Source: Gamsiella multidivaricata (taxonomy: Eukaryota > Mortierellomycota > Mortierellomycetes > Mortierellales > Mortierellaceae). From it: 64,000 nucleotides of DNA. Both the position numbers and the translations under genes were made by a program. Position 1 is the stretch's first letter. Each line of letters opens with the position of its first letter. Under the pieces are notes generated by a model. It made no database searches, was not told where the DNA came from, and saw nothing but the letters and a program-made list of their open reading frames with translations. Location: the NCBI RefSeq assembly GCF_025024155.1, contig NW_026251744.1:1-64000 (forward strand). The letters run 5' to 3'. Positions 1 through 64,000 of this stretch are shown here, piece by piece.

Positions 1-585
1 TAACGCTGCTAGGGCATTGCAAACGACGGTATCCGGAGAGAGTCGATCTAGGAAGAAAGGAGGACTTTATTCGTGTGAATGCTGCTATCTAGATCTACTT
101 GTAGATAGAGTTTATATACTGGCTGGGTCGATGTCAACAGTGCTCTGGAATGTTGTAGGAAATGGGCGAAGCACCGATGGCACCATTAGTGTACTGAACC
201 AAGCATAAACCTTTTGCAGGGATGCAGGGAAGAGCATACAGTAAGAACACCATTTATAGGGGTCAGATGCTCATGGGAGCTCTCGGGACCAACTCTTGAT
301 GGTGACCATAGTTTGCCTTTGCAGGAGAGTCCAAAAACAATGTAGTACAGCTGTTGGCATGGATCAAAGCAACCAAACAAACAGCAAACCTTGCTGCAAC
401 GTAAGATGGCACTCCCGATGACTACGATTAGAGCGAAGCAAGGTGTCGTTGACAGAGATCCAGATTACGATTGACATTGCATTGACCGCCTAGCACGGAT
501 TATTATTCGATACGTGCCAGCTACAACGCTCTGCCATCGCGTCCTGAAAAATCGTGGACGTTGCTCATCCGGAACGAACTCAAAG

Positions 586-740
586 AAATAAAGTTGCTAG
601 AGACACCCACTTTGACCACGCATGCAAGCAGCTAACCTTCTAGGATCCCGTAACTCCCGTAACCCCTGTAAACCCTCGTAACCCCCCGATAAGGAATAGA
701 GTTGCTAGAGATGCTCACTTTGACCATGTATGCAAGTAGC
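586..740 (+). repeat. Direct repeat of about 47 bp, two copies
   Basis: Copies at 586-632 and 694-740 share the core GTTGCTAGAGA..CTTTGACCA..ATGCAAG with a few differences. The 60 bp between them contain a ragged CCCGTAA/CCTGTAA-like array (about 645-690). The array only loosely resembles telomere repeats and is not TTAGGG. Confidence 0.6.
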
Positions 741-1191
741 AAAGCCTGCCACTCACTCACACTCACACTCAGAATCACATCCGAAATCGTCCTGTATCAT
801 GCACACTCTCAACATGCCTCGAGGACCGATGTGGGAAGACTACAAGAACTGCTTTTTTCCTATAGAGAAACAGACCGCCGATCACAAGCTACGCTATCAT
901 GTCACCCCAAAGACCTCATTTGTGAACCCTTTGACCCACATCATGGTTGGTGTGGGGAGAGATCCCACGTATGATATGTATTATGTGTGCACCAATGATG
1001 AATGCTCCTACAAGTCAATCCTCTCCTCGAACCCACGAGCGTACTTTCGTGAGTGCAAATTCGTTCTGCAGGACCACCAGCGGAAATGTCCTTGGTTATT
1101 CAAAAGTTCTTCCGGTTCTTCGGGCCTTTCAGGTTTCATTATCAGAGCGAGTCAAGAACATACAGAAGATCGCCAATTGACTCCATTATAA
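730..1191 (+). pseudogene. Possible BED-finger (hAT transposase-like) relic
   Basis: This 153-codon ORF has a natural inner start at about 814 (MPRGPMWEDYK). Its middle reads like a zinc-binding module: a CTNDEC pair followed about 30 residues later by HQRKC. That spacing is compatible with a BED-type finger at the head of hAT transposases. No catalytic RNase H-like domain follows; downstream sequence is broken by stops in all frames that I read. Alternatives are a short host gene of unknown function or a chance ORF. The family call is an inference from the Cys/His spacing only. Confidence 0.25.
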
Positions 1192-2143
1192 TGAAGATGC
1201 AACGGCGAACATGGTTGAAGCTTTGAATGGTGTGTCATCCTCTCGTGTTCAGATTTTGAGAAGCATGGAATATAATATGTGTCCCGCCAGGAACACAGAG
1301 ATCAGAGCTTCCAGTCCGCCAGTTTTTCGCACATCATAGATCTCTTCAACACCCTACCTGCACTTTCGACGTCTTCTAAAGCTATTGTACTATTGTTGTG
1401 ATATAGATGAAGGAGGACCACTCATCATTCCAGATTTATCAGAAGCTAGTTCGGTTTACTCCGCCTGCACTCAAGGCACCCTTCCCCGTCCATCGACTCT
1501 CAGAATCTGCCGGCTGACAGCGACGAGGAACATGAGATTAAGACCACCATAATTGAGAGCATCATGGGTGAGGTGGCGGACCAAGACCAGCAAGACCATT
1601 AGGAGGCCGAGTGTGGCCATGAACAGCGATATTGCGGGAGTGGGGGTGGTGGGGAAAAGAGGGGTCCAAAAATAGCAGCAAGAACAGCAGCAAGGAATGA
1701 AGTCCGTAATGCCTTGATATTCTTATGAATTTATGAATTGGCGGTTGTGCTAAGCAATGCATAGCCCGGCTTCATGGCTGCATGATCCCTTCCCCATAAG
1801 TGCTTCCTTGTTGAATAAGGCGGCATTTCAAATGAGCTGAGTGCTCTATGACGCCCAAAGTGCTGCGCCTAATTCCGCTGGGGGGGAGGGTTATTTTAAC
1901 AGACATGAACATGAGATACATAGTCCCCGAGTAGTCTTTTAAAGGCATTTGCTATGTCTTGCTTGGAATCACATACTGTACACGCTGATATAGTCTGACA
2001 CTTCTCATCCACACAGCTGGAACCGCACCTCTACACTCCGTCCCAACACATAAGGCACATACCGGATCTTGGCGCACTTGAGGACTATCCGTCTATACAG
2101 AGCAGAGCACGAAGGTGCCTCGCTAGGCCCATGAAAACGCGAC

Positions 2144-2282
2144 GCGCTATTGTGCAATGCCCATGGGTTGCCAAGGAATAAAAGTCTGCTATTTGACAAT
2201 CCCGGTTGCCAGATATTAAATTGTTACTCCTTGACAGCCTATGAGTTGTTCCCCGGCAACCATGGGTATTGTCCAATAGCAC
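2144..2282. repeat. Imperfect inverted repeat, possible MITE remnant
   Basis: The left arm (2144-2172, core CAATGCCCATGGGTTGCC) and the right arm (2255-2282, core GGCAACCATGGGTATTG) are near-reverse complements around an 82-bp loop. The loop carries CTATTTGACAATCCCGGTTGCC, which closely resembles the terminal repeat of the element at 57986-58370. I read it as a rearranged or decayed relative of that element. Confidence 0.5.
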
Positions 2283-2937
2283 TTCGTGAGGAATCTCGCT
2301 GTATTCCCATGAAGTTAAAGATGCATCCTCGTATTCTGCGTGTGCAGATGGATAGTCCTCAAGGGCATCAAGGCCCATTATGAACCTTTAGATGATGGGA
2401 CGGCGTGCAGAAGTGCTAGTCCGACAGTTTCGATGGGAGGAAGTATTATAATGGGTATTATTGCAAGACTCAAAGGAAATGGGCTTTCCGATTTAGTCAA
2501 CTAATGAAGGAGACAGCTGATGCCGCTGGGACATATGGATCAAACGGGCCAGAGATTATTGCAAAGAGAAGTGTGTTTGATTTATTTGCTGCGCCTGTCC
2601 TGTTTGTTGTCTGTAAAGTCGTATCGTTCATGCCATCAAAGCTGTCCCAACTACTGAGGCTAAGGTTACTGCCCTAGTCATCAAAGACTTCATCGGTGGG
2701 GTCGGAAACAGTTGAACAACCGGGACAGGCCTAACGCATCAGAGAAGTGAATGAAAGTCAGCATATATAATGTCTAACTCGGTTCAGCTGAGACTTTAGT
2801 TTATACAATACTTGATCAAATGTCCCATTAGGACCTTTACTTTCTCACGGTTCCCTAGAGCACCTCTGGTCTCTCACACTCCCCAATTCAGTTTACTAGC
2901 AGTCATACCGTTAACATTGCTCGCTTCCAATGGCGCC

Positions 2938-3538
2938 TCATATGCAGACATATTCATATTCAGCATAGAACTCAATCTCGACCTCGCCTCCCTCCGTAGG
3001 ATTCATGCCTGGAGCAATTAAATGATATGTCAGCTCTATGGTACAGACCGAGCTAGTATCTCCAGCAACAGCGCCAGCGCATCCATTCTGTTCGAGGAGC
3101 GTACGAGAAATGTCCATTGCCCTGGCTGCTCTGTTACACAAAGCACGCATGCACGGCACACGTGTGTTGGTCTGAGCTGGACTTGAGCATTTTTTCGACA
3201 AGGCTGGTCTTGAATGTTTTTCAAAGGCGCACGCACTGCAACATTGCCCATGTAGTCCGGAGAGGGCGACAGCAAGGAAAAAAAAATACCTGCCGATCAA
3301 AAGCAATCTGGCATCGACTCGAAGAACAGCAGGCTCGACCAATGAGCTTAGCGGCTTGCCTTCCCCTGAAAGGATACAGCCCATTCAAGAGACCCATCCT
3401 CATCACATCGATTGCCGCGCACTCTGTTTGTATCGCGATGGCCATTTCTACACTCGTTTTTATGCACATACGAGGCATGCCCAGACAATCCATGGCTCTG
3501 AATGCATTTGTGAATCGAAAAGTCGAGCTCTGTCCCAT
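2938..3538 (-). pseudogene. Possible decayed minus-strand coding region
   Basis: Reading from 3538 downward gives about 83 residues that look protein-like (through AAKLIGRACCSSSRC and FDRQ, about 3290), followed by a GTATTT that could be a splice donor. A second open stretch runs from about 3240 to 2938. I could not join them in frame with a sensible acceptor, and I recognise no family. Several frames are open in the same place. The region is either a broken gene or ORF noise. Confidence 0.2.
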
Positions 3539-4085
3539 GCACGGCCAATGACCCTCGGAACTCGTTCTTGGTGCCGACCGTGAGAGCGAGCAGGGCTAAT
3601 GCAGTGGATCGATGGTGTTACCGATGCCGGAGCTCGTTCATGCGTACGACTCAAGCCTATCATCGCCATGTGTAACTGCAGGAGAAAGAACGCGATTACA
3701 CAAACAGTGCCACACTCTGGACGACATCGATACCTCATTTGGTTCCTGTGCCAGGGTCCATAGATATTTATCCCGACCCACACAGCCTAACTCCAACGCA
3801 ATTGTCCGATGGTATCCATTATGAATATTTCTTTCTCAAGAGAGTAATGTATTTCAAATACCACCTAGACTACAAAAAAAAAAGTATTTCAAATGGCGGA
3901 TATTGCTGAAAGGATCACGTGTAACATGGACATGGATATTCGGCAAAAGACATCGATATCCTATGTTCAGCTTCTTGAATCGTCTCTATCTCCCCCTCTC
4001 TCTCACGGTGTTGACTAAATGGACACGAGACAACAGCATTAGAGCTGACAAAGCTTAGGCTGACATCAAAGGGATAAGGCGAGCT

Positions 4086-4188
4086 ACAAAAAAGGTCGGC
4101 CTCGAGCCAACTTGGAATATGTTCGTTCAATTCATTCTGGCTCTAGACAAAATGTTATAGATTTTTGCTCAGAGCCGACCTTTTTTGC
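4086..4188. repeat. Short inverted repeat
   Basis: Arms at 4086-4106 and 4168-4188 share CAAAAAAGGTCGGC and a GAG end in inverted orientation (about 18 of 20 positions), separated by about 60 bp. It could form a hairpin or be the ends of a tiny MITE. There is no clear target duplication. Confidence 0.5.
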
Positions 4189-6136
4189 AGTGGACTCAAA
4201 CAGTTTTGCACAAGTGCAGGCGTATAGCACTGAGTGCCGGTTTTTTGGTCCAGGCACTCACTTCCTTGCACCACAGGGGTTGCGACACGCCTTCTGCACA
4301 ACCGGCTGTAGTTCATCCCTACATATGTGTAGTCTATTGTACATACATCTTCCAAAATGGCGTGTTTGTTCTCCAATGAGCCACTCATGAAAAATACCAT
4401 GTGGGACAAGAATCCACGCATGCTCAACTTTAACACGCGTCTATGTACCAAAACTTGTTTCCAGAATAGTGGACATCGTTTGGGTGACAAACCTGCTTTG
4501 AGGCCAAGGCGCTGTGTTTATAATCCGATATAAGAACAGTTGGCTGTGCGAAGTTCTACTTTCGGAACGAGTACAGATCGGAGGAAGGGTGCAGCCAAAG
4601 TTTTATCACTTCCGGCAGTCAATCAGAAAAGAAGTTTTCCGAGATGAATCATCTGCTCAGCACTCCAAGGCCAGTGGCGAACGAGAGATATGAAATTGAA
4701 CATGGACCAGGTGTCGTTTCCAATTTTAACGTGATCTGGATAAACGCATCTGATAAGGCGGTCGATAATGCATCCTATTTGCTTTCTCTCTCATGAACGC
4801 TAGACTTGTCAGGAACCAAGAAACTTGATGGATGGGGGTCCTGCTGCCTAAAGTGTTCGCCAAGGCTAGTCGCGACAGGAACCTAGAGGTTTTCTTGATA
4901 CCCGGTAATTGACAGCACGAGGATGTGACGCAGGCCAAACTTGTTTGTTCAACAAACGAGGAGCCTCTGTCTTGCGCCATGCACATGGGTGCACCAATAC
5001 AGCGTGTAATTTCAGGAAATGCACTATGGTGGCATGTGTGGCCTGTTCCCTATGGCAGTCTTTGTTTAACGCTAGGCGACCTTGGCAGACGGGGCGGGAA
5101 AGTTCATTGATTCCCACAAGGAGAACAGGGACCAGGACAAGACATGGTCTTATTTGTCGTGTCCCCTCCGCCCCCTCCCCCTCCCCCGAGGCAACAATTT
5201 GTAAGCTATAGTCGAGGTCCTTGGAACGGAAAGATGCCTCACTTCACTCGAAATGGAAAGCAGCCCTTTGTTGCTTCCCGTAGACCACCGGGAGACATAG
5301 GGACATTGGGAGTACGGCGACAGAGCCAAACCTGTTTTTTTTGGGCCCTTCCTTTGGTCCCGCAGTAAGAAGGTAAAATTTTAATAGTTTAAGAAAACCG
5401 GTTTTCTGCAGACACATCGTACGTACGTTTTCTGTGCTTGAGTTTGAATCGAATAAAGATTAGAGTGTAGAGGAGCGCTGTTCATTGGTGTTTCTGAATC
5501 CCGTATCGAGCGATAGTTGAGATGGACAGCGTGCAGCAAGAGACATAAGGTAATGGGCCTACACGCTCGCCATAAGTCAATGCAAAGGAAAAAGATTAAA
5601 TGTAGATCTATATACTCGAAGGAGAGGATGGAGGATACGAAAGTCGTGGGTGGAAAGCAACAAGGGCATGGTGTTATTTTGCAGCGTGTATAGGCCACAA
5701 CTGCTTTGGCAATCAGGTTATCATGCAAGATCGATATGAAAGACCTTCCCTTCCAGCCCTCCTTGGTGTCCTTCTTTTAGTCCGCTCTTCTCTCCCCTGG
5801 TGCAAACCCGTTTGGTGACAATGTCTACCCTGCAATAAACAGGACTTACACATCAACCAACTCAGGCTCAGACCCAACTCTTATTCTTATTATTTTTAAG
5901 AATATTCGTCCGATCCCTTTTGTTCTCTCGATCACTGCGACAGTTGTTGTCGCCGCTTCATCGCTCATTCTTATAAAGCACACTATCTTCCACACCTTTT
6001 TCTCGAAATGCTCAACGATCCTCAACCGACCCCTACCTCCCTTGAAAGCCAATATCCCTCTTCTTCACTCAATAACACTTCACATACAACTCTCTCCGCT
6101 TCAACTACAGTACATAGTACACATAAACGAGACTAG

Positions 6137-8399
6137 ATGGCCTCATCAATCTCGTCACAGTCGACGCAGCTCGACAACATTCAGATGAAGGCCACCAAGG
6201 CTGGCTCCATCCACAGCCACCACTCCACTAAGAAGGAGCTGGGTGCCGAATCTTCGCAACAAAAGGCAGAGACCGACAGTCTCGACATCGAGCGTCAAGA
6301 GCATACCCCTGCACCAGCCATCAGCCATCGTGCCGCCATCCTCCTCTTCGTTGGGTAGGTCCAGCTATCCTACACTTATTAGTTTTTTTTGTTGCGATTT
6401 TGTCCATCAGAACAAACACAGCCATCGCATTCATTTTATCACCGCAAAATCTTTCCTACCCATTTTCGCCCTCAGATTGTTCAAACCCTGACCTGTAAAA
6501 GCGGTTGCCACCGACGATCATCAAACATTTCTTGTCGTTAATGATCGCTTGTACACTTTTTTTTGTGTGCCCAAGAGTGGTGTTTACAATGAATGCCGGT
6601 TAATTAAGCGCTTTATGTTTGTTTACAGCTAAGTTTTTCATTGTTTGCTTGCGCGCTTACTGATCAAACATGCATTCTCTATATACAACTTATAAATATA
6701 GTCTGGCCATGGCTACATTCCTGGCCAGTCTGGATGGCACCATTATCGCCACTGCCCTTCCCAAGATCGCCTCGGACTTCAAGGCCCAGTCTCAAATGAG
6801 TTGGGTCGCCACTGCTTACCTGCTCACATACAGTACGCTTGACATGCCCTATCAGGGTTCAGTTATTGATATGTGTGTGAGATATTCAGCTTACTGCTTC
6901 TCTAACATCGCCCTTGACTTTTTCTTCATCAACTCAAATCTTTTTATAGACGCATTCCAGCCTCTCTATGGTAGATGACCAACACACGCGCTTTAAAGGC
7001 AATGCTCATCCGTATCAACCACATTTTATTAACTAGACGCGTCGTTTGTAAAAAAATCACGACAATAGGAAAGTTCAGCGATATTTTTGGTCGTAAGATC
7101 ATGATTCTCTTTGCGTGTGTAACGTTCATGATCGGATCAGCCGGTGCCGGAGGGGCGAAGACAATGACCATGTTGATTGTCTTCCGTGCCATCCAGGGTC
7201 TTGGTGGCTCAGGTCTTCTCTCGATTGTTCTGATCATTATCTCGGATATCTTCCCTCTGGAGGATCGCCCCAAGTATCAGTCCATCATCTGGAGCGTCTT
7301 TGGTATCTCGTCCGTGGTCGGTCCCCTTCTCGGAGGTGTTTTTGTCCAGCAAACCACCTGGCGCTGGTGCTTCTTGATCAACCTGCCTCTCGGAGTCGTC
7401 ACCATTGCGTCGGTCCTTCTCTTCCTGCACTTGCCCTTTGAGCGCCAGGAGCTCAAGAAGCAGCTGGCTCGTATCGATTACCTCGGCACAGGACTCATCA
7501 TCATCGCGGTCATCTGCCTTTTGCTCCCCATCACCTGGGGCGGCACGACCTACGCCTGGAACTCACCTGTGATTATTTCACTGTTCTGCGTCTCTGCTGT
7601 ATTGATTGGCTTGTTGATGTGGGTCGAGAGCAAGGCAGTCGAGGCCATTATCCCTCCAAAATTGTTCCTGAACAAGACTGTCACTGTGCTCTTTGCTGTC
7701 AACTTCTTGACTGGCATGGGTTTCTTGGGTGTAATTTTCTATGCCCCCATCTACTTCCAGGTCGTCAAAGGCGTCGGCGCCACTGCCTCGGGTCTTCATC
7801 TCTTGCCTATGGTGCTCGGTTTGGTCCTATCCTCGATTGCATCTGGTGCTATGATGGCTAAGATTCGCGACTACCGCATCTTTATCTGGATTGGTACAAC
7901 CATGATGTCCATTGGCGTCGGTCTCTGCATGCTTCTTGACGCTGAGTCTAACATGGGCCGGCAGATTGGGTTCCTGTTGATTGTCGGTATGGGTATCGGT
8001 TTGATCTTGCAGACCTGTATGTTGGCTGCCCAGGCCGCCGTGGAGAAGGAGGACATGGCTGTTGTAACGGCGCTGTGTGGGTTCTTCAACAGCATCGGAG
8101 GTGGTGTTGGTATTGCCATGTGCTCCGCTTTGTTCAACAACCATTTGGCGGCCAATTTTGGGAAGCTGTCCACGGATGTATTGGTGGTTATTATGGAGTA
8201 CAACATTGCAGAATCGATCACGGCTGTGCAGGAACTGCCAGGTCCCGTCAAGGAGCTTGTCATCGGTGCCTATGTCGACACGTTCCAGTTCATTTTCAAG
8301 TGCATCACGCCCATTGCCTGTGCTGCGTTCTTGATGTCGCTATTCATCCGCAAGTTGCGCGTCCTCGATCCTTCCGAGGTGATCATGGGTGCTGCCTAA
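6137..8399 (+). CDS. MFS drug:H+ antiporter-type transporter (14-TMS, DHA2-like)
   Basis: Four exons (6137-6354, 6702-6832, 6950-6970, 7069-8399) join in frame to 566 codons. All introns are GT..AG, and exon 3 is only 21 nt. The first ~65 residues are a hydrophilic cytosolic tail; after that the protein is hydrophobic throughout. Family signatures are visible: LDGTIIATALP in the first helix, the loop motif A KFSDIFGRK after helix 2, AIQGLGGSGLL, and the antiporter motif C region GISSVVGPLLGG followed by TTWRWCFLINLPLG. These are typical of proton-coupled multidrug, azole or toxin-efflux carriers of the plasma membrane in fungi. The substrate cannot be told from sequence. The reading ends at TAA, followed by an A-rich run. 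A TM prediction should give 14 helices. Confidence 0.93.
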
Positions 8400-8814
8400 A
8401 AAAAAAAAGCAGCGAGGCATTACCACGTTCGAGGGGGAGCTTAGATATCTGCACACAACACACAACACACAGAGAGCACTGCATTTTTTCATACTAGACG
8501 CTTAATAATAATCAATTTAGTCTATCCATGGTCAGTCCTGAAATGGATGGAAAAAGTGCTTGTAGTACCCGTGACTAGAATTTGCAAGGACAAGGTACTT
8601 GCTCAGAAAGAGGACGGGAGCTCCTTCATCTTTTTCCTCATTGCACATTCAGATTTACATTCCTGATTCGATTCAAACAGCACACCCTCGCTTTTGCCTC
8701 TCATAGTCCTATAGCTAATTGAGCCTCAATTTTACTTCCTTCTACTGCACATTCCCGGAAAAAGAATACGGCTTTATAAATCTCCCTCTTCCCACCAAAG
8801 TAAAGTGAAGCGTC
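8400..8814. other. Intergenic, 3' flank of the transporter gene
   Basis: There is an A-run directly after the MFS stop, then AT-rich sequence without a supported ORF. A TATA-like TATAAA lies at 8775-8780, about 35 bp before the small ORF starting at 8815. Confidence 0.5.
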
Positions 8815-9138
8815 ATGTCTTTATTTAACAAGTTTCTGGACAAAACTATTCTCAGAAAGTCTACCCACCAAGACATGGAGATGGATCCTGCTGCAAGTGA
8901 GTGAATGAATTAATTTTAGTCTGTTCTCCATCACCGTCTGTGCCCAATGGCGATCTTTTTGCGGGGAAAAAAAGAAAAATGTGAGGTGTGCACGGTTCAC
9001 CCCAACAACTCCGAGTTTTTTTTTTTTTCAGAAATGGCAGCGAATCACAGTTTCCGGTTCCTGGAATCATGGACAATTGGTTTTTTTCTGGCCGCAGTCG
9101 ATGTCCTGCTGCTGTTGACTCCAACGTTATCCATATGA
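8815..9138 (+). CDS. Possible two-exon small membrane protein, 62 aa
   Basis: An ATG 35 nt after a TATAAA box opens 27 codons (MSLFNKFLDKT..MDPAA) that run into a good donor (A|GTGAGTG at 8897). A T-rich tract ending in CAG at 9029-9031 is a plausible acceptor. Joining 8815-8896 and 9032-9138 keeps frame and ends at TGA. The second exon has a hydrophobic stretch (TIGFFLAAVDVLLLL) that could be one C-terminal membrane anchor. I know no family. Support rests only on splice signals, promoter spacing and composition. Confidence 0.3.
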
Positions 9139-10458
9139 TGCCCTAAATGCGTTACTGCGTCTTTGTCCCCATTGATGAGAAAGTATCAGAAATGAGATTT
9201 TGTAAAGATGACCGTGCATGGCCCATGCCTATGTTCTTAATATAATGAACATTACAAGGGAGGATAGCCACATGACAATAACACGAAAAGGATTGGATAC
9301 TAGTCTACTCTAGGTATCTAATTCCTTCCCTTGGCCTTGTTTTCGTTAGGAGAGTGAGTCATAAGAGTTGTGCCTTCAGCGGAATCATATTGCTTTTTTT
9401 TGTTTTAAGCATCGGTTTATCTCTTGATTCTATCGGAAGCTATTCACAACTACAAAGAGCAAGGGCCGGCTCGTAAATCAACTTTGGACTTGAGTACCTT
9501 CCTTAATCCCCCTCGCCCTTTCTCTCTTCCTTGTTTCAAGGAAAACCACATGTATTTTACACCATGCATGCACTACAGATCGCAAGGCATTTATTAGAAC
9601 GGAACTATATTACTTAACCCGCTCGCATGACCACCTTGTCCTGCATGTCATCCCTACCTTTCGTATCATTTCTTGTCATGAACTTGACGTCCCAATGGCC
9701 GAATAGGAGGCTGGATTAACGCGGTTTCAATGCGTTGTTTCCGTTGTTCTGCTGACGAATGTATTATTTCTGCGAAGCGTTAATACTTCGTGAGAATGCG
9801 GGATTGTGGAGTTGCGCTACAAGCAGTCAACAACAGCAGAAGACAGTAGGCTATTAGAGTACTTACATGACGATATTGTGGATGATGATATGGGATAAGA
9901 CGAGGTATTTTCTCACGAACGATGATGGATGCGGGTGGGGGTTTGAAACGAATGGCGCTGTTCGTTGGCCCATCCGTAGTTCATTTGAGCTGCAGCACTG
10001 TGCTTTATCGTACCGTTGTTATGTTCCCCCTCCCCCCTATCGTCAAGTTAGTTGTCTATGGATGGGTTGGATGTAATCTGGGCGTATCGGCAGAAGCAAT
10101 ATTCACTCGTTGGCCATGACAGGCCTCCTTTTTTCTATTCGTTGGCTCGTCAGTTTTATGATTAGCCACCCCTTGCATGCCATGAAGAAGAGGCGATGAC
10201 GAGAGTTGGTATGCCTTCCTGGCACTCATTCCACTCTGCATGGCCCATCGAGGATGCCATTTGTGTGCACAAAAAAAAAAAAAAAAAACACACACACACG
10301 CTGTTTACAAATGATACACACGCACATGGAAGTCCATGGTTGTGTCCGAGTTGCTGCGTTTTTCTCATAAAAGGATGATAGCTCCGGCGGAATTCTCTGT
10401 TCGATCCTCTGCCTATCTCCATTGTTTCCCCATCCCTTTCTAGTTAAATTTTTGCAAA
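9139..10458. other. Intergenic, no supported gene
   Basis: There are no conserved motifs in any frame. An A18 run followed by a short (CA)n microsatellite lies at 10271-10299. Confidence 0.5.
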
Positions 10459-11224
10459 ATGTTTCTGATCGTAAAAGGCACCTCGCGAAAGAGAAACGCT
10501 TCCTCACTCCCGACCCTGGGTCTGAAAAAACTCTTCGTGCCATCATCGTATGTAGATGATATTATGGAGCCAAACGATCTCGGTCAAGTCGCGCAGCCCA
10601 ACAATGTCGGTAATGGTACGTTGAATAGCAGATCCATTCCACAACCGATGGAGGAAGGCCGCTTTAGCAACGCCGACTCAAGGTATCAAGATAACAACTC
10701 TGTCAAGCACGAAGGTAGACTATACAGCTGTATCCCATGCAATTTTTGTTTAGTTCTCTCCGATCATGTTTTTCTTGTCTCCCTTTTCCTTTACTCCTTT
10801 GGGAACGCTCGTGTGTCTCTCTACGCAAAGCTGTACTCTACACACTCCGACCCATTCCGCTGTGGTTTTTGTTGTTTGTTGTGGGTTGCTGCATATGCAT
10901 CATATGCATGCGCGTTTTGATCTCTCGAAGGAAAACTACGTCTGCCAAATGAGGCGAGCAGTATAACAGAATCCATGAGGGAGGAAAAAAGTCCAAAACG
11001 GAGGAGGGCGGACACGGACCAAGGTGGGAAAGAAAAATATTTTTGATTGTGTCGCAAGCGATCGCTCATCCCGCTTCCCGCTTCCTCCCTTTGAACGCTT
11101 CTTTTTCCGTTAAACAGTTGATGCCGAGGCTGGTCCAGAGAGAGTCTACATTTGTGCAGACAGACAAGAAGAGAGGAAGAAAAAAAAAGAGGTAGCCATG
11201 ACACAGTGCGATTTGGCGTTGTAG
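10459..11224 (+). CDS. Possible two-exon hypothetical protein, 120 aa
   Basis: Exon 10459-10714 encodes a polar, disordered-looking 85-residue start (MFLIVKGTSRKR..NNSVKHE) and ends at a GTAGAC donor. An AAACAG acceptor at 11112-11117 gives a second exon, 11118-11224, that stays in frame (VDAEAGPERVYICADRQEERKKK..) to TAG. No family is recognised. It lies about 500 bp upstream of the PKA start codon, so it could also be a non-coding 5' exon or an upstream reading frame of the PKA transcript rather than a separate gene. Confidence 0.28.
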
Positions 11225-11725
11225 CTGGGCCATGCGCTCCATCTGTTTATATATTTCCTGAGGAGCGAAATCGAAAGGGCAGTGGGTGGGTGTGCAGTCT
11301 GCTTCATTCCAGTGGTTACATGTACACCCTTTGAAGTACCTGTTGAACCTTCTTCACGTTCTTGTGTCCTCGTGCGCTTCATAACTGATTTCTCGCCTTC
11401 TCTCGCTCTCCCCTCGCCCTCTCTCGCTCTCCCCCCTCCCTCCTGCGACCTCTCTCGTCCAATTGGACCCTTCCTGTCCTCGCGTTTCCTCCCTCTTTGT
11501 CACTGTTCTCTCCTCTCCTTTCCACAAGTCCAAGCAACTTCGGGACAACGGCTCGCCACCAACCAAGGCTGCCCACACCTCCAAACCAGCCATACTAGCA
11601 CCGACCCGCACAGCAGCAGCAGCAGTAGCAGCCAACTTTGTACGCTAGACACATCCCCAAGTGAGCCATCTCTCATTCCTACCTTGGACATTTCCCATCA
11701 GCCTCATCAACAACAGCAAGGTGGA

Positions 11726-14478
11726 ATGCAGTCAGTTGAAATGGTATCTGCTGAAACCACCCTGTCGGAGCGACAACAGCTTGAGCAACACCAGCAATTG
11801 GAACAGCAGAAGCAGCAACTCTTGCTGCAGCAACAGCAACAGCAACAGCAGCTCCAGCTCCAACATCAGCAGCAGCAGCTTTTCCAGCTCCAACAACAGC
11901 AACAGCAGCAAGAGGAGCAATTGCGGCAAGCACAAGCGCAGATACAGACACCGACACCATCAGCGACACCGACCCAAACACCAGCCCAAGTCCCACAGCA
12001 AGCACAGGTACATATAGACCAAGCAATGTCAGAAGCGCAGGCATTGCAGACCCAGGAACAAGCAGAGCAAGCCCAGCGCCTAGCACTACTCGCACAGCAG
12101 CAATTACAGCAGCAGCGGCAGCAAGCTCAGAGAGGATCTCAACAAGCGACTCGTCGCAAGTTCAATCTGAACGATTTTAGGATCCACCGCACCCTCGGTA
12201 CTGGATCCTTTGGTCGCGTTCATTTGGTGCAGTCTCGGTTTAACTCTCGGTTTTATGCAATGAAGGTCCTCAAGAAATCTGAGATCGTCCGTCTGAGGCA
12301 GATCGAGCATACCAACAACGAGAAAATGATCTTGGAGCGCGTCGAACACCCCTTCCTTATCAACATGTGGGGCACCTTCCAGGACGTTCGGAACCTGTAC
12401 ATGGTCATGGACTATGTCGTGGGAGGCGAGCTGTTTTCGGTCTTGAGAAAAACTCAGGTACGTCTCAGCATTTTGTGAAGAAAAACGAACCGGCCGCAAC
12501 ATCTGCATATCGCGCCATATCCGCCCATCCCATCCCGTTTGTCTACTATACCTTCCGCAAAGCGCATATGCAGTATCACACAACTCCAGTCTTGGTGCAC
12601 GCGCATTTACATCGACAGCTTTCCCTCATCTTTAATGCATCATTTTTGATTGTGAATCATTGACGCGGGGCATATGCGAGACGGCATGAAGATCGATGGA
12701 AGGTGTGCAACCATGGCCCGGAGGCATAAACATGCGATTACAAGTGGAGAAAAATAACAAGAATTAGGTGGAGAACTGCTCCAAGGGGGACAACACACGG
12801 TGGGAGAATGGGATGGGACGATCGGGATAGTGATATTGTTCGCTCACTTTTTTTTTGTGCCTTGCATCCAGCTCGTTCTTTTTTGTGCAACTTATACCCT
12901 TGTTCTTATTTGCTGTATAACGCTCTCGCATACATGCATTGCATCGTGATCAAAGTAAAGCTGGCGGGCTGTATGCCTGGACAAATGGCCCAGAGTATAA
13001 GGGGGATTGCTTCTTTGTTGTGTTATTTCAAATCAATGACCGATTTCCGCCTCTTTGTTTGTTTATGCCAATTTTTTTGTTCATTCTATGGGATGGAGAA
13101 GGAAGAAAGGAGCGCTGGGATGACCGAGCGTGCGATACACAAGAATTGTGTGTTCAGTTGCATGAATGCCAACTTCCCTCCTCTTTCCTTTACCCAATGC
13201 TGTTATTTTTATCGTGTGTGGGGCGAGCGGAGTGAAATAAATGAAGAGCAGTACGGGTATCCTTGAAGGAAAGAAAGAGGCCTAGACAACACAGTGTGCG
13301 CGATCTCTTTTCCCCGTTTATTCGCATGATACGAAATGAGTGCACGAGCACGTTTTTCAATGCAAATGGGGGGTTTGTAGAAGCGCCGCAATGCCAATCG
13401 TATTATGAGATTATCTTGTGTGCCCTGTTCTCCCGTCAAGGAAAAAAACCCCCTCCCTTCTCTGTGTGCGGTTCCGCGAACCAGTTCGCACATGCCACTG
13501 TTGAATGCGAGGATTGATGGTCTGCGTCAAACCTCGGGGCATTTTACACTTGCTATTCTGAGACTAGTACCTAAGATCTAACAGGGGTCTTGTTTTCAGA
13601 GCGACGGCTCGTCGATTATTCTTTCGGAGCAGTCTGTCCAGCTCAGTTCTTGTACAACCTGACCAACCATATCTCCTCTTGCATAATCTGAACTCTTTTT
13701 TATATGTGTCGTTGCACAATGCGCCGCTGGCTCTCTCTCTCATGACTTGTTCGATGGACATTGTTCTCATTGATCTTGGCTTCGACAAATACACCCGGAT
13801 TATTTGCTCTCACAGAGGTTTCCTGAACATGTGGCACGATTCTACACCTGCGAGGTTCTGCTGGCGCTGGAATATCTGCACTCACATGCAGTCATCTACC
13901 GCGATCTCAAGCCTGAAAATCTGCTGTTGGATTCGATGGGTCACATCAAAATCACGGATTTCGGATTTGCTAAGCATGTACCTCAGAACATGACCTGGAC
14001 ACTGTGTGGTACACCCGACTATCTTGCACCCGAGATCATTCAGTCCAAGGGTTACGGAAAGGCTGTGGATTGGTGGTCAATGGGCGTCTTGATGTTTGAG
14101 ATGTGCGCAGGATTCCCGCCATTCTTTGATGAGGACCACATCAAGTTATACGGCAAAATCATGGCAGGCAGAGTCCGGTACCCACCTCATTTCTCACCGG
14201 CGCTCAAGGACTTGTTAAAGAGATTGCTGACAGCGGATCTGACCAAGCGGTACGGGAACCTGAGGGGTGGCGCGACGGATATCAAGAATCACGTCTGGTT
14301 CGAGGGCATTAATTGGGACATGGTCTACTCAAGACAAGTTGAGGCACCGTATCGACCAACCATTCTTGGTGAGGGCGATTCCAGTAATTTTGACGACTAT
14401 CCTGAGGATGCAGAGAATTATGGCGTATATCCTGCAGACGAGATGGATGAGCTTGGAATGTACTTTCCAGGATTTTAA
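11726..14478 (+). CDS. PKA-C (TPK-like): cAMP-dependent protein kinase catalytic subunit
   Basis: Two exons, 11726-12457 and 13816-14478, give 464 aa. Residues ~12-140 are extremely Gln-rich. The kinase domain starts near residue 150 and has every key element: glycine loop [12 protein letters not shown]-type lysine in YAMKVLKK, catalytic loop [18 protein letters not shown], and the activation segment [14 protein letters not shown] with its phospho-Thr. The C-terminal AGC tail carries NFDDYPED and ends in FPGF, the FxxF that docks in the PIF pocket. It phosphorylates Ser/Thr targets when cAMP frees it from the regulatory subunit, and controls growth, glycogen use and sporulation in fungi. The same frame is open upstream to 11282, but that part is CT-rich and looks like promoter and UTR, so I start at ATG 11726. 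The 1,358-bp intron falls inside the kinase domain (LRKTQ|RFPEHV) and removes nothing conserved. Confidence 0.95.
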
Positions 14479-14800
14479 CTGGAGGAAGAGAGCGAACGAA
14501 GGCAAGGGCCCGAGAGGATTGGTGGCCATTGCTTTTGGTCCAAGGATGTATTGTATTATGGAACGTATTATCAGAAAGGTCGAGACCATTTTTTGTTGTT
14601 GTTTATCTACCTGGCCTCGTCTTTGCGTCCTTGCAGTCCTACAACTACAGCTGCATCGATATCCTAGCTCCGCATTTTTTGTGGCAAATACCCTACTTTT
14701 CCCTTCTTGTCCTATATTTGCGACCTGCTTGGCAATAATGCCACGTCTTCGCAGACAAAGAAGAAACGAAAGCTGTAAAAATAAACATAAAAAATACTTT

Positions 14801-14870
14801 AATGAATCCGTCCTTAATGAATCCGTCCTTAATGAATCCGTCCTTAATGAATCCGTCCTTGATGAATCTA
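14801..14870 (+). repeat. 15-bp tandem minisatellite, about 4.7 copies
   Basis: The unit AATGAATCCGTCCTT repeats four times exactly (14801-14860), with a fifth partial and diverged unit. It lies about 320 bp after the PKA stop codon, so possibly in its 3' UTR or just beyond. Confidence 0.95.
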
Positions 14871-15045
14871 TATGTTGAGCTGATCTTCTTTATATGAGTA
14901 TATGGCCTCAAGCGGCTAATTTCTTCTCTTGGATACAAATTGTACCGTTAGCAGGGTCGACCACCTCTGCCACGACTGACGACCATCATGCTTTACCATA
15001 CCTCCCAGAGCAGCACGCCAATTCTCCCTCGATAGTATAGTGCCC

Positions 15046-15079
15046 CTCATGCTTTCGCAAATGCAAGCGAAAGCATGAG
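15046..15079. repeat. Perfect hairpin, 13-bp stem
   Basis: CTCATGCTTTCGC and its exact reverse complement are separated by the 8-nt loop AAATGCAA. Its function is unknown; there is no T-run and no flanking gene. Confidence 0.9.
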
Positions 15080-17075
15080 ACTGTTACCAAGGGATCTTCA
15101 GATGAAACTTCATTAAACAAAACGGCCCTCTTTATTTAAAAATCTGAAATAGAGCTAATAAAATCCAATGCTACTCAGTATTTAATTTTGCCCGCAAGCA
15201 ACTTCTCAACCCTATGTCAACAATATTAGAGATCCTTGAATGTGAATGCCCATGCCCTTTATTTCCGTTACTTAAAGCCATAAGACTTTTTTACGCGCCT
15301 TCGTCACGAAGAGGTGTCTCTTGATGATAATTTTAATCATGCTGGATAGATTGTTGAATGACTTTCGGGGCTGTAAGAATTCCTCAAAGAGCGACGGATC
15401 GTCGAGCCTACAGGGTGAGGTATCATTGAAAAAATTTGAGGGAATTTAAGAGAGAAGAAAGATTGGTGCGAGCTCCCGCATTAGGTCGAGAACGTAGTGG
15501 TATTGCGCAAGTCATCTTGATAAAGCTTGTGGTTGGGAGTAAGATGGTAGATACGGCAACACCTCTTTCCTTATTGTCATCTACTCAGCTGCAACTTAGT
15601 CTTCATCAAAGATGTCCAGAGATATTTAGTCTTAATGCGACCATTTTAACGCACGTATGAAGATATTAAAGCAATAACCGGACACTCTACGCGTGAGTGT
15701 TTCCATTTTGTCCATCACTTGATCAGCCATTGTCCAACAATCTAAAGAGCGGAAATACTGATGTAAAAAATTAACCAAGGCCGACAGGGTAGACATTGCC
15801 GTCAATGCGGACCTGAAGGCCTAGTACGGGCGGTATCGGGATGACTAACGCTGAGCTCAGAGCCCCTTTTCAAAAGTACACGCTCAAGGGATGACAGGCA
15901 AGGAAGAACTTAATGCGGGGATTAATGTATACAGTTGAAATTGAGAAGATTCTGTGTCAAGCCGTTGAAGATTATCTCTGGAAATAGGAGAGGTCTGTTG
16001 ATGGTGCTGGTCAGGATTTGTCGAAATCGAGGACGTTTATGTAGCCAACACGGACATCGAACTGAAAGACAGATAGGGCTCCCGCGATCTAAACTAATGA
16101 GTATAGCTGGTCCTTCATCAGCATATCTGTTTAAATATCCATTGAGCGCGCAAGTAGAATCCGTGATAAAGTTTCAGCATGTTAGCTTGCAACAGCACCT
16201 TCGTCACGAAAATTGGAACGCGTTTGTAGCAAGCGTTCCTGCGTTATCTCCATCAACAGCAAGTGAAAAAGTTACTGCTCAGGTTCATCGTTTGCATAAA
16301 CGAGGCCTACAAGGAGATGTTTTTCATTTTACGAGATACCGCAGTTTTTCTTTGATCCTTTTCTCGATAATGGTTCCCTCACGATTTGCCGGGATGTTCC
16401 TTTGAAATTCCACACTTACACAAACACGTCTCATCTTATTAGTTTCCCCAGTGCTTCAATGCATATTTTCTTTGAATGTACACCAATAGTCGTTTATTTC
16501 ATAATTCAGTTGTTCAAGAGTCGCTGTCCTTTGTCGCTTGAAGGCTCCTTAGGCTAGTGTCGATCCCCGCTGATATAGGGACATAGAAGAAACTAAAATC
16601 AAAAATTAAACACGAAGGTAAATGGCTTTCGTAAGAAGAATAAATCTACAATACAATCGTAAAGTGAGGCATGAGTAAGACTGCCAACCGAGCCAACTGG
16701 TGGATCTCGCATCCGTGGATCGGTGTCTTCACCTCACAGTGCGACCAGAATAGAAATAGAATGAGCAATGAAATATCAACGGGTACGCAAATATGTGGAT
16801 GGAACACTAGATATCGGCGCCGTAGACGACATGTGCCTTCGGCTTATAAGGTAGCAACGAGAGATCAACTTGAAGGGCTGCAGTTTACTTTATACTGCTT
16901 CGAGAAGTACGAAGGAATGGAGAGATTAAGGGTGCAGTGCGGTGAAGCACTCTGGGGGCGTTGATTTTTGACGCGTTGGATGGCACAGCCCACCAATTGC
17001 TACGACTGGAGTGTGACGCTCTGCAATACATCCCAGTGGTACAGCTGTAAACACTCAACACAACTTTTTTTCACC

Positions 17076-19429
17076 ATGGCAATTTCATTCCAGCAGACTG
17101 CCGCCATGTCCCTGGAATCCGTACAGATCGGATTCATGCCCCCTACGGAGCGGGTCTCGGTCGAGAACCTTCTGCAGCTCGTCAGCTATGCCCAGTCCAA
17201 GGGCTTCGACTACATTGTGGCGCCCATGAACAGTCCTGCCTACCGTCGGGTTCTCTTTGAGGACGCAGGGCCCCTGGATCCTGCCATGGTAGCGTGGAGA
17301 GCTGGTCTCGAGGCGTTTAGGCCTGAAGACCTTGTCCTACGCACTGCAGGTACACCATAGCCGATCGTTTATTGTATATCAGCTCATTTTCCCAAACTAA
17401 ACATGTATCGTTCATTCTGTTAGACAACTCGGACTTTATTGTTGCAACATTGACAGACTGGCAGGATTTTGATTCGCAAGATTTAAAAACGCGTCTTCAT
17501 TCAGAATTGGCGCTGAAGCAACAGTTTAATTGGGCGTCGCATCTTGGACTAGGAGGCATGATGCTGCCGTATCCGCCCTCTTCGGAATCCTTGACCAATT
17601 ATGGCCGCATTCTGACAGCTTCACTGTCTCTGCTGCCCTACACGACTTGTTGGTTCAGGGTTCCATGCATGGACCAAGAGCTGGAGAGGGATGTGGCGGA
17701 GGAGTTGCAGGGTATGAAGAGTTGGGAACGTTGGAACAGCCTTCGCAACATGGCCGGATCCGAATCAAAGCTGGGTGTAGCATTGGAACTGTCAGGCACA
17801 TTGCCGACAGATCAGGTACTAGATCGCTGGTTCGCAGAACCTGTGAAGGTCATCGTATTACCAGAGAACGTCTTTTTGACCAACAACAAGGGATATCCGG
17901 TTCTCAGTAAACGCCACCAACATGTCGTCAGGAAGTTCTTAAAGTTCAAGCCGTATTTCATGATATCCTCCTGCACTATGCCCAAGCTGGTCCTGGACGA
18001 ATTTTCAGATGATACAATGGAGCAAATCTTGGCTTCGCCGCACGCAGATTACATCAGGCATCTTCATCGGACACAGGAAGCACCAGGCGTGATCGATCAG
18101 TTTGCAACAGGATACCAGGACTATTTGCAAGCCCCGCTTCAGCCCCTCCAGGACAATCTCGAATCAAGCACTTATGAAACGTTTGAGAAAGACCCGATCA
18201 AATACCAGCAATATGAATTAGCCGTAGAACGGGCTTTACGGGATCGACCTGCTCCTATTAATGGCGAATCGGATGTAACCGTGATCATGGTTGTCGGAGC
18301 TGGACGTGGACCGTTGGTGAACTGCTCGCTCCGCGCAGCTGAGAAGGCCGGACGGAATGTGCGTATTTACGCTGTGGAGAAGAATCCGAATGCATTTGTC
18401 ACGTAAGCCATTAAGCACACCGAAAGCAGCGAGTAATTTTATCCGATGCTTCAGGGGATATACTAACACCTTGAGGCGCTATACAAATAGGATACAGAAT
18501 ATGAAGGAGGCGTATTGGGGCGATCGCGTCAACATCGTGTTCTCGGATATGCGAACATGGAAGGCGCCTGAGCAGGCAGACATTCTTGTCAGTGAGCTAC
18601 TCGGCTCGTTTGGCGATAATGAACTCTCACCAGAGTGCCTCGATGGTGCGCAAAAGGTTCTGAAGCCAGGTGGCATTTCCATCCCTGCCAATTACACGAC
18701 GTTTGTCGCACCTATGTCCTCGAACAAGCTGCACGCGGATGTCTCTGCATACAAGGATTTGACACATTTTGAGACGTCGTACGTAGTGATGTTCAAGGCT
18801 GTCTCCTTGTTGGCGCAGCCAAAGCCGATCTGGATGTTTGAGCATCCAAACAGGACAGATATTCCATTAGGTCAAGGTAAGAAGGAAGCGCTGCTGGAGA
18901 TGTCTACTGGACAAAGTCTCCATTCAATTTAACTTCGACTGTTCTATTTTGTCTTGATAGATCCTCTGAGTAACCACCATAATATTCGTTCAGGCTCGAT
19001 TAATTTTATCTCGGAAACCAGTGGCATGGTGCATGGACTAGCAGGTTACTTTGAATCGGTGCTCTATAAAGACGTGACGCTCAGTAAGGGCCTGAACACC
19101 ACTTGCTCCATTTGCATCAGATGTTTGCTCCGAGAAAAATGGGATTTCATTAGTAGCTGATATTGTTTTTATCTTTGGCACTGATAGGCATCAATCCTGC
19201 AACACACTCCCCGGGCATGTTTAGCTGGTTCCCCATATACTTCCCAATCAAGACCCCGTTATATGTGCCTGCAGGGGCCGGAGTCGTACTGGACTTTTGG
19301 CGACTCACGGATACGCGCAAAGTATGGTACGAGTGGCGGGTGAGCTGCCAGGTCGAGGGCCTGGGGACCATCCAATCGACTGCGCTGCATAATGTCGGAG
19401 GTCGCTCCAGCAGCATTGGGCTCTACTGA
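17076..19429 (+). CDS. PRMT5: Protein arginine N-methyltransferase 5 (Skb1/Hsl7 family)
   Basis: Five exons (17076-17349, 17424-18402, 18476-18876, 18961-19083, 19188-19429) join in frame to 672 aa, close to the ~640 aa of animal PRMT5. It symmetrically dimethylates arginines on spliceosomal Sm proteins and histones; yeast and fission-yeast relatives act in cell-cycle and morphology control. The N-terminal TIM-barrel part (QIGFMPP.., DYIVAPM..) precedes the Rossmann domain. Motif [11 protein letters not shown], the post-I acidic residue in AVEKNPNA, and the double-E loop [19 protein letters not shown] are all present, so it should be catalytic. The C-terminal beta-barrel ends [22 protein letters not shown]. 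The start is the first ATG after an in-frame-open but low-quality leader; ATG 17106 is an alternative. Confidence 0.95.
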
Positions 19430-19589
19430 ACCCAAACCAGGGGCAATGAAATAAAATACGACCGGCAACCCGTTTTCTCAGTGCAACCATGCCCCTCCTT
19501 CACTTCGTTTCTTTCCTCATACATCTCCCATCTTCATCATAAACCACAGTGTCATCTCTCATTCCCATCCGTCGGACAACCTTGACTAA

Positions 19590-22484
19590 ATGGTAGATGC
19601 CAGGAGAAGAATCTCTGCCCGACTCCAGCCAGTGGCCGCGGCACTTGCTTCTGCACCTGGTTCTATCTCCAGCTCCAGTTCAGCATCGCCCTCGCGCCCG
19701 TCTCGGGTCACAGCCACAGCCACAGCCACAAAGGAAACCGCAAAAGCGCGAGCGAACGTACCTAAAGCATTGCAAAATACCGAGTTGTCAAGTTCTTCAG
19801 TAACAGCAGACGAGACATCATCGTTAGCAGAGCAGTCCGAGGAGGCATTGGATGCGGATACAACGAGCGACGGATTCAAGAGGAAGACAAAACGCAGTGC
19901 GACAGACAATCTGGTAAAAAAAAACACTTCGCCTTCAAAGCGCCAGAAGCCAGATGACGATGTGCACAATATATCAGAACAGTTAGAGGACGCTATGACA
20001 GATTCACTCTTGGAGTCTGTACTTCCTACTCCTTCTCAGCCGACGCCAGAAACACAGGAGACGACAGAGGAACAAGGACTCATGCAGGAGCAGTTCTTAG
20101 GACATCGCGCTACCAATCCGCTAGAATTACACGAGATTCGCACCAACGTCGCCCGGTTTCTGTCGCGTAGCGATATTCGAAACTGTCTTTTGGTCTGTGA
20201 ATCTTGGTGGGAGTCCTTTCAGCCGTATCTCTGGATCGACCTTCGGCCAGTCTACCGCAATGTTTTGGGCGGCACAAATGATTATCCATCTTGCAAGCTG
20301 ATGCGCAAGTACGGACATCTCATCAGGACGTTCGAATACAACGGCCATGGGACGGTGTTGCTGTCGATGATTTCATGCGAGAACATGTATGACATGTATT
20401 ACAAAAACGAGGATATCGAATGGCACAAGACTGAAGAGGAGGAGGCAGAAGAGGAGAGCTGGATGTATGCAGATGATGACATGGATCCAGAGCTGTCCTT
20501 GAACCAAAGCGAGTCGCTGAGTGACTTTGAAGGGCGGATTGAGAGGAATAGTCTTGAGCGCAGGGAAAGGATGGCTCGAATGAAGGACGTCAAGGCGGCA
20601 AACAAGCGTCAGAACGAGGTCAGCCGATTTCTCAATGACGATACAGATTATCGCAAGCGCGTCTGCAACAACATCGAGCGGCTGATTTTCACGGACAAGA
20701 GGTTTTCGAGAGAACGAGGATGCCATTACAGGAACTGGATAAAGCTCATGCAGCTCAACCAAGCACACCTCCGCAGTCTGGAATTGACCTTTGCAATCCG
20801 ATCGTTCGATGCCTACCGGGAGATTTTCACACAAATCGTGTCGCTGGAGAACCTGACGGAACTCACCCTGGTCGACAACGACATTGATAATAACAAAGTC
20901 AAACCCTTCCTGGAGACGATCTGCATACGACTGACCAAGCTGGAGCTCTCAAACGTTCGGATCGACTACGGGATCCTTCCAGGCCAGATTAGTCAGAATG
21001 CACAGGGGGTCCCGGAACATCAGATTCTACGGATGGAAAAGATGAGGACTTTGACATTTTTCAGGGTTAATGCCAGGAATGACGCGTTCGCACTGGAGTT
21101 CCTCAAGCAATGTCCCAACCTAACCGACTTGGCGTTTCGTCCGCAGTGGGGGATGTCCATGAAGGAGTTCTCTGGGCTCTTGAGCGAAAAGCTATCAGGC
21201 GTGACACACCTCACATTTCGCGCTCCCGGATCGTCGGATATGGACATGTCCCTGATTATCAAGTCATTGCCGATGCTGCAAAAGCTGAATGTCTCGGGAA
21301 CGACATTTGGGCTGATGGCGACCAACATGTTATCAACTCGGCACACTTTCACGCTCTCATATCTAGATCTTCGAGTCTGCTCACAGGTGACAGGCTCAAT
21401 GATTCAACGAATTTTGGGCGAAAGTCGGAACTTAAAGGTCTTTTTTGCGGATGTTATTCGAGCCAAGGACATTGTCACCAACTCGGTATATCCTACATGG
21501 GCCTGCATTGGATTAAGAGAGCTGACACTGGATATCCGAGGAGATCCCAACGATACTGAGATTGTGCGGAAGGTCTACAAGCAGCTTGCCCAGCTTACGT
21601 GCCTGGAGCATCTAGACATCAGTCAGTCCTCCCACGCAGGCGCGGCCCACTCTTTCCCACCCGAGGAAAAGTCAAATTGTCTGACGCTGAAGTTAGGGTC
21701 GGGACTACGGGAACTGCGGACGTTGGTGCATATGAATCGGCTTGTCTATCGTGGGATCGCGCGCAGCGAAGTAGGTCTGGCGGAACTGCAGTGGATGGCG
21801 AAGGCATGGCCACAGCTAGGTCAGATTGGTGGCAAGTTGAAGTCAAGAAAGCTGAGTTATTATAACCCTAATGTCCACCCGAAAGAGGAGCGCGAACCAA
21901 CACCTGCGTGCGAATGTGAGCACGACAACAACAGTGGCAACGGCAGCGATGATATTGGAACCAACAGCGCGATTTACGATAGCGCCAGTGCAGCATGCGG
22001 GCGTATGAGTCGTCGAAGCGGGATATTGTACCTCACCGGCGAAACCAACATCGCCCCTGCCGTATCTAATCCCGGAGGAGGCACATCAAACACTGTGAAC
22101 GTTGCCTCGTCCTCCTTGTTTACATCCGATGCCTCGTCATCTCATTCTATGCCCTCCGTGTCCAGAACCACCGTAGCCAACAACAGTAACAGCGAAAACA
22201 GCAGCAACGGACGCTCTTTTATAACGGATGCTAATCCCAAGCGCAAGCCGCCTTTCAATAAGGTCAAGCACGATGCACCACCGAATCTCTTAGCACAGGA
22301 GCTCCGACGTTTGAATCTTCACCATCGAATCAAGGTGATCTGGCACTACGAGGACAGAGTTCCGGCGAGTCAGCGAAAGCGGCAGAGGCTGTTGCAAGGA
22401 GAGTCGTCTGATGATGATATGGAACGCCTTCGCCCGGGGCAATTGGACCCAAGGTATCGAGGCAACTTCCGGGACTTTATCTGA
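19590..22484 (+). CDS. F-box/LRR-type protein, 964 aa
   Basis: This is a single uninterrupted exon. Residues 1-170 are Ser/Thr/Ala-rich and disordered, with basic clusters (KRKTKRS, SPSKRQKP) that could be nuclear signals. An F-box-like helix set follows at ~175-225 (ARFLSRSDIRNCLLVCESWWESFQPYLW). A long acidic insert (EEEEAEEESWMYADDDMD) lies near 285. From ~360 to ~760 the protein has irregular leucine-rich repeats of the kind used to hold SCF ubiquitin-ligase substrates. The last ~200 residues are low-complexity, ending in a short acidic and basic tail. Mortierella-type genomes encode many such proteins with unknown targets. Assignment to the family is sound; the individual role is unknown. 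It starts 160 bp after the PRMT5 stop on the same strand. Confidence 0.85.
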   Translation: MVDARRRISARLQPVAAALASAPGSISSSSSASPSRPSRVTATATATKETAKARANVPKALQNTELSSSSVTADETSSLAEQSEEALDADTTSDGFKRKTKRSATDNLVKKNTSPSKRQKPDDDVHNISEQLEDAMTDSLLESVLPTPSQPTPETQETTEEQGLMQEQFLGHRATNPLELHEIRTNVARFLSRSDIRNCLLVCESWWESFQPYLWIDLRPVYRNVLGGTNDYPSCKLMRKYGHLIRTFEYNGHGTVLLSMISCENMYDMYYKNEDIEWHKTEEEEAEEESWMYADDDMDPELSLNQSESLSDFEGRIERNSLERRERMARMKDVKAANKRQNEVSRFLNDDTDYRKRVCNNIERLIFTDKRFSRERGCHYRNWIKLMQLNQAHLRSLELTFAIRSFDAYREIFTQIVSLENLTELTLVDNDIDNNKVKPFLETICIRLTKLELSNVRIDYGILPGQISQNAQGVPEHQILRMEKMRTLTFFRVNARNDAFALEFLKQCPNLTDLAFRPQWGMSMKEFSGLLSEKLSGVTHLTFRAPGSSDMDMSLIIKSLPMLQKLNVSGTTFGLMATNMLSTRHTFTLSYLDLRVCSQVTGSMIQRILGESRNLKVFFADVIRAKDIVTNSVYPTWACIGLRELTLDIRGDPNDTEIVRKVYKQLAQLTCLEHLDISQSSHAGAAHSFPPEEKSNCLTLKLGSGLRELRTLVHMNRLVYRGIARSEVGLAELQWMAKAWPQLGQIGGKLKSRKLSYYNPNVHPKEEREPTPACECEHDNNSGNGSDDIGTNSAIYDSASAACGRMSRRSGILYLTGETNIAPAVSNPGGGTSNTVNVASSSLFTSDASSSHSMPSVSRTTVANNSNSENSSNGRSFITDANPKRKPPFNKVKHDAPPNLLAQELRRLNLHHRIKVIWHYEDRVPASQRKRQRLLQGESSDDDMERLRPGQLDPRYRGNFRDFI

Positions 22485-23918
22485 GGGCTCGACTAAGTTT
22501 TACTTTGGCTCCATTTGGTTTTAATCTGAATACATCCCGCTCTTAATCTTTCTCCTGTAACGCGGGGACATTTATATACCGGTCTGCTGCTGTGCTTTCC
22601 CCTAAGAGCGTGGTTACATTACGAGGGAAGCATTCCACAATATATCCGTCAGTTCAATGAACGTGTCGAGCGAAGCGTCTACTTTCGCAAGAGCCGCTGG
22701 CATGTCCGTATTGTTTACGCTCTTTTCTTCGCAACGATGATAAATGGCAATTTTATTGAGATATGCCTGGAGATGCATTGCAGCTTATAGTTACGTTTCC
22801 TTGTGGAATTCTGTCATCTGTGAGAATTTGATGTTGCTATGGGGGCTGATTGTCAAGCGGAGAAAGGCGTTCAAGAATCGTTTGTGAATCCTTCCAAACA
22901 CCGCTCCTGGTTTTTTTTTTTTTTAATCGCGTGTGGTTTCGCCCTTTGGAAGAGGATAAAGGACAGGGAAGTTAGCTGTGTTGGTTGGCGATGATGGGTT
23001 CAAAAGCGGGCTTTTTTTATACAGGGACAATGACCAGATCAACAGCATTCATAGCCCTTATTCCGAACATGAGTTTTCGTGAGTAGGCGCTGCAGAATGA
23101 GAGTACAAGGCAGTACAGAAAATAGCGCCAGGGGGTACGCGACTTTCGACGCTACACGCATGCTCTTCACGGTTGCGGTTATGCTGAGCACGTTTTGCCA
23201 CTATTTCCTGCACTATTCAACGCCGTTCTATTACTGCACTTGTCAACGGGAACGAATGGTTGACCATGCGCCACATGGCATCGTATCCCTGTTTCAGCAT
23301 GGTTAAATGATTCGCCTGGAGGGACTACAGGAAGCCGGGTCGGATCGTGTTATATATCAGGAATGAAAAGATCGCGTCCATTGGGCGCCAAACCTAAAAA
23401 AGGCTCAAAAAGGTGTGACAAAAAGGCACTGCATATCACATGAGCTGAGCAATCGCCGCGAATCAGAAGTGCAGGAACGCGTAAGCGCCCAAAGGATCAT
23501 GCTAGAACGAATATTGAAGGAAAAGGAAAATCCCGCAGCCCGACCACGATGATCGTGGTCGGGACGGGGTCCGCAATGAGCTGTAGAGTATATTGGATGG
23601 TGTAGCACTATGTCGAACGAATAGGGGAAACGAATATGTCTACGATCGGGACTGGTCGTACGAATTGGTGGCAAGCAGGCGGGCGATGGTGGTGGCGGTG
23701 GTTTGTGCACCAGCAGAAGGAGTCCCGGGGGGATGGCCGGTGCCTTTTTATGACTTTCCTTCCCTTCCCTTTCTCTCCCTTCTCTCCTTTCATTTCTCCC
23801 TTTTCCTTCCCTCTTCACCCTTCAATTGACATTCTATCACCATTCCCGCACTCGCACTTCACCCTCACCCATCCATTCCTGGCACCCTACCATATCCTCT
23901 GTCGTCGAGCCCGGCATT
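22485..23918. other. Intergenic; long promoter region of the bZIP gene
   Basis: No supported ORF. It holds a T-run at 22912-22924, a 25-bp palindrome at 23539-23563 and a pyrimidine-rich tract (23757-23830) leading into the bZIP start codon. Confidence 0.5.
23539..23563. promoter_or_regulatory. 25-bp perfect palindrome upstream of the bZIP gene
   Basis: Two 12-nt arms (CCCGACCACGAT and its reverse complement) flank one central base, about 355 bp before the bZIP ATG. The length and symmetry suit a dimeric regulator's site. No known consensus is matched with certainty, and the regulatory role is an inference. Confidence 0.45.
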
Positions 23919-26404
23919 ATGTCGAACCCCAATCCACCTTTCGGCGACTTCCTGGAGCTGGATTTGATGGACACCACCACCAACGACGTGTTCTCGTTTC
24001 TCTTCAACAACGACGACCTGAACGCATCATTCGTTGTGCCAAGTACGGTTCCCAGCCTGGATACCCCCATGGATCTGTCTTCATTCAATCCCCTGAGCAG
24101 CCCTGACGCATCCGACGCACCTACCCCGACCGATATTTGCAGTGCTACTACCAGCATTAGCACAAACACAAGCATAGACACCAGCATCATTCGTGACACA
24201 GACATCAACAGTATCAAGAAAACACAACAAGATGATATCCAGATGTTGCTCGCAATGAACCGTCAGCTGCAAGAACAGCTGCGACTGCAACAGCAGCAAC
24301 AACATCTTCTGCTTCAGGAACAGCAACGCCTGCAAGAAAAGCAATTATCTCAGTCTTCAGTGACCACGGATACTGTCAATGCGCAGACATCGGTCATCGA
24401 TAATAGCGCCATTGTTGCGCAACTGATCACTGCTAACTCACTTTCTGCCATGCCAACTACACCGGTAGTTGCTGCAGTACCGGTATCAGCGCCTAAGGGC
24501 CCGAAGACAGCGGCTCCTGAACCAAGCACCACATCGATTGCAACCGCATTTGCGGCTGCCGATGCACAGAGTAAGGGCGACTCTCTAAGGCCAATTGTCA
24601 ACTACTGCATTACACAATTCATTTTTGTCTAACCTTGTATGGTCACCATTTGGTTCCAGTCGCAGCTCTCCTCAGTTCTTCCAAGGCTGCCATCGCCGTT
24701 GCTACCACTACCGCCACTACCGATACTACTATCACTCCTGCATTGATAGGTACCAAGCGGCCGAGCCCAGAGCCAGCTCCGGCTGCAAAAAAGATTGCCA
24801 AAATAGAGATGGGATCCGTCCAGAAGACATCGCCAGCATCTACCTCAAACGCTTCGACTTCCTCATCAACGACTTCTTTCAACACGACTCTGTCAACAGC
24901 AACACTGCAATTCCTTTTGCAGCAGCAGACGCAGACACCGTTGGTTCCAAAGTTGTTCACGGGCAAACTTATGCCGGAAGAGATCGAGGCAACACTCGCA
25001 CGTTTACTGGAATCAACAAAACACTTGCTTTTGGCTCCGCAGGAGCCCGCAACTAAAGAAGATTCTCCTGTCTCGGATTCAGAGGAAGACATGGATGAGG
25101 CGTGCGAAGGCGAGAAAACTAGTGGGCAGCCTGTGGGTCAGACGCATGGATTAAAGACACAACCTGGGATCAAGACGGACGATATCCCGTCATCCTCTGA
25201 TCTGAAAAAGATGACCTCCAAGGAGAGGCGACAGCTTCGTAACAAGATCTCGGCAAGAAACTTCAGAGTCAGGAGAAAGGGTGAGTGTAACGAACTTCCT
25301 GTTGCATCGAGCGTGTCCATTGGATGACTAGCGAATTCTGGCTGACATTGCATTGTATAATCGTCGACATCACCAGAATACATTGGACAATTGGAGGGTC
25401 AAGTGGAGCAGCACAAGACAGAGGCAAGGCACTTACGAGAAGCCGTGATGGTCGTTCACGAAGATAATAAGCGTCTCAAAGCGGAACTGGAGGAGGTCAA
25501 GCAGCAGTTGGCACAGACAACGATCGCAAATGTCTCCGCTACCATCGCCCCTCAACAGGCAATCTCGACACCTGCGACAGCACTTTCGGACAAGAGCCAG
25601 TCATTGCTGGCGTCCATCCTCACCCGAACTGCATTCAACACCAATGCTAAGAGCAATTCTACGCTCACTCTCTCAAGATCAGAGTCGCCTATTCTTACCC
25701 CGAACCTCAACAAGGATGTACCGAATTCCTCATCTGTCAATGGCAAATCCTGGAAGGACAAGAACCCTGTCTATATTCACAAAGCGCTTGTCCCAGAGAT
25801 TTGCATTGGAGATCAGTTTCAGTTTGATCCGAAGGGTGCTTGGTCCAAGGAGGATGAGATGTGGGATTGTTCTTGGCTTAACCTGGAACGAACGCCCAAG
25901 GAGTTGTCAAAGGCAGATATCAACCCATTCTTGGCATCGACTGTAGTATATGAGCTGATGCAGACATATGCGGCCGTCACTCTGGATATGATGCCCCTGC
26001 TTAAGGGCGAATACTCACCACGTACCCTCGCTCATGGTGAGAGCGGGGCTTCTGTGCAGGATTACGAGAGCGACAGGCGCATGGACGAAGCAGTCGAGTG
26101 GCAAAAGCAGCAGGAGCTGTGCACTCGTGTCCAGGGATTGACTTCTACCGCTCGCAAAACGGATATCGACACGGATGAGTTGCCGGAGGAGGGTTTCCGG
26201 ATGCTGTTCAATTCCAGCGATATCGCTCCCACTCCATCGACACCGTTCTCATGCCCTTCCGCCTCAGAATCGTTTCTGGATGAGGACCCCAACATGCTGG
26301 AATGGCTATACGAGTCGATGGTCGCGTGTCTTGTAGGCTTAAATGTACAAAATACCGGAGATCAACAGATATATCTGCCTTTCTCAGAAGTCCATTACGC
26401 GTAA
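23919..26404 (+). CDS. bZIP transcription factor, 766 aa
   Basis: Exons 23919-24570, 24660-25280 and 25377-26404 join in frame. The intron-2 junction falls exactly inside the basic region. The spliced basic region reads KERRQLRNKISARNFRVRRK followed by EYI, which fits the N-x7-R/K rule (N..SARNFRVRR). It is followed by a leucine/valine heptad zipper (about residues 425-465). The N-terminus is acidic and hydrophobic (DFLELDLMD), an activation-domain look. Residues ~115-150 form a Gln/Leu-rich coil, and 150-400 is Ser/Thr-rich. The C-terminal half contains a conserved-looking block (IHKALVPEICIGDQFQFDPKG). Relatives with this basic region occur across fungi as nuclear homodimeric DNA-binding activators. 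The specific pathway is unknown. Confidence 0.9.
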
Positions 26405-27042
26405 TGGCCTCACCAAGTCTCATTGTGCCTATTTGTTGTATATTATTTAACTCATCTGTAAATCAAACATTAAATAAACACATCACTGATAAACTACAAT
26501 ATAGGACAGAAGAAAAGTATCACCTTTATAGAGGGCCTTTTTTCAACATTTGCTCAGTTCTATCTTAAGGCTAGTTGCTTGATTGACGCATCCTCTGGAG
26601 ACTATGTTACAAAGCAGAGTGTAGTCGGCACGCCTTCCTCCTCCAACGACCGATCATCAGAAGAGTCGAGCGGATAGGCGATCCAGCGACAGCACTTTGA
26701 GGATAGTTGGTCCAACCTGAGGTAAGAGTGCAGTGAGCTCAAATAGGGTTCATTTCAGACGTCGTTCATGGACTAGTGATGAGAGAACCATCGGCTTACA
26801 ATAACACTCCAATTTTTTTTTAAGGCAAAGCCCTGCGGCTATTTTATTTTAGGTTTCGGAAGCATCGCCTATAGCTTCAGGGTAGAATTGCTGTGTTTGG
26901 CGTTTGATGGTCACTTCACCCATACCACAAACCTTAATCGGTGAGCGACTGAAACCTACTACAATTTATATTAGATTATCCTTGTATGACAATGTCCCAT
27001 GGAATAATCACAATAGCGACTGTCGCTTTCATCAAGCAGCCA
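26405..27042. other. Intergenic between the bZIP and F-box genes
   Basis: AT-rich, with no motif-bearing ORF. It likely holds the bZIP terminator (AATAAA at about 26472) and the promoter of the next gene. An ATG at 26986 is in frame with the F-box protein and could be an upstream start. Confidence 0.5.
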
Positions 27043-28794
27043 ATGGCGGACAAAGATGGCACACACGAAGGACCACCCCATCGCAGGTTGCAAGATCCCC
27101 TACATCTGCCCGAGATCCTCATTCTCATCGGACGACATCTGTGTCAGGATGACATTACCTCATGCGTGCGCGTCTCTCGCGCATGGCACAGCGCGATGGA
27201 GCCCTTCCTCTGGAAGAGCGTTTCGATGGTCCACGACTCTACACCCTTCACAGACGATGCATCCCTATACCCAGATGCAGCCTCTATGCTCAGGAACGTC
27301 TGCCGCATCAAATCTCTGGAGCTCACTGGCGTTTCTATGTCGCAACGTATGCACATGATGGTGCCCTCACTCCAAGACCAGCTCGTTCACCTATCCGTTG
27401 CTCACTACTCGTCGGATGTGGATCAGATTCTCGCCCAAAACTCAAAAACCTTACAATCGTTTGTTTGCAGCGACGTTGCTGCAGTTCTGCAGAGACCACC
27501 GCATCAACTCTTCATGCCGCCAGTTCCCCGTCTTCAAGGAGTAACCGCTTTCTGGGACAGGATGGTCAGCCTAGACCGCCTCCATACCCTGAGCTTGACC
27601 CACGTCCCAGTTTACAAAGCACAACAGGAAACATTCTTTACGGTTTGCAATCGACTGACCAGTTTGACTCTGCAGCGGGGATCCGGCACTTTTGATATGT
27701 ACCCGCCCACGAAGCAGCCCTTCACCAGGATGAGGCGCCTTGCACTACGGAGGAACTCGATGGCATTCCGCGGTCAATTTCGGTTTATTACACAATGTCC
27801 TAACCTCGAGCATTTTGCTTGGATCTCGAGCCAGGCCTCGCTCTTTAACTCGCTCATGTTCCACATCACCACCCTACCAGAAGAAGAGCCCTGTCGAATT
27901 GTCTCCCTCGATCTCTCGTACACAGATATGTATGACAAAGATTTCGCTCAGGTTCTGTCGTGCTTTCCGAGACTTAAACGTCTGATCGCTGTCGCATCAC
28001 TTTTTGGTGAGTCCTGCAGCGAGCAGGTAGTATACTTCATGTCCGAGACTCTGGAAGAGCTCGATGTACGATGTTGTAGAAATGCCAGCAGCGCCCTTAT
28101 CCAGGTCATCCTGATGTTGTGCAAGAACCTGAAGCGGTTTAGGGCAGACCATTTCTCAGCGCGAGTCATGGCCGCACTTCCTAATCAGGAGATAGCGTTG
28201 TGGCCGCAATTACGACTCTTTCAGGAGGCACGTACGTGGTTTGCATCGTCCATGATTATGTCTGTCGCATCGGTGCCGAATCCTGAGGCCGGTTCTCAAG
28301 GGTCCGAAGGTACCTCGACGCCGGGGGGAGGATTGCGCTCAGAATGGATCTGGGCGTGTGTGGGGCTAGAGGAATTGGAGTTAGGGGTGAATGACCTTGG
28401 GGACGATGATGATTCGATGGTGGACGTACTCTGCAGCCAGCTTGGTGCTTTGATCCACCTTCGGAGACTTGTTCTTGGCTGGCGTTGTGCTGCAGCAATA
28501 AAAATACAGTATAAAGGGACTCGGCTTGCGAATGAGAGGAAGAAGGTAGCGACGCTCGACCTCGGTTTGAGTGGTGGGCTGAGTAAACTGGGCTCGCTGA
28601 CAAAGCTAAGGGTCTTGGACGTGCGCAAAATGGATCGGTTGTCGTTGACAGTTAGGGACGTGCGTTGGGTGGGCCAGCACTGGAGATCATTGCGAAGGAT
28701 TTATGGGAGACTGATCGAGGGGTCAGAGGAATCGGCAAACATTCTTCAACTTTTGAGAACAGATTATCCACACATCTGCCTGTCCATTACATGA
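27043..28794 (+). CDS. F-box/LRR-type protein, 583 aa
   Basis: Single exon. After a ~22-residue polar leader comes a clear F-box (LPEILILIGRHLCQDDITSCVRVSRAWHSAMEPFLWKSV region). The rest consists of diverged leucine-rich repeats (LDLSYTDMYDKDF, LEELDVRCC, LRRLVLGW and others) to the end. It probably bridges Skp1-Cullin1 to a substrate; the target is unknown. The frame is also open to ATG 26986, adding 19 hydrophobic residues. I prefer 27043 (MADKDG..) because the family's F-box usually lies close to the N-terminus. It is related in architecture to the gene at 19590-22484 but lacks that gene's long tails. Confidence 0.85.
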   Translation: MADKDGTHEGPPHRRLQDPLHLPEILILIGRHLCQDDITSCVRVSRAWHSAMEPFLWKSVSMVHDSTPFTDDASLYPDAASMLRNVCRIKSLELTGVSMSQRMHMMVPSLQDQLVHLSVAHYSSDVDQILAQNSKTLQSFVCSDVAAVLQRPPHQLFMPPVPRLQGVTAFWDRMVSLDRLHTLSLTHVPVYKAQQETFFTVCNRLTSLTLQRGSGTFDMYPPTKQPFTRMRRLALRRNSMAFRGQFRFITQCPNLEHFAWISSQASLFNSLMFHITTLPEEEPCRIVSLDLSYTDMYDKDFAQVLSCFPRLKRLIAVASLFGESCSEQVVYFMSETLEELDVRCCRNASSALIQVILMLCKNLKRFRADHFSARVMAALPNQEIALWPQLRLFQEARTWFASSMIMSVASVPNPEAGSQGSEGTSTPGGGLRSEWIWACVGLEELELGVNDLGDDDDSMVDVLCSQLGALIHLRRLVLGWRCAAAIKIQYKGTRLANERKKVATLDLGLSGGLSKLGSLTKLRVLDVRKMDRLSLTVRDVRWVGQHWRSLRRIYGRLIEGSEESANILQLLRTDYPHICLSIT

Positions 28795-29065
28795 AATAAC
28801 ACTTTACTAGTAACGTCTGCGTGCAATTCAGAGGAATACGTGGTCAGAAGGCATATTATTAATACAACAAGCAAAGCAAGCAAAGACAGAATGGCTGTAA
28901 CTTACAGATTGTTCATGGAGCTTTCAAGCCCATTAAAGCGTGTTGTTCTAGCGATGGCCTCGCGGCTCCTACTGTGGTCTGCATTCGGTGACTGATGGGC
29001 CGGGGCCTGCTGGCGTTTGACGCTTCTGGCCCTTGTTCACTGCGACTGGTGTTGACAGGTCCTGG

Positions 29066-29539
29066 TCAACTGCTCGTTTTCTGCTCCTGCTCGCTGTTAC
29101 AGATATGAACGGACCCAGGGCTGCTGCTGTTGTTGTAGGACTTTGCAAGGGCCTGTCTTTGTCGGGCCTCTTCTGATTCTGTAGCTGCGCTTGGCATACG
29201 CGAGCTATGTTCCCGCTCCCCTCTGCATCGCTCGCGAAGAACTACATTATCCCCAGTTGCCTTCATCCGGCCCTCTGATTTACCTGCCATGCGCAAGATA
29301 CCCTTGACGGAATGATCCAAACATGCAGCCTGCGCTTTTTTTTTTTGCGTACCCTTTCTTTTTTCTAAACCATTTGTGTCCAGAACATTGATTTCGCTGT
29401 TAATGTTGTTGGTGCTCAGAGAATATCTGCTGCTGCTGTCGCTACTGGAGGTGGTGCTGTGAATTAACAAGCGTTGCGCATTTAAGGATGTTTCCGTTTC
29501 TTCATCTTCCTTCCCTTTTATTCTTGGCCACTGGTACAT
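29066..29539 (-). CDS. Hypothetical Ser/charged-residue-rich protein, 157 aa
   Basis: This is an intronless minus-strand ORF from ATG 29539 to TGA. The composition is strongly polar, with a poly-Ser patch (STTSSSDSSSRYSLS) and Lys/Arg clusters (KRKGTQKKK). There is no membrane segment and no family is recognised. It lies tail-to-tail with the F-box gene and head-to-head with the kelch-type gene, so a shared promoter at 29540-30023 is possible. It could also be a chance ORF. Confidence 0.33.
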   Translation of the reverse strand: MYQWPRIKGKEDEETETSLNAQRLLIHSTTSSSDSSSRYSLSTNNINSEINVLDTNGLEKRKGTQKKKAQAACLDHSVKGILRMAGKSEGRMKATGDNVVLRERCRGEREHSSRMPSAATESEEARQRQALAKSYNNSSSPGSVHICNSEQEQKTSS

Positions 29540-29833
29540 CCTCTACCCTCACCTTTGCCCCTTCGCCTTGAACCACCCACCGCTTCTGCAGTTAAAATTG
29601 TTGCACTGGAACTTCTCTGAACTCCTTTCGCTCTATTCGAGCATAACTTCACTTCCATCTAATTTGCTTGTCCCAAGATAAGTGCAATCCTTCACTCCCT
29701 GTCCTTTCTATCTTTCCTTCATTCTTCTCCTGCCTTTCTCCTGTCTTTCTCTGCCCATCTGTTGGTGTCTCTCCATTTTTCATCCTTCAAATTGCGACAT
29801 AGTCTTTTAGCCCTCGCTTCTCTCGATTCAATC

Positions 29834-29870
<37 letters not shown>

Positions 29871-30023
29871 TCGCTTCGCCCTTGGCTTGTATGGCTCTTT
29901 CTCATGACAACAGCTGCTTCTCGAAATGAATTCGGTCTCCCATCCTCTGCAACCCCTGCGGTCCGTACTTCCTCAGTTCTCATACGATACTCAAACCACT
30001 GTCTTCTTCTGTGGTATCTCAAT
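29540..30023. other. Divergent intergenic region with T31 tract
   Basis: A pyrimidine-rich promoter-like stretch contains a 31-nt T run (29837-29867). There is no gene. Confidence 0.5.
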
Positions 30024-30195
30024 ATGGATCCTACGATCAACAAACAGAGGACGCTCGGAAAAAGACCGTTCTTAAACATTTTATTGCTGCTGTTCGTAGC
30101 GTCGGCCGGGAAAAATACTATCGTGACTGGCGCCGCCAGCCCTGGACTCAGGAGCGCGGCCTGCGCTTTTGGGTTTAATAACACCTTCTATATCC

Positions 30196-30563
30196 TACAG
30201 TCCTTTTTGTGAAATAGCCGAACTTTCATAGTAAAAGTTGGGCTATTTCGACTGAATTGAAATACATACACGAGGCTATTCATTTTTTTGCAAGGATTTA
30301 AGAGGTCACATGATGAGTTTATTTCTAGTAAGATTTACGAATCAAATACCGTGCTGTTTTTCGGTAGCTCGCGTTCTCATCTCCAAGCAAAGTGAGAGTG
30401 AGAATGACACGCGTTTTGATGTAGTCATGAGCGTAAAGATTGCAGGGAAATAACGTATTTCAGCCATCACAAAAAATGAATAGCCTCGTGTATGTATTTC
30501 AATTCAGTCGAAATAGCCCAACTTTTACTATGAAAGTTCGGCTATTTCGCAAAAAGGACTGTA
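30196..30563. mobile_element. MITE-1, Tc1/mariner-like, 364 bp plus TA duplications
   Basis: A TA dinucleotide at each end (30196-30197 and 30562-30563) flanks CAGTCCTTTTTG..CAAAAAGGACTG. The terminal inverted repeats are about 100 bp and almost perfect. Each contains its own internal hairpin (GAAATAGCCGAACTTT..AAAGTTGGGCTATTTC). There is no transposase ORF. The TA target and the CAGT ends suggest Tc1/mariner mobilisation. Confidence 0.9.
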
Positions 30564-30600
30564 GGAGGGGTGGTTAGGTAGACTAACTATAAACATAAAT

Positions 30601-31238
30601 TAGAGTCCGCGCCAAAAAGTCGAATTTAAATAACTTCCTTTTTTGAACTACACTCCTTTTTGCAGAAAAATCCCACTTTACTATGAAAAGTGGGATCTTT
30701 TCCACTGAATTGAAAATATAAGGAGGTGTTATTCAGTCCATCTTTATTTCTGCTTGGATTTACGGATCACCAATCGCGCTGCTTTTCGGGGAAAAGTGAG
30801 AGAGAGAATAAGTGTGGGGATATAAGGTAGGGTCACCGCCATCACAAAACTGAATAACACCCCTTATATTTTCAATTCAGTGGAAAAAATGCACATTTCA
30901 CTATGAAAAGTGCATTATTCTGCAAAAAGGACTGTAGTCAAAATTTTACGTACGAAGAGATTGTAAGAGATTCTATCTTTTTCTCACTCTCTGCGTCTCG
31001 GACGCGTTCACCTCGCTAGGCGAATTGTTGCCGTCCTCACCTTCGTCCACCTCGTCCTCTTCGTCGGTCTTCTCATCATGATGACTCCCATGGCCATTCT
31101 GAATGGCATTGCATGTGAGTGCTCTGGCTCAGTTCCTAGCGTACGTGAAAAAATCCCTCACGTGGAGAATGATGCCGAATGAATTGAAAATTTTTATTGT
31201 AAAATTATTTGCGCTGGGACTTTTTGACGCGGACTCTA
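30601..31238. mobile_element. MITE-like element A, 634 bp, host of nested MITE-2
   Basis: TA duplications at 30601-30602 and 31237-31238 flank terminal repeats GAGTCCGCGCCAAAAAGTC and GACTTTTTGACGCGGACTC (19 bp, one mismatch). MITE-2 lies inside it. Outside MITE-2 it holds, on the minus strand, an acidic reading frame (about 30983-31110). Confidence 0.8.
30649..30936. mobile_element. MITE-2, same family as MITE-1, 284 bp plus TA duplications
   Basis: TA at 30649-30650 and 30935-30936 flank CACTCCTTTTTGCAG..CTGCAAAAAGGACTG. Inverted repeats of about 90 bp contain subterminal hairpins (CCCACTTTACTATGAAAAGTGGG at the left, GCAC..GTGC at the right). It inserted into element A and therefore came later. 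Confidence 0.88.
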
Positions 31239-32354
31239 TTAGTGTTCCTTCCAGAGACACAAGGATTGACAAGGTCCGTTCTATCCATTGTTCTATAGAT
31301 GGATATCACACAGGGGTTCCCCATCTTTGTCAGTAGGCCTCTGCCGATCACTAACGATACCACGGTCCCAGTCTGGACTCCGCTAGACGCCCCTCCAAAT
31401 TGTCAGCGTATGAGCGCCCATGACGCACCGCCGCAGTTCGACTGTGCCTGGACCAACGATGGAAAGGCGTTCCTATTCGGCAACAATATTGGATTGGCCA
31501 TGTACGACATTATTACAGGCAATTGGGATTTCAATCCACTCATCTTTGAGACGGCCGGTCTTTTTGTATCTAACTTGCAAAACCAAAAGGGTCTCCGCGC
31601 AGCTGTCCATTCGGATGGCTACACCATTTCCGTAGTCGTGACCTCGTCACCCGTCTACATGGCGCTGGACTCGCGTACCAAATCCATCCAAGGCGTCGAC
31701 ATCCCCGGGTTTACTCAGGATCTTCATAGCTTCTGCATAGGCGTCCCTTCAGGGGCATCTCAGCCGATATTATGTAGAGGATCGGTCTTTGGTGTCTACT
31801 CCGCGAACCGTCACCAAGTTTACTCCACTGGCAGTACTTCTCCTATCCTTTTTACAATCCTGCCGGTTCCACAAGACTGATGCTCACTTATACTCTACAA
31901 AAACGGCTTCTTCGTCAACCATGGTTACCTGCAATCGTATACATTTCAAGATCCCAATGCAACCGCTACCAGTCCAGGTATATCCTACTATGGTGCAAAA
32001 ACGTGTTTTTGGATCACTTCATTAAACAACCACATGATCCCATATCAGGCAAGATGGTATAGAGCAGCGGCGGTGATACCAGAAACAAATACGATCGTTT
32101 TCTATGGAGGTGGCTCACCTTCAGTAAACCTTATGAGTGATATTGTCATCTTCGATATGATAAATACCATTTGGGTTGGAAGCTTGGATCCAGCTACGGA
32201 TGGTTACTACATGCCTACACTCACCGGCACCTCAAGCCCGACTGATACTAGCACGAAACCCGCGGCGGCTTTAGATGGAAGAACAATCACTAGCCTTATC
32301 ATTGGGTGCATCGTTGTTATTACCGTACTTGAGAGGACGGCCGCAGGTCAGTAA

Positions 32355-33515
32355 ATCACTCTCGCACAGCCAGGTACATGTCAACTTATCTCTGCAAAAC
32401 ATTGTGCTGCTCTCGAAACTGGCTTTTTTTTTTTTTTTTTTTTTTTTTTTGGAGTAGAAGCCAGTATTACACCAAGATATTAACCAGCCTGATCATGCCT
32501 TGCCCTTAGATGCAGCAAGCTATAAGGTGGAAGATGTAAGTTCTTTGATCTTTACTGGTTCTATTCGTATGGGAATGCCAGGGATAAAACATAATCATAA
32601 ACTATTCCCTGGAACAGATACACCCCGCCTTCCGCCGGAGACTCAGCTACCTCTCGAATGGTGCGTATAACCTCACTACAGTATATCCCTCCTGGCTGTA
32701 CCCCAATCCACCCAAACTGCTCCACAACCTGTACTTTAGCAGTTAATCATATCTGTAGTCCAACTAATAACTAGTGAAGCCACGCGTTAAAGATGGAATT
32801 GATACGCGAACTTCGCGCCAAGAAGCATGCACCATAAACTGTTATCGCTGCAAGCGATGCACATACAGGGATTGAGCTGCTCCACACTCTACACGCGTAC
32901 GCGTATTTTTCGGCTTCTCTGGTTTGTACAAGCCACTGAAGTCCTCCTCTCCTCCACTCCTCCAGCAACACATCCTCCACGAAGTTCATCCTGCACCCAT
33001 TGTGACAAACCCCCACACAGCGGCAGCTCTTTGACAACACAGCCAACACACACGTAAGACGACTTATCTTCTGCCACAAGGACATATCCCACCGCGGTCT
33101 CTTTCTTTACATCATGTTGATGATCCACATCTCTTTTACGCCGCCATTTTTTGATCCCTAGTCTCCAACAGCTCTGATCACTGATCTCTCCAAAAAGCAG
33201 CAGCTACAACGCATTCATCTCAACGCGCTGCCAAAAAGAATAAGAAAAGTGCAACATCACGCGTCCTACTGCACGTAATCTTGCAAAGTGCATGCACAAA
33301 CCCTGTTTGTTTGTTCGGCGTCCCAAATCAGACCCTGAATAACTCCCCCTATTTGTCCCCACTCCCCGATCCCTGCCTTCCCTTGAAGTCGCTTGTGGTG
33401 CCAATGATAGCCATTGCTGAATGCTGCCCATCTTGTTTTTCTAATACTTATAGGAATCACCGGCCTCTTCTGACACTCCAACAACTCGAACGCTGCATAT
33501 CTAACAAGCAGCAAC
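32355..33515. other. Intergenic with T27 tract
   Basis: The stretch follows a GTCAGT donor-like signal at the end of the broken kelch gene. It carries a 27-nt T run (32424-32450), a possible lost C-terminal exon that I cannot define, and the promoter of the bromodomain gene. No supported ORF. Confidence 0.45.
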
Positions 33516-35388
33516 ATGCCAAAACGACAAGGCGACGGCAGCAGTTCCATCGCGGACGGACTCTTTCTCGGCAACAAAAGGGAAACCATGAAACAGATTT
33601 TGGATCGACTGGAGGGTCTTACAGATAAAAAGTAATGCAACCTTCTCTCCGGAATAAACGGAACGTGAGCAGGATCAAAACGAAGGCCCAACGAGACTGA
33701 CTATTGGTTTCTGTATTGGATCATAGTGGGCGTTTTATATCCGAGCTGTTCATGGAGCTGCCAGACCGGAAGGAGTACCCAGACTATTATATGACGATAA
33801 AGAATCCTATTGCGCTTGACATTATCAGAGTAAGTGTGAACTGGAAGCATTCGCTATCACACCACTCGCACCTCGTATCGGTGTCCTAACCACTCAATGA
33901 GCACTTCTGGAACAATTAGGGTCGGTTGGAGTCAGGAGCATACGACAACGAAAACATTGGCAATTTTGCCACGGATCTGAGGACATTGACAGCAAATGCT
34001 AAAGAATACAATCGAAAAGGATCGCCTATTCACAGGGACGCAACGACACTGGAGGTGAGTAAACATTGAGATACATATGCAGTTATCGTCTCTGCATACG
34101 GATTACCGATTTTCTTGTGCTGCTTTCCTTCCTTCCGCCCGAGTCAATTATTTGCAGGGGGTTGAAGAGAAGAGAGGCAGAGGGCTCGGCCATGTGCACG
34201 GGGTCAGGTCTAATGCAGACTCTTCGCTCATATTACGCTCCCTGACATTGGATAAACTCCTTTACTCCTTTATCTTTATGCCTATAGAATCACATTGAAA
34301 CAGCAATGCAAGTTTTACTGGATGATAACAGCCAACAGGAGGAACACGAACAGGCAAGTGCGCATGCTCCATTGCATTTCTCATTAAACACCACTCGTAC
34401 TTTTTTTACAGTTTTGAGGCCTGACCGTGTGCATTATGATGCGTTGACTATAGTTTTCGATCGAGTTCTGCAACCGCGTCCTAAAGACTATCAAAAACCA
34501 TAAGGATGAGAGGTGAGACACTCGACAGCACCCTTAAGATGTACGCTCGTCATGCGATATTACCGTCTTCATCGTCCCTCCTTGCTGACTCACGCATGCG
34601 TGCATATTCTATCCTGCCGAGTGCAGCGGACGGCTGATGTCAGAACTGTTTCTAGAGCTGCCTAGTCATGAGGAATATCCGGATTACTATGAGGAGGTAC
34701 GCTCAGAACGAATGTCCACTGATGGAACAGGATGGATTGCAATTCAATATGTATTAACGCCCTAAAACTCTCATTTACGCTGCTCAAAAGATTGCGCGGC
34801 CCATTGCACTAGACGGTATCAAGAAGAAAATTAACAGTGGCGCGTACAAAACTCTAGAGAGTTTTGAGGATGACTTTGAGTTGATGTTTGAGAACGCAAA
34901 GCAGTACAACGCCGAGGGATCAGACGTCTATCTGGATGCAGAGGAGCTGCAGGTAATGATATGCTCAACGATTTATATGCAAAGTTGACTGAATCACCTC
35001 CAAGGAAGATAAAGCGTGGGACTTACCATGATAATCTCATATCTAGGGGCTGTTCTGGAAGGAAATTGGCAAGGATGGTCGTGGTCAACCGAAAGACAAG
35101 AACGCGAGGAAACATGCCAAGGAGCTAACGCAGGTTTTGCAGAATGGAGTAACATACAAAGTCGGTATGTGCAGAACCGCCGTTTGAAAATGAACCTCGA
35201 ATGTGTCACCACATTTGAATACAGCGCTAATCTCAGTTTTTTGTACTCTTTTAGGCGACTTTGTCCATCTGAAAAACGACCGGGATCCTTCCATGCCCAT
35301 CATCGCCCTAATTTTCAGCCTTTGGGAAGACGAAAAGTATGCACCCTTGCAAAGTCAATCATCTCGTATATTTTATCCATCGTTTTTT

Positions 35389-35430
<42 letters not shown>

Positions 35431-36994
35431 CACTAACCGCACTCTGGTGCTCCCCCTTTATTACAGTGGACAAACGGGATTGGATGCGACATGGTTCTTG
35501 CGGCCGGAGCAAACTGTCCATCCATATGCTAGTCGATTTTATCCCTCAGAGGTGCTCAAGGCGTCAGGATCCCACGAGCACTTGGTGGGCGAAATTCAGG
35601 ATAAATGCTTTGTTCTATACACCAGAGACTATGTCCGGGGTCGACCAGTTGAGTGGAAGCAGGGTCAGGGCATCTACCTGTGCGAGCAGCGGTACAACGA
35701 GGCATACAAGTCTGTGTCAAAGATCAAAAACTGGGCAAGTTGTCTTCCCCCAGGCATCAAGCCCAGCGACATGAAGTTCAACTTGTTTCCAGAGTCCTTG
35801 GTACTCAAAAAACTGCCAAGTGCCTCAATGGTGGACAAAGCGGGGAAGCACGAGGCGAATGAAGGTGTATCACGGTCCAGTACGCCGCAGGATATGTCTA
35901 CAGGGTCTAAATTTGCTTTGGGTGCCAATGTCAAACGCAACTCTGTCAATCAGCATCCGGGATCTCCGCCACTCACCAAATCCCACCACGGACATGTTCC
36001 ACCACAACAATGGGTCCGATGCAATTATTCCAGTCTCAGCACAGGATTACAGTGCTCAGCGTAAGTCTCTCGACATCTAACCGGACTCATAATTTTTGCT
36101 GCTTGAGAATATACAAATGTATATGAGTTCTAATCCGATTGTCTTTTGCTCCACATGTCTAACAGTGTTTTCACGGACAAGGCGGAGCTCCAGCGTCATG
36201 TTGCAACGGAGCACGCTATCATCCAGCATGTCGCATCGCCTCCCGCAATGAAACGAGGGCGTCCCAGAAAGAACCCAGCCCCAGCTACAGCAGCAGCTAC
36301 AGCACCTAGCATCACCCAGACCAGCGTACCACAACAGCATGCAATGATGGGTCAACAAGTATCATACTCCCAAGCTTACAATCCCTACAATCCTGCAGGA
36401 CAGTACGGCGTCCCTGCTCGACCACCGGGCATGCCGGGACAGGTCATGCCGGGACAGGTCATGCAGCCCAATGTGGCTTATCCACAGCAACAGCAGGTCA
36501 TGCACCCCATGCAGCAACAACAGCAACAACAACAACAGCGAGGCATGTCCTATCAACAACCATACAGTCAGCCGCTTCAAGCAGGGCAGCCTAGACCGCA
36601 GGCCTTTCCACAAGGCGTTCCTTACAGTCAGCCTTATGGGCAACCCTATCCTCAGCAACCGACTCATCCGCAACATCCTCAGTTCCCGCAACCCCAGGCA
36701 CAACAATTTGCGCAGCCTCAGTTCCCACAGCAAGGATTTCCTCCGCAAGCGTATCCTCAGCAGCAACCCCAGTATCCGGGAAACTTCTCACCTCAACAGC
36801 AATATGCAATGCAGCAACAGCAACAGGCACAGCAGGTGCAGCAGCAGCCTATATATGGCCAAACCTACCCTGGACAATCGTCACATATGCAGCAGCAGCT
36901 TGTGCAGCAGCAGCAACTCGCGCAGCAGCAACAGCTTGCCCAACAACAGCAGCTCGTTCAACAGCAACAGCTTGCCCAGCAGCAACAACAGCAG

Positions 36995-37035
<41 letters not shown>

Positions 37036-38120
37036 ATTGGCCCAGCAGCAGCATCTTGCTCAACAACAGGCTGTTATGCAACAACAAGCAGCCCTTGCCA
37101 AACAAGCAGCGATGCAGCAACAGCAGCAACAGCAGCAACAGCAGCAGCAACAGATGGCGGCTCAGCAACAAGCATTGCAGCAACAAGCCTTGCAGCAACA
37201 GCAAAAGAATATGGCGCAGCTACAGATGCAGCAGCAACAACAGCAGCAACAGCAACAGCAGCAACAGCAGCAACTTCAACAACAGCAACTTCAACAGCAC
37301 CAACTTCAACAGCAACAACAGCAGGCAGCAATGCAGTCGCCGTCGTTCCAGCAGCAACAGATACCAGCATCTGTCCCGTCACCACAGCAATTTCAAAAAC
37401 TATTGCCACAGCAGCAGCAAACACCTATATCTCAGCAGCAGCAGACAGCTCCGTCATCACAACTGGGTTCCCCTGTTCCTTTCAGCAACCATGTAAGGAC
37501 CAATTCAGTAGGATCGCCACACATGGCTGGAGCGCTAACAGTTGCTACACCAGCAGTTGGCCTTGGTACACCGCTGGAGGGTACAGGATTGGGTCTAACG
37601 GGTATGAATGCCAATATTGCAGACCATGGACGGCTCTCGCCAGCATTGAAGGAAGGCGCATCGACAATATTGCCACCCAAGGCTACAGAGTTGTTTGTGC
37701 ATAACGACAAGGGTCATGTGCTCTGGTTTGCTGGTCCTCCTCTGGATGTGGTACCGCTGCCGAAGCCGCACCATTCTGTTGAGTACTTGGCCAAGCGACA
37801 GAGGCTACACAATGGAAAAGCACATCGAACAACTGCATCGAGTACTGCGATGACTACAGTTGTGGATGGTGGTCGAACAGAAGAAGCGAATGAAAAGGGC
37901 GATATCAGTGAAAGTGCATCTGTGGAGGCGCTGCCAGCGGTGCTCCATGGCCTTGAAGGTTAGTGAATATTTTATGAAAGCAGCCGATACAAGGGCCCAC
38001 TTTTTTTTTTCTTCTGGCGACGATCAAGATTTTCTAACGATCCTTTCATTTCCTGCTCTGATGTCGATAGCACTGAAGGACCAGCTTAACCGGGATATTC
38101 AGATCATTCAGAGCAATTAG
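33516..38120 (+). CDS. RSC1/2-like: Rsc1/Rsc2-polybromo-like chromatin remodelling subunit, 1115 aa
   Basis: Twelve exons join in frame: 33516-33631, 33727-33829, 33920-34054, 34288-34353, 34454-34512, 34627-34696, 34791-34952, 35047-35164, 35255-35336, 35467-36060, 36166-37958, 38071-38120. Order: bromodomain 1 (~20-130; ELFMELPDRKEYPDYY, AKEYN), bromodomain 2 (~145-235; ELFLELPSHEEYPDYY, AKQYN), BAH domain (~272-400), a C2H2-like finger (~485-515; C-x9-C..HVATEH), an AT-hook (KRGRPRKNP, ~530), a huge Gln-rich region (~560-890) and a short coiled end. Tandem bromodomains plus BAH are the Rsc1/2 layout of the SWI/SNF-type RSC complex, which reads acetylated nucleosomes. Intron 4 starts with GC (CAG|GCAAGT) instead of GT. 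Intron 9 is mostly a T18-C-T29 run. Exon junctions are inferred from domain continuity and reading frame. Confidence 0.9.
36470..37460 (+). repeat. CAG/CAA-rich polyglutamine-coding tract
   Basis: Almost 1 kb of mixed CAG and CAA codons inside exon 11 of the bromodomain gene, with runs of more than 15 Gln near 36980-37040 and 37230-37280. Mixed codons reduce slippage, and the frame stays intact. Confidence 0.95.
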
Positions 38121-39780
38121 TCGATACCATAGTCGGAAGTACATAGTCGTACTTCTTCTGTGTTGTAATTTTTATTAAAAAAAAAGCCTATATCTAATAC
38201 ACGATGCTTGAACAAAACGACGATTTCGTTTATGCCATGGTCCCACAATGAAACTATAGTTCGCGAGAATATTTTGACGAGACGAGTACCAAGTGCAAGT
38301 CGCGACTCTTCTTTCAAAGTCATCAAAGTTCTCGATTTGGATGATATTGTAGTCGCTTTTGCGGACTATTCCTGTACGTTTCATGATATTGTGGCTGGCG
38401 ATGTTGTCGGCACAGGTCCCGACTTTGAGGGGACCGTAGGACATCTCTTTGTCTGTAATCTCTGCAAGAAGAAATGAAACCGAAGTAGTCGGGTCGTAAA
38501 TGCGTACCCTTGGCCTCGATATTCGGGGTGGACCTAGTACACTATTCGGCCCTCTTTGATAGATCTCTTTGGGTGAGGAGGAATTGGATGGTAATGGTGC
38601 AGTTGGGTCTAGATGTATGCCCTGCTGCTGCTATTCCTACTCCTGTATTGATTGTAGGTGTTGGCTCGGGTTCAAGAGGATGATGGATGTGATGGATATG
38701 GATCCAACCCATAAGCTTTCCGTGGGGCTTTCGGTTCCTGTGGCCCAAGGAGTATTCCTGCCCCATGACTTGACGATACTATAGGCGCGTTTCATGTGGG
38801 CCTTGGCATGCTCTTGTTAGTAGAGGGGCATAAAAGAACCGACGGTACCCTGGAAGACAGAGTCGTCGATGTTAAGAATGCGGTGCTGAGGTAGTGCTGA
38901 TAGGAGGTCATTGCTGGTGGCCTCGTCACGTGCGTAGGAGCGACTCCGTGGGAGAGTGAGTGGTGTGCTGGAGGATAAGTTAGAGGTAGCCAAAAAAGGC
39001 GCGTTGTGTCACTTGCGGCGGGTGAGGTAAGGTGAGTTTTTATTTGTAAAGGACACGATGCCTGTTTATGAAGGTCCTCTAGGCTTGCATCGGTTACAAA
39101 GGTTCGGGTTAGAATAGGCAGTAAAAGGAACGCCCGGTCCATTTATCCGTACTTCCAAAGGTATCACAAAGAAGGGACATGCGCACAAGTATGCAATGCA
39201 TCATTTTGTCATACCTCAAAGTGGGTACAGAAAGCAAGAGAATGCTTTCATATTTATTTTATTTTATTTTATTATATCTTATTATTGTCGAGCGCGTGTT
39301 TTAAGTTCGTGGAGATGGATACTACGAAGCGCGGGTAACTGCCGAGATATGTCTATTTCCCGTTGAATCCCATGCCACCATCCAATCGTGGCTACCCTTG
39401 AAGAGAAGAGAAGAGAAAAATGTTTTCGAAGCGATAGCGGTGGGGAGGAGAGGCGGGTCGGGTGGAAGAAAGTAGATCATGAGCGGAGAGGGATAGAAGA
39501 AAGAAGATGAGGAGGAGGAGTGCTTTCTAAATGGCATATTTCGAATCCCGAAAAGGGGAATGTGAAGAGTGAAATATGTCGCCGGATTGGAAAGACAACT
39601 GAGGGATGGTTGCGTTGATGAGGGGAAAATAAAATAAAAGAAGAGGAAGAGGATGAGAAGAGAAGAGAGAGGCAGCGGAAAGAGTGTGCCGACTGGTGTG
39701 TGTCGAAAGAATCTTTCCTCGCTCCTCGATCTTTTTTCTTAGATCATCCTGGTCGAGAGAGTCGGTTGCCAAGGTGTCAT
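38121..39780. other. Region between convergent genes
   Basis: It contains a possible small two-exon minus-strand gene (38542-38880), a weak plus-strand ORF (38208-38477, 89 codons, acidic, no motif), an (ATTTT)n microsatellite around 39249-39285, and purine-rich sequence before the arrestin stop codon. Nothing else is supported. Confidence 0.45.
38542..38880 (-). CDS. Possible small two-exon gene, about 95 aa
   Basis: On the minus strand an ATG at about 38910 opens MTSYQHYLSTAFLTSTTLSSR. A GTACCG donor and an intron of about 70 nt containing CTACTAAC (a fungal branch-site look) and ending in CTATAG follow. The next open frame starts YRQVMGQEYSLGH and runs to the stop at 38542. The branch site is the best argument that this is real. 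No family is recognised; the hydrophobic start could be a mitochondrial leader. Other frames are possible after the intron. Confidence 0.2.
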
Positions 39781-41601
39781 TCATCGAGTAAGCCCAAGAA
39801 CACTGTTGGAGCCCTGTTCATTCGCTGCAATGTCGAATCCGGGGTGTGTTGATGACAGTCGTAAGTTCTGCAGCTCAGAGATTGATGAATCTAACGATGG
39901 TCGGCCGATGCTGTCCTCGTAGCTGGGAGGAGTGCGACTGCCGCGATAACCCATGATCGCCATAAACGCGTCGTCGTTCTCATAATCACCATAGATTGGG
40001 CCTGGGGTGCTGGGGCCATCATATGCAGGCTCGCCTCCTTCGCTTCCAAGGGCCATGCCTGTCGCCTCCAGCTCATAGTCGTGAGCTTCCTCGTACGAGA
40101 CACGCGAGGTCGAGAACGAATACAGATACGAGGGTAATCCTGTCCTGTCGCACTCTGGTCCACTGGGCAATCCACGCACAATCACCGGTACATCTCCAAG
40201 CGTGCGCTCGACGGGGGCCAGGATGGTCTTGCCTTTGGTGTCGACGGATCCAGTGACAAAGAGGGAATATCGGATAAAATGCTGGACCTCGATGAAGACC
40301 TCGCCAAACTCCGAATCCTTAATCTCCGTATCCTCCTTGAGGTGGCGCCTCTTTAGCTTTGTAACACTGGTGTAGGTCGAGGCGTTGCAGGAGCGGGATG
40401 AATACAAATCATCGTGGGATCGAGTCGCTTTTGGGATCGAGAACAGCACAACCTTCTCAAACGTGTGCGGTACCTGCGAAGTAATGACCTCGTTTACCCA
40501 TCCAGCATCGCATCGCTGGGCGCTGACGATTCGCTCACGGATCCCGACGATGTGCTTCTTATCCCTGGGTCCAGCGCTCTCCTTCTGGACCCGGAAAATG
40601 ACCCGCTCCCAAAGCGCAGCCTGGAAGGACTTGATGGCCATGTTCTCTCGCAGAACGCGGACGCGAAGGCGCAGATCGGGCTTGGACTGAGGAGGCAGGT
40701 TCGTGAAGGGAATGTTGACCGTCGCTTCCAATTGACCCGGCCAAGAATGATGGACCGTCACAGGCATCAGGTCATTCTCATCCACAGCATCGTTTGGTCC
40801 TGCCTGAGACTCGCCTTCGATCTGGCCTTCTTCTTCCTCCTCCTCGGTATATTCTCCTGCATCCTGCAGGACCGCGGCCTCTAAAAGCAAGCAGCGAGAC
40901 CGAGGTGCACGGTAGATTTGAACGGTGGTCGAAGCCGTGAAGGTCGAACCTGAGGAGAGGAACGACATGATCCCGGCGCTCTTGGCCAGGGTCAAGACGG
41001 CGGTCAATCGGTAGATGGTGCCACCCTGGGGTGTGGTGACGGAGGGAGGCAAGTGGTTGGGGACTTCGATCGCGAACGGGTAGGTGATGGAGTCCGTGCT
41101 CAGGAGGGTGTACAGGTCCGACTGGGGACGAGGCTCGATCAGGAATGTTTGCGAGCGAATGTGATGACGGGAGTAATGGGAGCGCTTGCCCGCTCCCAGG
41201 AACGCGATGTGGGTTGAACCATTGAGGGAGATGGCGAGCGAGGTCACCTTGGTGGGCTTGGTCAGGGACAGGGTCAGCTTGCCCTTTAGGATGGTCGTGG
41301 CCGGGTTGGGGACAGTCGAGGACGAGGGGGAGGAAGAAGAGCCGGAGGTCAAGATAGGTTGTTCGGCCTCGAAGGAGGAGCGGACGGAGGCCGCAGAGGA
41401 GGGCAAAGTCGAGGCAATGGAGACGCCGCCGAAGGAGAGGGTTCGCTCGGGCGAGGTCATGGCCATGGAGGAGGCAGGCGAGCCGGGGACGGAGTTGGCA
41501 GGGGTGTCATCCTCCAGGAGCGGGGCCGAGTGCGTAGAGGTGGAGGGGTGGGGGAGGACGATGTAGGCATCGTCGAGCTCAAATTTCAGAGTGGCAGTCA
41601 T
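39781..41601 (-). CDS. Alpha-arrestin (ART/arrestin-related trafficking adaptor), 606 aa
   Basis: Single exon on the minus strand. It has an arrestin-N-like beta sandwich (LKGKLTLSLTKPTKVTSLAISLNGSTHIAF.., SDLYTLLSTDSITYPFAIEVPNHLPPSV) and an arrestin-C-like domain (LEATVNIPFTNLPPQSKPDLRLRVRVLRENMAIKSF.., FIEVQHFIRYSLFV). Near the C-terminus, at about residues 558-561, is PPSY, a PPxY motif that recruits Rsp5/NEDD4 ubiquitin ligases. Such adaptors direct nutrient permeases to ubiquitylation and endocytosis. The same frame extends to an ATG at 41733, but the extra 44 residues include a Thr run from a (GTG)n microsatellite, so I take MTATLKFELDD at 41601 as the start. A G21 run and a purine-rich promoter lie upstream. 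Confidence 0.88.
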   Translation of the reverse strand: MTATLKFELDDAYIVLPHPSTSTHSAPLLEDDTPANSVPGSPASSMAMTSPERTLSFGGVSIASTLPSSAASVRSSFEAEQPILTSGSSSSPSSSTVPNPATTILKGKLTLSLTKPTKVTSLAISLNGSTHIAFLGAGKRSHYSRHHIRSQTFLIEPRPQSDLYTLLSTDSITYPFAIEVPNHLPPSVTTPQGGTIYRLTAVLTLAKSAGIMSFLSSGSTFTASTTVQIYRAPRSRCLLLEAAVLQDAGEYTEEEEEEGQIEGESQAGPNDAVDENDLMPVTVHHSWPGQLEATVNIPFTNLPPQSKPDLRLRVRVLRENMAIKSFQAALWERVIFRVQKESAGPRDKKHIVGIRERIVSAQRCDAGWVNEVITSQVPHTFEKVVLFSIPKATRSHDDLYSSRSCNASTYTSVTKLKRRHLKEDTEIKDSEFGEVFIEVQHFIRYSLFVTGSVDTKGKTILAPVERTLGDVPVIVRGLPSGPECDRTGLPSYLYSFSTSRVSYEEAHDYELEATGMALGSEGGEPAYDGPSTPGPIYGDYENDDAFMAIMGYRGSRTPPSYEDSIGRPSLDSSISELQNLRLSSTHPGFDIAANEQGSNSVLGLTR

Positions 41602-41808
41602 TTTAGGGGTGATGGTGGTGGTGGTGGTAGTGGTGGTGTTGAAGGTGTGGTTAAGGAACGGTCTGGATGCCGGGGAGATAAATGGATATGTGTCAAATGA
41701 GTGTTGTTGTGCAATGTTTACTGTGGTTATCACTTCCTGTTCCCTTTTTTCTTTTCTTTCCTTTTTCTTTTGAGACAGAAGTGGGGATGAGGGCCCTTTT
41801 ATAGTGTT

Positions 41809-41829
41809 GGGGGGGGGGGGGGGGGGGGG
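41809..41829 (+). repeat. Poly-G tract, 21 nt
   Basis: An uninterrupted G run about 210 bp upstream of the arrestin start (in its promoter, C-rich on the coding strand). It could form a G-quadruplex or be length-variable. Confidence 0.9.
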
Positions 41830-44800
41830 AGAAACGAGGGAAGGGAGGGCGTGTGCGATTCAATTGCTTTGGCAGGGATGAATAGGGCGGAAGTATAGGA
41901 TTGGAGACAGTGGACGAGGGTGTGTGCCACGAGCAATTGAAGAGGCCTGGATATAAGAAAGGCTGTCTAACTTAGTGCGAGTCATCGCAGTCCCAATGCG
42001 CTGCAGTACATGAACTATAAGCTACGAGCTAGAATAGGTGAGCGAAGGAGGGCGGTAGAAACATACTCCCTGGTCGGCGCTGGCTTTGTTTATCTACTGC
42101 TTTGTTTGTCTGCTTGTTTATTTATTTGTTTGTTTGCTGTCTGTATGCTTGTCCAGTCATGGTGGAGCAACGAGGTCTACATCTGTACTCGCATCGCATC
42201 GCACCGCGTCGAATATACATGTCGTGTCATTCGCTGAATGCTTCGATACGGCGACGGGTCTTTTGTATTTCTAAGCAATTTATTCCATAGTAAAACAGTA
42301 TTGTGTATACTATCCACTGCCAGATCTTATGCCCACCAGCCATTCACAGACACACATGCTACATACCCTATACTACGCTATCCTGACCCTCAATCTCTCG
42401 ATGACATGCTGCGTAGACCCTCAGAAATAGCTAAATGCGTTTTGCCTTTGCTCCTACCGCGCCGTGCGCCCTTCATGTGCCCGCAGACCGCATCGAACGG
42501 TGGAACAGAAAAGGAAAAGGAGGCTGAGTACACCCATCGCGATGGGAAACCGACCAATTTGGGTCGTTCACTAGGCGATGCAACTGCATGCCGTCTGTGG
42601 ATCGCGCACAACCCATGTTTCCTTTGTACCTCTGGCAATAGCCCACTGTGTTGGACCGAATAGGATGGAGCCTTACAGAAAATTGTCATATTATGAAAAT
42701 GGCATTTGTTACTCATAATCTGAAAGAGGGCGTAATTTTTATTTTTTTTATGCCTAACTTTCTATATGATTCCGTGAGCGACTAGGGACGCTGCCACTCG
42801 ACTGTCTATCCTTTCCGCTAACGAAACACCTCGCCGAGGATCCAAGGCCTGTTGTCAAACGCTCCTAATGCCTGCCTGGCGATTAATTGTTAAGCAATGA
42901 CATCTCCGATGACACCCGCGATGACACCCTTCGTCTCGTGTAGCGAGTAGTTCTCCACAAATAGGCTTTCTGTACACGATGGCGAAAAATGAACCTGAGC
43001 ACAAACACAAAATTTCATTAGGGATCGACGACCGCGCAATGACACCTCGGCTGCACTTTTTTTCTACTATCGCCATCCTACGCTCTACTCTCGGAGGTCA
43101 AAGATGCTGTTCAATGACACCCTCTTTGGGTTTCCGTTCACCCGTTCACCATTTTGTCCAAGGAGTGCACCATCTTTCGTCTTCTGTTGACATGGTCCCA
43201 GTAATTCGGCGACAAAGCCCTTCGTTCGTGTTTATGCTCAAGCAAAAAAGGGGCGGGTGTCATATTGCAGATTCCTATTAGCATCGTCTTATGGTTTGTC
43301 AGCACGGCGACGACTTTTTGTCAAGGATCACTCACTGTAACAACCGCTGACGCGAGCCTCCCCCTTCTCTCGTCTGAGCAAGTCCCTATCCCAATCTGTA
43401 GCCGCGGTTCTCTCTGGTTTCGCTTGGTCATTATGCACAATGTAAACCCGCTCCTTGTATCCTTCGGTAGGAAAAGAGAGTATCGTTCCCAAATCTGGCA
43501 CCCAAAATTGTCGAGGTAGAAATACCCAGCGCTCCAACCCTAACCAAAAAAAAAAGAACAATTGAGCTGGTGATCCTCATAACCCTATCGTTCTCCACTC
43601 CGCAAAGCGCTAGACAGGGAATGCCCTTCACTGGCTGAGCTGGGTTGCCCAACTTTCCCTGGACAAGTCGCCCCGCTGGCAACTGTCCTATGAGGATCGC
43701 GGGTATACTTCCCTGCCCTCTTTCCTCTTTTATATACTCATTAACACTACTTTGTCAGGCCGACACCTCCCGGACCGTTGTATCTCGTATTTCGTACTCT
43801 TGCAGACAACTCAGCTTTAATTTTTTTTTCTGGCGGGCTATGGATGCATGGCAATAGGCCTATGCTATTCATAATTCAAATACAGTGTGAGCCTTGACTT
43901 CCCGATGCATGCCATGGCGTGGGAACTGGTGGGAAGGATCACGAAGGATAATTGGCGCATCATGGCCAATATCCACGCCCATTCTGCCAAGCGAATTTGA
44001 CGCCCTGAATGCGCTATTTAGTTTGATGATTTGAGCGACGAATGGCGATTTAATTGGATGTTAAGAGGGACAAATACCTGTGTCTCCATATTTTGACGAG
44101 CAGTGGTCAATAGCTGCCAAAAGTTGAGTTGATGTTTGACGGGATGCGCAGTGCATCGTCAAAATTACTGCGGCAGGGGAATAGAAGCATAGACCGCGGA
44201 AGGTCCATCCAATGCCAATAGCTAATGATTCCTTCAACCCCTTAGCTTATCGGATCCCTATCTTTGCCATATAAATCATAGGCACGATGGACAATTGAAT
44301 AATAGAGCAGTTCTTTTTTTTTTTTCTATTTAGAGTCGCCCTCTAATTTGTCAGCAGGTGCTCATTTCAAGCGCGTGTAGACCATACGAGCAGTAGACAA
44401 AAGATGACTCTTTTTTGTTTACTGGGGTGCTGTGATGGGATAAAACTGAAGCTTGACGGGTTGCACACAGAATACTTCGTGCATTAGCGTGGCTGCTTTA
44501 GTCTCCCACTTCTTGTCATTCGAAGGAAGAAGAAAGAATTGAATGCTGCGCTGTTTGTGTCATCCTACCATACCTTATTTCTCGGAAAGATCAATTGCTT
44601 TCAGTTGAATGGCAGGGCTTAATCTTATGCCTCTGCTAGCCCTGCATGGCCCCTTCATTCCTCGCAGGCACAGGCAACAGGGCAAAGAATTAGTCCGATA
44701 GAGCTTAGTATTGTATTTAGTAATACATACATGGCTGCTTCTTCCTCACATGCCCAAATGTCCTAACGAAACCCTGCTATGAAACTCGGAAAAGTTCACA

Positions 44801-45893
44801 TAAAAGAGAGACAAGCGAGCGCCTGCTTTGCAGGATCTTCAGTGCGATATGGGTGTTCAATTCACGGTGATAGCCACATCAAAATATTTCATGTCGTAGT
44901 GTCCTGCAGAGTTGGGTCAAGGACAGCGACTGAGAATCTGCGGGGTAAGCTATCGGGCCATGGGCATAAACAACCTTGTTTTGTTGATGCTCAGCTGCAG
45001 CAGAAACGTGCGAGGCAACACACAACAACAACTACGTAAAACTCTTCCCCTGAAAGTTGTGTCTGGCTGGTGGTTTGCACTGCTCACGGAAATTCTTTCC
45101 GCCAATTTCAATGGCAGCCAAAAGAATAAGATAGACGGAACTGTATCTCTTCGTCTTCATCTTCTCCTTGTTCTATGGACTTCTCCGCAACCGCCGCAGC
45201 ATCTTTATTTTACACATTTGCATACGTTTGACACATGGTCCTGTCAACGTAAACCCCACTCCGAACGCGACACGCACACAGATGATCCACTAGATTGGGA
45301 CCCATTTGGAAAACTAGGGAGAGAGGGAGAGAGACTCGCGAAATTCCCCTAAACCAATCTTTGCCATTTTGGTAGCTGCTAATCCCTGGATGCCGCCGAC
45401 TTTACATATTTCCTTCCGCAATGTTCATTCGTCATTTAACGTAGGGAGTCACAGAGAGATTCGATTTCATGATCTCGTCCGGAAGCAGCGATCCTAATAA
45501 TAGTTTTCGTGCCTTTTTTTTTTTCTCTAAGAAGTTAATGCACCATGTCTCCCGCAATCTGCACCGCTTTGTTCAAATGAGAGGGAGGATCCCGTAAAGT
45601 TAAAAAATCCCTTGTCCGGGTAAGCGCGTCCGCGATAATAGAGGCCAAAAAACAAAATTATTTTCATCGCGTGTTTTCCCGAATATCTTATCGCTTAGCC
45701 AAGGCGTAGATGATGCTTCAAAGATGGACAGGCTCGTGATGTCGAGAGACAATTACACAGGATACAGAAAACTCATAAACGCTTGATTGATACGATCGAA
45801 GGCGTTCTCGAATTTCTTTTGTTTCTCATAGATAGATCGATACTCCATCGTAGATTCTGGAGTCATCGCTGGTCATCTAGGGACCCTAGCACC

Positions 45894-45919
<26 letters not shown>
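45894..45919 (+). repeat. Poly-A tract, 26 nt
   Basis: A homopolymer inside the gene desert. There is no adjoining retroposon-like sequence or target duplication that I can see. Confidence 0.9.
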
Positions 45920-45924
<5 letters not shown>

Positions 45925-47552
45925 TATGTACAGACATGATCAACGGCTACGATCAAGTGCATTTAGTATGGACCGATGTCTGCCATAGTACATCCGGAGC
46001 CCTAGATAGGGAAGCATCTCAAAATATTTTCACTCACTGACCGATCTTCATGCAGCAGTAAAATGCTCGAATCGCGTTCACTAGCGCTTTCCCCCCTTGT
46101 GATACCGTTGTTCTTCTAACCCTTATCCCCCCCCCTGCCGCATGAAAACGTGTATTCACAACGTCTTACGCTCGAATATCCAACTCAGCAAGGCGAATAA
46201 GGGAGCAGAAATCTCCAAATACTCATCTTGACGCATATATTTCCTTCGCGAGTTATGCTTTGTTTTATTTTGCTCCGCTGCCCTTTTGGTCATCTAGAGT
46301 TCCCACTTCGCTACATGGTTTCTTAGATTATTCCTAGGGGATGACCATGACCCAAAGGGTCCTTTTCATAGCCCACTAAAAACCAGATGCGGCAAGGTCT
46401 TTGGACGGCGTGTTAATTAATAAGCGACGTAGTTTACATGCATAGTCGCGGCACTTGGACGGTAACGAAACGACTGTTGCATTATTATTTTGGTCCGAGC
46501 CCTTTGAAGCCCATTCAATCGTCATTCAAGTATTCTCCTGTTGACGCATGTTTCGAGATGGATGGAAAGAAGTACATGTGCAGATAGAGCGAGGATCCTT
46601 TATTTTTTTTATATACATCTCCTCCGTTACCGAAGCGCGATTTTTCTTAGGCTATACATGAAGGGTGAGTCTCATGAGGTCATACCACAAGGATATGCCG
46701 AGAATGAGGTGCATAGATGCCTGCAGAGCAGCAAGGGAGCAACACACAATTCAAGTCGGCGTATTGGACCAGCCTTGAACCAGTCCTCTCCTTCTCTCCT
46801 TTGCCCTGGACTTTGATTTTCTATAATCGTAATTCTTCATGGAGCTGCTTCTTTAATACGATCGGTTAACTCGGCTTTTTTGTATTGTCCACCAATCTAT
46901 TCGCCCTTCAACCTTTCTGGTAGATGCCGGTTGCTTATTGAGGAAACTCTTTTTTCCGTGTCTAATCGTCCATTAGTCTTTCTTTCAATGCTTCATGCGT
47001 ACCAGGGACCAATCTATCCCTCATTGCTCGTATCTAAATTCTAAACGCATTTGTTCAAACAGCTCGCTTTGGTGCACGATGCTATTTACGAGGGTATTCG
47101 TCTATTTCCTTGGCTATTCTCTTATATGCAGACTTGCTCGCGCTCTTCTACTCTGTTGGTTTATGCATTGGATCTACTAAACTGTATACAGCGTGATCAG
47201 GACCCTGTTTAAAGCAAAGAGCGGTACAAGTAGTTTTTTTTTTTTTTTTGTATACCGCGTGCTGTTGCGCATTCGCCTATAGCGAAATTTGCACTGCGGG
47301 AATGTAAACAAACGTGGGAAAGTAAAAAAAAAAATGCTCGCATTGAAATGTGTAGCTTGGCAAGCACGCTTTATTCCCTTCAAAAGACATCCGGTTAAAA
47401 AGTTACGCATTCATCATCCACTATTCTTCCTTTATAACTGCGTTCGCTCTGAATGCCAATATACATTTATTTTTATTGAATATTTGATTTGGTGTATTTA
47501 TTTTGTCAACTAGGGCCAAGATCTGCTTTGTCGTGGGCCTTTTGCACTTGCA

Positions 47553-49646
47553 CTAGTGGCCTCCAGAAACGCCAGTTCCCGAGATCTCATCCGCCTCCTT
47601 TTGCTCTTCAGTCATTTCCTTCTCCTCCTCATGATATTTGTCTTCAGAGTGGTCATGCTCGGCTTCAGAGTGATGGTCTTCGTAGCCCTCCAAGCGTATA
47701 TCGTTTAAGCCCAATGCCTCGTTCTGCTCAAAGGTACGCTTGTACTCCTCGATCGTCATAGCTGGATCGGGCTCAGGGGCATACAGGTTCTGAAGGTATG
47801 AGTTACCCAGAGGGTCATCTAAAATCAAAGTGCTCTTGATCTCCAATGACATGACCTAAATTGAATAGCAGTTTTGAAAATGTTAGATACCGATTCATAC
47901 AACTCAACAATATCCTCCTTATTTGACTGCATTCACGGCACCACTCATACCTTCTCAAGGTTATCCAAGAATTTTGTAAAGATACGACGACGCTGTGGTT
48001 CATCCTCAGATTCATTTGGAACCTTGCTGGAAAGCTCATCGTGGACCTGTCTCAACAATCCCTCGACTGTGGTGAAGCGACCGCCCAAAGTACCCGAGTT
48101 CAACTCCAAATCGATCTCTGGAATGGACAATCCGCACGTCTCGGACTATGAAGGATGTAAGGCAGAATCGTCAATGTTACTATCCTGTAGATGCCGGCTG
48201 CATTTGATAATGCACGCTCGATTTTAAAACAGCAGAATGAAAACTACTAACCTTGAGAATATCTCGGCTCATGTCCTCAGCGTCCTCGATCTTCAAGATG
48301 ATGCGCTTTCCGTATTCGCTGACAGGCCCTCCAGCCTTGACTTCGTTGCTCTTGTATCCGCACTCGTCGCAAGTCGTCGACATGATAATAACCTCCTTGA
48401 AATGAGGAATGTCCAAAATGTGCATCTTAGTGTCGCTGGGAGCATTGCAAGATGAGCAGTTGGCTGGGAAGGACAGAACCTCGGGCAGCTCGTCAATCTC
48501 AGCCTCCTTGGGGTCCTTGCCTTCAGCGATTGCAGTCTGGCGGTTGGATTCCCGCTCCTTCTCCAGATCAGTCTCCGTCAAACCGGCCTCCCAAAGCTGC
48601 TTTTGAGCATGCTCGAGCTGCTGATCATGAGGCATGGGCACGGAGGCAGTCTCAGGCTTTGTCTCTTCCTCGTCATCGTCAGGTACTGAGAGACCCATGG
48701 CCCGTTCCTGAGCACGGGTTCTCATGTAGACAGAGAGTTCGAGTTTGGAGTCCAACTTGGGTGCGTCCAATGATTCAATGTAGGAGTTTCCAGCGGGGTC
48801 ATCCAGGATGATGGTGAAGGGGATCTTGTTATTGATGCAGTCCTGGAGTTTTTCTATGATGTCGTTAATCTTGTGGTATAACGCCTCGTCTATGTGCTAA
48901 TTTATAAAGACATGTATGCGGCGCAAGTAATACCAAGAGATCAATGACTAAGCTGGAAAAAAAAATTGGGGCCAAAACATGGCAAGCGACCGACTGCGGC
49001 TCCTTCTTGAATAATGACTCCTCCATTCTGGGTCTCTTCTTACCTTGCGCACGGGCTGGCCGCTCTCCAAATCATCTACGACGGTTTGCAAGAGTCCCTC
49101 GATCGTGGTCAAATGTCCGCGCTGAGCTGGGATCTCAAAATCGATTTCGGGGATCTTCACAATGGCAGTGTCGGTCTTGACCAATTGACGGTTGAGGTCT
49201 GATCTGGTTGTGACATGACAAGTATAGATAGCGCCTCCGACGGCAATAGCATTGGCTTGCTGCAGCTCGTTAGACCTGTATCCACAGTGGGGGCAGTCAA
49301 ATGCCATAATGATGACCTCGCGGAAGTGAGGAACACGAGTCAGCAAAAGACGAGTCATTCCCTGTAATCATATTTGACGAGAAAAAAAGAAAGAAATGCT
49401 GTCAAGAGATGTCTAATATTGGATCCCATGAATAAAGCAGAGTATTCCTTGAGATATCCATACGTTTTCGTGGCAGTTCATGCACAAGGACTCAATTTCG
49501 GTCACTTGCTGATCTCCATCGATATCCTGGAACAAAGGTCCGTCCGCAGGAGCGTCTGTAGCGTTGTGCTCCTTCTTATCGAACAAGGCGGTGTTGGCCA
49601 TCGACTCTGCAAGTCCAAGATCGTTGTTTTTTGTCTCTTCAGCCAT
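47553..49646 (-). CDS. ZPR1: ZPR1 zinc-finger protein, 547 aa
   Basis: Five exons on the minus strand (49646-49464, 49361-49044, 48896-48252, 48145-47951, 47855-47553) join in frame. ZPR1 is a conserved eukaryotic protein that binds translation elongation factor eEF1A and helps it fold; in animals it also connects to growth-factor signalling and SMN. The duplicated architecture is plain. Finger 1 is CMNC..CPHC, bridged by [16 protein letters not shown]; finger 2 is CSSC..CDEC, bridged by [15 protein letters not shown]. Each is followed by an alpha/beta block containing [18 protein letters not shown] and [18 protein letters not shown]. The C-terminal ~45 residues are acidic and His-rich ([18 protein letters not shown]). 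All introns are GT..AG and fall between conserved blocks. Confidence 0.95.
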
Positions 49647-51217
49647 AGTTATAAGTGGTTATAAGGAATGTCGAAGGTGGTGGAAGGAATTGATTTCGAA
49701 TGAAACCCTTTTTTTTTTCTTTTGTTCGTTCAAGCGCGCCAGCACAGTCGCTCTTCAACAGTCTTCGATCGGACTTGCCGCAAGCCACTGCTGTATACTT
49801 TTCTACATAGGACAAATTTTTTTTCATTCACACCCTTCCTTGATCCATTCTTCATCCCACTTCCCTCCACTCCTTCTTCTCCTCTCTCAACTTTCTCACC
49901 TAACCACACTGCCAGCTTATTCACGAGGTACATATCCCTTCCAGGCATTGTCAATGTTTAATTATTCCACCATTTCTTTTTTATTCTCGTTCCGCAACGC
50001 GACTCTGTCCCACACATCCGTTCGACATTGCTTGATCGCAGAAAGGGATCGTCCAGCGATCACTCGAACACCATTTTGCATATATATAAAACATCCGCAC
50101 CCACGAAGGCCGAGCTTTCTCTGCTGGCATTTGTACTTTCAATCGGATAAGATTAATCTTCCTTCCTTGAGAAGGAAGGGGTTTTAGGACACCCGGATCT
50201 CTTAAACAACTGTCTGGAGTGGGACCCGCCTCCTTTGGGAGGAGTGGGACTCAGATCTGCGGCCTGTTGTGCCAGGGATCCACATTTCCATCCTTTTTTC
50301 GCTTCCTCCCTCGCTCTTCAATTGCGATTGCTCTTGTTGTCGCTATAGGTCTATCTCTGTCAATTGATCTCTCGATATCACGTATGCTAATCTGACCATA
50401 TCTTTGTTCATTGCTTGATCATGGTCCAAAGTCCATTGATTCTCATAGGTTCGTTATTTTAAGGCACTGAAGCAGACGACTTGAATGAGCTATGGAGACC
50501 ATAATAAAGAGTGTTTTTAATATATACAATATAAAAATGATGAAAATGAGGTTTTTCAATGCGGAAGCATCGTCAATTGAAGTCCAAGGATGATATTGCT
50601 TGCCGTCAGTGAGTCCCTGAGTGACCCATGGATCTCATTCCGGCCTAGAGATAAGACGCGCATGCAGCTGTGTGGGCAAGCAAGTGGAGGCGAAGTACAG
50701 GAAGTGAAGAGCGTGGACATGGTCAACTCAACTGAGGAGTGCTTTCCCCTTTCTCGATTGTTGACAGTCGATCGTTGGTGCCGATGGTCGTGTTCGTGTT
50801 TGTTGCCTGCCCTTTTGGTCGAAACACGCGCCTGAGAGCCGTGCAGACGACGAGGAGATGACCACAGATGGACATTGCAGTCAAAATTTGCCTCTGCCTT
50901 TGCCTGCGTGTGGGGGGCATGGGGGAGGTGTTGCTGGTTACTGCTGCTGTTTGCTCATAAGAAAGCAAAAGAATAACAAGCGTCATAAGCTTCATTCCTT
51001 TCCTTCTCCTCTCTCGTTCCTTGTCAAGACAGAAAAAATACTTCCTTTCCTTTGTCGCCTTCATCGCCATCGCCTCCTCCCATCCTCCACCCAGCTTCTA
51101 TACCCATTCTCTTCTGCTCTAGCATCATCCCAGAGGCACCAGCTCACGATCAACTGTCCCTCCCCCCTGCGACCTTAACATTCGGTCAGGCCCTAGACTG
51201 TAAAACACATATCCCCG
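49647..51217. other. Divergent intergenic region between ZPR1 and ATG13
   Basis: No supported [15 protein letters not shown] sequence lies at 50080-50091. A small hairpin CCTTCCTTGAGAAGGAAGG sits at about 50160. CT-rich tracts at 49840-49900 and 51000-51180 look like the promoter and leader regions of the two divergent genes. Confidence 0.5.
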
Positions 51218-54200
51218 ATGAGCAGGCACTCGAGCATCTCCTCCTACTACCAGCCAAGTTCCCGTCCAGACTCACCCGTGCCCTTCTCCTCCACCGCCTC
51301 CTCCTCCTCGTCCAATCCTCAGCACCAACAACTGCCGCAACAGCAACAGCAGCCACCGCAGCAACCACCCCCACCACCGAGGAACCAAAAGGCAGACCAG
51401 ATCCTTCAGGTACGTTGCTTCCGCCTGCTTATTTTCCGCAGGGCTGTTCCTCTTCTTGCTGTAACGGTTGGCTAACCCGTAGTGATTGTCAAAACGTCCC
51501 ATTAGAACTTTTATGTCAAGGTCATTCAGATTGTAACCTTGGCCCGCGTGACCCATACCGATGCGCATGCAGGCAATACTCCTCGGAAAGGATCCTTGCG
51601 TGGTGTCCCACTTGTGAAGAAGACCAGCAAATGGGTAAGCAATAGCTGTTGTCCTGTTCACCCCCCATTGTCTGACTCAAATACGGTGGTGCTAACTGTT
51701 AGTTCCTGTCCACACCTACAGTTCAACTTGGAGCTGGAGGATCTGGATATCTACAAAGAGGATGCCAAATTCTGGAGGGCAAGGGCGATCACGGAATCGC
51801 CACCGCCCATGCTAGTGGAGCTGTTACTGGATACATCGGAGCTGTCATCAAATCAGATGCTAGTTCTCATGGACGAGAATAACCGCAAGAACAGGGTCGA
51901 CATCACAGGACCTTCTTCGACGGCAGCGACAACACCGCTGGGGCAGGGCAGGACGCGGCGTAACATCATCCTAGAGTCATGGTCCCTAACACTCAGGTAT
52001 AAATACGCATTTCCAGCGCGAGATGTCAGGTGAAGAGACTTGACCACTCGATCTACAGGAGTCACTGACGATCATTCCCATTTTCCAATGCTTTCTCTTT
52101 ACTCTACGTGAACAGTGATACCCCGCCAGACCCAGTTCCAGAACCACCCGTGGTCTACAAGAAGTCCATCATCTTTTTCCGATCCTTGTATGCATACATG
52201 CGTCTATTGCCCGCCTATCAGCTTTATCGCCGCCTCCGGAAGCAGAACCATCCCCTCAAGATCGGGTTCCGGGTCAGTCGTGGTCACAGTCCAGAGGAGA
52301 GCATGTTTCGCGATTCGGAGATTGGCATTGGTAAGGCGACCTAATATTTTCTATTCATGAGGCAATTTGATACGCGCCATATTGCATCCAAATGATTCGA
52401 TCTCTTACACAAGGATACAAAAACTATTGCTGCCTTTGATCGCCAAATCAAGGGACAGTGCGCTGTGCTGTAGCATTCCTTCATTTTCTGTCCTAATTAC
52501 GTGTAACAGCGCGCGGCTGACATGTATCGTTGTTGACCCCCTTGCTTCCCCTCCCGAAAATTGAGAAAACTAACCCGTGCTGTGTTTTAATTGATGGGGT
52601 TCGTCATCGTCATTGTAGAGGTGCCTTTGATTGAGGGAGAGGCGCGACCTATGCTTTCAGAGTATCGCTTCGGACAAGTCGAGACACCCATTGGGTACGT
52701 GCGTAGACCATATCGTTGTGGGCCGATTGGCTGATTTGCAGGCGAAGCGCCTTGAATTATTTACGATGCACCCTCGCAAGGTATTGTCTAATCAATATCA
52801 TGACCCGTTCTTATGTCAACGTTATCCCGCGACTTCGGCGCTTTATAGTGCATTCTCATTGAAGGTGACATATCGAAGCAATTGCGAGTTCCATGTGGAT
52901 GAGTCCGAGGCGGTGCTGAGTTCCAAGTTCATCGATATGGATGAAAACTACTTTACGCCGACTATTGTCACCCACTCGCAGGAGTCCGTCAAGTCGATGC
53001 GGCGGCCCAGCATGGAGGTAAGCTAAGGAATATCTAAGGCCCTGGGAACTATGCCGCTCTGACTCTGGACAGGTGATTGACCAGTGTTTTCGGTGTATTT
53101 GCTTTGAACTCTATAGACCAGTCAGCCCGACAATCGTCGACCCCTTTCATCAACATTCTCACCCTTCAAATCGCCGTCCTTGTCATCATCGCCATCACCA
53201 TCCTATCTGGAGAATCTTCCAGCGTCCATCACCTCCAGACCATCGTCCATTCACCTCAATCGCTCACCGTCCTCGTCGTCGATGCATCGTGTGCATTCGT
53301 CACAGCAGAGTTCAGGATTGCTCGCACAGGCTCAGAAATCAGGAACTGCTATGTCAACCAATGTCACCGGAGCAGCCTCGAGTATCCCAAGCTCAGGAGC
53401 AAATTTGCTATCAACGTCAGCCAAGAGCAACGCCTCCTCTACGTCAGCTCCAAGAGTAACATCCAGCTTTGGTCATCGGTATGATTCCTCGAGCAGACGC
53501 GCATCCAGTGAAAGTCTACCTCCTGGACGCGGCAATCGAAATTCAACTATCGGCTCCTCTGTAAGTGGCATGATAACTTCCTGGTCTGTAGTCTTTTTTA
53601 TTTTTATTTTTATTTTGATATCTCCAATCTAACTGACACACGACTATCAAATAGGCTCTTTTTCAGCTCACTCCGGACGATGAGGATGTTAGGGCGTTTT
53701 ACAACATGCTGGACACACCAGAGCCGTTGAAAATGTTTGGAAAAGCTAGTAATTCAGGACTGGGACCATCCTTTGGTTCAGGCGATAACAGTCTTTCTGC
53801 CTCTGGCTTGAGAGCAAAATCGACCTTAGACAGATTTCAGCAGCTCAAGTTGAGCAACGCCAACTTGTCAGAATCAATGTCAACGAGCCAGCTTCTCGCA
53901 AAAGAACAACAGACGAACAGCTCATTACCCCTGGCTGTAACGACTGGACACTCATCCCGCCGATCAAATTTGAGTGACGTGGGACCTGGTAGCCCAACCG
54001 GACCTTCAGGTGTAAGCAGGCACTCACAATCGTTCACTCATCAGCCCCCAACACCTTCACCGCTGCACACTGAAATCCCAGTACATCCGCCAAAGTCATC
54101 TGGTCGATTTGAAAGCCAGCCAATTCAAGCATATTCTACTACCAGACAAGGAGCCACGGGGAACACACCAACAAAACGACACTCCTGGTTGGGCAGCGGG

Positions 54201-55424
54201 AGCGGTGGCAGTAGCAGCAGCTATAGCGGAATGCATCATGAGCTTGCTCGGAAAAACATGGGCAACATGGCTTTTCGACATGGCAGTTTGGACCAAGGAA
54301 AGGATATTTTGGGCATGGAGGAAGCCATGGGCCGAATGGGCGTGGCAGCACCGGATGATATTGCATATGGGTCGTTTCCTGAGGATTTGCACCATCAGCA
54401 CTCCCTCTACTCGGCACCTTTGAACACAGGACGCGAAAAGAAGGGCGACGCCATAGACAACTCTCCTACAGCTGGGGTACCATTTGGACCTGACCCAAGA
54501 CCTATTCCTTCCCTCGCAAGTGGTGAGACGTCGACTAGTCGACCAGGACGACTCTTACGACTGGGCAGCGGATCGGGCTTTGCATTGCCTAGGCTCAGGA
54601 CACGGGCGGCTGATGACAACGAATCTTTGAACGAGATGAACTCTGCGGACAGTAGCAGTGCTCGAGGCAATAAGGGCAGGAGTCGCGGTCGTGGCGAAGA
54701 TGACGAGGAAGATGAGGACGACGAGGACGCGAGAGGTGCTCGCTCTGGACGCGAACGTGACGACAAGCACGAAGCCAACACCAGTATCAACGATGATGAC
54801 GATATGCTGTTCATCATGAGTGAACTGAGTCCTGCATCAACATTTGGACAGGACCCTAGCCTGACTGCGGTAGGCTCTACAGGCGTCATCCTTGGCGGGG
54901 CTCACGATCGAGGGATGCTGCCTTTGACTGGAGCGATACTGAATCTGCGCTCTCAGCCGCAGTCGCCATCATTTGATCCGCATCATGGCAATAGTGGTAG
55001 TGGGGGTACCGCTGCAGGATCGTCATCCGTATCGCCTCACTTGCGGCTCTTTGGACGAGGTGGCAATGGAAACAATCTTGGAGCAGAACACAGTAATAAC
55101 AATAGCCGGTCCAACAGTGCCGCGCATAGTCGAGTTGGGTCGAGCAGTGGAAGCAATACCAATGTTCAAAACAGTATCGAGAATCTTGGCTTACTCCGCC
55201 GACCTGGATCTGGATCAGGGTTCGTTGACGAATATAACTTGCCCTCTGCTTCATCGACACCCCCACCGTTTGCGACGGTCACAGGAGCTGGGGCCTTTGA
55301 CGCCATGTTAGAGGGTCGTCGGATGAGTCGAGGCGGCAGCGACCGGGGCATCGGCAGCGGGGCTAACAGCGGTCACAATAGCTTTCACTCTGACTCTCGC
55401 GGCGGACGTATTGAGGGATGGTAA
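51218..55424 (+). CDS. ATG13: Autophagy-related protein 13, 1089 aa
   Basis: Eight exons (51218-51409, 51506-51634, 51722-51996, 52116-52330, 52619-52694, 52849-53017, 53117-53560, 53655-55424) join in frame. After a Ser/Gln/Pro-rich 55-residue start comes the HORMA domain (~58-320): KADQILQNFYVKVIQIV, KWFNLELEDLDIY, PPPMLVELLLDTSEL, RRNIILESWSLTLS, YKKSIIFFRSLYAYMRLLPAYQLYRRLRK, GFRVS, TFS/AFSLKVTYRSNCEF. The rest is a long Ser-rich disordered tail, as in yeast Atg13, where TORC1/PKA phosphosites and Atg1- and Atg17-binding segments lie; an FQLTPDDEDVRAFYNMLD block at ~500 is a likely short binding motif. It scaffolds the Atg1 kinase complex that starts autophagosome formation. An acidic/basic stretch (DDEEDEDDEDARGARSGRER) lies near residue 850. 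Confidence 0.93.
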
Positions 55425-55718
55425 AGCTTCCTTTACGCTCTCCTTTTGCCAATGGACATTTGTTTTTGCGCCGGTCAGGCATTCATGTACATAAAACGGC
55501 TAATAACACCACGCAGCCAAATAAAATAAGAACCCATTGATGGTGCAGTCGAGCTTGAGGCCTCTAGTCCTGGTGACGAAAATCAGGAACGGAACGTAGA
55601 TCGTGAATCATTTTGCCCGTCTTCCAATTATGGTTTGGCCGTTTGGTGAGCACACATCGTGCGGCAGCCATTGCATCTGGCATCTCTTCTTCATTCCACC
55701 TTTCGAAGTACGATCGGC
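55425..55718. other. Short intergenic between ATG13 and the DTD gene
   Basis: It contains AATAAAATAA at 55520-55530, a likely polyadenylation region for ATG13. There is no ORF of interest. Confidence 0.45.
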
Positions 55719-57011
55719 ATGCGAGCTGTAAGAACCAGGAGCGCAACAAATTTGTTGTCGAGAAAAGAGACGAAGCAACATTTTGTCCGATTGACCAGGC
55801 ATCCTCACTCGTTGCTTTCCTCTTCTATTTGTGTGAGAGCGTAGGTTCTTCAAAGAGTCCTCCAGGCTAGCGTCGAGGGTGAGCCAAGTCCTTGGGATTG
55901 TCCTGGACCATATGTAATTAATCTTCTTGACATTGACAATCTTTTTGTTCGTGGTGCCTTTGTTGATAGTTAATGGCCAGCAGATCTCGAAGATCAAGCA
56001 GGGTCTCTGTGTGCTGATCGGTCTGTCTGTGGATGATACTTCTGCAGATCTTGATTTTATGGTCCGCAAACTGCTCAGTGTCCGAGTGTTCGATTCCACT
56101 CAGATTGCTTCGATGCCAGCAGGAGCATCATCGGCTATTGGATCGCAGGATTCAGCGACGGGAATTGAGCCGCCAAAGATGTGGGCCAAGAGCGTCGTCG
56201 ATGTCGGAGGCGAGATCTTGTGTGGTAAGTGACCAGATCCTGCGTCTATTTTGCTCGAAGGGTATAGTGCTGTAATATTTCATTGTATGCGCATGATAGG
56301 GAATGTCTACTATTGTGTGCCTGCCCTGACGACTAGTTTTTTTGCTCGGTGGTAATGAATGGTGCATAGTATCGCAGTTCACGCTGTACGGCCAAGTGAT
56401 CAAAGGCAGCAAACCAGACTTCCACCTCTCGATGAAGTCGGAAACCTCCAAGCAAATGTATCACGACTTCCTGGATCGTCTCAAGAAGGCGTATAATCCA
56501 GATCGCATCAAAGGTAAGCGAATAAATCTAACGACCATTTCTGCACTGTCGCATAAAAAAAAAGAAAAAGAAAGAAAAGAAAAGACTGACGGCCACACTT
56601 TTTTTGTATCTTGTTCGTTCATGCACAGACGGAGAATTCGGTGCAATGATGATAGTTAATATCGCGAACGACGGTCCAGTGACCCTTGAGTTGGACTCCC
56701 GCAAGTTCGAATACCTCCCTCTGACGAACCAGTTCTCAGCCGCAGTAGCCAAGGCAGCCAAGGCGACAAAGGCTGCGGCGCAGGACAATCCGTCCACAGC
56801 ATCGGGAAATGCACAAAGCCCGGGAAAGCAAGTCAGGAACAGGGAGAAGAACCAACAGAAGCAATTGGAGGGTCAGCAAGAGAAGCAGAAGGGAAACCAG
56901 GCGAAGGATACCGAAGATGAGGGGATATCGAACAGTTCTGCAGCTGCAGACAAAATTATGGTGGAGAGCGCAGAGGGCAAAGTGGCCAACATGTCCCTGT
57001 CTGATAAGTAA
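55719..57011 (+). CDS. DTD1: D-aminoacyl-tRNA deacylase (DTD), 274 aa
   Basis: Five exons join in frame: 55719-55727, 55845-55878, 55970-56224, 56370-56513, 56629-57011. Exon 1 is only 9 nt (ATG CGA GCT), followed by GTAAGA; it gives the canonical start MRAVLQRVLQASVEVNG. The enzyme frees D-amino acids (and glycine wrongly charged on tRNA-Ala) from tRNA in the cytosol. Both active-site signatures are present: SQFTLYG (the SQxT motif) and ANDGPVTLEL (the Gly-cisPro GPVT motif). Typical DTDs have ~150-210 residues. Here the core ends near residue 170 and is followed by ~100 residues rich in Lys, Gln, Glu and Ala, which is not part of the fold. At the 3' end the stop codon overlaps a strong GTAAGT donor (57008), so an alternative last exon is possible. 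Confidence 0.92.
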
Positions 57012-57985
57012 GTACGGTAGACACCTTGGATAGATAAATTATTAGAGTATTGGGAGCAGGACTTTCCAGGCATAAACCTCCTGATTGGCAGACTTTTTGG
57101 ACGGAAATAAGTTTTTTAAGGGTGGCAATAAGGACCATCCTATTTTGGAACACAATCTTCTGACCGTCCATCAGACTCAATTCCTTGTGCCTGTTTGAGA
57201 ACGGCTAACTGACATCTTTGTCCCGCCTGGACAGTATTGAGGCCCTTCACCTCAAGCAAGGTCTTCCTTACTCCTGCAATTGTGGTCTGGAAGTACTCGA
57301 GCGTACATTTCCTCTTCTTTGTTGAGCCAGCGGCAATGACGATCTCCGATATCATGTTTTTCAGATCGGCCTCAAGATCCTGAAGCTCCTGCTCTTGTTC
57401 TTTTTCTCTGGCTATTCTTTTCTGTTCCGCCTTTTCTGCCCTTTGCCTATGAAGTAGAAGAAGGATTGCTGGTGGGAGGGTTTACTCCAAAGACGACGGA
57501 AGTGTTGAATCAGCTGAAGGATCAAAATCATTCTGGTCGGCCTGTACTTGTAAGTAGTCAACTTCGTAAGGCTCTCCTTGATAAGAAATCTCTATGCCCT
57601 TATAGGCCTTTGCGGTTAAATACATATATTTGCACGGCGCCTGATGTTGAGCATAATAGTTGCAGCGACAGGCAGCAATGATGGCGAATTCTTCGTCTGT
57701 ACGGACGTCATATGTAAGACTTGTGGGTGAGCGAGGAACAACGAGGTGAAAACGAGGGGAGACGAGTGAACAAGGTGAGTGAACAAAGACGAATGTGTGA
57801 AGACAATTGTTTATTGGCTAGACTGTTGTGAGTATATGAACTGTGGTCCAACTACATAGTCTGTCCTTCCTTATATACATCAGACGAATAAAGATCCAGA
57901 TTAGTAATCCATGATTCCATGGTTCTAGACGTTTCGGTGCTGCCTTCGCTCATCTTTACATCATGGAGCTTTCTGTGATGAGGGC
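57012..57985. other. Intergenic with mobile-DNA debris
   Basis: It includes the SWIM-finger fragment at 57140-57715 (minus strand) and short GTGAGCGAG/GAGTGAACAAGG repeats at about 57724-57790. Confidence 0.5.
57140..57715 (-). pseudogene. SWIM zinc-finger protein fragment (5' truncated)
   Basis: On the minus strand a frame from 57715 reads TYDVRTDEEFAIIAACRC.., with a CRC..APCKYMYLTAKAY arrangement. This matches the SWIM pattern CxC..Cx(H) except that Tyr replaces the usual final His. A 39-nt GT..AG intron (57447-57485) then joins in frame to a coiled-coil exon (EQRAEKAEQKRIAREKEQEQELQDLEADLK..) ending at TAA near 57140. SWIM fingers are common in MULE transposases and in SWIM-only families amplified in early-diverging fungi. 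The 5' part is missing: nothing in frame continues toward the MITE at 57986. It is probably a dead fragment. Confidence 0.5.
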
Positions 57986-58370
57986 CAAGTTATCTATTTG
58001 ACAACCCGGGTTGCCATGCATTATTTGCCAACCCCCCCCCCCTAATTGACTGCTGCTACGAGACTTATTTTGGCCCGCCTTCTGAATCCACATATACTGC
58101 AGCGGCGATTGAGGTAGCGGTCAGTTCGGCTCTACTCAGTACAGCTGGATCCATGCTACGAGGATATGGGTAGGCTAGTGTAATGACTCGTCAGCAGGGG
58201 TAAAGGAGGAGGAGGAGAGCAGTGGGGCAGCGAGGAGAAATGGCGAGAGCAAGCAGATGTGAGTTAGTGCAGCCTGCGGTGGACAAGTGTGCAGTGGGTA
58301 GCATCAGCGGTTAATTAAAGGGGGGTTGGCGAATAATGCATGGCAACCCAGGTTGTCAAATAGATAACTT
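57986..58370. mobile_element. MITE with 58-bp terminal inverted repeats, 385 bp
   Basis: The left end AAGTTATCTATTTGACAACC and its right-hand reverse complement extend about 58 bp each with only a few mismatches, including TGCCATGCATTATT and a C/G-run (CCCCCCCC). The ~270-bp interior has no ORF. No sure target duplication (flanks ..GGGCC and AATGT..). A diverged relative of the repeat lies at 2185-2206. It ends about 250 bp before the XPG-Fanzor reading frame. Confidence 0.88.
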
Positions 58371-58617
58371 AATGTTGATCCAATCTTAGACGCGTCTAGC
58401 GTCACATGACAATACCAACAGAGTTAAACTCTGACATGAACCCACGCGTTACAGCACTGATCACTCGTTTTCCTTCCTTACTTTAAACCTCATAACCTCA
58501 TCGTCTTTGCAGATTCCCGACATCCGACCTCTTTTCCATTGAATCGATCACATTACTTCAGCTAAACACTACACATTCGACAGCAGCTCTCTCATCGCAC
58601 CACTCGACGTACAGGAA

Positions 58618-61600
58618 GTGATGGGTCTTAAAGGCTGGTACGCCTTTCTTCGTAAGAAGGGTTACCAACCCTCTGTACTTTACCCATCAGCCGCGTCAAC
58701 AACCTCGAACACCGCCACCAGAAGAGTCGACCTTCTCTCTCGCTTTTCAGTCATCAGGATGCTTATACACGAAACTCCATCGAGGTGGCCCATACGATCC
58801 TAGAGCTGGATGTCATGCGGTTCGGGACCAAGGAAAACATCATTATCTACGTCGACGGAGTCCAGGCAGAGAGGAAGGAGTTCACTGCTCAGATCCGCCA
58901 AGAAGCCCGGGAGAAGACTACTAAGCGATGCAAAGAAAGTGTGGATGAACTACAAAGACGGATCGATAACAACCTCAAGGTCCGTAAGCGACACTTTGCC
59001 GATGCCTGGACCAGCCTTGCGTCCTCCTTCTATTGGTCCCTGCCCATCCGTGATGCATTTGTCAAGTATATGCAGGACGAGGGGTAGAGCATCCAGCGAT
59101 GCGAGACGGAAGCTGATGTTGTGATCGCTCGAGATTGCAGATCTGACGATATTGTCGTGTCTGCGGACAGCGATATGCTCGCGTACCCATCCGTGTCAAC
59201 CCTGTGGCGCCCGATTTCAAGGAACTTGATTCTGATCTACAAGATACCGGATATCTGTGAGGTTCTCGGTGTGTCCAGGATCCAACTCACGGCCCTCGCT
59301 GTTGCCTCCAACAACGACTACGGAAAAAATATCTACTCTCTTGGACCGGCGACCAACTTTTCGATTATCAAGACGATCAAGAAACAAGGTAAATATCAAT
59401 GATCAAAGTATTAAGGAGCGAGGCTGAACCATTTAACTAATATATATATTTTTCTACCCTATTTTTGCAGATGTGCGACAGACGGTGAATGCATATTTGG
59501 AAGACTCCAAGGTCGTTTTAAAAAACACAGACAACAGAACACTTGAACTTGCACTCAGAGTCTTTGTTGATCTCCAACAGACGCCTGTCAGTGATCCTCG
59601 TCCTTTGTCCAACGTCTCGTCCTACAGTGAGCTTTACAAACGACTCAAGGATCTTTGTGCCATGTACCAGGAGAACAAGGATTTTCGCGCACAACTGCAA
59701 CCAAGGTATGCTATATTTCTGTTCAATATCGCACGGCATTTAGGACTTGGCATCGGCAATCGTCTCACAGCTCACCTTACTTATTGTTTTGATGTCAATA
59801 GTACTCGCAATGATCAGATCATCCGCCTCCGCTCCTCGCATTCTTCCATTCAATATAGGACAGTTGAGTCTCCAGCTATGTTGAAGCCTGGCCTTGGGTC
59901 GCGCTTACCACAGCCGCCATCACCGCAACCATCCTCAGCACAACCACAACAACCTGCACCGAATCTGCAGGATGACCCTCCGACCACATTACCGTCTCAG
60001 GAGTCAAACGGTCACCCGCCGCTTCCAAGGACGCAATTCCCACGAAATCGCCATCGTTGCTCATTCAAGACGAGGACAGGGGCAACAAACCCCCCACCCC
60101 CAGTCAAGATGAAGCTCTACAAGTTCGAGCCTTACAGGGAGTCTGAAGCAAAAGACGAGCTTGAGCCTCCAGCGACGAGCCCAAGACCAAACTCAAAACG
60201 TTGTCCGATTCGAGTGCAGCCACCCGCAAGCTCGCTATTACACGGTTATTACAATGCCAACACCCAACGTCTACTTTGAACGTCGGTACTCTATCCGCTA
60301 ACCTCAGACGAGCTCTGCCAAACGACGGTATCGTTCAACAGGAAGTTGCCCTCTGTATTCGAAACGCTGTGCGCGAGGCTGCCAGGATCAAACGACAAGG
60401 CCAACGAGTAATTGAAAAGTTTGTCGAGCATGTGAACAAGCATGGACCGGGTCCCAACGATCGTCGATTCATGGATTTTCTTTGTCCTGGAGTCTCCGTG
60501 AAGGACGCAAAAAAGCTGGATGACGGTTGTGCTGCAGAGGACGACGGTGAGGATGGTGGTGACATGGACCAGAAACCCAAGGATGGCAAAGGCTCTGAGC
60601 AGTTCTTGTTCCTCCAGAGCTTTCTGTCATACCTCTACTCTGGGAACTACCCACGAAAAAGTGGTACCGGTCAGAAGGTCAACGATTTCATTGATCGCCT
60701 CAAGGATCTCGGACTGTATGCCCACCACGTCCTCGGGCCGCTCTCAACGAGACAACTCCCTTCTCACCAACAGAGTTACTCCTATCGGTGGCGTTGCAGC
60801 TCAAGGTCGAACTCAAAAAAATGTACCGTAATGGGACCTGTGAGCTGCATAATAAGGTATGAGTTGAAGGCACTATTGGTCATCTTAATGTACATCAAAC
60901 CGATACCTATCATGCCTCTCATTTATTATTTTTTATCTTCTCAATTATAGCTCCAGAAAAGAAAAAAGAAGGGGCTGTTGGGATCCGATGCTAACGTGGA
61001 GATCCAAGAGGAGGTATCTGCTATTGAAAACTACCTCGCGATCAACAAATTGAGTCCAAACCCTCGTAGGATCATCCCCATGTCAACGGCGAAGCAACCT
61101 TTTGTCAGTTTCACGGAGCGACAACTAGCCATGTTCTTTTTCAACCGCGGAGGCGCACTGAGGGCACGGGTTCAGGAACTGGTCGGTACCGTCTGCACAT
61201 CCATGCAGGATGTTGAGGAGTGGATAGGAGGAAAAGAACCAGGCTTTCTCATCAAGCACCTCATCGTCGATATCGATCCCGAAGACCTGACCAGTCGCCA
61301 GAGAGGCAAGGCTGGACACCGCGCTGCGATCAAGTTGTTATCCCTTGATGATCTCGAGACCCACTTGCAGATGCTGGACGATCCAGAGTTCAGACCGGAG
61401 ACCTATGCCCGCAAAGGATATTTTCACAGGGGGTCTTTACGAACTGACGGATTCACTATGCAGCTCCTGTGTTCCAAAGTCAGGGAACTTCTGTCAGTCA
61501 AATACAAGCGGCTGCCCGACGATCGCCTACCTCCTCGATTGACTTCCACACTTCACGGTACCAGTGATTTTTTGACGGAGATCCGAAACGTTGTCCGAAC

Positions 61601-62750
61601 CAAAGATGATGTGGCGAGACTTTGGCCTGGTGTCGATCCTAAAGATATCAAGATCCTCACCCTTGATGCAGGACAAGCTTTTGTCGTCGGAGCATACGCA
61701 CATCTTCCACAATCGGGCAAAGACAAGGATCCAGTGCAAGGAGCCCCTCCGTCCTTCAAAGGCTTATTCCCTATTACCTCTTCCTCGACAACAACACCAC
61801 AGGATGTTATGCAGAGATTCACTTTGGAACAACAAGCGACCACAACGCCACCAACAATGATGGGGCTCGCGAAAGCCCACCACCATAATCTTGCTGTTAA
61901 CCAAAGCGGTGATGCAGCCTGTGTTCCGATACAGACGGTGACTTGAGGACGAGAAGCAGCTGATTCCAGCGGGTCAGTCAGACTCCATCGCGGACATCGG
62001 GTCCTGTCTTCCTCCTATTCGAAGTCCAGAGGCGAGCGTCACCAATTACATCGAGATGCTTGAACAAGTCGAGGATCGACTGTTGGAATTTTATAATGGT
62101 AACAATAATCGGTTCAACAAACACACTTGGGATATGAAGCGAGCCAAGCACATCGAGTACCAGGCTATTGCCAGCAGCCTACTCCGGATTGTTGGTGGCA
62201 GCATCGGTGAGCGCTGCAAGGATGACAATCCTGTGTTGATCGGTGTGGGCCTCGGTTAGTTCGGAAGCTCCAGTCGACTGTCATCTCTGCACTCTTCATT
62301 TTTGTCGTATTTCGTCCCATTGGTAAGCAAACTCTTCACCATGTACCATCGGGAATGTCTTCAGAGGAGTGAGTGCCAATGAATAATATATTTTGTTATT
62401 TTATTTAGGCTCGATCTCTCAGATACATTGTGGTGGGTCTCAACGAGTTTTATACGTCAAAGAAATGTCCGGATTGCCACCGGTTTGTGGCCCAAGTCAC
62501 CCTTCGAGAACTCTTCTGCCCCCACTGTGGACGGTATCGCCACAGAGATGTGATGGCGGCCGAAAACATGTCCAACATTGCCCGAGAGTACCTATTACAC
62601 CAGGAACGATCACTCTATCTTCACCCCGTCACGGCAGATGGTAGATACCCATGGATGGAGTCAAGAAGTCCAGGGCAAGAGATGGCCGAAGGGGCGATTG
62701 TTGGAACCAGCGCCACTAATCGCAAAAAAAGAAGAAAGATGGAACTTTAA
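58618..62750 (+). pseudogene. XPG/FEN1-like nuclease fused to a Fanzor (TnpB-like RuvC) nuclease, degraded
   Basis: The N-terminal part is XPG-like: MGLKGWYAFLRKKGY at the very start, YVDGVQAE (Mg-binding Asp), RCETEADVVIARD and SADSDMLAY. A Pro-rich linker (~59880-60200) follows. The C-terminal part is Fanzor-like: RuvC-I LTLDAGQAFVVGAY (Asp at 61664-61666), VLIGVGLG where TnpB has its RuvC-II Glu, LNEFYTSKKCPDC..CPHC zinc ribbon, and RuvC-III HRDVMAAENM (Asp at 62547-62549). Introns at 59391-59470, 59707-59801, 60858-60950 and about 62320-62408 splice conserved parts together, so I read one gene, not two. Lesions: frameshifts near 58757, 60175, 60725 and 61900; TAG at 59085-59087, TGA at 61939-61941, TAG at 62257-62259. 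Several stops sit where a Trp or Lys is expected. Living relatives would be mobile-element nucleases of ~1,100 residues. Confidence 0.85.
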
Positions 62751-63245
62751 CATTTTGTATGTACGACCACACACACCCACGTGATGATTACAGGGGCGTT
62801 GATAAATTTATGGTGACGTAGATAGCGCCTAGGTAGTCCTTTTCAAATAAATCTTACGCGTGCACTGTGGACTGCTCTTGAGACAATCGAACTAGGACGC
62901 GACCAAGCTCTGACCTTTGCGTATGCACTGCAGACAGCTCCACCTTTCATTCCATCCATTCCACTCATCACTTTACCAAGGACCCACTTGATAAAAAAAA
63001 ACCAAAATTCATTCATCAGCTTAAAGCCAATCAGTCAATTATGGTAACACTTAACCCTCGACTTTGCTTTTGCAAATGCTTCGGAGCTACATAAAACGGA
63101 TAGACCTTGGAGCAACACAGCAGGAATAGCTTTTGTACTCAGTCCCAGAAAAAGAAAACTCATCGCTTCCCGGGGAGGGCTTTTTTCTTCATGACCTTGT
63201 TGTAGTCTCTCCGCCTCGCACCTTCAAGCAAACCCTCGACCGCAG
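62751..63245. other. 3' flank of the Fanzor gene, 0.5 kb
   Basis: There is no ORF. If this element worked as other Fanzors do, its guide (omega) RNA would be encoded about here. A possible degenerate inverted match (AGGCGCTATCTACGTCAC on the minus strand, 62813-62830) to AGACGCGTCTAGCGTCAC at 58388-58405 may mark the element ends. A GTGCACTGTGGACTGCTC/ATGCACTGCAGACAGCTC pair (about 62862 and 62924) is a short imperfect direct repeat. Confidence 0.35.
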
Positions 63246-64000
63246 GATCGGCCTCGGTCTTTGATACGTCAAACTCGTATGGACTCCACGACACGATGCG
63301 CTTTGGCATGAGACAGATTGCAAGTGAGGTCACTGCAAAGCATCCTCTTGAGAATCGTCTTGCTGAGGTACCGTTTGAAGACTATAGCACGGTATCAGGG
63401 CCGTAATGATCGTCAGACAGGAGCGATTGCAACATCGTATTAATCGCTTTTTCTTTTGTTCATTTTATCGCTTTTCTCTCGACATTTTGATACGATCTCA
63501 TTAACACCGCACCTCGATCTCTTTATCAACAACCACTTGTCGACCAACAAATAATACTCAACTGGGCGCAACAATAACAACAACAACAACAAAAACAGTG
63601 GGAGAACACACAGGACGAGCTCAAGATGAATTTGGCCCGTAACATGTACGGTATGCACGCACCGATCAAGATGGCGATGGAGCGCTCTTTGGTCATCAAG
63701 GCGCGTGGACCATCCATGCTCCCCCGAAGCTCGAACTTGGGACTGGATATTTTGGTGGGCAAGGATGAAACGATCGATTTCGAAGACTTCTTGAACGGTA
63801 AGGCCGAGCAAGGAAAATCAGGGCGAATGTTGTTTTGGACGGAGTGTTTTGAGAGAATGGTTGCAGCATACTGACGCTTTATATATATATATATATTTCT
63901 CCCGCAACTTTTGTCTTTGTCTGATACTAGTTCCTGAACTGTCGACGGATATGGTGGATGTGCACACAGTCATGGAGCACCAGCTTGGAATCCGCGTATA
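63246..64000 (+). CDS. UMP1: Proteasome maturation factor UMP1/POMP-like, partial (3' end outside window)
   Basis: The exons seen are about 63246-63367 (5' border uncertain), 63599-63797 and 63931-64000 (continues past the window). The joined reading contains YGLHDTMRFGMRQIASEVTAKHPLENRLAE, WENTQDELKMNLARNMYGMHAPIKMAMER, LPRSSNLGLDILVGKDETIDFEDFLN and a final VPELSTDMVDVHTVMEHQLGIRV. The HxLR.G, YGMHAP and SSNLGLDIL..DETIDFED blocks are those of Ump1/POMP, the chaperone that joins half-proteasomes and becomes the first substrate of the 20S particle. Frames agree across both introns. I could not find the initiator: the frame is closed by TAG at 63203, so the first exon starts after an acceptor (63205 or 63245) and the ATG is in an exon further upstream. 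Confidence 0.85.

Follow-up and report, generated by a model that had tools for sequence, protein, structure and literature searches.

Gene and element at the locus

The window analysed here, a stretch of 64,000 nucleotides from Gamsiella multidivaricata (contig NW_026251744.1, positions 1 to 64,000), carries towards its end a transposon copy with a composite gene, in which a FEN1/XPG-type nuclease half is followed by a linker and a Fanzor. Fanzors are eukaryotic and related to the RNA-guided enzymes on which CRISPR relies.

57067..62838, +, Fanzor-bearing transposon copy (family A); homology to L029 starts at 57067 and homology to L032 stops near 62838-62846
57212..57478, -, C-terminal remnant of a divergently transcribed transposase, 94% identical to its L029 counterpart over 89 aa
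57569..57718, -, a further, SWIM-like remnant (CxC..CxH) of that transposase; matches the SWIM-like piece of L027 in tblastn at 40% over 50 aa (E=1.4e-11)
57987..58370 (about 384 bp), unstranded, unrelated MITE in the 5' region of the element; 51-nt inverted repeats, 96% complementary; absent from L032
58621..62750, +, composite gene of five exons: FEN1/XPG-type half, linker, Fanzor
58621..59388, +, exon 1, FEN1/XPG/Rad2-like nuclease domain, broken by a frameshift near 58758 and a TAG at 59085-59087
59389..59470, +, intron 1 (GT-AG), equivalents in L021 and L023
59471..59705, +, exon 2, helices on the C-terminal side of the nuclease core
59706..59801, +, intron 2 (GT-AG), equivalent in L023
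59802..60856, +, exon 3, Pro/Lys-rich linker, then first Fanzor strand and REC helices (open in relatives; structure models); frameshifts near 60165 and near 60720
60857..60950, +, intron 3 (GT-AG), equivalents in L021 and L023
60951..62322, +, exon 4, Fanzor REC/WED/RuvC-I and RuvC core with a TDG motif and the RuvC-I Asp at 61665-61667; frameshift near 61902, TAG at 62257-62259
62323..62408, +, intron 4 (GT-AG), equivalents in L021 and L023
62409..62750, +, exon 5, Fanzor zinc ribbon (PF07282, E=1.9e-11), with the alternative RuvC Glu at 62445-62447, the CxxC pairs CPDC (62466) and CPHC (62517), the RuvC-III Asp at 62547-62549 and the stop TAA at 62748-62750
62778..62838, +, terminal hairpin at the right end, with GGTGACGT; fold z -3.67, and -2.54 on the last 75 nt

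An earlier note on this DNA had described the nuclease and the Fanzor as joined in one reading. This holds for the architecture, as a spliced frame apart from decay; the window copy itself, with four frame breaks (placed against L032, itself not intact) and two in-frame TAGs, is by its sequence a decayed one that cannot be read as a single protein. Over 4,196 aligned bases it shares 91% identity with L032, and no intact copy was found among those with exons examined (the window, L020, L021, L023, L032, L034, L037 and L038). The same note's spliced exons in one orientation were borne out, all four introns having equivalents in L023, and so were its FEN1/XPG signatures (MGLKGW start at 58621, YVDG Asp at 58854, ETEAD at 59103-59117, SADSD Asp at 59166 and 59172, all +) and the Fanzor core with both RuvC Asp residues and the zinc ribbon at the positions listed.

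The right end of the window element is placed to within a few bases, as in family A generally, and is sharp in families B, C and D; the left end is uncertain, and left ends differ from one copy to another. 'GGTGACGT' or a close variant starts 27-35 nt ahead of the right end in families A-D, and five right ends chosen from these families form a hairpin up to the last base (z -3.1 to -5.2), with stem sequences that differ between families and an upstream arm that is lost or poor in L025 and L029 (family C). When the last 75 nt were folded, z <= -2 was reached at 7 of 14 right ends compared with 4 of 164 internal windows and 1 of 14 flanks; this fold gave no structure in L029 or in the E and F copies (L037-L040), while L023 and L031 narrowly miss. 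An Rfam search of 58300-63000 returned two weak matches, both below the gathering scores. We regard the hairpin at 62778..62838 as a candidate omega-RNA scaffold.

Upstream and on the opposite strand, families B, C and D carry pieces of a transposase whose first block is DDE-like and whose end is SWIM-like; the window and L032 (family A) keep only the end. A MULE match (PF10551) upstream of L034 at C93:674932-675057(-) is weak (E=0.004, below cut-off), and the transposase pieces alone gave no MULE hit in Pfam; the gene is, judging by sequence, probably MULE/SWIM-like, a class we do not refine further. A search for long terminal repeats found none. With left ends uncertain and target-site duplications judged by eye only, no inverted repeat above the shuffled level was found in L019, L027 or the window, and L029 has a 21-nt imperfect one that is borderline, scoring 34 against a maximum of 33 after shuffling. 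The junction of the MITE in the window shows a 3-bp overlap relative to L032, which may be a target-site duplication. L036 (C105:270700-279200) has a 471-aa transposase-like ORF unlike the SWIM-type one and, after it, only the final Fanzor exon with the right end, both of the L031 family (93% over 824 bp), an arrangement similar to that of the SpuFz1 'ghost' loci. The score and span of the zinc-ribbon match in L036 recur in eight other matches, at least two of which are paired with a first half.

Two nuclease halves and their linkage

FEN1 has seven acidic metal-binding residues together with a catalytic Lys and Arg. Across six divergent first halves of the family, 21-49% identical to the reference row, D36, D81, K88, R95, D168, D185, D187 and D235 are invariant, five of the six carry Glu at the seventh acidic position (E158-like), and the Lys/Arg spacing is of the FEN1 type; the window has a D34-like Asp at 58729 and the Asp of NDY at 59316. 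Pfam sees this half poorly on single exons, and profiles detect it. XPG_I scores 17.8 bits in the window, 23.5 in P0018 and 22.6 in P0022, all below the curated cut-off of 24.9, and exceeds it (25.5-26.6 bits) in five of eight paired loci of the same genome. Sequence and fold matches are FEN1, EXO1, XPG, Rad2 and GEN1. Families E and F (L037-L040) are very divergent, the first halves of L037 and L039 being 22% and 21% identical to P0018.

For the second half, the published Fanzor1 signature ExxxxxxCxxCx(12,18)CxxCx(4,8)D, with the alternative RuvC Glu six residues ahead of the CxxC (PMC10711439), fits the window at 62445-62549, and 12 of 50 database hits match a similar pattern, most others being partial. 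The TDG motif of the Fanzor1 WED domain (PMC10711439) is present as RGSLRTDGF in exon 4, and relatives have TDG or, in a few cases, TNG. At RuvC-I, DPG is described as occurring 'near exclusively' in Fanzors (PMC10711439); the window has DAG, most relatives DAG, DGG or DLG, and DPG is found in P0014, P0022 and L037-L040.

The halves are often paired in the 37.5-Mb genome, where match counts are lower bounds. Among 12 XPG_I matches, eight sit 3.1-3.6 kb upstream of a same-strand PF07282 match (109 of which were listed), and the four strongest, all without such pairing, probably represent repair genes of the host. Searching with the L032 first half gave at least 121 matches, which merged into at least 94 loci, and 53 of the 94 listed have a same-strand zinc ribbon downstream within 5.5 kb, at a median gap of 3,034 bp (interquartile range 2,834-3,106), compared with three for the opposite strand and four for the upstream side. 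This tight pairing exceeds chance. Among the loci listed, 41 first halves and 56 zinc ribbons are unpaired. Of the 12 loci picked by zinc ribbon alone (L025-L036), six have the first half in place and one (L030) has a weak, distant match to it; in five the first half was not found, and their detectable part starts further 3'. A second relative of the composite gene lies in opposite orientation directly downstream of the first in L027 (6499-8719).

Linker and first Fanzor elements share one open exon in L032 (family A), L017 and L034 (B), and L018 and L021 (D), and joining the five exons of L023 gives 1,256 aa, interrupted by a single frameshift and a single stop. A protein search with the joined L023 gave 17 proteins and a profile made from those 41, or 50 distinct ones altogether, from about 8,000 candidates scored. 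Patterns found parts of both halves in 16 of the 50, to which P0024, missed by the patterns, is added; in the other 33 they did not find both halves, and many of these are partial records. The linker motifs TVESP, RYSFK and PPP.MKQ recur across genera. At least 17 of the 50 are therefore composite proteins of the kind that the earlier note called numerous in Mortierella, and all organism-named hits of the three protein searches, the first two of which scored about 8,000 candidates, belong to genera of Mortierellaceae; the third search also gave metagenome proteins.

The note had proposed structure prediction and a search for homologues with both halves as checks. Two overlapping models of truncated relatives, each covering part of the composite protein and compared by VIA-align, predict a FEN1/XPG superfamily fold for the first half and a Fanzor1 WED-REC-RuvC-TNB core for the second, and the long linker between them is disordered in the models. 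P0004, P0006, P0018, P0019 and P0022 retain the residues listed for the two active sites; P0018 comes from Podila verticillata, P0006 from Linnemannia hyalina and P0022 from Gryganskiella cystojenkinii. P0004 and P0019 are without an MG start, P0019 also without the stretch after RuvC-I, and the D34 of P0022, missed by the script's pattern, is visible in the alignment. P0001 has lost one zinc-ribbon cysteine. In P0008, P0009 and P0011, Lys replaces the alternative Glu and GGSD the usual DSD block of the first half, a possible loss of both active sites. The interpretation in the earlier note, a fusion of two nucleases that may be lineage-specific, is supported, and by sequence and models we consider it almost certain that the family protein consists of about 1,200-1,350 aa with an N-terminal FEN1/XPG-type 5' nuclease, a linker and a complete Fanzor1.

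Judged by codon comparison, first half, linker and Fanzor half are all under purifying selection: with stop codons skipped, pN/pS between families is 0.33-0.43 in the first half, 0.54-0.58 in exon 2, 0.42-0.50 in the linker and 0.22-0.53 in the Fanzor segments, at a pS of 0.57-0.83 that is near saturation. When L021 and L023 are compared within family D, most ratios are not low, which is what decaying copies should show. Thirteen of the 17 proteins entered the co-variation analysis and P0007 was dropped, its cut point not being found; across the remaining 12, distances of the two halves correlate at 0.80 (none of 5,000 permutations as high). The first halves of P0006 and P0018 are 87% identical and their Fanzor halves 60%, which suggests that halves may have been exchanged between element lineages and are thus exchangeable.

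Proposed working and competing explanations

In our proposal, the Fanzor half would be guided by an RNA made of the right-end hairpin and flanking DNA, open an R-loop and cut a matching site, either the empty donor or the sister or homologue. The tethered FEN1/XPG-type half would then act on the branched DNA by cutting the displaced strand or 5' flaps, and processing of the break would yield ends from which the element is copied back or outward. XPG can cut R-loops in vitro, according to the part of PMC8888383 available, and an RNA-guided nuclease makes an R-loop; a tethered XPG-type nuclease would therefore have a natural substrate. Given this substrate, and given that TnpB uses its own cut as a gene drive (available part of PMC11870625), our analysis favours a role in homing through the processing of ends or R-loops; trimming of the guide RNA and assistance to the transposase are live rivals. 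Taken as a whole, a decayed copy of a Mortierellaceae transposon with one gene for a FEN1/XPG-type nuclease-linker-Fanzor1 protein that works as proposed, this reading is about an even bet. The division of labour between the halves, considered separately, is tentative, the chances lying slightly against it, and we are more cautious still about the complete chain, a eukaryotic RNA-guided dual nuclease in which Fanzor opens the target and the FEN1/XPG domain cuts branched DNA so that the transposon homes.

It is very improbable that two neighbouring genes of one transposon, encoding nuclease and Fanzor as separate proteins, were joined by gene-model error. Several database entries do have the first half only (e.g. 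P0032, 728 aa, and P0036, 590 aa) and some the second only (P0003, P0014), but the open exon shared by linker and first Fanzor elements, the recurring linker motifs, the selection on the linker and the co-variation of the halves speak against it. We think it improbable that the nuclease domain is a captured passenger that does nothing itself. Such a reading would fit the disablements in the copies examined in the genome and the lost active-site residues of P0008, P0009 and P0011, and transposons do capture host genes; purifying selection and the invariance of active-site residues over the divergent first halves oppose it.

Two further explanations grant the first half a different task. PIN-fold nucleases are often RNases and a Fanzor needs a processed guide RNA, so that the PIN-like half might trim the omega-RNA or silencing RNAs and be no DNA flap nuclease; this is unlikely in view of the FEN1-type Lys and Arg spacing and of sequence and fold matches that are DNA-structure nucleases. 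Alternatively, the nuclease might serve the transposase by resolving flaps or gaps at excision or insertion, the fusion merely keeping it with the element. The divergent transposase gene upstream in families B, C and D (its end only in A) agrees with such a role, as does P0127 of Mortierella hygrophila, a gene model with a SWIM-like stretch (called SWIM-type by its source; Pfam SWIM E 0.037) and part of the first half, without Fanzor. Nevertheless, the same-strand partner is the Fanzor and not the transposase in the families read (with little flank covered in E and F), and we rate this role as rather unlikely.

Relation to known systems

We found no description of a FEN1/XPG nuclease paired with a Fanzor in the open-access literature, nor anything there on Fanzor with Mortierella or Fanzor with XPG, and 'XPG' is absent from the main texts of the Fanzor papers searched. 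The name 'Fanzor flap endonuclease homologs (Fendons)' is used for viral genes in the available part of PMC11071296, where no fusion is described. Development of Fanzors into genome editing tools is under way, and what they do naturally for eukaryotic transposons is a matter not yet settled. A putative structure-specific DNA nuclease kept fused to a Fanzor through deep divergence points to the events that follow the RNA-guided cut, and this lineage offers a candidate natural dual-nuclease protein; if the proposal is true, the transposon would home by means of a programmable enzyme able to make a break and also to tailor it.

In comparison with the FEN1, XPG (Rad2), EXO1 and GEN1 5' nucleases, to whose solved members listed it is 12-17% identical, the nuclease of this family is transposon-carried and fused to a Fanzor. 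Conversely, compared with the Fanzor1 proteins SpuFz1, PpFz1 and GtFz1, the family has a FEN1-type nuclease of about 300 aa and a linker of about 150 aa in front, and its RuvC-I motif is DAG, DGG or DLG in most members and DPG in some. PpFz1 is likewise a Fanzor1 with an added part, its FRI domain, which differs in being a cyclophilin-binding insertion (available part of PMC11423790). The MuDR-type elements of Bao and Jurka 2013 are similar as fungal Fanzor1 elements, and variable left ends also occur in the Mucor MCi-2 Fanzor family, as far as the accessible part of PMC3627910 goes. For SpuFz1, the available part of PMC10432273 examines the stretch between stop codon and 3' repeat as non-coding RNA, a placement that an omega-RNA at the right end of the present family would fit.
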